The position numbers were made by a program, and so were the translations under genes. 50,033 bases of DNA, taken from NCBI GenBank assembly GCA_028712445.1, contig JAQTPY010000001.1, forward strand, positions 1 through 50,033. Direction: 5' to 3'. The stretch comes from Minisyncoccota bacterium. Its GTDB lineage: Bacteria > Patescibacteriota > Minisyncoccia > Minisyncoccales > RBG-13-42-11. Numbering within the stretch: position 1 is the first letter of the stretch; every line of letters starts with the position of its first letter. The notes under the pieces are model-generated. The model saw nothing but the letters and a program-made list of their open reading frames with translations, did no database searches and was not told the origin of the DNA. Below are positions 1-50,033 of this stretch, piece after piece.

Positions 1-666
1 ATAGGCAGGCCCTCAACTTACGCTCCCATTATGTCTAATATCCAAGACAGAAACTATATTGAAAAAGATGAACAAAAAAGATTTCGACCCACTGAAATTG
101 GAAATATTGTTAACGATCTTTTAGTAGAACATTTTCCCCAGATAGTTGATATCGGCTTTACTGCTCAAATGGAAGAAGAATTGGATAAAATAGCAACTGA
201 TAAAAAGGAATGGGTTCCTGTAATCAGAGAATTTTACAAACCTTTTGAAGAAAATCTCAAAAAAAAATACGAAGAAGTTTCAAAAAAAGAAATTACCGAG
301 AAACCGACAGGGAAAACGTGCCCCAAGTGCGGCTCCCCTCTAATAGTGAGATTGGGCAGATTCGGAAAATTTTATGCCTGTTCGGGATTCCCCAAATGCA
401 AATATACCGAACCCTTGGAAAAAAATGTTTTAGGAATCAAATGTCCCAAATGCAAGGAAGGGGAGGTAGTTGAAAAAAGAACCCGGAGAAAAAAAATCTT
501 CTATGGATGCAGCAAGTACCCTAAGTGCGATTTTGCCTTATGGGACAAGCCCACTGGAAAAATATGTCCCAAATGCGAATCCCCCCTTATCCAGACCAAA
601 AAAGGAGAGGAAAAATGCTCAAACAAGGAATGCGATTTCAGGGTTGAAAAAGAAGGGAAATCGTGA
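1..666 (+). CDS. topA: DNA topoisomerase I, C-terminal part (5' truncated by window edge)
   Basis: Frame is open from base 1 (IGRPSTYAPIMSNIQDRNYI), with TEIGNIVNDLLVEHFPQIVD followed by three Cys4 zinc-ribbon modules (CPKCGSPL.., CPKCKEGE.., CPKCESPL..). Confidence 0.95.
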   Translation: MGRPSTYAPIMSNIQDRNYIEKDEQKRFRPTEIGNIVNDLLVEHFPQIVDIGFTAQMEEELDKIATDKKEWVPVIREFYKPFEENLKKKYEEVSKKEITEKPTGKTCPKCGSPLIVRLGRFGKFYACSGFPKCKYTEPLEKNVLGIKCPKCKEGEVVEKRTRRKKIFYGCSKYPKCDFALWDKPTGKICPKCESPLIQTKKGEEKCSNKECDFRVEKEGKS

Positions 667-721
667 TAAAACGAGCATAGTGAGTTTATAGCGAAACGTT
701 TAATTATAGAGGAATTAAAAA

Positions 722-807
722 GGGCAAGTGGCGGAATGGTATACGCGGTAGTCTCAAAAACTACTAGTCGCAAGGCTGTGAGGGTTCGACTCCCTCCTTG
801 CCCACCA
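722..807 (+). tRNA. tRNA-Leu(CAA), CCA encoded
   Basis: Acceptor gggcaag/cttgccc, anticodon arm gtagt-ctCAAaa-actac, long variable arm, T-arm agggttcgactccct, 3' ACCA. Confidence 0.93.
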
Positions 808-838
808 AAAAAATCACTTCTTATAGAAGTGGTTTTTA
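808..838. terminator. Bidirectional intrinsic terminator between tRNA-Leu and the PAP2 gene
   Basis: cacttc-ttata-gaagtg stem flanked by A-run and T-run; the PAP2 stop codon lies in the stem. Confidence 0.7.
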
Positions 839-1374
839 TTTAAGATAACATTAAAGATTTTATTCACTAACCACGCCGAAAAAATACCAATAACAGCTCC
901 TCCTAGAATATCTGATGGCCAATGGACGCCGGCAAACACCCTTGAAATAGCAATCAAAAAACTGGCTATAAATAAAATTGTTCCTGCTTTCTTATTGTAA
1001 AAATAGATTGCTGCAGCTAAGGCAAAAAAGAAAGTTGAATGCCCGGAAGGAAAAGAGCCCGTGGCTGGATGCTCCAGAATCAAATTAACCTGATTCTCAA
1101 CAAAAGGCCTTGGCCTTTCCCAGAATAATCTTATTCCTTCAGTAATTATGACGCGGGAAAGGAAAACCGAAGCTGAAATCTTTGCTGCAAATTTCCAATA
1201 ATCAGAAAACAAAATTTTCAGTGAGCGAAATTTGATTAATTTAAATAAGAAAAAGACAACTACAGCTAAGATTAAAAAGTAGCCCAAATATTCAGCAAAA
1301 AATATTGCCACGCTATCTAAACAGACATATTTTCCCGCAAGAATATTCAATTTTTGAAAAATCATTACATCCAT
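814..1374 (-). CDS. PAP2-family membrane phosphatase
   Basis: ERPRPF, PSGHSTFF and SRVFAGVHWPSDILGG motifs; multiple TM segments. Confidence 0.9.
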   Translation of the reverse strand: MDVMIFQKLNILAGKYVCLDSVAIFFAEYLGYFLILAVVVFFLFKLIKFRSLKILFSDYWKFAAKISASVFLSRVIITEGIRLFWERPRPFVENQVNLILEHPATGSFPSGHSTFFFALAAAIYFYNKKAGTILFIASFLIAISRVFAGVHWPSDILGGAVIGIFSAWLVNKIFNVILNKNHFYKK

Positions 1375-1375
1375 A

Positions 1376-2410
1376 TTATATTCTCAGATTAGCATCAGCC
1401 GCTAAGTCCTGCCAACCCGTCTTTTTTGCCTGATGTCTATGAAAATAAGCGGCGATCGCCACCATTACAGCATTATCCGTGCAGAGCCCTAGAGGCGGGA
1501 CTAAAAAGTTAAAACCTTCTTTTCTGCTTCTTTCCTCAAGCTGTTCTCTTAATTCCTTGTTGGCTGAAACTCCCCCTCCCATGATTATTGTTTTTACAGA
1601 ATAATCCTTAGCTGCCTTGATTGTTTTCTTAATTAAGACATCGATTATCGATTGCTGAGCTTCAAAACAAATTTCCTTAATGTATTGGGAAGATTTCCTT
1701 ATCTTTGGATCCCTTTTCTTGAATTCATAAAGAACCGCTGTTTTTAATCCTGAAAAACTGAAATCGTAGTCTTTGGTATGCATCATAGGACGAGGCAGGG
1801 TCATGTTGAATTTTCGATCTTCACCCTTGGCTTTCCACTCTTCGGCTTTTTGGGCAATGATGGGGCCTCCGGGATATCCCAGGTTTAAAATTTTAGCTAT
1901 CTTGTCAAAGCATTCTCCGGCAGCATCGTCCCGCGTTTCTCCCAATAATTTATATTTTCCTATCCCAGTCATAAATATCAACTGAGTATGGCCGCCTGAA
2001 ACAACCAAACAAACAGCAGGAAAGATATTTTTCTGCTTTTTTCCGAGAAAATTAGCTAATATATGACCCTCAATATGGTTTACAGGAACCAAGGGCAAAT
2101 TCATTTTTGCAGCTAATTCTTTGGCGTAATTTATCCCTACCCACAAGCAAGGTTCAAGCCCCGGGCCAACTGTCACCGCCAATAAATCAATTTTTTCATT
2201 TTTAACTTTGAATAATGCTTCCTCTAAAACCAAAGGAAGATTTTTTTGATGTTCCCTTTTGGCTAAATTAGGCACCACCCCTCCCCATTTTTCATGAATT
2301 TTAACCTGAGAAGAAATAACATTCGAAAGCACTTTGAAACGCGAATCTTCAGTTTTCAACAAAGCTGCGCTGGTTTCATCGCAGGATGTTTCTAAAGCAA
2401 GAATAATCAT
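1376..2410 (-). CDS. tsaD: tRNA N6-adenosine threonylcarbamoyltransferase
   Basis: ILALETSCDETSAAL, HIEGH, VSGGHTQL, GGGVSAN motifs. Confidence 0.96.
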   Translation of the reverse strand: MIILALETSCDETSAALLKTEDSRFKVLSNVISSQVKIHEKWGGVVPNLAKREHQKNLPLVLEEALFKVKNEKIDLLAVTVGPGLEPCLWVGINYAKELAAKMNLPLVPVNHIEGHILANFLGKKQKNIFPAVCLVVSGGHTQLIFMTGIGKYKLLGETRDDAAGECFDKIAKILNLGYPGGPIIAQKAEEWKAKGEDRKFNMTLPRPMMHTKDYDFSFSGLKTAVLYEFKKRDPKIRKSSQYIKEICFEAQQSIIDVLIKKTIKAAKDYSVKTIIMGGGVSANKELREQLEERSRKEGFNFLVPPLGLCTDNAVMVAIAAYFHRHQAKKTGWQDLAADANLRI

Positions 2411-2997
2411 GGCCTTAAAATATTATAAGGTTCAATGGTTAAGTCTATTACAGTTGAGGATTTCTTGGTTTTCAATTTCCCGGCATCTACGACCAGATCC
2501 GGTTGATTTTTAACTCCTTTAAACTGCTTTGACAACTCTTCTATGCTTGCTGCAGCCGGCCTGCCTGAAATATTGGCTGAGGTTCCGGAAAGAGGCAAAT
2601 TAACTTTCTTTAAAATATCATCTATTAGTTTATATTTAGGAATCCTTAGGGCAATTGTTTTATTATCTACCCCATAAATTTTTAATCCTTTTTTTCTTTC
2701 AAGTATGACCGTTACTCCCCCTGGCCAAACCTTTCTAAGGAAATTTTCCTGTTCTTTATTTATTTTAGCAATCTTTTTTGCTTCCTTAATATCTTTGATG
2801 AAAATCGGTATCGGGTTTTTCTTCTTCCGACATTTTATTTTAAAAACTTTTCCAATCGTTTTTTTGTTCACAGCATCAGCAACTAAACCATAAACCGTGT
2901 CTGTTGGAACAACCACAACTCTTCCCTCTTTGATTAAAACGGAAGCGATCTCAACAACTTCTTTAAAATTATTTTTATTTAAATTTATAATCTGCAT
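2407..2997 (-). CDS. tsaC: L-threonylcarbamoyladenylate synthase (Sua5/YciO/YrdC)
   Basis: PTDTVYGLVADA, KCRKKKNPIPIFI, PLSGTSANISGRPA; 4-bp overlap with tsaD. Confidence 0.93.
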   Translation of the reverse strand: MQIINLNKNNFKEVVEIASVLIKEGRVVVVPTDTVYGLVADAVNKKTIGKVFKIKCRKKKNPIPIFIKDIKEAKKIAKINKEQENFLRKVWPGGVTVILERKKGLKIYGVDNKTIALRIPKYKLIDDILKKVNLPLSGTSANISGRPAAASIEELSKQFKGVKNQPDLVVDAGKLKTKKSSTVIDLTIEPYNILRP

Positions 2998-3029
2998 TTC
3001 TCAAGTATATCACATTGATTAAGTTTAAA

Positions 3030-3061
3030 AAAAATGAGCCTGGCTGCATTAGCTCAGGCTC
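3030..3061 (-). terminator. Intrinsic terminator of the candidate ncRNA
   Basis: Minus strand: gagcctg-agctaatgcagc-caggctc followed by a tttttttt run. Confidence 0.85.
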
Positions 3062-3374
3062 AAAGATGATGGTCGGGCTTCCGCCGACCCATTAATTTTC
3101 TTTTTACGGAAAGACCTTAGCCTTTCCGCACTATTGCGCCCTATTCAATTGTGAGGTTTTGGGCGGTGTTAAGGTGGGCGGCAAGGCCATAGATCGGAAA
3201 GGTGGATATGGTGAGGAGAACAGTGCGGCTCTTGAAGGACTTTTTTCATTATGCCCTCCGTTTTCTTTTCGGAGAAGATCTCCGAGACCGTGGCTACCGA
3301 ATAAGCATCACCTCCTTCCAAAAATACTTAATATGGTCAGGAAATATCAAATTTTAAGGGAACAGTAGCTTGAT
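3030..3374 (-). ncRNA. Candidate structured non-coding RNA (unassigned)
   Basis: Intergenic span with upstream TTGACA-N17-TAATAT, several perfect helices and a terminal stem plus U-run (see findings). No family recognised. Confidence 0.6.
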
Positions 3375-3380
3375 TGACGA

Positions 3381-3409
3381 ATATTAGAAGAAAAGAACGG
3401 GAGTGTCAA
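3381..3409 (-). promoter_or_regulatory. Sigma70-type promoter for the candidate ncRNA
   Basis: Minus strand TTGACA (3409-3404), 17-nt spacer, TAATAT (3386-3381). Confidence 0.7.
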
Positions 3410-4641
3410 GCTCTTTTTTTCACACCTTTGAACTCAGAATAGAAATTGGTGCTGTCTTCAATGTTTTCCAAAACCAAAGAGTTGGGTCCGACAGAGGAAT
3501 TAGATCCGATCATGATTCCAGGCATCAAAGAGCAATGGATTCCAACTTTTGAATTTTCACCCACAATTACTCCCAGAGAATTCAATCCTGTTCCCATTTT
3601 TTCTCCCTTGACCAAGACTTTCACCTCTTCTCTGTTGATCCTTAGATTGGCTGTGATAGTTCCCGCTCCAATGCGGCATCCTTTCCCTAAGATTGAATCT
3701 CCCACAAAACCGGAATGAATATGAACATCTTCCTGAAAAATACTTCTTGTCACCTCAGAAAAAGCTCCGACCATGCAATTATTTTCCAAATTGGTATATT
3801 CCCTGAGCAAAGAATTGTTTCCAATTACGCAGTTGTCCCCGACATAGCAAGGACCCTTAATGACAGCTCCTTCATGTATCTTCACGTTTTTTCCTAATTC
3901 TACTTTATTGCCAGCCAAATATTTATTCATTAAAAGACGATTTACCAAAAATAAATCCCAAGGATATTTCAAAGAAGGCGTTGGTGGCACATCGCCGACG
4001 ACCACCGTTAAATTATTTTCTTTTAAATAAAGAGAAATTGCTTCTTCAAAGGAATAGTGGCTTTCTCCAACTCTTTTTAAATAATCTAAAAAATTCGTAG
4101 GTAAAACGTAAATGCCGATTATTCTAATGTCGGATGGCTCTTTTCCTTTTTCAGGCTTTTCTACCAAACCTGTTACCCTAACTGAATTTGATTTATCAAT
4201 TTCAAAAATTCCATAATTCCAAGGTTGATCAGTTTTACTACCGAAAAGAATCATTTCTACACTTTTTTCTTTTAACGAAGTTTCTTTATTTTTTTCTTGT
4301 GCATCTAAAATTTCTTTTATTTCAAAATGATAAGAATTTAAAACTAAGAAATAATCTTTAATCAGATCTCTGGCGCAAAGCAAGGCATCTCCCATCCCTT
4401 TCGCCACTGGCTGAACAACATATTTTGGTTTTAATTCTTTTAATTCAAAATTTTTTAATTCCTTCTCTATTTCTCGCGAAGCATCTTGTATGATAATTGC
4501 CTCCTTAAATCCTTTTTCCTCCAGACTTTTTAAAGCATACCAAATCAAAGGGCGCCCCATTATTCTGGTCAAAGATTTGTTTTTCTTGTTTAAAGGCCAG
4601 AACCTTGAAGATTCTCCGGCAGCTAAGATTATTGCTTGCAT
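3406..4641 (-). CDS. GlmU-like sugar-phosphate nucleotidyltransferase with C-terminal left-handed beta-helix
   Basis: [19 protein letters not shown]-terminus; hexapeptide repeats ([25 protein letters not shown]). Confidence 0.85.
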
Positions 4642-5645
4642 AGTTTCAGTAAAATCTTTGCTAGTTTATTTGAGTCGTGAAGGACCATTGTTCTCTGATT
4701 CGCCCCTTTGATAAAAACATCTGAAGGATTCATTTTTCTGATTTTTTTATCTAAAATATTTTCTCCTATAAACTTGCTTTTGGGCAGTTCTGCTCTGTCA
4801 TAACCTACAAGCTTGGCTCCCGGAAACACTTTTTCCACCCGGGCCTTCAAACTGGACGTCAACTTGCCGGTATTAAATATTGCGTAATCAATGCTATCTC
4901 CCAAATATTCTTCCAGAATACCAACGAAATCTTTAACTTTCAGGTTATCTGTATTTCCGCTCTGAGTCATAAGGTTGCAGACAAAAACCTTCTTAGCTTT
5001 TGAAGATTTTATGGCCTCCTTTACCCCTTTAACCAATAAATTAGGAATTAAACTTGTATAGAATTTACCAGGACCAATTACAATCAAATCTGCTTTTCTG
5101 ATAGCTAAATCTGCTTCAGGGTTGATTTTAGCTTGGGGGTCGAGAAATAGTCTTTTGATACCCGCCCTTGATAAATCTTTGCAGTTAACAATGGCATCCT
5201 CGTTTCCAAGCATCTTTCCATTTTTAAGTATTGCTTTCAAATTGGAATTGTTCAATGTCACAGGTATGACAACGCCTGAAAATTTCAAAATTTTTCTTAA
5301 TTTTTTGATTCCAGCGCCAAAACTCCCTGTAAATTTTTCAGCGGCAGCGATAAAAAGATTCCCCAGACTATGTCCCCTTAAAACGCCTTTGTTGAACCTG
5401 TAATTAAAAAACTCAGCAAATCCCGGCTCAACAGATAAGGCGGCCAGACATTGCCTTATGTCTCCCGGAGGCAAAATACCCAACTCATCTCTCAGTTTGC
5501 CTGTAGATCCGGCTCCTCCGTCAAACATCGTCACTATCGCTGAAAGGTTAACTGGGTACTTTTTTAATCCGGATAGGATCATAGAAACACCTGTGCCACC
5601 GCCAATGCAAACAATCCCCGGATTTTTCTTAAAGCTGTTCTTCAT
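4629..5645 (-). CDS. yvcK: YvcK/CofD-like family protein (putative gluconeogenesis factor)
   Basis: [65 protein letters not shown]. Confidence 0.9.
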
Positions 5646-5705
5646 CTGTTTTTTGACACGAACGATTATCTATTGTAAAGTAAAAAATCAAACATTGCAA
5701 ATTCC

Positions 5706-6986
5706 ATGGACGAAATTTTAAAGAAAAATGGAGAAAGATTTTTAGTAAAAGGCGGCATTTCCCTGTCTGGCGAAGTTGAGATAGCAGGGTATAAAAACTC
5801 TGCGGGGGCGGTTTTGGCGGCTGCTTTGCTTTCTGACGAACCCTCGATAATAGACAATCTTCCCCTGGTTTCGGACGTGCTGGATCAGATTGAGATTGTA
5901 AAAAGGATCGGCGCTGAAGTTGAATGGTTGGGAGAAAAAAAGATAAAAATCAGTCCAAAAAACCTTAATCCGGAAAATATTCCAATAGATCTCTTTGAAA
6001 AAATGAGGGTCTCAATACTGCTCGCAGGTCCTCTTTTAGCCAGATTCAAAAAATTGAAAGTCCCTCATCCAGGAGGAGATAAGATCGGATTACGGCCCAT
6101 ATCGACCCATATTAAAGCATTAAAGGAGTTCGGAATCCAAACCGAAGAAAGGGATGGTTTCTATTATTTCAGAGCTCCGGAAACTCTTGAAGGAAAAAGA
6201 ATTGTTTTAAACGAATTCTCTGTCACCGCCACTGAAATCGTAATGATGGTGGCGTGTCTGGCCAAGGGCAAAACAAAGATTGAGCTGGCGGCCTCTGAAG
6301 CTCAGGTCCAAGATTTGGGCATCTTTCTAAACAGAATGGGAGCTAAAATCGAAGGCGTGGGCACCCACACAATCACCATAGAAGGCAGAGAAAAAATGAA
6401 CGGGGCAGAGATAGAAATATGTCCGGATCTTCTTGAAGCAGGAACTTTCTTTATTGCTCTTGCTTTGACTGGAGGAGAAGGAAAAATAAAGAAAATAAAC
6501 CCTGAACATATGACCACCTTCCTGGAAAAAATGAGGAGCTTGGGAGTAAGCTTTGATATCGCCGCCACAGAAATTCTGGTCAAACCCTCCGGTAATTTCA
6601 ATGCCGGTAAAATCCAGGTTTTTCCCCACCCTGGATTTCCTACAGACCTTCAACCCCAAACTTCCGTCCTTTTAACTCAGGCTGAGGGAAAAAGCTTAAT
6701 ACATGACCCTCTTTTTGAAAACCGTTTCCAGCACTTGCACGAGCTCAGAAAATTAGGGGCAGATATCGAAATCACTGATCCTCACCGCGCTTTGATCTTT
6801 GGAAAGACAGACCTCTCGGGAGCAAAAATAAACGCCTCAGATATAAGATCCGGGGCAGCGCTCATTTTGGCGTCTTTGATTGCTAAAGGAAGCACGCTTA
6901 TTGAAAATATATCTCAGATTGAAAGAGGACATGAAAAGATAGAAGAAAAGCTAAGAAAATTGGGAGCGCAAATAGAAAAAATCTAA
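5706..6986 (+). CDS. murA: UDP-N-acetylglucosamine 1-carboxyvinyltransferase
   Basis: GGISLSGEVEIAGYKNSAGAVLAAALL; FPTDLQPQTSVLLTQAEG; RSGAALILASLIAKG. Confidence 0.96.
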   Translation: MDEILKKNGERFLVKGGISLSGEVEIAGYKNSAGAVLAAALLSDEPSIIDNLPLVSDVLDQIEIVKRIGAEVEWLGEKKIKISPKNLNPENIPIDLFEKMRVSILLAGPLLARFKKLKVPHPGGDKIGLRPISTHIKALKEFGIQTEERDGFYYFRAPETLEGKRIVLNEFSVTATEIVMMVACLAKGKTKIELAASEAQVQDLGIFLNRMGAKIEGVGTHTITIEGREKMNGAEIEICPDLLEAGTFFIALALTGGEGKIKKINPEHMTTFLEKMRSLGVSFDIAATEILVKPSGNFNAGKIQVFPHPGFPTDLQPQTSVLLTQAEGKSLIHDPLFENRFQHLHELRKLGADIEITDPHRALIFGKTDLSGAKINASDIRSGAALILASLIAKGSTLIENISQIERGHEKIEEKLRKLGAQIEKI

Positions 6987-7004
6987 AAATAGTTAATCTG
7001 AATC

Positions 7005-7037
7005 AAAAAAGAGACCCCTAGAGGGTCTCTTTTTTTA
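7005..7037. terminator. Bidirectional intrinsic terminator (murA / iorB convergence)
   Basis: aaaaaa-gagaccc-ctaga-gggtctc-ttttttt. Confidence 0.9.
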
Positions 7038-7041
7038 AATT

Positions 7042-7644
7042 CTACTTCTGTTTAGCCAGTTCGAAAGTCTTTAAATTTAATTCAAGATATTTTTGCGGAA
7101 TCACTTTTTTAATGGCGTCTTTGATTGACTCTGGCTTTAAAGGAATAAAATCTTTGTTGGCAGCCAAACATATTAAATAAATGCCAGCCACAACACTCGT
7201 TCCTAACGATTCCTGACAGATATCTGAGGCAGGAATAAGTTCCGCCTTACCGCTTATCTTCTTTAAATTATCTACTATTTCTCCTTCAGTCATCTTTTTT
7301 TCCAAAGGAATTGGGACAAAATATTTATTCACCAAAAAAACAGTCTGGGGACCGGCATAGTCAAGGGCCCTTAAAACTTCCTGTGTTTCCAGGCCGATCA
7401 CCAAATCAGCTTTCCCCCGCATTACCAAAGGGGAATATATTCTTTCCCCGAACCTGACATGAACTTCAACTGAACCGCCTCTTTGGGATAAACCATGGAG
7501 CTCTGAAGTTTTAATATCCTTTCCCTCAATCAATGCCGCTTCAGCCAAAACCTGCAAAAGTGTGATTACTCCCTGTCCTCCTGTTCCGGCAATGACTATA
7601 TTGTAATCTTCTTTTTTTGTTTTCAAGATAGATTTATTTGCCAT
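7042..7644 (-). CDS. iorB: Indolepyruvate:ferredoxin oxidoreductase beta subunit
   Basis: YNIVIAGTGGQGVITLLQVLAEAAL, SELHGLSQRGGSVEVHVRFG; adjacent to iorA. Confidence 0.92.
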   Translation of the reverse strand: MANKSILKTKKEDYNIVIAGTGGQGVITLLQVLAEAALIEGKDIKTSELHGLSQRGGSVEVHVRFGERIYSPLVMRGKADLVIGLETQEVLRALDYAGPQTVFLVNKYFVPIPLEKKMTEGEIVDNLKKISGKAELIPASDICQESLGTSVVAGIYLICLAANKDFIPLKPESIKDAIKKVIPQKYLELNLKTFELAKQK

Positions 7645-7653
7645 ATGTTTTAA

Positions 7654-9297
7654 TTAAACTTTCTTAACAAACTTGCAAGGATGTCTTGCTATTATCACTG
7701 AAACTTCCGGCTTTTCTAAAAATTCGTCTATTGCAGCAATAAATTCCTGCTGTTGGACAGGATCAATAATCTTTAGATTTTTTACTCCGCAGGCCGTCAC
7801 CACATCCTCGATCTTAATCTCAACCTTGGCTCCCAAAGCTCCTGGATGAGGCTGGTGGCCGGTCATGGCTGTGATTTCATTCTCTAAAATGATGATTAGA
7901 GGATTCGACTGGTTATAGACCGTATTTATAAGGGCCGGGATTCCAGCATGGAAAAAAGTCCCATCACCGATGAAGGAAACCAGTTTCTGTCCTGTGGCTC
8001 TTTTGATCCCATGGCCGATTCCTATTGAGGACCCCATGCAAGAAAGATAATCCTGCAGGAAGTGAGGGGGCATTCCGGCCAGCATATAGCAGCCGATGTC
8101 TCCTCCGTAGATTACGTTCTTTCCTTCAGTAGCCTTCTTTACTCCGCCAAAGACCAGCCAGTAAGGACAGCCCGGGCAAAGCTGAGGAAATCTTTTGGGA
8201 ACCGCAAGCTTTGTTTTAATCCTAGGCAAAACGTACTTCTTTCCTAAAAACTTAGCTAAAGCTAAGGTCACGTATTCGGGCCTCAATTCTCCCACTTCAG
8301 GCAATAAATCCTTTCCATGGATCTCCAGCTTGCAGTTTGCGTCTTTAGCCAATCTGGCAACTTCTTTTTCTAAATACGGCTCCAGTTCTTCAGCCACTAA
8401 AATATTTTTTAAACCTTTAATAAAGCTCTGGATTTTCTTTTCAGGTAAAGGATAGAAAGTCCCTACTTTTAGGATAGGGAGATCTAAACCCAATTCTTTT
8501 AAGGCCTCTTTGACATAAAGATAAGCTACTCCAGAAGCAATGATCCCTCTCTTTTCTGTTGCTTTTGAGGATCCTCTGTCAATAAAATTCAAATTAGATT
8601 TCTCAAAAGCCAACTGCATCTTCTTTATCTTTTCTATAAGTTCAGTCTTCATCCCCAACACTCTTGGAGGCAGGGTGACAAACCTGTTTGCGTCTTTTAC
8701 AAATTCACCACGAGCCAAAGAAGAATTTTTCTTATATTCTCCCAAAACCATGGGCATTTTCTGATGAGCCACCCTGGTTGTAGTCCTGACCATGACAGGA
8801 ATCTGAAACTTTTCAGAAAGGTCAAAAGCTATTTTGGTGAATTCTTTGCATTCTTTAGCATCAGCCGGCTCTAAAGTCGGAATGTGCCCCAAATATGAGA
8901 AGGCCCTGGTGTTCTCTTCAGATTGAGCTGAACTGTGGCAGGAAGGGTCATCAGCAATAAAAATTACTGTGGGCCCTTTGGATCCGGTGTAAATGAAAGG
9001 CAAAAGCGGGTCTGAGGCCACATTTAGGCCGAAGTTTTTCATAGCAACCAGAGTTTTTAAACCGGAAAATGATGATCCGGCTGCGACCTCCATCGCCACC
9101 TTTTCATTGGTTGAGAATTCAAAAATGACATTGGCTTCCTTTGAAATGCGGTAAAAATCATTCCCGATTTCAGAAGCGGGAGTTCCAGGGTAAGTGGCGA
9201 CAAACTGAACGCCGGATTCCAGAGCTCCCCTGACTATAGCATCATTACCCATTAAAATGACCTTTTTCCCAGGATCGTTAACTAAAAGTTCATCCAT
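7654..9297 (-). CDS. iorA: Indolepyruvate:ferredoxin oxidoreductase alpha subunit (no C-terminal ferredoxin domain)
   Basis: ATYPGTPASEIG, CPGCPYW, GDIGCYMLA, GDGTFFHAGIPALINTVYN, TAMTGHQPHPG. Confidence 0.93.
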   Translation of the reverse strand: MDELLVNDPGKKVILMGNDAIVRGALESGVQFVATYPGTPASEIGNDFYRISKEANVIFEFSTNEKVAMEVAAGSSFSGLKTLVAMKNFGLNVASDPLLPFIYTGSKGPTVIFIADDPSCHSSAQSEENTRAFSYLGHIPTLEPADAKECKEFTKIAFDLSEKFQIPVMVRTTTRVAHQKMPMVLGEYKKNSSLARGEFVKDANRFVTLPPRVLGMKTELIEKIKKMQLAFEKSNLNFIDRGSSKATEKRGIIASGVAYLYVKEALKELGLDLPILKVGTFYPLPEKKIQSFIKGLKNILVAEELEPYLEKEVARLAKDANCKLEIHGKDLLPEVGELRPEYVTLALAKFLGKKYVLPRIKTKLAVPKRFPQLCPGCPYWLVFGGVKKATEGKNVIYGGDIGCYMLAGMPPHFLQDYLSCMGSSIGIGHGIKRATGQKLVSFIGDGTFFHAGIPALINTVYNQSNPLIIILENEITAMTGHQPHPGALGAKVEIKIEDVVTACGVKNLKIIDPVQQQEFIAAIDEFLEKPEVSVIIARHPCKFVKKV

Positions 9298-9387
9298 AGA
9301 ATTGGAATTTGAAATTTAACAATTAATAATTAGATTTTAAGTTTTAAAAGCAAAACAATCAAGCATCCCTGAGAGGAGGCTGAAACA

Positions 9388-11235
9388 TTATTCTACAGTT
9401 ACACTCTTTGCAAGATTTCTTGGTTTATCTATTTCGCATCCCCTTAAAGCCGCCATGTGGTAGGCAAAAAGCTGCAGGGGAACCACAGAAACAATTGGCG
9501 TTAACATTTCCAGGGTCTTGGGAATATAAATTACATCGTCTGCAATTTTTTTGATATTTTCATTCCCCTCAGTGGCTATGACTACCACCTTCCCTTTCCT
9601 GCATCTTATCTGTTCAATACAGGAAACAACTTTGTCATAAACGCTGTCTGAGGGGCAGATTACAATTGAAGGAAAATTCTCATCTATTAAAGCAATGGGG
9701 CCGTGTTTCATTTCGCCTGCTCCGTATCCCTCAGCATGAATATATGAAATCTCTTTTAATTTCAAAGCTCCCTCAAGAGCCACTGGAAGATTATACTTTC
9801 TTCCTAAATAAAGGAAATTATCATAGTCTTTATATTTGCCAGCCAACTCCCTAACTCTATCATTTAAATTCAAAGTCTCTCTTACTAAACCAGGTAAACT
9901 CAAAATTTCTTTGGCTATCCTTTGGCCCATAACCAAAGAAAGACCTCTCTGCCTTCCTAAATAAAGAGACAGTAAAGCTAAAATCGTAACCTGGGAAGTA
10001 AAAGCTTTGGTGGAGGCCACTCCGATTTCAGGGCCGGCATGATTATATATCCCGACTCCGGACTCCCTGGCAATGGCCGATCCCACAGCATTGACTATCC
10101 CTAAAATCATAGCCCCTTTTTCTTTAGCTTCTTTTATCGCCCCCAAAGTGTCTGCTGTTTCCCCTGACTGAGAAACAGCAATGACCATTGTTTTCTTATC
10201 CAAAATTGGTTTTCTGTAACGGAACTCCGAAGCCAAATCTACTTCAACAGGCACTCCTCCATATTCCTCCAACATATATTTTCCGATCAATCCTGCGTAA
10301 TAGGCTGTTCCGCAAGCCACTATTTTTATTTTCTCCACCTCTCTCAATTTATCTTCAATGTATCTTATTCCTCCCAGCCTGGCTTTTCCTTCTTCAGCCA
10401 AAACCCTTCCTCTTATTGAATTGTTTATGCTTTCCGGCTGATCCAAAATTTCCTTTAACATGAAATGGGGATGCCCTCCTTTTTGAGCGTCCTCCATGTC
10501 CCATTCTATGTTTTCCGGCTTCTTCTGCTGAACATTGTATCCCTTGGTGATGGAAAAACTATTAGGGGATATGGAAACCATTTCTCCGTCATCCAAATAA
10601 ATGACTTTTTTTGTATGGGCTATCACTGCCGCAGGATCCGAGGCAACCAGGTATTCGTTTTCTCCTAAACCCACAAGCAGAGGGCTGCCGAGCTTTGCGG
10701 CAACCAACTTCTCAGGATCATCCTTTGAAATTACCACGAGCCCATAGGTTCCTTTAAGATAAGGCAGTGCTTTCCTGACAGCGTCTTCGAGATTTCCGGA
10801 AAAGAATTTTTCTATCATATGAGCTATCACCTCTGTGTCTGTGTCTGAAGAGAGCTTATGCCCCTCTTCTTCCAGTTTCTGCTTTAAAACATGGAAATTT
10901 TCGATAATGCCATTATGGGCAAGCCAAATTTTCCCTGCGCAGTCAGAATGGGGATGCGCATTAATTTCTGTCACCTCACCAGTAGTCGCCCAGCGGGTAT
11001 GAAGGATAATGGGGTTGGCTAAAACCGGCTTATTCCCGTTTCCATTAACTTTTTCTTCAAGCTTGGCAATCTTACCCACTGATTTCTGGCAAACTATTTC
11101 TTTTTTTTCTGCATCCCAAAAAGCAAAACCCGCAGAATCATAACCGCGGTATTCAAGACGCTTTAGGGCCTCTAGTCCTAATCTCAATGAATTAGGATTT
11201 CTTTCTTTAGATATATATCCTACAATTCCGCACAT
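9388..11235 (-). CDS. glmS: Glutamine--fructose-6-phosphate aminotransferase (isomerizing)
   Basis: MCGIVGYI, LHTRWATTGEVTEINAHPH, SQSGETADTLGAIKEAK, KPRNLAKSVTVE C-terminus. Confidence 0.97.
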   Translation of the reverse strand: MCGIVGYISKERNPNSLRLGLEALKRLEYRGYDSAGFAFWDAEKKEIVCQKSVGKIAKLEEKVNGNGNKPVLANPIILHTRWATTGEVTEINAHPHSDCAGKIWLAHNGIIENFHVLKQKLEEEGHKLSSDTDTEVIAHMIEKFFSGNLEDAVRKALPYLKGTYGLVVISKDDPEKLVAAKLGSPLLVGLGENEYLVASDPAAVIAHTKKVIYLDDGEMVSISPNSFSITKGYNVQQKKPENIEWDMEDAQKGGHPHFMLKEILDQPESINNSIRGRVLAEEGKARLGGIRYIEDKLREVEKIKIVACGTAYYAGLIGKYMLEEYGGVPVEVDLASEFRYRKPILDKKTMVIAVSQSGETADTLGAIKEAKEKGAMILGIVNAVGSAIARESGVGIYNHAGPEIGVASTKAFTSQVTILALLSLYLGRQRGLSLVMGQRIAKEILSLPGLVRETLNLNDRVRELAGKYKDYDNFLYLGRKYNLPVALEGALKLKEISYIHAEGYGAGEMKHGPIALIDENFPSIVICPSDSVYDKVVSCIEQIRCRKGKVVVIATEGNENIKKIADDVIYIPKTLEMLTPIVSVVPLQLFAYHMAALRGCEIDKPRNLAKSVTVE

Positions 11236-11241
11236 GTGGAA

Positions 11242-13653
11242 TTAAACAACAATATTGATCAGCTTATCGGGGACAAAGATAACCTTTTTGATTTCCTTGT
11301 CTTCTAGCCAATTCTTAACTTTTTCTGAAGAAATTGCAAGTTTTTTAGCTTCATCCTCCGAAATACCAAAAGGGACGATGATCTTATCTCTCATCTTTCC
11401 GTTAACCTGAACTATCAGCCCTATCTCTTTTTCCTGAATCATCTTTGGATCGAATTCTGGCCATTTTTGCTCAAAAATACTGCTTTTCTTCCCTAGTCTC
11501 TGCCAAAATTCCTCAGCCAAATGGGGAGCGAAAGGAGAAAGAAGCAAAAGCGCTCTCTCTAAAGAATCCTTTCCCGTTTCCTCTTTTTTATCTAAACCCA
11601 AATTAACAAATTCCATGAAACTGGAGATTATAGTGTTAAATTTCATCTGCTCCAAATCTTCCGTCACTTTTTTGTTCAGCTTATTTAATTCTCTCTGAAT
11701 CTCTTCTGAACTTTCTTTGTTCTTTGAGGTTTCCTCAAAAAGATTTGCGAATTTTTCAATAAATCTGTAAATGCCCCTTACCCCCTGAGTGTTCCAAGCT
11801 ATGGCCTGACCAAATGGACCCATGAACATTTCGTAAAGCCTCAAAGTATCAGCTCCATATTCATTGACCACCGTATCGGGGTTGATTACATTCCCGAAAG
11901 ATTTTGACATCTTTCTTCCGTCTTCAGCCAGCACCATGCCATGAGAAGTCCTCTTTTTATAAGGTTCTGACTGGGGAACAACGCCTATGTCGAATAAAAA
12001 CTTGTATATGAATCTTGAATAAAGAAGATGCAGAGTGGTATGCTCCATTCCTCCATTGTACCAATCAACCGGCATCCAGTATTCCAATTTCTTTTTGTCA
12101 GCCAGCTCCTTATCATTTTCAGGATCGCAATAGCGCATATAGTACCAATTTGATCCTGCCCAGTTGGGCATGGTGTCTGTCTCCCTTTTTGCTTCACCTC
12201 CGCACTTTGGACACTTTATCTTGACCCAGTTTTCAATGACAGATAAGGGAGACTCTCCTGTGCCTGTGGGCTGGTATTTTTCAACATAAGGAAGTTCTAT
12301 GGGTAACTCTTTTTCTGGAACAGGAACCATTCCGCATTTCTGACAATGAATAATAGGAATGGGCTCTCCCCAATAATGCTGGCGGGAAAAAACCCAGTCT
12401 CTCAGTTTGTAATGGACTTTCTTTCCTCCCAATCTCTTCTTCTGCAGCCATTCAGTAATTTTTTCAATTGCCTCCTTTGAAGATAACCCGTCAAATCGGC
12501 CTGAATTTTTTAAAACTCCGTAATCAACGAATGCTTCTTCTAAAATGTCTCCCCCTGAAACAACCTCCCTTATTCCAAGACCATATTTTTTAGCAAAATC
12601 ATAATCCCTGTAATCGTGGGCCGGGACCATCATGACAGCTCCTCCTCCATAGGAAGCCACAACATAATCTCCTATCCAAACAGGAACCTTCTCCCCATTG
12701 ACCGGATTTACACAATAAGAACCCGTGAAAACTCCTGTTTTCTCTTTTTCCTCCTCTTCTCTTTCAAAATCACTTTTCCTTTTGGCTTCCTCAATATACT
12801 TTTCTGCTTTTTTCTTGTTTTCCTGAGTTATCAGTTTTTCTGCCAAAGGACTTTCCGGGGCTAGAACGACTGCTGTGACACCGAAAAGAGTATCGGCTCT
12901 CGTGGTAAAAACTTTAATGGAATCTTCTGAATTCTCTATTTTAAAATCAATTTCCGCTCCGTAGCTTTTCCCTATCCAGTTTATCTGCTGAGTTTTCACT
13001 TTTTCTGGAAAATCAAGCTCTTTTAAATCTTCAATTAACCTGTCTGCATAAGCTGTGATTTTTATCATCCACTGCTTCAAATTTTTTTTCTCAGCCGGGG
13101 TCCCGCACCTTTCGCACTTTCCGCCGACAACTTCTTCATTGGCCAGCCCTATCTTGCAGGAGGGGCACCAATTAATGGGCATTTCAGACTGGTAAGCCAA
13201 ACCTTTTTCAAAAAGTTTTAAAAAAATCCACTGGGTCCATTTATAATATTTAGGATCAGTCGTATTAACTTCTCTGGACCAGTCAAAAGAAAACCCCATA
13301 CTCTTTAGTTGTCTTCTGAAGTTGAATATGTTCTTCTCTGTGGCCTGGCTGGGATGAATTCCTTTTTTAATGGCATAGTTTTCAGTAGGTAAGCCAAAAG
13401 CGTCCCAACCCATCGGGAAAAGAACATTGAATCCTTCCATCCTCTTTTTCCGGGAAATGGCGTCCAGGGCCGTGTAGCTCCTGACATGACCTACGTGCAG
13501 GCCATCCCCTGAAGGATAAGGAAACTCAACCAGAATGTATTTTTTAGGTCCCGCTGGCTTGCCATATGGAACGGGATCCTCTGCTTGATAGAGTCTCTTT
13601 TCTTCCCAATATTTCTGCCATTTTTCTTCTGTTTCCTTAGGATTATATGACAT
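11242..13653 (-). CDS. leuS: Leucyl-tRNA synthetase
   Basis: FPYPSGDGLHVGHVRSYTALD, MGWDAFGLPTENYAIK, KMSKSFGNVINPD. Confidence 0.97.
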   Translation of the reverse strand: MSYNPKETEEKWQKYWEEKRLYQAEDPVPYGKPAGPKKYILVEFPYPSGDGLHVGHVRSYTALDAISRKKRMEGFNVLFPMGWDAFGLPTENYAIKKGIHPSQATEKNIFNFRRQLKSMGFSFDWSREVNTTDPKYYKWTQWIFLKLFEKGLAYQSEMPINWCPSCKIGLANEEVVGGKCERCGTPAEKKNLKQWMIKITAYADRLIEDLKELDFPEKVKTQQINWIGKSYGAEIDFKIENSEDSIKVFTTRADTLFGVTAVVLAPESPLAEKLITQENKKKAEKYIEEAKRKSDFEREEEEKEKTGVFTGSYCVNPVNGEKVPVWIGDYVVASYGGGAVMMVPAHDYRDYDFAKKYGLGIREVVSGGDILEEAFVDYGVLKNSGRFDGLSSKEAIEKITEWLQKKRLGGKKVHYKLRDWVFSRQHYWGEPIPIIHCQKCGMVPVPEKELPIELPYVEKYQPTGTGESPLSVIENWVKIKCPKCGGEAKRETDTMPNWAGSNWYYMRYCDPENDKELADKKKLEYWMPVDWYNGGMEHTTLHLLYSRFIYKFLFDIGVVPQSEPYKKRTSHGMVLAEDGRKMSKSFGNVINPDTVVNEYGADTLRLYEMFMGPFGQAIAWNTQGVRGIYRFIEKFANLFEETSKNKESSEEIQRELNKLNKKVTEDLEQMKFNTIISSFMEFVNLGLDKKEETGKDSLERALLLLSPFAPHLAEEFWQRLGKKSSIFEQKWPEFDPKMIQEKEIGLIVQVNGKMRDKIIVPFGISEDEAKKLAISSEKVKNWLEDKEIKKVIFVPDKLINIVV

Positions 13654-13694
13654 AATAGATTCCTCATTTTATCTTTTTTTGAGCTATTTGGCAA

Positions 13695-13724
13695 TTAAAA
13701 AAGCAGCTATTGGGACAGCTGCTC
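13695..13724 (-). terminator. Intrinsic terminator downstream of purB-purE
   Basis: Minus strand agcagct-gtcccaat-agctgct-tttttt. Confidence 0.85.
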
Positions 13725-13747
13725 AGTGATCATGATTATTAATGTGC

Positions 13748-14284
13748 TTAACTTTGCATACAATTGATTTGAGGTTTCTCGGATTCGCTTTGGAAGTGGA
13801 GCCTGCAGAGATAATCTGAATGGCTCTTCTTTATTCTTTTGCTTTCTTCGTCCTCTCCCATCCCGAGAATCTGAGCTGAAATGAGGGCGGCGTTGTCAAA
13901 ACCCGACCTCCCAATTCCAGCCAGGATTACCGGACAACCCGCTGGCGACCGCGCAATGCCCAACATGGCGTCTATTGCGTCCGCGAACTCTTTTGTGGGT
14001 ATCGCCACTCCGATTACCGGCACGCGATATTTGGTTTCTGCGGCGATACTTCCAGGCAGCCTGCCCGACATGCCGGCAGCCCCGATAAAAACTTTTACTC
14101 CATCCGCACGAGCTTGGGCACAGTAACCTCGAAGAATACCGGGATTGCGGTCAGCTGAAATGACTGAAACTTTGTAGCTTATCTGACAGGCCTTCAGAAT
14201 ATTGAAAACCTTTGACTTCTCCAATAAGGGACGGTCAGAGTCGCTTCCGATTATTATGGCAGCTAAATAACTTCTATCTGACAT
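13748..14284 (-). CDS. PurE-like (N5-CAIR mutase family) protein with altered active-site motif
   Basis: IIIGSDSDRPLLEKS, SADRNP, GAAGMSGRLPGSIAAET, NAALISAQIL. Confidence 0.85.
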   Translation of the reverse strand: MSDRSYLAAIIIGSDSDRPLLEKSKVFNILKACQISYKVSVISADRNPGILRGYCAQARADGVKVFIGAAGMSGRLPGSIAAETKYRVPVIGVAIPTKEFADAIDAMLGIARSPAGCPVILAGIGRSGFDNAALISAQILGMGEDEESKRIKKSHSDYLCRLHFQSESEKPQINCMQS

Positions 14285-14293
14285 AAATACCTC

Positions 14294-15637
14294 CTAAATC
14301 TTTACTTTTTCCTCTTTGGCTACCGGAGCTTTAATTCCGAATCTGGCGAAGATGACCGGAATATTCTTGAGATAATGGTCGTAGTCAAAGCACCTCACTA
14401 TCTCTTCTGACGAAAGAAGATTGGTGACTCTGGGATCTGCCTCGAGAATCTTGATGAAATCTTCTTTCTTCTCCCAGGCCTCCAGAGCATCCTCCTTAGC
14501 TATCTTCCTTGCCTGTCGCCGGTCCATTCCTTTCTTGGTCAGGGCAATCATTACGTCTTCAGAAAAAATTGCCCCTTTGGTAATCTTAAGATTCTCCAGC
14601 ATCTTCTCGGTATCTACCCTCAGCCCCACCATTATTTCTGACATCAAGCAGAGGTTGTAATGGATGAACGCCGCAGTCAGGGGAATAATCACCCTTTCAT
14701 TGGCTGACTCATCTAAGCTCCGTTCGTGCCACTGAAGGCTCTGGTTCTCGCCGGCAACAATAGTGAAGACTCTTGGCAACCTGGCCAGAGAGCAGACCCT
14801 TTCTGATTTATTGGGATTGCGCTTAAAAGGCATGGCTGAGGAGCCGCCTTCTGCGGTAAAGGGTTCGCAGACTTCGCTGATTTCTGTCTGTTGAAGCAGC
14901 CTTATTTGGAGGGCGATTTTCTCTAGAGTGTTGCCTATGCCGGCCAGCGCCGTCAGCCATGCGTAATGGCGATCGCGGGCAACGATCTGATTTGAAATCC
15001 TTGCCGACCCTATTCCCAGCATCCTACAAACAATAACCTCGACTTGAGGATCAACGTTGCCGTAGTTGCCGGTTGCTCCGGAAATTTTGCCGACAAAAAA
15101 TCCGGCCTTTCTCTTCCTGAGATTCGAATATTGGCGCTGCAGCTCGTCGGCCCAGTTAAGGATCTTTAAACCGAATGTCATGGGTTCAGCGTGGATCCCG
15201 TGAGTCCGGCCCATCATCATAGCGTACACGTAGGTTGCGGCCATACTCCGAAGATTATTTACGAGATGTGCAAGTTCTTTTTCGATCAAAGCGTTCGATC
15301 TCTGCATCTGAACAGCTCTTGCCGTATCCCAGATATCAAAGGATGTAATGCCGCCGTGGATGAGAGCCGCTGCCTGCTCTGATATGGTCTTTTTGACCAC
15401 GTTGAGGAAGGAGACCATCTCTTGATCGTTTTTCTTATCTTCCTCATCGATCTCGGAAATGGTGAATTTGGCAGTGCGCTTGGCATCAGCCGCCACTCCC
15501 TGAGGAAACTGGCCGAGCATTTCCTGAGCCCTCATAATGAGGAGCTCTATTTCAAGCCAAATGGAGTATCTTGTTTGTCTGGTCCAGATCGCTCCCATCT
15601 CGGGTTTAATATATTTTTCCAATTCCAGTTCCAGCAT
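14294..15637 (-). CDS. purB: Adenylosuccinate lyase
   Basis: MGRTHGIHAEPMTFG, SGATGNYGNVDP, EGGSSAMPFKRNPNKSERV; SD aaggagg upstream. Confidence 0.95.
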   Translation of the reverse strand: MLELELEKYIKPEMGAIWTRQTRYSIWLEIELLIMRAQEMLGQFPQGVAADAKRTAKFTISEIDEEDKKNDQEMVSFLNVVKKTISEQAAALIHGGITSFDIWDTARAVQMQRSNALIEKELAHLVNNLRSMAATYVYAMMMGRTHGIHAEPMTFGLKILNWADELQRQYSNLRKRKAGFFVGKISGATGNYGNVDPQVEVIVCRMLGIGSARISNQIVARDRHYAWLTALAGIGNTLEKIALQIRLLQQTEISEVCEPFTAEGGSSAMPFKRNPNKSERVCSLARLPRVFTIVAGENQSLQWHERSLDESANERVIIPLTAAFIHYNLCLMSEIMVGLRVDTEKMLENLKITKGAIFSEDVMIALTKKGMDRRQARKIAKEDALEAWEKKEDFIKILEADPRVTNLLSSEEIVRCFDYDHYLKNIPVIFARFGIKAPVAKEEKVKI

Positions 15638-15683
15638 TTCAAAACCTCCTTGCTTTCAATATATTTTGACAAAGATCTAGTCC

Positions 15684-15710
15684 ATAGAAAAAGGAGGGAA
15701 ACCTCCTTTC
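15684..15710 (-). terminator. Intrinsic terminator downstream of mtnP-like gene
   Basis: Minus strand aaaggagg-tttc-cctccttt-ttct. Confidence 0.7.
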
Positions 15711-15748
15711 CTTTGAAGCTATCAAATTATTAGATTTTGTCAAAGCCG

Positions 15749-16549
15749 CTATGCTTCAGCTGATTCTAGAGATTTTGAGCAAGAGCAATTCCTCTGAGAG
15801 TTGATCTTAGACAATGAAGAATTCAATATTTTCTTTATCTTTTCTTGGTTTTCTCCCATGATCCTGGCCACCTCCTCGTAGGTGACAGGATGGTCTTTCC
15901 AGCAATCGTAATCTGTCACCATAGCCAAAGACAAATAGCATATTCCCAATTCTTTAGCTAACTGCGCTTCAGGAACCAAAGTCATTCCTATGACATCGGC
16001 AAAATTCATAAAAAACTTTGATTCAGCTTTGGTTGAGAAACGCGGCCCCTCAATGCAGGCATAGGTTCCTGATTCATGGGCAGGAATTTCCAGCTTCTTT
16101 GCTTCCTCAAAGAAAAGACTTCTTAATTCGGGACAAAAAGGGTCAGCTAAAGAAATATGAACTGCAGAATCATCATAAAAAGTATAATCTCTTTTTTTGG
16201 TGAAATCTATAGACTGATCACAAACGACGATGTTTCCTGGCTTGTATTCCTCCTTAAGTGACCCCACCGCACAGATTCCAATTATCCTTTCTACTCCCAA
16301 CTCCTTCAGTGCCCATATATTGGCTTTAGAATTAACCATATGAGGAGGAATCCCATGATTTGCTCCGTGACGAGATAAAAAAGCAATTTTCTGTCCGTTT
16401 AAATCGCTAATGCGAATAGGAGACGACGTGTCGCCAAAAGGCGTTTTAACCTTAATTTCGCCCACTTCTTTAAAGAAATTGGGGTCTTCCAGTCCGCTTC
16501 CTCCGATTATTGCAATTTTTGGGTTCAATCCCGAAGGATTATTTAGCAT
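15749..16549 (-). CDS. mtnP: S-methyl-5'-thioadenosine phosphorylase family protein
   Basis: IAIIGGSGLEDP, FLSRHGANHGIPPHMVNSKANIWALKELG, TYACIEGPRFSTKAE, VIGMTLVPEAQLAKELG. Confidence 0.93.
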   Translation of the reverse strand: MLNNPSGLNPKIAIIGGSGLEDPNFFKEVGEIKVKTPFGDTSSPIRISDLNGQKIAFLSRHGANHGIPPHMVNSKANIWALKELGVERIIGICAVGSLKEEYKPGNIVVCDQSIDFTKKRDYTFYDDSAVHISLADPFCPELRSLFFEEAKKLEIPAHESGTYACIEGPRFSTKAESKFFMNFADVIGMTLVPEAQLAKELGICYLSLAMVTDYDCWKDHPVTYEEVARIMGENQEKIKKILNSSLSKINSQRNCSCSKSLESAEA

Positions 16550-16601
16550 TAATTAAATATTATCTTTTTTCCTAAATTTGTAAATAGAGAAAGGCGTAAT
16601 C

Positions 16602-16629
16602 TTGACATTTTTAGAAAATAATGTAAAAC
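16602..16629 (+). promoter_or_regulatory. Sigma70-type promoter upstream of the IMPase-like gene
   Basis: TTGACA (16602-16607), 16-nt spacer, TAAAAC (16624-16629). Confidence 0.5.
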
Positions 16630-16675
16630 ATATTTAGTACCTTTCGAAATGCATAATGAAAATTTGGAGGTTAAA

Positions 16676-17857
16676 ATGATTGCGAATAAGGAACTCTCTG
16701 TTTATCTATTAGAGGCTACTTTCGAAGCTGAAAAGGCTTTATTGAAATCCCCCACTATAGTTTCCGAAAAAAATGGAAAAGATTTAGTCACTTCGTGGGA
16801 TCTGTCGATCCAAGCAGCTTTGCTTGACTATTTTGAAAGGCAAAGGATAAAAGTCTCCTTCTTGGGAGAGGAAGGCACATATTTGGATGAATGCCCGGAG
16901 ATCGTTTTGCTGGTTGATGAGATGGAGGGGAGCCAGAACGCGATCAACGCCTTGCCATTCGGAATCAATATAGCGGCTGCTCCCTATGGGCCACATCTGA
17001 AAGTCCAAGATTTAGTTGCTTCTGTCGTGGCGAACTTGCGAGACGGAAGAAAGTTTGTCGCAATAAAGGGCGAAGGATTCGGCACAATAGAGGGAAATAC
17101 AAGCGTAAGGAATCCTTTCAAAAAATCGACCGATATCTGGGAGGTCCCGCTTGGGTACATAACTTCTCCCCAACAGCTGAAAAAACAATTCGACGTCTAT
17201 AATTTATTTTCCTCTTTATTCGGACCCCAATATAGAAGCGTGGATTCCACTGGCACAAGGTTGGTGGAAATCACAAGCGCAAACATACGAGCTTATGCCG
17301 ATTATAGGGATGCGACAAAGCCCTGGGATGTATTACCGTCTTGGCTCATTCTTAAAGAAGGCGGGTTTATATGCACAGACATCCTCGGGTTCCATTTCGA
17401 GGAAGCGTCTCTGTGCATTGAAGGGAAGCTCAACATGAACGTGGGTAAGAACTTTCTTGCCACGCTAAGCAAAGACGATCATAAAAAAGTGACTGATGGA
17501 CTTATAAAAATGCGCCTTCTTAGAGCTTTTTTGGACGATATTGAATCCTCATGGTCGCTTTCTGAAAAATGGAGACAAATCACGATTAACATTTTGCCTA
17601 CATTCTTTTTGGATCCCATAAGGTCAGCGAACAATATCCTTAAAGGGCTTACGGACAAAACCCCCGAATTGGTTGGACACTATGTAGCCGAACTGTTCAC
17701 CGAAATCATTCGAGATAAAAAAGAATCTTACGGCTTTATCGAAGAAGCGGATTTATCCTCTTTCAAAAATACCGTAGAATCCTTTTTATGTTCGCTATCT
17801 CCAGACGAAAGATTGAACCGCGGATTCGAAGACAATATTAAACGCCCTTTCAACTAA
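16676..17857 (+). CDS. Divergent inositol-monophosphatase-superfamily protein with long C-terminal extension
   Basis: FLGEEG, LLVDEMEGSQNAIN, GTRLVEITSANIRAYADYRDATKPWDVLPSWLILKEGG. ATG at 16676 has ggagg upstream and is preferred over 16649. Confidence 0.7.
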   Translation: MIANKELSVYLLEATFEAEKALLKSPTIVSEKNGKDLVTSWDLSIQAALLDYFERQRIKVSFLGEEGTYLDECPEIVLLVDEMEGSQNAINALPFGINIAAAPYGPHLKVQDLVASVVANLRDGRKFVAIKGEGFGTIEGNTSVRNPFKKSTDIWEVPLGYITSPQQLKKQFDVYNLFSSLFGPQYRSVDSTGTRLVEITSANIRAYADYRDATKPWDVLPSWLILKEGGFICTDILGFHFEEASLCIEGKLNMNVGKNFLATLSKDDHKKVTDGLIKMRLLRAFLDDIESSWSLSEKWRQITINILPTFFLDPIRSANNILKGLTDKTPELVGHYVAELFTEIIRDKKESYGFIEEADLSSFKNTVESFLCSLSPDERLNRGFEDNIKRPFN

Positions 17858-17878
17858 TCTCCAGGGCGTTTTTTTTAT
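17841..17878 (+). terminator. Intrinsic terminator overlapping the gene end
   Basis: aacgccct-(ttcaacTAAtctcc)-agggcgtt-tttttt; stop codon in the loop. Confidence 0.9.
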
Positions 17879-17888
17879 TAAGAAATAA

Positions 17889-18725
17889 TTATATTCTGAA
17901 CAACTTCTTGGCGTTCTCGGTAGTTATTTTAGATATATCTTCGAAAGTAAGACCTTTTAATTTAGCTACTTTTTCAGCTACATATTTTACATACATGGGT
18001 TCATTCCTCTGAGTTTCCGCCATCGGTGGAGTCAAATAGGGGCAGTCTGTTTCCAGAACAATTCTGTCTTGAGGGATATTTTTGATTACCTCATCTAAAT
18101 TCATTTTGAAAATTATCCCGTTAAGCCCTATATAGAATCCTAATTCAATATATTTTTTAGCTTGCTCCAAACTTCCTGTAAAACAATGAATGACGCCAGT
18201 TAGTTTGTAGTTTTTAGTTTTTAGTTCATAGTTTAGAGTTTCAATAAGTTCTTCGTGAGCCATGCGGCAGTGAACAATCAAGGGCAGATTCAATTCCTGG
18301 CTCAATTCCAATTGGTTTAAGAAAGCTTTCTTTTGCTTGTCTTTAAATTGTTCTTGTTTTGTTTTTGATTTTGGCCTCCAGTAATAATCAAAACCGGTCT
18401 CTCCAATGGCCACCACTTTCTTTGATCTGGCCAATTCTTTGTATCTGCAGCAATCAAAACTTTCTTCAGTCGTTTTAAACTGAATCTCTTCGGGATCGTC
18501 TTTAATCTTGACCAATCCTGTTTCAAGGTGAACAGGATGTAAGCCGATGGCGGCGTAGACTCCTTCTGAATAATTTTCTGCCATTTCTACCGCTCTCTGG
18601 GAAGTAGTATATTGAGAACCAACATTAATCATCCAAACGCCGTTATCTAAAGTTCTTCTGATTACTTCTCTGCTGTCTTCCTTGTAAGCGTTGAAATTCA
18701 CATGAGCGTGGGTATCAATTAACAT
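17889..18725 (-). CDS. tatD: TatD-family deoxyribonuclease
   Basis: MLIDTHAHVNF, GETGFDYYW, LPLIVHCRMAHEE, GVIHCFTGS, LETDCPYLTP. Confidence 0.95.
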   Translation of the reverse strand: MLIDTHAHVNFNAYKEDSREVIRRTLDNGVWMINVGSQYTTSQRAVEMAENYSEGVYAAIGLHPVHLETGLVKIKDDPEEIQFKTTEESFDCCRYKELARSKKVVAIGETGFDYYWRPKSKTKQEQFKDKQKKAFLNQLELSQELNLPLIVHCRMAHEELIETLNYELKTKNYKLTGVIHCFTGSLEQAKKYIELGFYIGLNGIIFKMNLDEVIKNIPQDRIVLETDCPYLTPPMAETQRNEPMYVKYVAEKVAKLKGLTFEDISKITTENAKKLFRI

Positions 18726-19641
18726 GTTTTAATTTTGCCAATAATTTATGAGATCTCCAAAAAGTTAAGCCAACGAGCCCGACAGTGGCGAAAGTCGGAA
18801 GATATTCCGGAACAAAAACATGAAAACTTTTTAAAATCATGAAAATTCCCAAAAGTCCGATGGCGGTCATGGCTCCATTTTTCAGCCATTTATAGCGGGT
18901 CACTTTTTCAATTCCCATGATTGTAAACTGCCTAACCACCAAAGCCCCTATCCCGTTGCCAATAAAAATCAGGGGCACACTGGTCGTAAAAGCAAATGCT
19001 CCCACTACTCCGTCAAAACTGAAGGAAGCGTCAAGCACTTCAAGGTACATTAACTTTGAAAAATCAGAAAGGTTTGATTTTTTCTTCCCTAAAGATTCCT
19101 CCTGTTTTGCCGCCTGTTCTCTGAATCCATACATAATGAAAAAGATAGCGTATCCTATGGCTGCAGAAAGCATTAAATACCAAGAGGTTCTTGAAAAATA
19201 TAAAAGAGCAACTAGCATTACGGCAGAAAAAGCAAAGAACCATACCCCATACTGCGGCTTAATCAGTTTATCGGGAACAAAATAAGGGTCTTTTTTTTCC
19301 AGGAAAAGCCAGTGCAAATAAATAAGCAGAAGAAAAACTCCTGCCCCGACCAGAATTGTTCCTTTTCTTTCTTCAAGAATATTTCCCACATCCTCGCTTC
19401 CGTTTATCATTGAATGAACTATATTTGAAAGCCCGAGTTCAGGAGCCGATAACCAAACTATGACCAAGGGAAGCAGACCTCTTAAGATAAAGACTGCGGT
19501 TAAAATCCCCCAAAAAAGGAAAATCTTGCGCCATTTTTCGCTCATGGTTTTTAAAACATGAGCGTTGACTATGGCGTTATCAACCGAGCTTACCACCTCA
19601 AAAACAATCAATCCTAAAATTATGGTGATTGCGCTAAACAT
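18715..19641 (-). CDS. TerC/DUF475-family integral membrane protein
   Basis: VFEVVSSVDNAIVNAHVL, LEVLDASFSFDGVVGAFAFT; many TM segments. Confidence 0.85.
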   Translation of the reverse strand: MFSAITIILGLIVFEVVSSVDNAIVNAHVLKTMSEKWRKIFLFWGILTAVFILRGLLPLVIVWLSAPELGLSNIVHSMINGSEDVGNILEERKGTILVGAGVFLLLIYLHWLFLEKKDPYFVPDKLIKPQYGVWFFAFSAVMLVALLYFSRTSWYLMLSAAIGYAIFFIMYGFREQAAKQEESLGKKKSNLSDFSKLMYLEVLDASFSFDGVVGAFAFTTSVPLIFIGNGIGALVVRQFTIMGIEKVTRYKWLKNGAMTAIGLLGIFMILKSFHVFVPEYLPTFATVGLVGLTFWRSHKLLAKLKHVN

Positions 19642-19746
19642 ATTTGTTTAATTTAACAAAATCTCAGGAAAATGAAAACTTTTTCAGAAAAATATTGCCT
19701 GCAAAATCCAAAACCAGAAAAACATGTTCTCTGCCATCAATCTGAG

Positions 19747-21168
19747 CTATTTTTCAATTCTTGGAAAAAGAGGCTCGCTTTTCCTGGTTTTTATCTGCTT
19801 TAGTATTCTCTCTGAAGTCTCAGGCATCGCGGGTTTCAATATTTCGGCTATTTGCGAAACAGCAAAAATCAAATTACCAATTACCTCCTCCTTGTTTTCT
19901 TTTTGTTCCCAGGGCTTTTTTTCTTCAATATATTTGTCACAGAAACTTATTAACTCCCATAAGGAAGCCAGAGCTTCATTAAACTTAAAGCTTTCTATGT
20001 TTTCGTTAAAATTATTTCTGGTTTCCTCTGTTTTATTTTTGAATTCCGAATCTCCGCTTTCTTTTAACTTCCCTGCCAGAGTAATAACTCTTGCTGCCAG
20101 GTTCCCCAAACCCGAAGCTAGATCAGAGTTATATCTTTCTTCAAATCTGGCATAGGTAAAATCACCGTCCTCTGTCGGGGGAATTTCTCTTAATAAAAAA
20201 TATCTTAAAGGATCAGCTCCATATCTGCTGACCGTTTCGAAAGGGTCTATCACATTTCCCAAAGACTTGGACATTTTCTGGCCGCCGGAGGTAATATACC
20301 CGTGAACGAATATGGACCTGGGAAGTTCTAGTTTCAAGGCAAAAAGCATTGCCGGCCATATTAAAGCATGAAAACGAAAAATATCTTTTCCCACACAGTG
20401 AACGTCTGCGGGCCAGTATCTTTTGAATTTTGCGCCGTCCTTGCCGTAATCCAAAGCCGATATGTAATTAATCAAGGCTTCAAACCAGATATATATTATC
20501 TGGCTATCGTCACCTGGCACAGGAATTCCCCATTTCAAATTCGCCTTTGACCTTGAACAGCTCAAATCCTCCACTCCCTGTTCAATAAAGCTTAATATCT
20601 CATTCTTTCGCGAAGAAGGGATTATTTTTATCCTGTCTTCAAGCAAGGCCTTTTTCACCACCTGGGCATAGTTTGAAAGCTTAAAAAAATAATTCTCTTC
20701 TTCCACAATCTCAGGTTCCTGAAGATGATTAGGGCATTTACCTTGCACCAAGTCTTTCTCTTTGACAAAAGCTTCGCAACCTACGCAATAAAGCCCCTTA
20801 TATTTTTTCTTGTAAATATCCTCATTTTTCCTCAGCTGCTTCCATGCTTTTTCCACTGCCGGCCAATGCCTTTTTTGATCAATCGTTCGAATGAAATCGG
20901 TGTTTGACAAATTCAAAGCTTTGGTCAATTCCCTGAATTTGGCTGAAATTTCATTGGTAAAATCATCTGGCTTCTTTTTGGCAGCTTCTGCAGCTTTTAC
21001 AATTTTGATCCCGTGCTCATCTGTGCCCGTCAAAAAAAAGACATCCTTTTTCAAAAGTTTATTGTGCCTGGCTAAAACATCTGCCTGGATCAATTCCAAA
21101 GCATACCCTATGTGCGGAGGGGCGTTGGTATAAGCTATGCTGGTTGTAATGTAAAATTTATTTCTCAC
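19747..21168 (-). CDS. metG: Methionyl-tRNA synthetase (no C-terminal tRNA-binding domain apparent)
   Basis: FYITTSIAYTNAPPHIGYALELIQADVLARH, GTDEHGIKI, KMSKSLGNVIDP. Confidence 0.96.
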   Translation of the reverse strand: MRNKFYITTSIAYTNAPPHIGYALELIQADVLARHNKLLKKDVFFLTGTDEHGIKIVKAAEAAKKKPDDFTNEISAKFRELTKALNLSNTDFIRTIDQKRHWPAVEKAWKQLRKNEDIYKKKYKGLYCVGCEAFVKEKDLVQGKCPNHLQEPEIVEEENYFFKLSNYAQVVKKALLEDRIKIIPSSRKNEILSFIEQGVEDLSCSRSKANLKWGIPVPGDDSQIIYIWFEALINYISALDYGKDGAKFKRYWPADVHCVGKDIFRFHALIWPAMLFALKLELPRSIFVHGYITSGGQKMSKSLGNVIDPFETVSRYGADPLRYFLLREIPPTEDGDFTYARFEERYNSDLASGLGNLAARVITLAGKLKESGDSEFKNKTEETRNNFNENIESFKFNEALASLWELISFCDKYIEEKKPWEQKENKEEVIGNLIFAVSQIAEILKPAMPETSERILKQIKTRKSEPLFPRIEK

Positions 21169-21832
21169 AATTTAAAATTATCACGAATTCTCCTTTGCCA
21201 CCATCTTTCTTAATCTTCTCTGCCACCTCTTTAATTCCGCCCCGATAAGTAGTTTCAAATTTCTTAGTTAATTCACGACATACCACCACCTTCCTGTTCC
21301 CAACTGTCTCCCTTAAATTCTCCAGGGTTTTTATTATTCTCCAAGGGGATTCATAAAGTATTACAGAATACTTCACCTGAGCCAAATCCTCAAAAAACTT
21401 TTTTCTTTTTTTCTTTTGGGGAGGAAAACCCAAAAAAAGAAATCTATCTACAGGGAAACCTGAAACCGAAGCTGCGGAAGTTAATGCTGAGGGTCCGGGA
21501 ATTGGAAATATTTTCTGCTCAGGATCAATTTCAACAAGTTTTTCTATTAAAAGATTTCCCGGATCGGAAATGCCAGGAGTCCCGGCGTCCGACACCAAAG
21601 CCAGATTCTTTCCCTCTCTTAAATATTGAGCAATTTCTTCTATTCGGCTTAATTTGGAATGCTGATGGTAGCTTAAAAGCGGCTTTTTTATCTCATATTT
21701 TTCCAGCAGTTTCTTTGTCTCTCTCGTGTCTTCGCACAAAATTAAATCAACCTCCTTTAATGCTTCTAAAGAGCGGAGGCTGATGTCTTTTAAATTCCCT
21801 ATTGGAGTTCCAATGACGTAAAGAATGCCCAT
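21158..21832 (-). CDS. rsmI: 16S rRNA (cytidine(1402)-2'-O)-methyltransferase
   Basis: LYVIGTPIGNLKDISLRSLEAL, CEDTRETKKLL, VSDAGTPGISDPG, PIPGPSAL. Confidence 0.95.
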   Translation of the reverse strand: MGILYVIGTPIGNLKDISLRSLEALKEVDLILCEDTRETKKLLEKYEIKKPLLSYHQHSKLSRIEEIAQYLREGKNLALVSDAGTPGISDPGNLLIEKLVEIDPEQKIFPIPGPSALTSAASVSGFPVDRFLFLGFPPQKKKRKKFFEDLAQVKYSVILYESPWRIIKTLENLRETVGNRKVVVCRELTKKFETTYRGGIKEVAEKIKKDGGKGEFVIILNCEK

Positions 21833-21849
21833 TTTTCTAATTAACCTTA

Positions 21850-22881
21850 CTAAACAACGATGGTTTTTTCCTCCTTTTTCTTTTTAAGAAAATCTCTTAA
21901 AAATTCGAAGAGAATTCCAGCTAAAGGAATGGCCAAGACGGCCCCCAAGATGCCAAGCAATTTGCCTCCAATAGAGAGAGAAATTAAAACCAAAACCGGA
22001 GGAAGACCGACAAACTTTTTAGTTAAAACAGGGGAAAGAATGCTTCCTTCTATCTGCTGAATCAAGAAAAATCCGATTATGACAAAAACTCCTTTCAGCC
22101 AGGAATCAAGAGAAATGAAAAGGAAAATAAGAACTCCGGCAATCAGGGGGCCCAAAATCGGGATAAAATCCAGGACTCCGGCCAAAAGTGAAAGGACAAA
22201 AGCATATTTTACCCCAAAGAAAAAGTGAAGCATAACAAAGACGGCTATTCCGACAAAAAGGCAAGTAAGGACCCTGCTGCCAAACCATCCCGCCACTTTC
22301 AATTGAGCTCTTTTCCAAACTGCCAGAACGAAATTTTCATATCTTTTAGGAGAAAGGAGCGCAATCACCCTTTCCACGCTGTTTTCTTCCAAAGAAAGGA
22401 AAAGAGCCATGGAAAGAACAAAAATAGTGGACCCTACTCCCCCGAAAAATATGGCTAAGGCGCTCAGAATATCAGAAGAAGCTTTCTGGAGCATCGCTCC
22501 CAAGGCAAGAGTAAAATCTTCTATACTTTCGAAAGCCTCTATACCTAAACCCTTTAAAGGGGGAGCTATTTTGTCAAAATATTCAGGGAAAAGTTGAGAA
22601 AATTGCTGAATTTCAGAAATAAACATCGGTATGGAAAAATAAACGGCAAGCCCCAATATCCCGAAAAAAACAACATAAACAAATATCACCGACAAAATTC
22701 TGGGAACCCTCAGTCTTTGAAGAAAAATGATGGCCGGACTGAACAAAACAGAAATTATTAGAGCGAAAATAAACCAAATCAAAATATCCCTTACCAGGTA
22801 AATTATGTAAAAAAAGAGAAAAGCCAACCCTATCTTAAATATTGTTCCCCACGAAATGTCTAAATTTCTTCCTCCTTCCAT
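21850..22881 (-). CDS. AI-2E family transporter (PerM-like membrane protein)
   Basis: Hydrophobic; LLAGVLDFIPILGPLIAGVL, IQQIEGSILSPVLTKKFVGLPPVLVLISLSIGGKLLGILGAVLAIPLA. Confidence 0.9.
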   Translation of the reverse strand: MEGGRNLDISWGTIFKIGLAFLFFYIIYLVRDILIWFIFALIISVLFSPAIIFLQRLRVPRILSVIFVYVVFFGILGLAVYFSIPMFISEIQQFSQLFPEYFDKIAPPLKGLGIEAFESIEDFTLALGAMLQKASSDILSALAIFFGGVGSTIFVLSMALFLSLEENSVERVIALLSPKRYENFVLAVWKRAQLKVAGWFGSRVLTCLFVGIAVFVMLHFFFGVKYAFVLSLLAGVLDFIPILGPLIAGVLIFLFISLDSWLKGVFVIIGFFLIQQIEGSILSPVLTKKFVGLPPVLVLISLSIGGKLLGILGAVLAIPLAGILFEFLRDFLKKKKEEKTIVV

Positions 22882-22936
22882 AGATATTAAAATATTGTAG
22901 CATTTAAATGCTTGACCATAAACCTGGTATGATCTT

Positions 22937-24205
22937 TTAATTAAATTTCAGCAGCTTAATAAATCTTTCTTTGTCCTCAAAAGGTCCGATTAAGGCCAGA
23001 TTCAGCTTTTCGGGGCAAAAAATGTCTTTTGCCACCTTAAGAATGTCTATCGCGGAAACTCTATCAATTTTTTTGAAAATCTCTTCGGGAGTCAAAATAT
23101 TCTTTTCTAAAATCTCCTGGCCGGCGTAAAAAGAAGCGTTGGCGTCGGAAGATTCAAGCATTAAAGCCAACTTTCCCTTAAGGTTTTCTTTGGCTTTTTT
23201 CAACTCTTCCTGGCCGACTTTAAATTGAGATATTTTCTTATATTCTCGGAGAACGGCTGAAATAGCCAAATCTATCCTCTGATTGTCAACGCCGGCCTGA
23301 GCAACAAGGCATCCTGAATCCTGATCCTGATCAGCGTCCGCTTTGACATAATAAGCCAAGCCCAGTTTTTCCCTTATCTCGGTGAATAAACGGGAACTCA
23401 TCATTCCTCCTAAAATTACTCCCAGTAATTCCAAAGTATACCTTTGGGGATGGGATATATTATAAGTTCTCACTCCTAAGCAGAAATGCGTCTGATCTGT
23501 TTTTTTATTGTAAATCAGGCATTCGGGCTTGCTCTGCTCTTCCTTTACCTTGAACCTTTCTGCAGAAGGTGATGCGGGAATTCCCGAGAAACATTCTTTC
23601 ACTCTCTTTAATGCTGCATTTTCCTTAAAATTGCCTGCGATACAAACCACTGTGTTTTGTGCGACATATTGCGAATTTTTATAATCTAAAATTTGCTTTC
23701 TTGTTATCTTTCCAACACTCTCCTTGGTTCCGGCAATATCCCAGCCAGCCGGCTGGTCTCCGTAAAGCAACTTTTTCCAGACTTCTCCGACATAAGCCAT
23801 GGGAGTGTCTAGGATCATGTTTATTTCCTCGGTAATAACCTTTCTTTCCTTTTCTATCTCTTTTGGCGGAAACAAGGAATTCAAATAAATATCTGAGACC
23901 CAGTCTAAAGCCAAATCAAAATGACCTGCTGATACTTTAGCAAAGTAGCCCGTGCATTCCTCGCCGGTAAAAGCATTATAAATTCCCCCCACCTTGTCTA
24001 AGAGCTCAGCAACCATCAGCGGAGTATTTCTTTTCTTAGTCCCTTTAAAATACATATGTTCCAAAAAATGAGAGATTCCGTTTATTTCCTTTCTTTCATA
24101 TTTTGAACCCGTGCCTACTAGCACCAAAACTGTGACCGCTTTGGTTCCGCTGTCGGGGACAGTAATAACTCTTAAACCGTTTTTCTGAGCAGTTTTTTTA
24201 TACAT
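22937..24205 (-). CDS. M16-family zinc peptidase
   Basis: HFLEHMYFKGTKKR (HxxEH), GGIYNAFTGEECTGYFAKV; start at 24205 (MYKKTAQKNGLRVITV) likelier than 24238. Confidence 0.93.
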   Translation of the reverse strand: MYKKTAQKNGLRVITVPDSGTKAVTVLVLVGTGSKYERKEINGISHFLEHMYFKGTKKRNTPLMVAELLDKVGGIYNAFTGEECTGYFAKVSAGHFDLALDWVSDIYLNSLFPPKEIEKERKVITEEINMILDTPMAYVGEVWKKLLYGDQPAGWDIAGTKESVGKITRKQILDYKNSQYVAQNTVVCIAGNFKENAALKRVKECFSGIPASPSAERFKVKEEQSKPECLIYNKKTDQTHFCLGVRTYNISHPQRYTLELLGVILGGMMSSRLFTEIREKLGLAYYVKADADQDQDSGCLVAQAGVDNQRIDLAISAVLREYKKISQFKVGQEELKKAKENLKGKLALMLESSDANASFYAGQEILEKNILTPEEIFKKIDRVSAIDILKVAKDIFCPEKLNLALIGPFEDKERFIKLLKFN

Positions 24206-24908
24206 TTTCTTTGAAGTTTTCTTCTTTTTTGTATTCAACCGCGAATAATAAAAATGCTGTTGTCAAAATGTACCAAAAAACCGTAAAAATGCTCACATAA
24301 AAGATGTTTTGAGAAGCAGCTAATATATAATCCGTTGCAGACCCCAATAAAAAACAAGTCATCCCTGCTGATATTAAAAGCGATCTTCTCTTTGTGTATT
24401 TATCCTGGGTTTTCAAACCATTGTATATGAAAAAAGAAATGACCCAGACTATTATTGCGGCCAAGCCAAAACCTATAAGATTATTAATTAAGTCTCCTCT
24501 TGCATCTTCCCAGAATATGAAAGAACCCTGAACGTCTACTAAGGCGGGCTTGAGGTCTAAAACCGGAATTGCTGAAACCAGAAAGCCATAAATTAAAATC
24601 AGAGGAAATAAAATTTTCTTTAACAACTGCTTCTGCATTATCTGCAAAGTAAGCATCACCAGATAATTTGCTCCCAAAAAAACAAAGAAAGTGTAGATAT
24701 TGAAAATCAAGCTTATTGTTTCCAAATCTTTGATCAGTATTCCATTGGGAGCGAAAATCAAAAGAGCCAGACAAAAAGAAATAAATGCTTTCAAAAAATA
24801 CGTGATCGTTGCGCTTCTTTTCTTAAGATAGGAAAAATAGATCTTCACTGTCAAAAGAGAAAGAAAAATTAGCACAATGATGCTTGAAATTGTAACAATC
24901 GGGATCAT
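24198..24908 (-). CDS. Hypothetical polytopic membrane protein (~7 TM)
   Basis: Long hydrophobic ORF overlapping the M16 gene start. Confidence 0.6.
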   Translation of the reverse strand: MIPIVTISSIIVLIFLSLLTVKIYFSYLKKRSATITYFLKAFISFCLALLIFAPNGILIKDLETISLIFNIYTFFVFLGANYLVMLTLQIMQKQLLKKILFPLILIYGFLVSAIPVLDLKPALVDVQGSFIFWEDARGDLINNLIGFGLAAIIVWVISFFIYNGLKTQDKYTKRRSLLISAGMTCFLLGSATDYILAASQNIFYVSIFTVFWYILTTAFLLFAVEYKKEENFKENV

Positions 24909-24912
24909 TTGT

Positions 24913-26277
24913 TTAGACTTCTAATTTTAATTTCAGAAAATTAAGCAATTCTGAAACCTTAACTTTCTCCTGAGCCATGGTATCGCGATCTCTGACGGTT
25001 ACTTCGTCTTTTTCCAGCGTGTCAAAATCGATCGTCACACAGTAAGGAGTTCCAATTTCATCCTGCCTCCTGTATCTCCTGCCTATGGAGCCTGCCTCAT
25101 CATACTGGCAGATGAAATTCGTTTTAAGATTTCCGTGTATTTCTTTGGCTTTTTTGACTAAATCGGGTTTGTTCTTTAAAAGGGGTAAAATGGCCACCTT
25201 GACCGGAGCCAATTTTCTGTCGATTTTCAAAACAATCTCTTTTTCTTTTACAGATTCCGTGGTTTTTGTTCTGCCTCCTTCAACTTCACCATAGGCATCT
25301 GCCAATAAAGCCAACAATAAGCGTTCTACTCCCAAAGTAGGTTCAATTACATAAGGAATATAAGTCTTTCCTGATTCCTCATCAAAATATCCTAGTTCCT
25401 TTCCTGAAAACTTGGCATGCTGGGATAAATCATAATCTGTCCTGTTTGCCACTCCTGCCAGTTCTGACCAGCCGAAAGGAAATTTATATTCAATATCAAC
25501 CGTTCTTTTTGAATAATGAGCCAGATCTCCTTTTGGATGCTCATACCTCCTCAAATTCTCTTTTTTCAGCCCTAAATCAACAAAGAATTTCTCCCAATCG
25601 TTCAACCATTCATCGAATATTTTTTCATCTTCCCCGGGTTTGACAAAGTATTCTATCTCGGCAATATCAAACTCCCTTGATCGAAAAGTGAAATTTCCCG
25701 TCGTGATCTCGTTCCTGAAACAATGGCCGATTTGAGCGATTCCGAAAGGAATTTTCAATCTCATCGATTCCTGGACGTGCTTGAAATTGGCAAACATTGA
25801 TTGAGCAGTCTCCGGCCTCAGATAAGCCACATGAGCCTCGTCTTCAATCGGACCTAAATAGGTTTTAAACATTAGGTTGAATTGCTTGGCTTCAGTAAAC
25901 TCCTTTCCTCCGCAAAGAGAACATTGATTCTTTGCCTTGGCCTTCCCTTGACCGACGAAGTTTCCTGCATCCATATGGTCGGCTCTGAAACGCGCATGAC
26001 AAGACTTGCATTCAATCAAAGCGTCAGTAAAACTCTTTAAGTGCCCCGATGCTTCCCAAACTTTAGGATGCATAACAACCGTTCCATCAATTAAAACTAC
26101 ATTATCTTTTTTTTGGACAAAAGTTTTCAGCCACTCCTTTTTTATATTGCTTTTCAGAAGCGAACCTAAAGGGCCGTAATCCCATAGAGCTTCCACTCCT
26201 CCGTAAATCTCAGAAGAAGGAAAAACAAAACCCCTCCTTTTAGCCAACGAAATTATCTTTTCCATCAATTTTTCCAT
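24913..26277 (-). CDS. glyS: Glycyl-tRNA synthetase, single-subunit class II type
   Basis: RRGFVFPSSEIYGG..WDYGPLGSLLKSNIK, YLRPETAQSMFANFK, PFGIAQIGHCFRNEI, EPTLGVERLLLALL. Confidence 0.95.
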   Translation of the reverse strand: MEKLMEKIISLAKRRGFVFPSSEIYGGVEALWDYGPLGSLLKSNIKKEWLKTFVQKKDNVVLIDGTVVMHPKVWEASGHLKSFTDALIECKSCHARFRADHMDAGNFVGQGKAKAKNQCSLCGGKEFTEAKQFNLMFKTYLGPIEDEAHVAYLRPETAQSMFANFKHVQESMRLKIPFGIAQIGHCFRNEITTGNFTFRSREFDIAEIEYFVKPGEDEKIFDEWLNDWEKFFVDLGLKKENLRRYEHPKGDLAHYSKRTVDIEYKFPFGWSELAGVANRTDYDLSQHAKFSGKELGYFDEESGKTYIPYVIEPTLGVERLLLALLADAYGEVEGGRTKTTESVKEKEIVLKIDRKLAPVKVAILPLLKNKPDLVKKAKEIHGNLKTNFICQYDEAGSIGRRYRRQDEIGTPYCVTIDFDTLEKDEVTVRDRDTMAQEKVKVSELLNFLKLKLEV

Positions 26278-26290
26278 GTTTTTGAATCCC

Positions 26291-27988
26291 TTACCAGACT
26301 ATTCCTCCTCCCGGATTATTATTCAAATCGTCGGGCAGGGAAGTATCTATTGAATTAGCCGAGGATCTGACCACTTGACCGGTCCATTGATCCTGTCCGG
26401 AAATCTCAGCTTTTCCTATAAGGGGCACTGTTTGATTCTTCTGATCTGAAGTGGGAAAGAGAGAAATTTGAAAAGATATGTTTGGAGCCGGCGTTGAAAT
26501 GCCCTGGGAAACCAACAGATCCCCCGCATTCCAGACTATTTCTCTTGATTTTGAATCAAAAGTAAATCTGCCAGCCTCCTCTTCGGGAAAAATCTTCCCC
26601 GTCAGTCGAACGTTCTGGGGCAATACCGCCTTCACTTGCACGTTCTTTACCTCATTGTAATAGTTCTTCAATTGCCACATTATAGTGTAGGTCGTATTTT
26701 CCCCAACCATAGGCGGAACAGGACCCGAGTTTCCAAAAACTTCATCCTCATAAACTCCTTTTTGAACCAGAGTTAGTTTCGAATTCACCCTGTTTACAAA
26801 CTCTTCTTTGACCTGGCCTATATAGATTTTGTCTGCAATCGTCGGATTTTTATCCTTGATATCTTCTATTAGCCATTCATCCTTCAGCTTCACCCAGAAC
26901 TCTACCCTGCCCTCCTCCTGGGGCTGCAGAAACTGGAGATCATTCACCTTCTTCCAATCCCACAGAATGGAATTATCCCCGCTTTGGTATTCTGCATCCA
27001 TGACTCTTAAAGTCTGGAGGTCAAAAGACCTTCCCTCGAGAGTCACCTGCAAGCTCAGATCGGTCAAAGTTTCTTCTCCTATGTTCCTGAAAAAAATTTC
27101 ATAATGAAGATTATCTCCCGGGCTTGCCAGATAACTGGGACTGTTATTTATCTGTTGGCTTATATAAAGAGTTGGTTTGATTATATTTATTCCCCTGACA
27201 GTTTCTTTAAGCAAAATAAATTCTCCGTTCTGCCAGCTGCCAATTTTAGCTGAAAACACTTTCTCCTCGCCCACATCTCCCGACACCGTTCCTGTGATTT
27301 CAATCCTGCCCCCTTCAGCTTTGTTCAAAAGCCCAACATCCCATTCCCTCTCTCCAATCCCCTGGGGAGATGATTTCAAGAATTCGAAACCTGAAGGATA
27401 TTCAACCATTACTCTGAGATTTGAAATCGGATAGGATGTATTGGAAAAATAGTTTAACTTAAATTTCAACTCCTTCCCTGAATCTATCTTTGAAGGCAAA
27501 TCAAATTCAAAATTAAGAGGAACTTTTTTGATTAACGTGGTTTTTGTCGTTTCTGACTCATATCTTGCTTTTAAATTCTTCGGGCGGAAACTCAAAGAAG
27601 CTTTTGCCGTTTTAGCTTCATTCTCTCTTCCCAAAAGTCTGGCTTTAAACGACAGAACCCTTTCTTCTCCCGGATAAATTGCTCCTCCAAGCTCATCTGA
27701 ACTTTTAATTACTCTCTGGGAATTACTGCTGTCAAAAGACAGCGCATATTGGGGAAACTCAAAGATAAGTTCGGGCTCTTCCAGGCGGGCGTCTCCATTG
27801 TTTTTATACTTGACTATATATTCCACTTCGCCCAAAAGATCTGATTCTTCAGGACCCAGAATTTCAAGCTTTAATATGTCTTTGGAGTATATATTCCTCT
27901 GATAATAGTAAATGCCGGCGAAAACAACCAAGGCTATTGCGCCTGCAATCAAGAGGTTTGTTTTTTTAAACAAATTTGTTTTTGCCAT
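26291..27988 (-). CDS. Membrane-anchored extracellular protein with repeated Ig/DUF11-like beta domains
   Basis: N-terminal TM (LLIAGAIALVVFAGIYYY) and repeated YIVKYKNNGDARLEEP / YEIFFRNIGEETLTDLSL / YTIMWQLKNYYNEVKNV modules. Confidence 0.6.
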   Translation of the reverse strand: MAKTNLFKKTNLLIAGAIALVVFAGIYYYQRNIYSKDILKLEILGPEESDLLGEVEYIVKYKNNGDARLEEPELIFEFPQYALSFDSSNSQRVIKSSDELGGAIYPGEERVLSFKARLLGRENEAKTAKASLSFRPKNLKARYESETTKTTLIKKVPLNFEFDLPSKIDSGKELKFKLNYFSNTSYPISNLRVMVEYPSGFEFLKSSPQGIGEREWDVGLLNKAEGGRIEITGTVSGDVGEEKVFSAKIGSWQNGEFILLKETVRGINIIKPTLYISQQINNSPSYLASPGDNLHYEIFFRNIGEETLTDLSLQVTLEGRSFDLQTLRVMDAEYQSGDNSILWDWKKVNDLQFLQPQEEGRVEFWVKLKDEWLIEDIKDKNPTIADKIYIGQVKEEFVNRVNSKLTLVQKGVYEDEVFGNSGPVPPMVGENTTYTIMWQLKNYYNEVKNVQVKAVLPQNVRLTGKIFPEEEAGRFTFDSKSREIVWNAGDLLVSQGISTPAPNISFQISLFPTSDQKNQTVPLIGKAEISGQDQWTGQVVRSSANSIDTSLPDDLNNNPGGGIVW

Positions 27989-27999
27989 AATTTTGATCC

Positions 28000-28077
28000 T
28001 TCGTTCATTTAAATGCTTCGCTACAAATTCACTTCGTTCATTTAAATGCTTCGCTACAAATTCACTTCGTTCATTTT
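28000..28077. repeat. 33-bp tandem repeat, about 2.3 copies
   Basis: ttcgttcatttaaatgcttcgctacaaattcac at 28000-28032 and 28033-28065, then partial ttcgttcattt. Confidence 0.95.
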
Positions 28078-28083
28078 AACAAA

Positions 28084-28830
28084 TTATTTTGTTTTCTCCA
28101 AAGTTTCCAAAAGATAACGGTGAGATATTTTTTGAAGCGCCTTCAACCTGCCCTCTTCAACTCTAAGGTTCTTTAAGATTTCTATGTCTTCTTCACTAAA
28201 AACCTTTAAGATTTTTATCAAATCAGCGATATTTTCAGAGCCGGCATCTAAAGTTTTAAAATCCTTCACTTTTTTTTGGCAAGCTAGACACAAAACCCCA
28301 CCTTCCCTGATATTAAGAAACATGTTTTCGGGAAAAACTTCCTGTCGGCATGAAATACAGCGATAAAATTCCAGACCATAACCTAAAATCGACAAAAAAT
28401 TCCAGAGAAAGTAAAAATAAATCAGCTTCAGTCTCGTTCTCTCGGCTTCCCAATCATTCAATGATCTGAAAACTTCTTTTAAAAGCTGCCAGACAGCAGG
28501 ATCTGATTCCTGTCCGCGAATAAATAGGTCTATAATCACAGAAATTCTGGAGGCAATCTCCCATTTCCCCAAATTTTTCTTAATTTCAGGAAACTGATTT
28601 ATCAAAATAGCGTCTGTCAGGGTTTTGTAAGCCTTGCCCTGAATGAATTCAATTTCAGAAAAATAGAACATTTCCAAACCTACTCTGAGTTTGGATTTTA
28701 TTTTTCTTTCAGATCTAGCTATTAATTCCAGTTTCCCAAAATCTTCAGTATAAACAGTGAATAATCTGTCTGCCTCCCCTCTGTCTGTTTTTTTAATAAC
28801 AAATCCTCGGGTTCGATAATGCTCGAACAT
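28084..28830 (-). CDS. recO: DNA repair protein RecO
   Basis: TRGFVIKKTDRGEADRLFTVYTEDFGKLELIARSERKIKSKL; CISCRQEVFP..CLACQ zinc motif. Confidence 0.9.
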   Translation of the reverse strand: MFEHYRTRGFVIKKTDRGEADRLFTVYTEDFGKLELIARSERKIKSKLRVGLEMFYFSEIEFIQGKAYKTLTDAILINQFPEIKKNLGKWEIASRISVIIDLFIRGQESDPAVWQLLKEVFRSLNDWEAERTRLKLIYFYFLWNFLSILGYGLEFYRCISCRQEVFPENMFLNIREGGVLCLACQKKVKDFKTLDAGSENIADLIKILKVFSEEDIEILKNLRVEEGRLKALQKISHRYLLETLEKTK

Positions 28831-28847
28831 AGTGGCAATTCATTGTC

Positions 28848-28874
28848 TTTCGGTTAAACCAGATTTAACCGAAA
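28848..28874. repeat. 11-bp perfect inverted repeat between ileS and recO
   Basis: tttcggttaaa-ccaga-tttaaccgaaa, with flanking ttcattg / caatgaa also complementary. Confidence 0.85.
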
Positions 28875-28892
28875 TGGTTTCCTGCAATGAAG

Positions 28893-31709
28893 CTAAATTT
28901 TTTTAATTCCCAGATGTTCTTTTTTTCCATCCGCTTCTATTTCTTTGATTGCATACCCCTCTTTCTGCATCCTTTCGAGAGATTTTATTTCGTAAGAAAC
29001 ATCTGAGGGAGAAACAATTTCCGAAGTTGATCCAATAACTATTTTATCAGCAGGAACCAGTTTCATGGTTTTTCTCAAACTGTTGATATTTCTGACAAAT
29101 TCTCTTTCTTTGCCCTCCCTCTCCAACTCTACGGTCATTGTTGCGTCCAGCTCAACCTCATTTTTAATTTTTTCATCAAAGATTATCTTTTTTACATTCA
29201 CCTCTTCTTTTATCAGTTCTGAAATTTCCCCGCCAAAATCCGTCCTGCTTTTAACCATTAGAGCTGAAAGGGGCTGTTTTACTTTAATGCCCAACTTCAT
29301 TCTTTCGGCCAAACCTGAACTCACCACCTCTCTGGCTTTCCTCATTTTCTCCTCCAAATCGTCATCAATCAGCTTTTTGTCTGAACAAGGATACTGGCTT
29401 AAATGAACCGACTCCTCTTTTCCTCCCAGATCTCTATAAATTGATTCTGCAATGAAAGGAGTGAAGGGAGCTGCAATCCGGCAGAATTTCAAAAGAACAT
29501 ATCTCAGAGTACTCGAAGCTTCTTCCTTTTCTTTATCGTTTTCCGGCTTTTGAAATCTTTTTCTTGAACGACGGACGTACCAATTTGATAAATCATCAAC
29601 AAACCCTTCAAACAGTCTGGCTGCACCCACAACATCATAATCATCAATCCTTTTTTCAACTTCGCTGTTCAATCTTTCTAAAACAGATGCTATCCATTTA
29701 TCGAGAATATTTTTCGATTTGAATTCTTCCTCCGCAAACTTTCTGTCTGCATACGTATTAAAGAAATTATGAACATTGAATAAAATGTCAAAGAATTTTC
29801 TATACAGAGTCTGAATATCATTGAAACTGAAATTTTTTGACTCAGCCACGGCATTAACCGTGTAGAAATAAAACCTGGCTGCATCCGCTCCGTATTTATC
29901 TACGATCTCTGAGGGCTTGACTACGTTTCCCTTGGACTTTGACATTTTCTGCCCTTTTTCGTCCAAAACAATTCCAATAGATATGACGTTCCTGTAAGGA
30001 TTCCCCAGGCCGAGAAGTGTGGACACAACCAGTAAAGTGTAAAACCATCCTCTCGTCTGATCTATTCCTTCACAGATGAAATCAGCTGGGAAAAATTCTT
30101 TTTTATCAATCAATTCCTTGTTTTCGAAAGGATAATGCCATTGAGCAAAAGGCATGGAACCGGAATCAAACCAGCAATCAATCACTTCCTTAACCCTCCT
30201 TGCTTTGCCCCCGCACTCGCAGTCAAAAACAATTTCATCAATATGGGGTCTGTGCAAATTCCCTATTTCTTTTATTTTAGCTTTTTCTTTAAGCTCCTCT
30301 ATACTTCCTATACAAACTGTTTTTTTACATTTTTCGCAGACCCAGATGGGCAAAGGAGTGCCCCAATATCTTTCCCGGGAAAGATTCCAATCTTTAACTT
30401 CTCTTAACCACTCTCCAAATCTACCCTCTTTAAAGTAAGGAGGAATCCAGTTTATCTTTCCATTGTTATCAATCAGATCTTTTTTTATTGCCGTTGTCTT
30501 AATAAACCAAGATTCCTTCGCATAATAAATCAAGGGGGAGCCGCATCTCCAACAAAAAGGATATTCGTGGGAATAAAGTTCCTCTTTATAAAGAAGATCT
30601 CTTTTCTTTAAATCTTCGACAACCAGGGGGTCTGCTTCTTTAACAAACTTGCCTGACCAAGGAGAAACCTCCTCTTTGAATTTTCCTTCTTCGTCCACAT
30701 TCAAAATTACGGGCAAATCATTTTCTTTTCCAACCCTCATATCGTCTTCCCCGAATGCCGGAGCGATGTGGACCAGTCCGGTCCCGTCTTCGGTTGAAAC
30801 AAAATCTCCAGATACAACCCTAAAAGCTGGCTTGTCTGGCTTAGAAAAGTTGAAAGGAGGTTCATATTCAAGACCTATTAAATTTTTCCCGTTAAAATGA
30901 GATTTAATCTCATACTTATCCTTGATAACTCCCAAACGTTCTTCGGCTAAGACATAAAATTCATCATTTATTTTGATTCGAACATAATTAACTTTTTCAT
31001 TTACAGCTAATGCCACATTCGCCGGCAAGGTCCAGGGTGTGGTTGTCCATGCAAGAAGATAATCGCCCTCCTTAACTACACTTTTATGTTCATTAACTTT
31101 AAATTTGACGTAAACTGAATTTTCTTCAGTCGTTTTATATCCCTGAGCAACCTCATGCGAAGAAAGGGATGTTCCGCATCTGGGACAATAAGGGACGACT
31201 TTATAATCCTGGTATAAGAAACCCTTATTCCAGACCTGTTTTAAAATCCACCAGAGACTTTCCATATAATCATTGCCGCAGGTAATGTAAGCGTTCTCCA
31301 AATCCAGCCAGTATCCTATCCTCTGAGTAAAACTCTCCCATTCTTTTTTATAAGTAAAAACATTCTTCTGGCATTCTGCGATAAATTTTTCAATATTTTC
31401 TTCAATTTCCTTCTTGCTGTTTATTTTAAGACTCTTTTCAGCAGCCATTTCAGTGGGCAAACCATGAGTATCCCAGCCAGCCTTCCTCTCTACGTAAAAT
31501 CCCTGCATAGTCTTGTAGCGCAAAATGACATCCTTAAAGGCTCTGGCTAAAAGATGATGTATCCCCGGCAAACCATTGGCAAAAGGAGGCCCCTCGTAAA
31601 AAACAAACCTCTTTTTTCCTTCTGTTTTCTTCAGGCTCTTTTTAAATACGTCTTTGTCTTGCCAAAATTTCAATATCTCTTCTTCAATTTTCGGTAGTTT
31701 AAACTCCAT
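28893..31709 (-). CDS. ileS: Isoleucyl-tRNA synthetase
   Basis: FYEGPPFANGLPGIHHLLARAFKD, KAGWDTHGLPTE, KMSKSKGNVVKP; start at 31709 (MEFKLPKIEEEILKFW) likelier than 31748. Confidence 0.96.
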   Translation of the reverse strand: MEFKLPKIEEEILKFWQDKDVFKKSLKKTEGKKRFVFYEGPPFANGLPGIHHLLARAFKDVILRYKTMQGFYVERKAGWDTHGLPTEMAAEKSLKINSKKEIEENIEKFIAECQKNVFTYKKEWESFTQRIGYWLDLENAYITCGNDYMESLWWILKQVWNKGFLYQDYKVVPYCPRCGTSLSSHEVAQGYKTTEENSVYVKFKVNEHKSVVKEGDYLLAWTTTPWTLPANVALAVNEKVNYVRIKINDEFYVLAEERLGVIKDKYEIKSHFNGKNLIGLEYEPPFNFSKPDKPAFRVVSGDFVSTEDGTGLVHIAPAFGEDDMRVGKENDLPVILNVDEEGKFKEEVSPWSGKFVKEADPLVVEDLKKRDLLYKEELYSHEYPFCWRCGSPLIYYAKESWFIKTTAIKKDLIDNNGKINWIPPYFKEGRFGEWLREVKDWNLSRERYWGTPLPIWVCEKCKKTVCIGSIEELKEKAKIKEIGNLHRPHIDEIVFDCECGGKARRVKEVIDCWFDSGSMPFAQWHYPFENKELIDKKEFFPADFICEGIDQTRGWFYTLLVVSTLLGLGNPYRNVISIGIVLDEKGQKMSKSKGNVVKPSEIVDKYGADAARFYFYTVNAVAESKNFSFNDIQTLYRKFFDILFNVHNFFNTYADRKFAEEEFKSKNILDKWIASVLERLNSEVEKRIDDYDVVGAARLFEGFVDDLSNWYVRRSRKRFQKPENDKEKEEASSTLRYVLLKFCRIAAPFTPFIAESIYRDLGGKEESVHLSQYPCSDKKLIDDDLEEKMRKAREVVSSGLAERMKLGIKVKQPLSALMVKSRTDFGGEISELIKEEVNVKKIIFDEKIKNEVELDATMTVELEREGKEREFVRNINSLRKTMKLVPADKIVIGSTSEIVSPSDVSYEIKSLERMQKEGYAIKEIEADGKKEHLGIKKI

Positions 31710-31765
31710 AATTTCGAACGCCGCGAGAAATTTCAAGGTTCTCGACAAGGGCGGGATTCTTATAA

Positions 31766-32344
31766 TTAATCAATTTTTCTTAACTCGGCCACCTTAATAT
31801 AATTTCCGCAATGGATTTCTTTTAAAAGCTGCTTGTCGGTTTTTCTTTTTATCACTCCCTCCAATAAACACAAGGGGTCCCCATGGCCGATAATCAAAAT
31901 GTTCTTTCCTTTGTAGTTTTTATCTATTTCTTGAATAAAATTTTTAATCCTTTCTCTGACATCATTCCAGCTTTCGCCTTTTGGAGGCTTTGTCGAAAAT
32001 TTTCTTTCCTTATAATGACAAAATTCAAGGAAATCCTTCCTCGGTCTCCCGTTATATATGCCCAAATCAATATCTCTTAATCTTTTGTCAAAATTTATTT
32101 TTTTAATCCCCAATTCTTTAGCTGCTATTTTAGCTGTTTCCCTGGTTCTTTGAAAATCAGAAGAAAAAATCAAGTCGATTTTTTCTTTTTTTAGTTTAGC
32201 TGAACTTTCTTTGACGCAAACCTTTCCCTTCTCCGTTAGCTTAATCTGTCTGCAAATTCCCCAGGGATAAACAAAACCTTTTTTCTCAACCTGCCAAACA
32301 TTCTCCCCATGCCTTAATATAAAATATTGATTTCTCATATTCAC
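31766..32344 (-). CDS. Histidine phosphatase (phosphoglycerate mutase-like) family protein
   Basis: YFILRHGENVWQ, IFSSDFQRTRETA, ILIIGHGDP. Confidence 0.88.
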   Translation of the reverse strand: MNMRNQYFILRHGENVWQVEKKGFVYPWGICRQIKLTEKGKVCVKESSAKLKKEKIDLIFSSDFQRTRETAKIAAKELGIKKINFDKRLRDIDLGIYNGRPRKDFLEFCHYKERKFSTKPPKGESWNDVRERIKNFIQEIDKNYKGKNILIIGHGDPLCLLEGVIKRKTDKQLLKEIHCGNYIKVAELRKID

Positions 32345-33885
32345 ATCTTCTCGGGAGCTGAGACGCCCATTAAACCTAAAGTGTTTTTTAAAACTATTCT
32401 TGTTGCCTCAATTAAAGCTAATCTCGCCTGGCTTAACTTAATATCTTCTGAAATTACTCTACATTCCTGATAAAACCTGTGGAAGGAAGAAGCCAAATCT
32501 AGAGCATACTGAGGAAGACGCTGTACCTGATAGTCTTTGGCCGTATCTTCTATTATTTCCGGAAGAATAATCAGCTGCTTTATTAAATCCAGCTCGACAG
32601 GTTTATTTAATAATTTTAAATCTGGAAATTTATTTTGAATTTTGAATTTGGAATTTGAAATTTTCGAAATTATGCTGCAAATGCGAGCATAAGCATATTG
32701 AACATAATAAACCGGATTCTTTTCTGACTGCTCTTTTGCTAAATCCAGATCGAATGCCAGATGACTATCATTGCCCCTCGCTAAAAAAAAGAATCTGGCT
32801 GCGTCTAATCCCACTTCATCGATAAGCTCATCTATGGTCACATATATGCCTGTCCGCTTTGACATCTTCACTTCCTGGCCACCCTGAATCAATCTTACCA
32901 GCTGCATTATGATAATATCTACATCTCCTTTTTTGTAGCCCATAACCTCAGCTGCTCCCTTAATTCTGTTTATATAACCGTAGTGATCGGCACCCCAAAT
33001 AAAAATTAATTTTTTGAACCCTCTCTTAAATTTATTTTTAAGATAAGCCGTGTCTGAAGCCAAATAAGTCTTTTCCCCATCAGCTTTTATTAAAACCCTG
33101 TCTTTATCATCACCGAATTTGGTTGATTCAAACCAAAGAGCGCCTTCTGATTCATAAACCAACTTCTTTTCTTTTAAAAGATTCAAAACTTTATCGTCTT
33201 CTTTCTCTTTATAAAGGTTTGATTCGGAAAACCAAACATCGAAATCTATTCCCATTTTTCTGACAGACGGCTTTATCATTTCTTCTAAAATCACCTTCGC
33301 TGCCCTTTTCCCAACATCTTCTACGCTATTTCCTTTTATCTTCTTTTTTAATTCTTCAATATAGGGGCCCTGATAAACCGCTTCCTGGTCTCCAAAAACA
33401 GAATGCCCCAACTTTCTGATCTGCTCTCCGGCATCATTTACGTAATATTCTCTTTCCGCTTTAAAGTCAGCCCTGTTAAGAACGTTAGCCAAAACATCTC
33501 CGCAGAATCCCCCTCGTCCGTTTCCCAAAGTCAAAGGACCTGTCGGGTTAGCGGAAATAAACTCAACATTCACCTTCTTTCCTTTCCCCAATCTCACTTG
33601 GCCGAATTTTTCTTTTTCTTTTAATATCTCTTTTAATTCCTTGACTAAATAATCTTTGGAAATAAAAAAATTAACAAACCCATTTTTAACTTCTACCCTT
33701 TCTATCAAATCTGACTTAATGGCTGAAGCAATCTCATTCGGATTCTTATTCAAAACCATAGCCACGTTAGTGGAATAGTCTCCAAAAACAGAATTTTCAG
33801 GCCTCTCAATCCTAACTTCAGCCTCTTCTTTGTAGAGTTTCTTTGCGGCCTCCTTGATTAGCTTGACTAATTCTTTTCTAATCAT
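32341..33885 (-). CDS. argS: Arginyl-tRNA synthetase
   Basis: NVEFISANPTGPLTLGNGRGGFCGDVLANVL, FIWGADHYGYI, KMSKRTGIYVTIDELIDEVGLDAARFFFL. Confidence 0.96.
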   Translation of the reverse strand: MIRKELVKLIKEAAKKLYKEEAEVRIERPENSVFGDYSTNVAMVLNKNPNEIASAIKSDLIERVEVKNGFVNFFISKDYLVKELKEILKEKEKFGQVRLGKGKKVNVEFISANPTGPLTLGNGRGGFCGDVLANVLNRADFKAEREYYVNDAGEQIRKLGHSVFGDQEAVYQGPYIEELKKKIKGNSVEDVGKRAAKVILEEMIKPSVRKMGIDFDVWFSESNLYKEKEDDKVLNLLKEKKLVYESEGALWFESTKFGDDKDRVLIKADGEKTYLASDTAYLKNKFKRGFKKLIFIWGADHYGYINRIKGAAEVMGYKKGDVDIIIMQLVRLIQGGQEVKMSKRTGIYVTIDELIDEVGLDAARFFFLARGNDSHLAFDLDLAKEQSEKNPVYYVQYAYARICSIISKISNSKFKIQNKFPDLKLLNKPVELDLIKQLIILPEIIEDTAKDYQVQRLPQYALDLASSFHRFYQECRVISEDIKLSQARLALIEATRIVLKNTLGLMGVSAPEKM

Positions 33886-33977
33886 TTACAATATACCAGT
33901 TTAAGCTATTTTTCCCTTTAAATCAACCTTGATTTTGTTTTAAATCAATTGGTTTTGGTGGTAAAATAGAAAAGAGA

Positions 33978-34436
33978 ATGGAAGTTTTAACTGAGAACAA
34001 AAAAGCATACTATAAATACCAGATTGGAGAGAAATTTGAAGCTGGAGTGTCTCTATTGGGACAGGAGGTAAAATCCATTAAATCAGGAAGGATAAATCTG
34101 GCTGGGGCCTATGTAATGCTGAAAGGAGGCGAGGTTTTTCTTGTGGGATCCAGCATTCCTCCCTATCAGCCGAAAAACAGCCCTGCAAATTATAATCCGG
34201 AAAGATCAAGGAAACTCCTCTTGAAAAAATCTGAAATCAATTATCTTATAGGTAAAACGAAGGAGAGAGGGTTGACTTTAGTGCCCCTGTTAGTGTATAC
34301 TAAGAAAGGTAAAATAAAGATTGAAATTGGACTAGGAAGAGGAAAAAGAGAGTTTGACAAGAGAGACGCCATTAAAAAGCGCGAATCAGACAGAGAAATT
34401 AAAAGGGAATTAAACAGGTTTGATAACCCGCATTAA
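33978..34436 (+). CDS. smpB: SsrA-binding protein
   Basis: NKKAYYKYQIGEKFEAGVSLLGQEVKSIKSGRINLAGAYV, C-terminal KRDAIKKRESDREIKRELNR. Confidence 0.96.
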   Translation: MEVLTENKKAYYKYQIGEKFEAGVSLLGQEVKSIKSGRINLAGAYVMLKGGEVFLVGSSIPPYQPKNSPANYNPERSRKLLLKKSEINYLIGKTKERGLTLVPLLVYTKKGKIKIEIGLGRGKREFDKRDAIKKRESDREIKRELNRFDNPH

Positions 34437-34442
34437 GTTCAC

Positions 34443-34806
34443 GGGGATGAAAGGAATCGATAAGGAGAGTATTAAAACATGCAAGTCAAGTTGTTGTAAC
34501 TTGTAAAAAAACAACAAACGAATAAGTGCCAACTTGTTCAAACAACCCGCATTAGCATACGTCTAATGCCATCCGACTTACGGATTCTCGCTAGGTAAGA
34601 ACGGGTGTCATTTTAGCGAGATAGGTAGCTCTTTCGGAAAGTGTCTCTTAGGTGAGAGTATCATCTAAGCGATATGAGCAAAGGAATTTTGACTAGTTTA
34701 TTTCTCTGCTTAAACAAATTTCACCTTCGGGTGATAAAAACTAGCTAAACTTGTAGAGTTGCTTTAAGAAACTCCTTAGACACGGGCTCAAATCCCGTCA
34801 TCTCCA
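34443..34806 (+). ncRNA. ssrA: Transfer-messenger RNA
   Basis: ggggatg / catctcc acceptor with G-U at third pair, cgggctcaaatcccg T-arm, adjacent to smpB; candidate tag ORF 34528-34566. Confidence 0.92.
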
Positions 34807-34816
34807 CATAATCACA

Positions 34817-35326
34817 TTGTATAAAAGAACTTATATAAACAACCAAATAAGGGCCAGAGAAGTAAGGCTGATAGACGAAACCGGAAAACAATTGGGTGTG
34901 GTCTCTCTTGAAGACGCCTTGGGAATGGCCCGAGAGAAGAATCTAGATCTGATCCAGGTGACTGAAAAAGTTGATCCTCCTGTCTGCAAAATAGGAGACT
35001 ATGGAAAATATCAATATCAGCAGGAAAAAAAGGAGAAAACGCTCAATAAGCAGAAAGGTGGAGAATTAAAGGAAGTAAGATTAACCTTCAACATATCTCC
35101 TCATGATCTTGAAACTAAGGCAAAATTGGCTGAGAAATTTTTAAAAAAAGGAGATAAGGTGAAAGTCGAACTTTACCTGAGAGGGAGGGAAAAAGCTTTC
35201 GGAGACTTTGGCCGGGAAAAAGTGAATAAATTCCTTGAACTGCTGAACAGTCTTACTGAAATTAAAATGGAGAGAGAATTGAAAAGAGAGCCGAGAGGAT
35301 TTATGACAATAATATCAAAGAAGTAA
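34817..35326 (+). CDS. infC: Translation initiation factor IF-3 (non-ATG start)
   Basis: INNQIRAREVRLIDETGKQLGVVSLEDAL, NLDLIQVTEKVDPPVCKIGDYGKYQYQ. Confidence 0.95.
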   Translation: MYKRTYINNQIRAREVRLIDETGKQLGVVSLEDALGMAREKNLDLIQVTEKVDPPVCKIGDYGKYQYQQEKKEKTLNKQKGGELKEVRLTFNISPHDLETKAKLAEKFLKKGDKVKVELYLRGREKAFGDFGREKVNKFLELLNSLTEIKMERELKREPRGFMTIISKK

Positions 35327-35352
35327 TCAAAGATTGCTGCTTATACAACAAT

Positions 35353-35547
35353 ATGCCAAAAGTTAAAACAAGAAAATCAATATCGAAGAGATTCAAAATG
35401 ACAAAAGGAGGAAAAATTTTGAGAAGACCAACAGGTCTTGACCACTTCCGGGCGAAGAAATCCGGAAAGGAGGTCAGAAAAAGCAGAAAATGGATACCTC
35501 TTAATCCTTCTGAAAAAAAGAGGGTCAAAAGAATGATTGTTTTCTAA
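35353..35547 (+). CDS. rpmI: 50S ribosomal protein bL35
   Basis: MPKVKTRKSISKRFKMTKGGKILRRPTG; between infC and rplT. Confidence 0.96.
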   Translation: MPKVKTRKSISKRFKMTKGGKILRRPTGLDHFRAKKSGKEVRKSRKWIPLNPSEKKRVKRMIVF

Positions 35548-35583
35548 TTTTTATTGAAAAAATTATTTTGTTAGAAAAATACT

Positions 35584-35931
35584 ATGGTAAGAGTAAAAGG
35601 CGGCATAATTTCGCAAAAAAGAAAAAGAAATATCCTGAGACAGACGAAAGGTTTCCGTTGGGGAAGGAAAAATAAATTGAGGGCTGCGAAAGAAGCATTA
35701 ATGCATGCTTTAAAGTTTTCCTACAGAGACAGGAAGGTGAAAAAATCTGACTTCAGAAGATTCTGGCAAACAAGGATCAACGCTGCTTCCAGACAACTTG
35801 GACTTCCTTATGGAAAATTTATGAACAGTTTAAAGAAAAACAAAATTGAACTGGATAGAAAAGTTTTATCCGAAATATCTCAAAAACATCCTCAAATATT
35901 TGAAAAGCTGGTTGAAGCCGCAAGGAAGTAA
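35584..35931 (+). CDS. rplT: 50S ribosomal protein bL20
   Basis: MVRVKGG..KRKRNILRQTKGFRWGRKNKLRAAKEALMHALKFSYRDRK. Confidence 0.97.
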   Translation: MVRVKGGIISQKRKRNILRQTKGFRWGRKNKLRAAKEALMHALKFSYRDRKVKKSDFRRFWQTRINAASRQLGLPYGKFMNSLKKNKIELDRKVLSEISQKHPQIFEKLVEAARK

Positions 35932-35978
35932 AAAAAACCGTAAGGCAGAACCTCAAATTTTCTGCTAAAAATTTATCT

Positions 35979-36006
35979 ATCCCGCCCAAAGGGCGGGATT
36001 TGGTTT
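35979..36006 (+). terminator. Intrinsic terminator after rplT
   Basis: atcccgccc-aaa-gggcgggat-ttggttt. Confidence 0.8.
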
Positions 36007-36020
36007 AGGAATGTTTCCCA

Positions 36021-36046
36021 ATAAAAAAGCCTGTTAATTACAGGCC
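36021..36046 (-). terminator. Intrinsic terminator overlapping the stop of the zinc-ribbon ORF
   Basis: Minus strand gcctgt-aatta-acaggc-tttttt; stop TAA at 36036-36034 spans the loop/3' stem boundary. Confidence 0.75.
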
Positions 36047-36318
36047 AATGCTTGACGTAAAATATTCTTGAATCTGAGCATTATTCTCTTTAACCTCGAT
36101 GTTAATCTATCCCTCTCGTACCGTTCCGTAGCCGCGATCAAATAATTGGCACTTCTCACCCAGAGCTTATGCTTTTTTGCCAGCTTCACTATTCGAACTT
36201 CGCTCAAAGAAACTGGTTTAAGATGATTTTGGCAACAACAAGGACAATCAACTTCTTCTCCTGCCCTTGATTCTATAAAAATAAGGCATCGAGGACATTT
36301 TTTAAAATAAATATCCAA
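36034..36318 (-). CDS. Small zinc-ribbon hypothetical protein
   Basis: CPRC..CPCC motifs; basic C-terminus; own terminator. Confidence 0.6.
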   Translation of the reverse strand: MDIYFKKCPRCLIFIESRAGEEVDCPCCCQNHLKPVSLSEVRIVKLAKKHKLWVRSANYLIAATERYERDRLTSRLKRIMLRFKNILRQALACN

Positions 36319-36342
36319 TTACCCCTCCTTTAAATTAAACAA

Positions 36343-36621
36343 TCAAAGGGCAATTCTCCCCTTTTTGATTATCAGACCCTCCTTTTTAAGCAAGGCTGAT
36401 TTCTTCTTTATACCATATTTATAGCCGCCAATAAATCCATCTGAACGGATGACCCTGTGGCAGGGAACAACAAAAGGCCTCGGGTTTCCGTTGAGAATAT
36501 TCCCCACAGATCTCCATGCTCTTGGCTTCCCCGAAAGCAGAGCAACCTCTTTATAGGTCAAAACCTTTCCTTCCGGAATTTTTTTGACTATAGAAAAGAC
36601 TTTTTCTTCAAACGATTTCAT
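36343..36621 (-). CDS. Methylated-DNA--[protein]-cysteine S-methyltransferase, catalytic/DNA-binding domain only
   Basis: GKVLTYKEVALLSGKPRAWRSVGNILNGNP, VVPCHRVIRSDGFIGGYKYGI. Confidence 0.92.
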   Translation of the reverse strand: MKSFEEKVFSIVKKIPEGKVLTYKEVALLSGKPRAWRSVGNILNGNPRPFVVPCHRVIRSDGFIGGYKYGIKKKSALLKKEGLIIKKGRIAL

Positions 36622-37925
36622 TTGACCAATTCTTTGAACATTTTCAAATAATCCCTCAGGAGCCTGGGTATCAAAAATTTTTCTCTGACGATTTCTTTGG
36701 CCTCTTGCCCCATTTTCTTTTTAAGCTGGGGACTCTTGATAAGCTCAACCATTCTTTGAGCAGCTTCCTTGCAGGTATTGACCAAAAAACCGTTTTCCCC
36801 GTCTTTAATCTGCAGTTTTATTCCTCCGACATTCCCTCCTATTACAGGCTGGCCTTTCCACATTGCCTCGGTCACAGACAGGCCAAATCCTTCCTTTGTG
36901 GATTTTTGCAAAACAACCGACGCCGCCATTTGAAAAGCATTCACAAAATCATTTATTTTAATGTTTCCTATCTGTGAAACTCGTGAAAAAAGAAAAATGT
37001 CGGGATCTTCCCCGGAAGCCTTTTCTACTTCTTTAAGAATTTTCTCAGCCTCAGGATCATCTTTGGCTAAAAGAAGGCCCAGCAAAGCCAGCTGCAGGCC
37101 AGGAATCTCTTTTTTCGCTTCCTGATAAGCCCTTATTACTCCCATGGGATCTTTCCAGGGATCAAAACGAGAAACTTGAACAGCCAACGGCCTGGAAAGA
37201 TTAATCCCCAAACTCTTCATTATCTTTTTGGCGATCTCCAAATCCATCGATTCATTTTTTTTCATAATAGGATCTATTGCTGGAGAAAAAATGCGAATTT
37301 TCTTTTCAGGGATTCCATGTCCAATAAAATCTTTTGAAGTAAAAATTATCCTATCATAATCATCTCCAATTTTTTGAAAGAAACTCCAAACTTTTTTATT
37401 AGGCCCTGATGTGTCTATGTGAATTCTCCAAACCATCGGGCATAAACGCGGAAGATAGGAAATCAAACCGGCAGGCTGAGGATCGTGAATCACCCAAACA
37501 TCAGGTCTCATGTCTTCCATTTTTTTGGCCATTGATTCCATATGGCGCATATATAAATCTCTATCTCTACGTGAAAACTCTATTCTTTTTCCCTGAAGGG
37601 CGTTATGGATTCTCTTGGTCAAATCAAAAAAACCAGGACAAGGAAGAATATTATACCACTTAACTTCGAGCCCCACCCCTCTCATTAAAGGGACCAAGCT
37701 TTTTAATATTTCCGCCACGCCTCCACCATCAGAAGTGGCATTAACATGGAAAACCTTTAATCCCCTCAGATCCTTTGCCAAAGAATTTATCTCTTTGAAC
37801 AAATGCGAACCTATTATCCCCCTGTATTCATCTAATTTGATTACTCCTCTCCGAATCTCCGGCTTAGTGGGATTTATTATTTTTTCTGACTGAATTGTTA
37901 AATTAAAATTCACCTCAGGCAACAT
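36618..37925 (-). CDS. GT4-family glycosyltransferase, trehalose synthase (TreT)-like
   Basis: FHVNATSDGGGVAEILKSLVPLMRGVGLEVKWY, VWVIHDPQPAGL, RFDPWKDPMGVIRAY, EGFGLSVTEAMWKGQPVIGGNVGGI. Confidence 0.85.
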   Translation of the reverse strand: MLPEVNFNLTIQSEKIINPTKPEIRRGVIKLDEYRGIIGSHLFKEINSLAKDLRGLKVFHVNATSDGGGVAEILKSLVPLMRGVGLEVKWYNILPCPGFFDLTKRIHNALQGKRIEFSRRDRDLYMRHMESMAKKMEDMRPDVWVIHDPQPAGLISYLPRLCPMVWRIHIDTSGPNKKVWSFFQKIGDDYDRIIFTSKDFIGHGIPEKKIRIFSPAIDPIMKKNESMDLEIAKKIMKSLGINLSRPLAVQVSRFDPWKDPMGVIRAYQEAKKEIPGLQLALLGLLLAKDDPEAEKILKEVEKASGEDPDIFLFSRVSQIGNIKINDFVNAFQMAASVVLQKSTKEGFGLSVTEAMWKGQPVIGGNVGGIKLQIKDGENGFLVNTCKEAAQRMVELIKSPQLKKKMGQEAKEIVREKFLIPRLLRDYLKMFKELVK

Positions 37926-38352
37926 ATTTTTCTAAAAAATTCTCTGCTTTCTTTAATGTTTCTTTGGCATTTTTGAATGCCAACCTATCTAAAGCTTCCT
38001 TAAACTGCAACCACGCAAAATCAATATGCTCTTTTGATATCTTTACTTCCTTTTCTTTTGTTTTAATTAAAAAGAATGTGACAAATTTTAAAACATTTTT
38101 TTCCTTCCATTTAAAAAAATACTTTATTACTTCTTTGAATCCAGGAACAATTTTAATATCGCTTAAACCGGTTTCTTCTTTAACTTCTCTTTTTGCGGTT
38201 TCCTCTTCGGTCTCTCCCTTTTCTAAATGCCCTTTAGGCAAATCCCAATAAGATTTTGAATGCCTCATTCCCGGATAATGCAAAAGGAGATAATATGTTT
38301 TATCATCTCCTACTCTGAAAACTACGGCTCCTGCTGATTTTTCGATGGGCAT
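37915..38352 (-). CDS. NUDIX hydrolase
   Basis: GHLEKGETEEETAKREVKEETGL Nudix box; start 38352 (MPIEKSAGAVVF) avoids the long overlap produced by 38427. Confidence 0.92.
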   Translation of the reverse strand: MPIEKSAGAVVFRVGDDKTYYLLLHYPGMRHSKSYWDLPKGHLEKGETEEETAKREVKEETGLSDIKIVPGFKEVIKYFFKWKEKNVLKFVTFFLIKTKEKEVKISKEHIDFAWLQFKEALDRLAFKNAKETLKKAENFLEKYVA

Positions 38353-38356
38353 ACAA

Positions 38357-38860
38357 TTAATAATTTGATTTTTGAATTGTTTTGTAAAAAAGGTAGTCTT
38401 CGGATCCAAAATAATTATCCGGGACATGCCCCACTAGAATCCATTTCTTTTTTTTATAGAATTTGACGTTGCGTTCATCTGTCCAAAGGTGAATCTTATG
38501 AATCTTCCTCTTCTTGGCGATCTTTTCATATTCTTTAAGAAGAGCGCTGCCTATTCCATGCCCCTGGAATGAATCTTTCACCGAAAACCAAGAAATGTAG
38601 ACTACTCCTCCGTAAGGAGGATTGGTAAGAATATATCCTGCAACTTCCTCCCCGACAAAGGCCAGAAGAAGATCAACTATTTTTCTCCTTAAATCGAAAG
38701 CGATATTTTCCCGAGTAAAATATTTTTTTAAATAAGCGTTTATGGTCTTGGAGGAATAATGAGGAAACTGCGTCTTTAGACAATGCTTAAATAATTCGTA
38801 AAAAGGTCTGATATCCGACATTTCTGCTCTCCTGATTTTGAGTTGGCTGATTTTTTTCAT
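38357..38860 (-). CDS. GNAT-family N-acetyltransferase
   Basis: IRRAEMSDIRPFYELF, SWFSVKDSFQGHGIGSALLKEYEKIAKK. Confidence 0.85.
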   Translation of the reverse strand: MKKISQLKIRRAEMSDIRPFYELFKHCLKTQFPHYSSKTINAYLKKYFTRENIAFDLRRKIVDLLLAFVGEEVAGYILTNPPYGGVVYISWFSVKDSFQGHGIGSALLKEYEKIAKKRKIHKIHLWTDERNVKFYKKKKWILVGHVPDNYFGSEDYLFYKTIQKSNY

Positions 38861-38862
38861 GC

Positions 38863-40608
38863 TTAATGTTTAAAATATTTCATAAGCTTTTCTAAATGAT
38901 GAGTATTTATTACGTCTTCTTTCTCAGCCCACCCCCTCCTGGCCTGAGATATTCCCAATTCCATAAACCTCAGCTGATCTTTCTGATGAGAATCGGTGTT
39001 AATCACCATTTTTACTCCCGATTCCTTTGCCCGCCTGATGTTAATGTCATTTAAATCAAGTCTTTCCGGATAGGAATTAATTTCCAAAACAACATTGAAC
39101 TCTTTGGCGGCCCTTAAAATTTTATCCAAATCTATCTGATATTCATCTCTTCTTTTCAAGATCCTCCCCGTGGGGTGGGAAATAATATCTACATTCGGAT
39201 TTTTAATTGCCTTAATCATTCTTTCCGTCATTTCGCTCTCTGACATTTTAAAATTGGAGTGGATTCCCGCTATTACGTAATCAAGTTTTTTTAAAGCCTC
39301 GTCTTTAATATCGACCGAGCCATCGTTCAGAATATTGGCTTCACAACCCTTCAATAATCTAAATTTTAGACCTTGAACCTTAAACTTCTCGTTTAACTTG
39401 TCGATTTCTTTGTCTCTTTGTCCCAATTTCTTTTCGTCCAGCCCCTTTTCAATCCTTAGAAATTTGGTGTGATCTGAAATCCCCAAATATTCATATTTCA
39501 TCTTCTGAGCAGCATCAGCCAGCTCTTCAAGGTTGTTTGACCCTCCGTTCCATGAAGAGTGACAATGGAGATCGCCCCGGATATCATCATATCCAATAAT
39601 TCTGGGCAATCCCTGGGCCTTGCCTTGCGCTTGTCTTAAAGCAGCCTCGATTTCTCCTCTATCCTCTCTTAATTCAGGCTCCACCCAAACCAATCCCAAA
39701 CTTTTATAAACTCCTTCTTCATCCCAGCCAGCAACCATTCTTTTACCTTTAAAAAGGCCGTATTCCGACAACTTCAAATTTTTGGCCATAGCTATTCTTC
39801 TTGTTGCAATATTGTGCTCCTTGGAACCCGTAAAATACTGAAGAGCCGCTCCATAACTGTTCTTCGGGACCACTCTTAAATCAATATCAAAACCTTCCTT
39901 GACTCTAATCGAGGCCTTGGTAGGCCCTTTACCCCACACCTTTACCGCTTCGGGCTGGGATACGAAAAAATCCATTACCTTTTTGGGCTCCTTTGAAATT
40001 ATTAAAAAATCAACGTCTCCTATGGTCTCTTTTTTTCTTCTGACCGATCCTCCGGCATCTATTCTCTCAACTTCTTTTAATCGGGACAATCTTTCTTGGA
40101 TTGTTTTTACTCTTGGCAGAATATCTCCCAAAAGAAATCTGCCCTTGCTTCTTTTTAAAAATTCTATCCCTTCAAGGATATTTCCTTCGGTCTTCTCTCT
40201 GAACCCTTCGATTTTGGCAATTTTATGGCTTCTGGCAGCTTTTTCCAGATCATCCAAGCTTCTTATTCCCAACTCCTGATAAAGCTTTTTAGCTCTTCTG
40301 GGACCCAGACCCTCCACCGCCGTCAAATCTCCAATATCAATGGGGGTTTTCTTTTTTAAATCTTCGTAATAACCGATCTTGCCGGTCTTAATATACTCTT
40401 CAATTTTTTCGGCCATACTTTTGCCGATTCCCGGAAGATCTTCCAAAGCTTTTTTGCCACCCCTGGCGTAAATTGCATCTAAACTCTCATCTAAACTCTC
40501 TAAGACTATCGCTGCTTTTTGATAAGCAGCCGGTTTGAAGTCCACATCCTCCATTTTTAGAAAATCAGCTATTGCATAAAATATTTTTGCAACCTCTTGA
40601 TTTCTCAT
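38863..40608 (-). CDS. polX: DNA polymerase X family / PHP phosphoesterase (PolX-like)
   Basis: HhH (EDLPGIGKSMAEKIEEY), IDAGGSVRRKKETIGDVDFLI, PHP: DLHCHSSWNGGSNNLEELADAA..HPTGR..EINSYPERLD..NTDSH. Confidence 0.94.
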   Translation of the reverse strand: MRNQEVAKIFYAIADFLKMEDVDFKPAAYQKAAIVLESLDESLDAIYARGGKKALEDLPGIGKSMAEKIEEYIKTGKIGYYEDLKKKTPIDIGDLTAVEGLGPRRAKKLYQELGIRSLDDLEKAARSHKIAKIEGFREKTEGNILEGIEFLKRSKGRFLLGDILPRVKTIQERLSRLKEVERIDAGGSVRRKKETIGDVDFLIISKEPKKVMDFFVSQPEAVKVWGKGPTKASIRVKEGFDIDLRVVPKNSYGAALQYFTGSKEHNIATRRIAMAKNLKLSEYGLFKGKRMVAGWDEEGVYKSLGLVWVEPELREDRGEIEAALRQAQGKAQGLPRIIGYDDIRGDLHCHSSWNGGSNNLEELADAAQKMKYEYLGISDHTKFLRIEKGLDEKKLGQRDKEIDKLNEKFKVQGLKFRLLKGCEANILNDGSVDIKDEALKKLDYVIAGIHSNFKMSESEMTERMIKAIKNPNVDIISHPTGRILKRRDEYQIDLDKILRAAKEFNVVLEINSYPERLDLNDINIRRAKESGVKMVINTDSHQKDQLRFMELGISQARRGWAEKEDVINTHHLEKLMKYFKH

Positions 40609-40620
40609 GTTTTTTACCCC

Positions 40621-41280
40621 TCATTCTTTGGGAAGATAGGGTTCTTGAAAAGTTTTTACCTCGGGAGTGCGGGGAGTTACCTTATCTCTGGGAGAAACTG
40701 CTTTCAGAATCAAAAAGAGGACTAATGATGAAAAAAGAGAAAAGACCCCCACGGTAACGAATAAAAAATTAAAACCGAAATTTGAAGCAATGAGTCCGCC
40801 TAAAGCTCCTGCAGCCGCAGCTCCGATTCCAATAAAAGTGCTTCTTGAGGCCCACTCAAAAGCTTCCTGCCCTTTGTCTATATGTCTCGTGAACATTGCC
40901 GTCCAGGCAGGAATGTTCATTGCCATACCCGCAGAATAGATTATTTCCAGAAGATAGATGTGCCAGGGTTGATTGCTGAATATATAAAGAAAAGCTGAGA
41001 TGGCGGCCAGAGAATTCCCTATCATGGCAAAAATAAGATCGTCCTTTTCTCCATGATTTTTATCCAAATAATTACCAATAGGAATTTCCAAAAAGGATTT
41101 AACACCCCAATAAATGGCCATTGCAAATCCTGCTATCTTTGCGGCCTCCGACGCATCACCCAGAGTAATCTTCTGGGAAATAAATATGGCTATTATCGGA
41201 GAAATGAAGCCAAAACCTGTAATCAAAAGGACATCTGAGGCAATTAAAACTTTGATTACGTTATTTATTGGTTTAAACAT
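40621..41280 (-). CDS. MFS-like transporter, half-length (~6 TM)
   Basis: GFGFISPIIAIFISQ, LEIPIGNYLDKNHGEKDDL, hydrophobic segments; only 219 aa. Confidence 0.7.
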   Translation of the reverse strand: MFKPINNVIKVLIASDVLLITGFGFISPIIAIFISQKITLGDASEAAKIAGFAMAIYWGVKSFLEIPIGNYLDKNHGEKDDLIFAMIGNSLAAISAFLYIFSNQPWHIYLLEIIYSAGMAMNIPAWTAMFTRHIDKGQEAFEWASRSTFIGIGAAAAGALGGLIASNFGFNFLFVTVGVFSLFSSLVLFLILKAVSPRDKVTPRTPEVKTFQEPYLPKE

Positions 41281-41284
41281 GTTT

Positions 41285-42277
41285 TTAATTCTTACTGACT
41301 AAATTATCTATCTTTTTAAAAAAATTGTTCTTAATTAAGATCAATCCCAGTCTGAATATAATCACAACGCCAAGGAGAGCAACAATCATTTCCGCTCCCC
41401 TCTGGGTCATGGTAAAGGCCGTTGCTACGGATGCTTCTGCCCCCAACGCGTTGAAGGCGAATGTCTGGATGGCTTCGTGCGATCCAAGAGCTGCGGGAAT
41501 GGGAATCATTACAGCCAGACAGGAAAAACTGAAAATTGAAAATACCGTAAAACCGCTTATAATCTTGCCTAAAAATAAAATTACAAACCAAGCCCTGACA
41601 TACATCACCCCTATTTTTAAAAACGAGAGCATCACCGCTTTCCAGAGAGACGATCTGTTTTTCTTAAAAAAACTGAAAATCTCTTTCTCGGTTTCAACAA
41701 ATTTATTTCCGTTGTTTTTAACAAAGAAATTAATTATGCTTCCTCTCTTCCAGCATGTTAAATAAAAAAAGGCCAGAATAAAGGCAAAAATCAAAAAAGT
41801 TCCTCCAAAAAAAACAGTGAGCTTTAAGGGAGGAACTCCGATAAAAAAGAGGAAAAAGATAAAACCCAGAACAATGACAAACAAATTAATGGTCAATTCC
41901 AGAATCCTGTCTATGATCACCGAAGCCATTCCTTTCTGCCAGGGAATGCCGTTTCTTTCCTTTAAAACATATGCTCTGAACAATTCCCCGCCCCATATAA
42001 GGATAGGGGCAAAATACATTATCGAAAAACTGGCAAGATAAGGACCCACTAGACTGCTGAGACGAACTTTTATCCCTTCCGCCTCGATTATCGCTTTCCA
42101 TTTCCATGTGCTAATGCCTATCGTTAACAATGTTAACCCCAAAACCACCAGCCCTTCCCATCCTGTAAATATTTTAAAAGCTTTCTGAACCCCTTCCCAG
42201 CCGACAGTTTGAGCTATCCATAAAAAAAGTATCACTCCGACTGCCAACGAAAACAGAAGAAGCAAAAATTTCTTCAT
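41285..42277 (-). CDS. YbhN/UPF0104-type lysylphosphatidylglycerol synthase/flippase-like membrane protein
   Basis: Polytopic; GVKSFLEIP-type motifs absent, but ISTWKWKAIIEAEGI, VIIDRILELTINLFVIVLG and PIPAALGSHEAIQTFAFNALG are typical. Confidence 0.8.
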   Translation of the reverse strand: MKKFLLLLFSLAVGVILFLWIAQTVGWEGVQKAFKIFTGWEGLVVLGLTLLTIGISTWKWKAIIEAEGIKVRLSSLVGPYLASFSIMYFAPILIWGGELFRAYVLKERNGIPWQKGMASVIIDRILELTINLFVIVLGFIFFLFFIGVPPLKLTVFFGGTFLIFAFILAFFYLTCWKRGSIINFFVKNNGNKFVETEKEIFSFFKKNRSSLWKAVMLSFLKIGVMYVRAWFVILFLGKIISGFTVFSIFSFSCLAVMIPIPAALGSHEAIQTFAFNALGAEASVATAFTMTQRGAEMIVALLGVVIIFRLGLILIKNNFFKKIDNLVSKN

Positions 42278-42341
42278 AATTTCTAATTATACCATGAGCT
42301 AGATCGTTTAGCGAGCATCCGGGAAACAGCCGACGAGAGAA

Positions 42342-43094
42342 TCATTGTTTGAAATTTTTTTCCAAAAAAGTCATTATTTGAGGGCCAACCTCCGAAGATG
42401 ACCAGAGATAATCATGCCCTGACAAATGAAGATGTTTTGAAAATTTGCTGTTGTACCCGGTTGCCTTGGAAAATACCCACTCCGCAGATGATCTTACTAA
42501 ATTTTTCAGCAGAGATCCTACATCGCCTCTAGCCAGATAGTCGTCTGGATTGTTTAATGATAGAAATTTTTCAGAAGAAGGAGCTTCAGACCAGAAAGGA
42601 GCTCCCAAGGCCAAGCCGTAAACCGAATTCTTTAAGTCCTGTGAAATTTTGTCGTAAGTTTTATCCACAAAAGTAGCGCCGTTTGAAAGCCCTGCCACGA
42701 TAATTTTTTTACCCGGCATACTTCTGGCCAAATCATCAATTTTTTCAGCCAGATATTCTGAAGACTTATCAAAAGAACTGAGAAATTCTTTGAAAGCGGA
42801 TATTTTCCCGAAAAAATTATCTTCTGCTCTCGTATAAGGAATAATCGTTGATTTTTGCCCCCAATTGCTCAAAGTTTTTTGGATTCTTTTGATTATAGGA
42901 GCAAAATCCTGGCATTCCTCAAATTGAGCGTCTCCCCACCCCCCAGCATTAAAGATTATAATTACATCGCTATTTTTAATCTCTCCTAAAACCTCCTGAG
43001 CGAAAAAGTTGTCGGGAGCTGATTGAGGAATCAAAAGAAAGACAATGCCGAGGGCAATAATGGAAATTAAAATAAATCTCCTTAATCTTTCCAT
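42342..43094 (-). CDS. Secreted/membrane-anchored alpha/beta-hydrolase-like protein
   Basis: N-terminal signal/TM segment and GLSNGA nucleophile-elbow-like motif. Confidence 0.5.
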   Translation of the reverse strand: MERLRRFILISIIALGIVFLLIPQSAPDNFFAQEVLGEIKNSDVIIIFNAGGWGDAQFEECQDFAPIIKRIQKTLSNWGQKSTIIPYTRAEDNFFGKISAFKEFLSSFDKSSEYLAEKIDDLARSMPGKKIIVAGLSNGATFVDKTYDKISQDLKNSVYGLALGAPFWSEAPSSEKFLSLNNPDDYLARGDVGSLLKNLVRSSAEWVFSKATGYNSKFSKHLHLSGHDYLWSSSEVGPQIMTFLEKNFKQ

Positions 43095-43170
43095 TATTTC
43101 AAACTAACACAAAAAATTAGACACAAAAAGAGAATCTTTGTTTTTTGCGTTACTCAAAACCCTGTGCCCC

Positions 43171-43644
43171 TCAGGCACATTTGTACTTTATCCCTCTTAT
43201 TTTATAGATTGTTTTGATCGGCGAAGTAACTGAAATTTCATCTCCAACTCTATGCCCCATCAAAGCTTTCCCTACAGGAGACTCGTTGGAAATCCTGCCC
43301 AGATTAGGGTCTGCCTCTAACGATCCAACCAATGTGAATTCGTCAGCCTGACGGTCAACTTCAACCACGACAGTGGCTCCCAAATCAATAATGTCTCTAT
43401 TGCTTTTTGCAGGCGCCTTTATCAGCTCATAATTTTTCAAAATATTTTCTATTTCAACTATTCTTGCCTCAAGAAAACTTATGTCTTCCTGGAAAACAAT
43501 ATATTCAGGATTAAGATCTTCTGATTGTAAAATTTTCGGGGATTCGCCTCTTGTCTTTGCCAATTTTAATTCCTTAAGACCTCTTAATTCTTTTTTTGTC
43601 CTCTCCAACCCTTCTCTGGTTAAGTAGAATTTTTTTTCTTCCAT
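43171..43644 (-). CDS. greA: Transcription elongation factor GreA/GreB family
   Basis: KFYLTREGLERTKKELRGLKELK, EDLNPEYIVFQEDISFLEARIVEIE, NESPVGKALMGHRVGDEISV. Confidence 0.93.
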   Translation of the reverse strand: MEEKKFYLTREGLERTKKELRGLKELKLAKTRGESPKILQSEDLNPEYIVFQEDISFLEARIVEIENILKNYELIKAPAKSNRDIIDLGATVVVEVDRQADEFTLVGSLEADPNLGRISNESPVGKALMGHRVGDEISVTSPIKTIYKIRGIKYKCA

Positions 43645-43805
43645 CTTAATGTTTTTCTAACATCTAGTGTTTAATTTTATTGCCATTGCTTTGTTTTCTT
43701 TAGTGGGTTTGAGTTCCTTATATTATATCTTCTCCAATTTCTTCGTCAATGGCTTAAAAAAACTTAATAAAGTGACCTTTTCGCTTTAGAAAGTAAAGTG
43801 TATAC

Positions 43806-43836
43806 ATCATACTATTATAATACCTTATCTTGTCAA
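43806..43836 (-). promoter_or_regulatory. Possible promoter for greA
   Basis: Minus strand TTGACA (43836-43831), 19-nt spacer, TATGAT (43811-43806). Confidence 0.4.
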
Positions 43837-43917
43837 GCGAACCTGAAAATAAAATGAACTTTTCTAAAAAACAAAAAAAGACAATAAAATTGTCAGGAAA
43901 AATAAATTATTGAAATT

Positions 43918-44799
43918 TTAGACAATCGGAGGATTCCAAATTTTGGGAATAACGGGCAACTCTCCGATGTTAACATCTATTCTTTTAACTCCTTCGTTTT
44001 CTCTTATCTCTTTGGAGATGAGTCTTTCGATCTGAGTTGTGTTGGAAGCCACGACATCGATTACAAGATTGTAACTTCCTGAGGTTTTAACTAAGTTATA
44101 AACTAAAGGAGACTTTTCCAGCCTTTCAGCTAAAGAATTTAGCGCCTTTTCTTCTGCCTCGATGCTGATATGGGCGCTAACTGAATTAAAAGTCTCTATT
44201 CTTAAGCCAGCCTGAATCCTCAAGACGCCTTGGGTTATTAATTTTTCTACCCTATTTTTAATTCCAACAGGGCTAAGACCTGTTTTTTTGGCGATCTCGA
44301 CAAATGGTTTTCTGCCGTCCTGGACCAAAGACTTGATTATTTCAAGATCAAGACCGTCTATCTGGTTTAAGCTCCAAGGAGCAAAAACATTATACCCCTC
44401 CACTGAAAAATCAGCCAAGTCAAGACGGTCTCTCAGTGCGGCAAACTTGATATCTTTGATTCCCAACCTATCTTTCTTTTGCCTTATGATTTCCATGACT
44501 TTTTTGTATGCCTTCCCGGTAATAATATCATTTTCAGTTATTAAAACTCTTCTGCCCCTTAACTTCTCTTCTTCTAATCCCTCTCCATCATCATTCATGG
44601 TTGTGAATTCTATCTTTTTGTTATTGAGCCATTGGCAAAGAGCTTCTCCGTAGAAAACTCCTTCATCTCTCAAGCCAATAATACATCCTTTATCTGATCC
44701 AAAATATTGCTCGGCTTTCTTTCCAAGTCCATCAATGAATTTTTTTATAAATTCCTCTCCATAAATTGGCTTATATTTAAAAGGAGTATTTTTCACCAT
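43918..44799 (-). CDS. Fusion: N-terminal phosphoribosyltransferase-like domain + C-terminal Lrp/AsnC HTH and RAM domains
   Basis: LRGRRVLITENDIITGKAYKKVMEII (PRPP-loop-like) then LDLEIIKSLVQDGRKPFVEIAKKTGLSPVGIKNRVEKLITQGVLR (AsnC HTH) and KTSGSYNLVIDVVASNTTQIERLI (RAM-like). Confidence 0.8.
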   Translation of the reverse strand: MVKNTPFKYKPIYGEEFIKKFIDGLGKKAEQYFGSDKGCIIGLRDEGVFYGEALCQWLNNKKIEFTTMNDDGEGLEEEKLRGRRVLITENDIITGKAYKKVMEIIRQKKDRLGIKDIKFAALRDRLDLADFSVEGYNVFAPWSLNQIDGLDLEIIKSLVQDGRKPFVEIAKKTGLSPVGIKNRVEKLITQGVLRIQAGLRIETFNSVSAHISIEAEEKALNSLAERLEKSPLVYNLVKTSGSYNLVIDVVASNTTQIERLISKEIRENEGVKRIDVNIGELPVIPKIWNPPIV

Positions 44800-45664
44800 A
44801 TTTTTTAATATAATATTTAATTATCTCGTCTCTAAGTTGAGGAGTGGATGTGGCAATCAGTAAATCAACTTTATCGTGCTGTCTTCCTGGAATAAATTCA
44901 TAATCCTTGTATTTTCCATCAATGTCAATTGTTATCACTTCACAGCCGGTATTCTTTGCGATAAGGAAACCCGGATCAATCTCGGATCGAGGCTCGTCAA
45001 ACATAATATAGGCGTCAATCAAGCCCGAGGCCAGATAAGAATAAATGAATGATCCTCCTTGAGGATAAAGCAAAGCTTTAGAATGCAGTTTTTTTAACAA
45101 ATCACTGAATATGTCTAAGAATTTTATTGAGTATTGTGAACTCATTACGTAACTGGCTATCACAAGAGGTTCAGACAGACTCTTTCTTTTCGAAGGAATC
45201 ATTTCTTTGATATTCCCAGTTTTCGTATCCAGAATATAATTTTCCCCCAATGCCGAAATATAAAGTTTTTCGTTCAAAATGTCAGCTACACCGCCGCAAA
45301 TAGGAGTTAATTTCTCATCAAAGAAACTCAAAGCCGTATACCAGTTGTGTTCAAACCCTCTTAAATAAAGGACTGATCCATCAAAGGGATCAATTGAACC
45401 ATAGACTTCAGGATTCTCGCTGGTTTTAATGTCCCGGCCATCCGGCTCAGAAAAAGCATGGATTTTAATCTTATATTTTTTTACCAATTTAGCTAAAATC
45501 TCCTCGCCCACTCTGTCTATCCCTATCTCAACATCTTCCGGCCTGTTTATTATATCTCCTAAAATTTCCCTTCCTCCGTTGGTTAAAGAGATTTTTTTTA
45601 CTTCAGCAATCGCCTCAGTGAGATAATCTACTAGCAAATTTTTTAATATTTTAGGGTCTACCAT
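44777..45664 (-). CDS. Inositol monophosphatase/FBPase superfamily phosphatase
   Basis: GSIDPFDGSVLYLRGF, SEIDPGFLIAKNTGCEVITIDG-like core. Confidence 0.82.
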   Translation of the reverse strand: MVDPKILKNLLVDYLTEAIAEVKKISLTNGGREILGDIINRPEDVEIGIDRVGEEILAKLVKKYKIKIHAFSEPDGRDIKTSENPEVYGSIDPFDGSVLYLRGFEHNWYTALSFFDEKLTPICGGVADILNEKLYISALGENYILDTKTGNIKEMIPSKRKSLSEPLVIASYVMSSQYSIKFLDIFSDLLKKLHSKALLYPQGGSFIYSYLASGLIDAYIMFDEPRSEIDPGFLIAKNTGCEVITIDIDGKYKDYEFIPGRQHDKVDLLIATSTPQLRDEIIKYYIKKYGEKYSF

Positions 45665-45709
45665 AATTATTGAAAATAATTGGCAATTTTACCAAATAGA
45701 GACAGAAAG

Positions 45710-46804
45710 TCAATCTAAAACCTTGTCCAGGACGGAAATAAGTTTTTCAGTATCTTCCGATGTTCCGATGCTTATCCTTAAGGAAATTTTTCTGTCGGGG
45801 TCTTCTTTCGGCCTGGTTAATATTTTCTCGGCTTTCAGTTTCTCCATTAGTTTGGTTGGATCTGCAAGGCGCAAAAATAAATAGTTGGCCCGGCTTGGGA
45901 AAAACCCCACACCTTTTCCGCGAAGATAAGCTTCCAGCTTAGGCTTGGATATTTCCATTACTTCTTTTGCATAATCTTCCGCGTATCTTTTGTTCTTCAA
46001 AGCTGCTAAAATCGCCACTTTTGCGAACATGTTAACGTCATAAGGGCCCCTTACCTTCAACAGTTCCTGAATATTGTTTTCTCGGGATAAAACATAACCT
46101 GCTCTTGCAGACACTAAACCAAACGCCTTTGCAAAAGTTCTAATGATGTATAAATTACTGTATTTATCTATAAAATCCTTTGCTGTTATTTTGGAAAATT
46201 CAAAATAAGCTTCATCGTGCATAACAGTAATGTCTTTTTCCTGAGCTTTTTTCAGAATCTTTTCTACATCTTCAAGAGAGGTTGGCGACCCTAAAGGATT
46301 ATTGGGATTGCAAAGTATAACAAGCCTGACTTTTTCATCTTCCAGCATTTTTAAAGTTTCTTCTAAAGGAAAACTTCCGTCATCTCCATACCTGGGCTCC
46401 AGTATTTCCGCTCCCTGAATACCGCTTGACTGATAATGCATGGCAAAGGAAGGAAACGGAATTATCACCCTGTCCCCCTCGTCTAGACAGGACCGGCAAA
46501 TAACGTCTATTCCCTGGTCTCCACCGTTTGTCACCATCGCTCTCCCGTTTTTTACCCCCGCATATTCAGCGATTTTCTCTTCAAGATTACCATATTCAGG
46601 ATAAACTTGAATTCTGTCTAAATCGATAAAATCTTTTAAAGCTTTCTTTACCTCAGGGCTGGGACCGGTCGTTCTTTCACTAAAATCTAACAACAAATAA
46701 TCTTTCTCGCTCCTTCCTTCGAGCGGGGGCTTGTAATGTCCCATTTTAGTTACTCTTTTTTTGATAGCCATAAAATTCTTAAAGTAATGCCAAAATCCAA
46801 ACAA
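45710..46804 (-). CDS. Class I/II PLP aminotransferase, histidinol-phosphate aminotransferase (HisC)-like
   Basis: RIQVYPEYGNLEEKIAEYAGV, LCNPNNPLGSPTS, DEAYFEFS, RTFAKAFGLVSARAGYVLS, RISIGT. Confidence 0.88.
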   Translation of the reverse strand: MFGFWHYFKNFMAIKKRVTKMGHYKPPLEGRSEKDYLLLDFSERTTGPSPEVKKALKDFIDLDRIQVYPEYGNLEEKIAEYAGVKNGRAMVTNGGDQGIDVICRSCLDEGDRVIIPFPSFAMHYQSSGIQGAEILEPRYGDDGSFPLEETLKMLEDEKVRLVILCNPNNPLGSPTSLEDVEKILKKAQEKDITVMHDEAYFEFSKITAKDFIDKYSNLYIIRTFAKAFGLVSARAGYVLSRENNIQELLKVRGPYDVNMFAKVAILAALKNKRYAEDYAKEVMEISKPKLEAYLRGKGVGFFPSRANYLFLRLADPTKLMEKLKAEKILTRPKEDPDRKISLRISIGTSEDTEKLISVLDKVLD

Positions 46805-46897
46805 ATCCTTTGCGACATAATATTTTAGTTTAATAATTCAAGATGAAATTATGATTAATTTTTTATCTATTTTTTTCTGCTTTATTTTACAAGATAT

Positions 46898-46925
46898 TTG
46901 ACAATTTATCAAGATTGTTTAGTGT
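46898..46925 (+). promoter_or_regulatory. Possible promoter for the HisB-like gene
   Basis: TTGACA (46898-46903), 16-nt spacer, weak TAGTGT. Confidence 0.35.
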
Positions 46926-46963
46926 GGTGATAGCTAATAACTTTGACAACTTAAGGAGGAGAA

Positions 46964-47572
46964 GTGAAAAACCGTGTAAGTTGCGTTCGGAGAAAAACTG
47001 TTGAAGTGGACATCTTAGTTGAGCTATGTCTTGACGACCCATCAGATCATCAGCTTTCGATAGTTGCGAAAAAAGATGAAGTGGGTTTCGGCCTATCAGC
47101 AATCAATCTATTTGAACATCTGTTCGCTCAGATCTACCACCATGGAAAATTAGGAGGAAAAATATTGGGAGAGGGAGATCTGCCCCATCATCTGATAGAA
47201 GATATTGGCATTTCTTTTGGTCAAGCCTTTAAAGAATCTCTGGGTGACAGAAAAGGAATAAGGCGGTTTGAAAGCATATCTGTTCCTTTCGAGGGAAGTC
47301 TAGCTGAAGTATCAGTCGATCTCAGTGGCCGCGGATACGCGTGCCTTAACTTTCAAGACGCTGACGATAAAACCCTTGCCGGAGTGGCCCAGCATTTCTT
47401 CGAAGGCGTGGCGCTGAATGGAGGATTTAATCTTTACGGAAAGATAATGACAGTAGGGACTCTCCGCAACGACCATCACAAGCTGGAAGCCTTCTGTAAG
47501 GCATTCGGCACCGTACTACACAGAGCTACCAGGATAGTTGACGCAAGCATTCCGAGCACAAAAGGAATATAA
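46964..47572 (+). CDS. Imidazoleglycerol-phosphate dehydratase (HisB)-like protein, GTG start
   Basis: EHLF, LPHHLIEDIGISFGQAFKESLGDRKGIRRF, VSVDLSGRGY, AQHFFEGVA, DHHKLEAFCKAFGTVLHRA, IPSTKG; SD aaggagga. Confidence 0.87.
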   Translation: MKNRVSCVRRKTVEVDILVELCLDDPSDHQLSIVAKKDEVGFGLSAINLFEHLFAQIYHHGKLGGKILGEGDLPHHLIEDIGISFGQAFKESLGDRKGIRRFESISVPFEGSLAEVSVDLSGRGYACLNFQDADDKTLAGVAQHFFEGVALNGGFNLYGKIMTVGTLRNDHHKLEAFCKAFGTVLHRATRIVDASIPSTKGI

Positions 47573-47577
47573 ATAAC

Positions 47578-47618
47578 AAACGGGCTTTTCGTCTTAGACG
47601 ATCAGCCCGTTTTTTTAG
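47578..47618. terminator. Bidirectional intrinsic terminator (HisB-like / gpsA convergence)
   Basis: aaacgggct...cgtc-tta-gacg...agcccgttttttt. Confidence 0.9.
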
Positions 47619-48595
47619 CTTATGATTCTGTTAACACTTTCTTTCGGATCTTTCCCTTCATAAATTACCCTGTACACCTCCTCGATTATCGGTAAATTAA
47701 CGAGATACTTTTTTGACAACTGGTAAACGGCATATGCTGTATGAAACCCCTCGACAGTAACCTTCCTTCTTTTCAGATCAGCCTCCACTTCCGCTATTCC
47801 TTTTTGAGCCAATGATTGGCCCAACTTGTAGTTCCTGCTTGAAGGATGAGCGGAGATTTCCAAATCTCCCCGGCCAGCAGGACCCTCAAAGGTTTCCTTC
47901 CTGGCATTCATTGCATCGCCGAGTAAAGTCATTTCTCTGACGCACTCGTCAATCAGCGCCTTTCTGAGGTTCTGATCCTCCTGTCCATTTTCAGCAAGAC
48001 CTATTCCGATTACCATCACGTTCTTCATTGCTCCAGCAAGCTGAACTCCGAGAAGATCAGTAGAGGGTTTAATGGTCAGCCAATCGGTCTCCAACAATTC
48101 TTTCATCTCTTTTAGAGAAGTTTCGTTGTCGGAGGCAAGGGTTTCTGCAACAGGAATCTTCAAGTGCACTTCTTTGCCATAACCAGCGCCAGTCAGATGA
48201 AGAATGTTAATTTTCGGTAATAGCTCTCGCGCTACCTGAAAAGGGAGAAGGCATGTTTCCTTTTCCATGCCCTTGGAAATCATCAGCAATGAGGAGAACT
48301 TGAACCCAGAAATTTTCTCGCACATTTCCCTTACCGCAAAGGAAGGAACAGCGAGCAACACCACATCCGATCCGTCTGTCTCTGTCAGATCGTTCGTTAT
48401 TAAAACGTCGCTTGGCATAACGATGGCTGAATCAGAATTCGCGACATTCTTTCTTGTCTTGGCCATCTCTTCCACAAGCTCTAAGTTGCGATCCCATATT
48501 ATAACATTGGCCTTGCCATACGTGCTTATAATATATCCTATTCCCCATCCCATCGCTCCCGCTCCCAAAATGCTGACCGTTTTTTTATTTGCCAT
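47615..48595 (-). CDS. gpsA: Glycerol-3-phosphate dehydrogenase [NAD(P)+]
   Basis: VSILGAGAMGWGIGYII, SKGMEKET, GVQLAGAMKNVMVIGIGLAENG, GPAGRGDLEIS, SRNYKLGQSLAQ. Confidence 0.92.
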   Translation of the reverse strand: MANKKTVSILGAGAMGWGIGYIISTYGKANVIIWDRNLELVEEMAKTRKNVANSDSAIVMPSDVLITNDLTETDGSDVVLLAVPSFAVREMCEKISGFKFSSLLMISKGMEKETCLLPFQVARELLPKINILHLTGAGYGKEVHLKIPVAETLASDNETSLKEMKELLETDWLTIKPSTDLLGVQLAGAMKNVMVIGIGLAENGQEDQNLRKALIDECVREMTLLGDAMNARKETFEGPAGRGDLEISAHPSSRNYKLGQSLAQKGIAEVEADLKRRKVTVEGFHTAYAVYQLSKKYLVNLPIIEEVYRVIYEGKDPKESVNRIIS

Positions 48596-48691
48596 AAAAT
48601 ATACTCTCCTTTAAATAATGATTGAAAGAGCTTAATTCTGCTCTTTCTAAAATGATATAAAAAACAGGTATTGTCAAATCAAACCGAAAAA

Positions 48692-49681
48692 TCAGACATT
48701 CCTGGTTAAAATCTTTTTTAATTTTCTGATTCCCCGGACTCTTTTTAAAACATATTCTTTAAAATATTTTTTCCCTTTAGAAGAATCCAGACTGTGATAT
48801 TTCACTATTCCCCACCACAACATCACCATTACATTAACCAACGCTCCCCAATAAATTGTTTCCTTATTTAAATTTCTTCCATAGATTTTCCCCATCTTTT
48901 CAAGAATCCTTTCAAACAATCTAAAACTCATTGGTTTCTTTTGAAAAAGATTGCCACCCAAAATTATTCCCAGATCATAATGCAAGCCATCTCTCATGTT
49001 GCAGCCGGCGTATTCGAAATCTATGAGATAAACTTTGCCGTTTTTAGCAAGTCTCAGATTTTCAAAGATTAAATCGTTATGAGTCGAAATCTTTCCTCCA
49101 AAAGAAAGCTTTTTCTTGGCAATTTCCTCGACCGTTTCAATTTGTCTAACATCTTCTTTGGTCAATAGTCCTTCTAAATTATGCTCTTTTGCTTGTCTTT
49201 TATATTTTTCGACTTCATCTCTAAAAACATCATACGGGTTAACAAATCTAACTCCGCTTGAATGAAAAGAATGAAGGGTTCTTATTAAAGATTCTTGCGT
49301 CTTTTGATTTTTCAAATCATTTCCGTCGATGTCTTTACCATCTATATATTCCATGACCATGGTTCCGTCAGGAAAATCAAATCTTTCTGCAGAATTCAGG
49401 ATATTTTTCTTGTTTAGAATATAAACAAAAAATCGAGGAACGACTCCTTTTAGATTTCTATTCCTGGTAATGGCTAAAATATTTTTCCCCTCAAACCCTC
49501 TGTTTACAATGTCTTTTCTTTCCCACGGGAGGCGGACGAAAAACTTTTTTCCTTTGAATTCAACTGTCCAGTTGCGATTGGTCTGACCCCCGGCTCTTTT
49601 GATCTTTAAAGGGCCTTTTCCCCACTCTTTGTCCAATTTTTTAATCAATTCAATATCTTTTTCCATAAACTCCTTTAACAA
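48692..49681 (-). CDS. Choline kinase / aminoglycoside phosphotransferase-like kinase
   Basis: GGQTNRNWTVEFKGKKFFVRLP, STHNDLIFENLRLAKNGKVYLIDFEYAGCNMRDGLHYDLG. Confidence 0.88.
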   Translation of the reverse strand: MLKEFMEKDIELIKKLDKEWGKGPLKIKRAGGQTNRNWTVEFKGKKFFVRLPWERKDIVNRGFEGKNILAITRNRNLKGVVPRFFVYILNKKNILNSAERFDFPDGTMVMEYIDGKDIDGNDLKNQKTQESLIRTLHSFHSSGVRFVNPYDVFRDEVEKYKRQAKEHNLEGLLTKEDVRQIETVEEIAKKKLSFGGKISTHNDLIFENLRLAKNGKVYLIDFEYAGCNMRDGLHYDLGIILGGNLFQKKPMSFRLFERILEKMGKIYGRNLNKETIYWGALVNVMVMLWWGIVKYHSLDSSKGKKYFKEYVLKRVRGIRKLKKILTRNV

Positions 49682-49748
49682 TGATATTTAAGCACAAATT
49701 AAGCTTGATTAAAATGGCAAATTGATGTAAAATAGTAAACGAATTGAT

Positions 49749-49820
49749 GGCGGCTATGGTGTAATGGCAGCACTAGAACCTGTGGAGTTCTCAGAGGCAG
49801 TTCAAATCTGCTTAGCCGCC
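49749..49820 (+). tRNA. tRNA-His(GUG), including G-1; CCA not encoded
   Basis: gcggcta/tagccgc acceptor with G-1:C73, anticodon arm agaac-ctGTGga-gttct, T-arm gcag-ttcaaat-ctgc. Confidence 0.92.
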
Positions 49821-49823
49821 CAC

Positions 49824-50033
49824 ATGAAAATATCTTTTGCTAAAAGCATCGGATTCTGTTCCGGAGTAAAAAGGGCCGTATTGATTGCAGAAAATGCTTT
49901 AAAAGAAGGAAAAAAACCTGTCTTTTTTTTAGGAAGTCTGGTTCATAACGAAAGAGTTGTTGGAAAATTCAAAGATAAAGGGATCAGGTTTATAAACAAG
50001 CTTGACGATGTCAAATCAGGCACCGTCATCATC
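49824..50033 (+). CDS. ispH: 4-hydroxy-3-methylbut-2-enyl diphosphate reductase, N-terminal part (truncated by window edge)
   Basis: Own translation: MKISFAKSIGFCSGVKRAVLIAENALKEGKKPVFFLGSLVHNERVVGKFKDKGIRFINKLDDVKSGTVII. Confidence 0.9.
   Translation, partial: MKISFAKSIGFCSGVKRAVLIAENALKEGKKPVFFLGSLVHNERVVGKFKDKGIRFINKLDDVKSGTVII

Follow-up and report, generated by a model that had tools for sequence, protein, structure and literature searches.

The gene at 43918 to 44799 of the window (the whole stretch of 50,033 nucleotides that was analysed, from a Minisyncoccota bacterium) raises the question of what a phosphoribosyltransferase (PRT) domain does in front of an Lrp-type regulator, and which genes such a protein controls. 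A preliminary description had laid the protein out as a PRTase-like domain followed by an Lrp helix-turn-helix (HTH) and a RAM domain. Pfam and family profiles return the same order, and the motif TENDIITGKA stands in the window protein as it was written there. The ORF has an ATG start and overlaps by 23 bases the 3' end of the upstream gene of the IMPase (inositol monophosphatase) family. Its features are as follows.

43918..44799, minus strand: PRT-Lrp fusion regulator, an ORF of 293 aa with orthologues in the order
44362..44799, minus strand: degenerate type I PRT domain of the N-terminal half, residues 1-146 (~15-142), from PF00156, the PyrR profile and hhalign
44647..44670, minus strand: position of the PPi loop, RDEGVFYG, residues 44-51, with acidic instead of basic residues
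44503..44538, minus strand: ribose-5-phosphate (PRPP) loop TENDIITGKAYK, residues 88-99, with TGK kept and the second acid and the base position altered
44218..44361, minus strand: AsnC-type HTH, residues 147-194, the HTH_24 match ending at 194
43966..44166, minus strand: RAM (AsnC_trans_reg) domain, residues 212-278, from Pfam

Identity and distribution of the fusion

The C-terminal half is readily assigned. Pfam searches with the window protein gave HTH_AsnC (PF13404) at 6.8e-10 over residues 147-187 and AsnC_trans_reg (PF01037) at 9.5e-10 over residues 212-278, both over the cut-off, and the regulator matched Lrp structures in the PDB down to 5e-22. The RAM motif reads G-x-x-N-L in most members of the family, presumably a D to N change relative to the usual Lrp motif.

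The N-terminal domain is recognised through its family. The full-length window protein had no Pfam match over this part, a phmmer search of the PDB gave weak HPRT matches (residues 13-109, E about 0.1), and PF00156 (Pribosyltran) reached E=0.066 with the window protein alone. The same model matched 16 of 17 orthologous N-domains, the best at 5.2e-8, and in a genome scan it matched six family copies at model positions ~77-130, one of which passes the Pfam cut-off. When a family profile was searched against the PDB, PyrR and HPRT aligned in register at about 1e-4 to 1e-3, the best matches being to PyrR (1.1e-4 to 2e-3). Comparison by hhalign with the PRTases of relatives gave a probability of 87% (E 4.4e-6), and 12 unrelated families used as controls reached at most 5.7%. 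AlphaFold models built from one sequence had low confidence, with a mean pLDDT of 57.8 for the full-length regulator and 52.0 for the N-domain; a Foldseek search with this low-confidence N-domain model gave no match at E<=0.001, PyrR and HPRT chains being among the weak matches. These profile comparisons identify residues ~15-142 as a type I PRT domain in degenerate form, nearest to PyrR; the preliminary description had proposed a type I PRT-like domain here.

The fusion is real and lineage-restricted. Twenty of 147 relatives match the regulator: 17 with the PRT N-domain, two with a different N-domain (G044 and G118) and one as a plain Lrp protein (G141). The 17 PRT-Lrp genomes carry 18 copies, since one of them (G008) has two. 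Across the order the N-domain is found in 26 of 247 genomes, the window's included, and it sits in a longer frame in all of these but one, where the contig ends. Samples of 384 genomes from the class and 380 from the phylum contained no PRT-Lrp protein outside the order, and viral contigs held no relative of the regulator. Wider genome contigs gave matches only to the Lrp half, in archaea; among plasmids 153 records match, none covering 80% of the query, and the 8 listed match it from residue 122 onward, roughly half its length. In these genome surveys the architecture is confined to one order and is not widespread. A literature search largely confined to papers outside subscription yielded no description of a PRT-Lrp or HisG-Lrp fusion, and the literature on CPR histidine regulators yielded nothing on the PRT-Lrp architecture; within this limited search, on which the novelty of the PRT and Lrp pairing rests, we could not find a precedent.

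Catalytic features and the phosphate loop

We counted residues in the PRT domain over 26 family sequences. The PRPP-loop consensus is VDNDI(V/I)TGKA: the second acid is changed from D to N in 23/26, and T94 is present in 22/26, G95 in 26/26 and K96 in 25/26. At the PPi loop, 25/26 sequences have P or D at position 45 and all 26 have D, E or N at position 46, so that where PyrR has K-T-R-G the fusion has D/P-D/E/N-G, without basic residues. The stretch from the second strand to the PRPP loop is also shorter than in PyrR, shortening the flexible catalytic loop. The combination of two PRPP-loop acids, a PPi-loop basic residue and a flexible loop that marks an active type I PRT is absent. An intact PRPP site in the N-domain was set aside on these counts. 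The PRT half keeps the T-G-K loop, which holds a 5'-phosphate, and has lost the flexible catalytic loop, the second acid for ribose and the basic residues of the PPi loop; it is probably a sensor and not an enzyme.

What remains of the pocket is the better-conserved part of the domain. Mean entropy was 0.82 in three pocket segments against 1.28 in the rest of the PRT domain, and a value that low came up in 1 of 126 circular shifts, which is the observed placement itself; the segments were chosen with the PyrR alignment and the motif as guides, once the family alignment had been seen, and the comparison is descriptive. In two copies (L015 and L016) the PRT loop has decayed further than in other members.

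A probable domain exchange, gene neighbourhood and histidine genes

In G044 and G118 a HisG-like domain is joined to an Lrp half of the same family (L018 937-2082 and L019 826-1980). It matches TIGR00070 at 4e-27 and HisG structures in the PDB to 1.4e-15, and its PRPP loop is degenerate, reading SRIGNIL or SRRGDVL against TETGASL in two HisG copies from relatives. Like the PRT-Lrp genes, from which they differ in the N-domain, these fusions lie upstream of a greA-like gene; both are near argG, and in G044 an argH-like gene is also present. A tree built from Lrp halves pairs the two HisG fusions (99/97) and nests them among PRT-Lrp rows, within an inner clade supported at 80/86, and in 0 of 200 bootstrap trees did PRT-Lrp form one side of a branch. 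The tree is compatible with replacement of the PRT domain by a HisG-like one, the order of gain depending on the root. Separate HisG-like genes were also seen. In G023 (L168 6668-7549) a stand-alone HisG-like protein without a TG loop is encoded beside genes resembling argG and argH, with a greA-like gene downstream. In G091 (L162 9359-11125) two HisG-like genes stand in tandem, one of them altered in its N-terminal PKG motif, and their his cluster also includes a PRPP-synthetase-like gene.

A hisC-IMPase-regulator operon in the window has the regulator as its last gene, with hisB divergent.

44777..45664, minus strand: IMPase-family phosphatase, PF00459 3.1e-11, a possible HisN
45710..46804, minus strand: HisC-like aminotransferase, TIGR01141 3.8e-73, below its cut-off; true start likely about 46771 from orthologue comparison
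46805..46963, no strand: intergenic region between the divergent hisC and hisB, a candidate operator region by position
46964..47572, plus strand: HisB-like imidazoleglycerol-phosphate dehydratase, PF00475 5.1e-32
48692..49681, minus strand: choline-kinase/APH-family kinase, PF01633 1.1e-11, recurring near hisB in relatives

The order kinase-hisB-hisC-IMPase-regulator recurs in relatives. In a hand tally of the 27 regulator loci, which come from 26 genomes, the IMPase gene adjoins the regulator in 20 and is its most constant neighbour; hisB falls inside the inspected stretch in 13, several loci have no his gene close by, and a greA-like gene usually follows the regulator, several hundred bases away. 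A by-eye reading of the regions upstream of family members revealed no common operator. Three related genomes, G098, G145 and G510 (L038, L040, L169), have a groES-groEL-IMPase-regulator run, GroES and GroEL being named by eye. Elsewhere in the window, a tRNA gene at 49750-49820 (plus strand) is the sole Rfam match nearby, and PurE-like, adenylosuccinate-lyase-like, nucleoside-phosphorylase-family and second IMPase-family genes cluster at 13748-17857.

Beyond adjacency, the regulator co-occurs with histidine genes. PF00475 (hisB) is found in 12 of the 147 genomes, and 11 of these 12 carry PRT-Lrp, as compared with 17/147 overall. Fisher tests over the 147 genomes gave p=1.2e-11 for hisB, 6e-4 for hisD and 0.004 for hisG (HisG-Lrp fusions excluded), values that overstate independence, the genomes being related and their shared ancestry ignored. 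Since hisB is missing from 6 of the 17 regulator genomes in this set, and his genes are lacking around several loci, histidine cannot be the only target.

The window's genome (completeness listed as 100) had no match to HisG, His_biosynth (HisA/F), HisD, PRA-CH (HisI) or Pribosyltran_N, nor to the PRPP synthetase model PF13793; among the 17 regulator genomes, 3 match this model and 14 do not. The window retains hisB and hisC though HisG, HisA/F, HisD and HisI were not detected in the genome; by eye, both HHxxE metal motifs are present in HisB, as is the AKAFG lysine region (PLP motif) in HisC.

Function, rival readings and known systems

The reading we prefer, at a probability of about one half, is that a catalytically dead PyrR/HPRT-like sensor has been placed on an Lrp/AsnC regulator that controls hisC, the IMPase gene, hisB and itself. 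What the data show is the architecture, the lost catalytic features, the recurring neighbourhood and the association with hisB. For the DNA targets, the identity of the ligand and the combination of the two inputs, we infer the following scheme. The protein would be a one-component Lrp/AsnC transcription regulator whose HTH binds DNA. Its RAM domain would assemble the oligomer and, by analogy with the Lrp family, probably bind an amino acid, while the dead PRT domain may use the kept TGK loop to bind a ligand of 5'-phosphorylated ribosyl or of nucleotide type. The most likely targets would be the co-transcribed hisC and IMPase genes, the divergent hisB and the regulator's own gene; the protein would then regulate a (reduced) histidine pathway.

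To judge from the residues that remain, a nucleotide (AMP or ppGpp, for example) or a phosphoester of the pathway, such as imidazoleglycerol phosphate, may fit the loop at least as well as PRPP. PRPP is possible as a ligand, and we do not favour it because neither PRPP synthetase nor HisG was detected in the genome and the PPi-loop basic residues are lost. The earlier suggestion of a phosphoribosyl compound as the signal is to that extent divided: it is plausible in general, the 5'-phosphate loop being better conserved than the remainder of the domain, and for PRPP itself the points just given speak against it.

A PRT domain that reads PRPP itself, on the pattern of B. subtilis PurR, and reports substrate supply for histidine while the RAM domain reads histidine would suit the PRT fold (by sequence), the TGK loop and those relatives in which hisG and a PRPP-synthetase-like gene adjoin the his genes. 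The acidic residues in place of the PPi-loop basic ones, and a PRPP synthetase not found in 14 of 17 regulator genomes, with HisG not found in the window's own, make this unlikely. We also doubt that the adjacent IMPase-family phosphatase, or some wider set, is the main target with the his genes as passengers. The constancy of the IMPase neighbour, which outnumbers the his genes at these loci, and the groES-groEL runs speak for it; against it, the regulator accompanies hisB in all but one of the hisB genomes, even in G098, where the two lie on different contigs.

The loss of catalytic features, and the further decay in L015 and L016, would suit a PRT domain that binds no small molecule and serves structure or oligomerisation, leaving control to the RAM domain alone. 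The putative pocket, however, is the best-conserved part of the domain, and two genomes have swapped the PRT for a HisG-like domain instead of simply losing it, so that we rate this reading as distinctly improbable. A working phosphoribosyltransferase, making the protein a bifunctional enzyme-regulator like PyrR, would explain why the best profile match is to a protein named as bifunctional; with the second acid, the PPi-loop basic residues and the flexible loop all lost, we give it very little credence.

Going beyond the preferred reading of a dead PRT sensor, we tentatively suggest a lineage-specific Lrp family with an exchangeable dead-enzyme sensor (PyrR-like PRT or HisG-like) that would take in phosphoribosyl or nucleotide signals together with amino-acid signals, for residual amino-acid pathways in reduced genomes. 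If this is true, the PRT-first, Lrp-last layout joins the few known ways in which metabolic enzymes become gene switches, the natural swap from PRT to HisG-like domain hints at what the sensor reads, and the family draws attention to partial sets of histidine genes under regulation in reduced genomes.

Among known systems, the Lrp/AsnC (feast/famine) regulators, such as PH0140 and LrpA, have an HTH and a RAM domain alike in order and length to those of the fusion, which bears the PRT domain in addition and whose Lrp half sits on a long branch relative to the sampled archaeal Lrps. PyrR provides the nearest solved PRT structures by profile, aligned through the AVL.DR stretch beyond the PRPP loop; unlike the fusion, it has neither HTH nor RAM domain. 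PyrR acts on RNA. Archaeal GfcR, according to the preliminary description, combines a PRTase with an HTH in the opposite order to the fusion and lacks a RAM domain.

B. subtilis PurR offers a precedent for a catalytically dead PRT domain that serves to bind effectors (PMC8789054). It has an N-terminal wHTH and a C-terminal PRT domain without enzyme activity, at whose loop III the 5'-phosphates of PRPP and ppGpp overlap (PMC8789054); this agrees with the preliminary description, which had noted a domain order opposite to that of the fusion. PurR binds PRPP, whereas the PPi loop of the fusion is lost. Like PurR, the fusion joins an inactive PRT domain to a DNA-binding HTH; unlike PurR, it places the PRT domain first, its HTH is of the AsnC type, and it carries a RAM domain, which PurR lacks.
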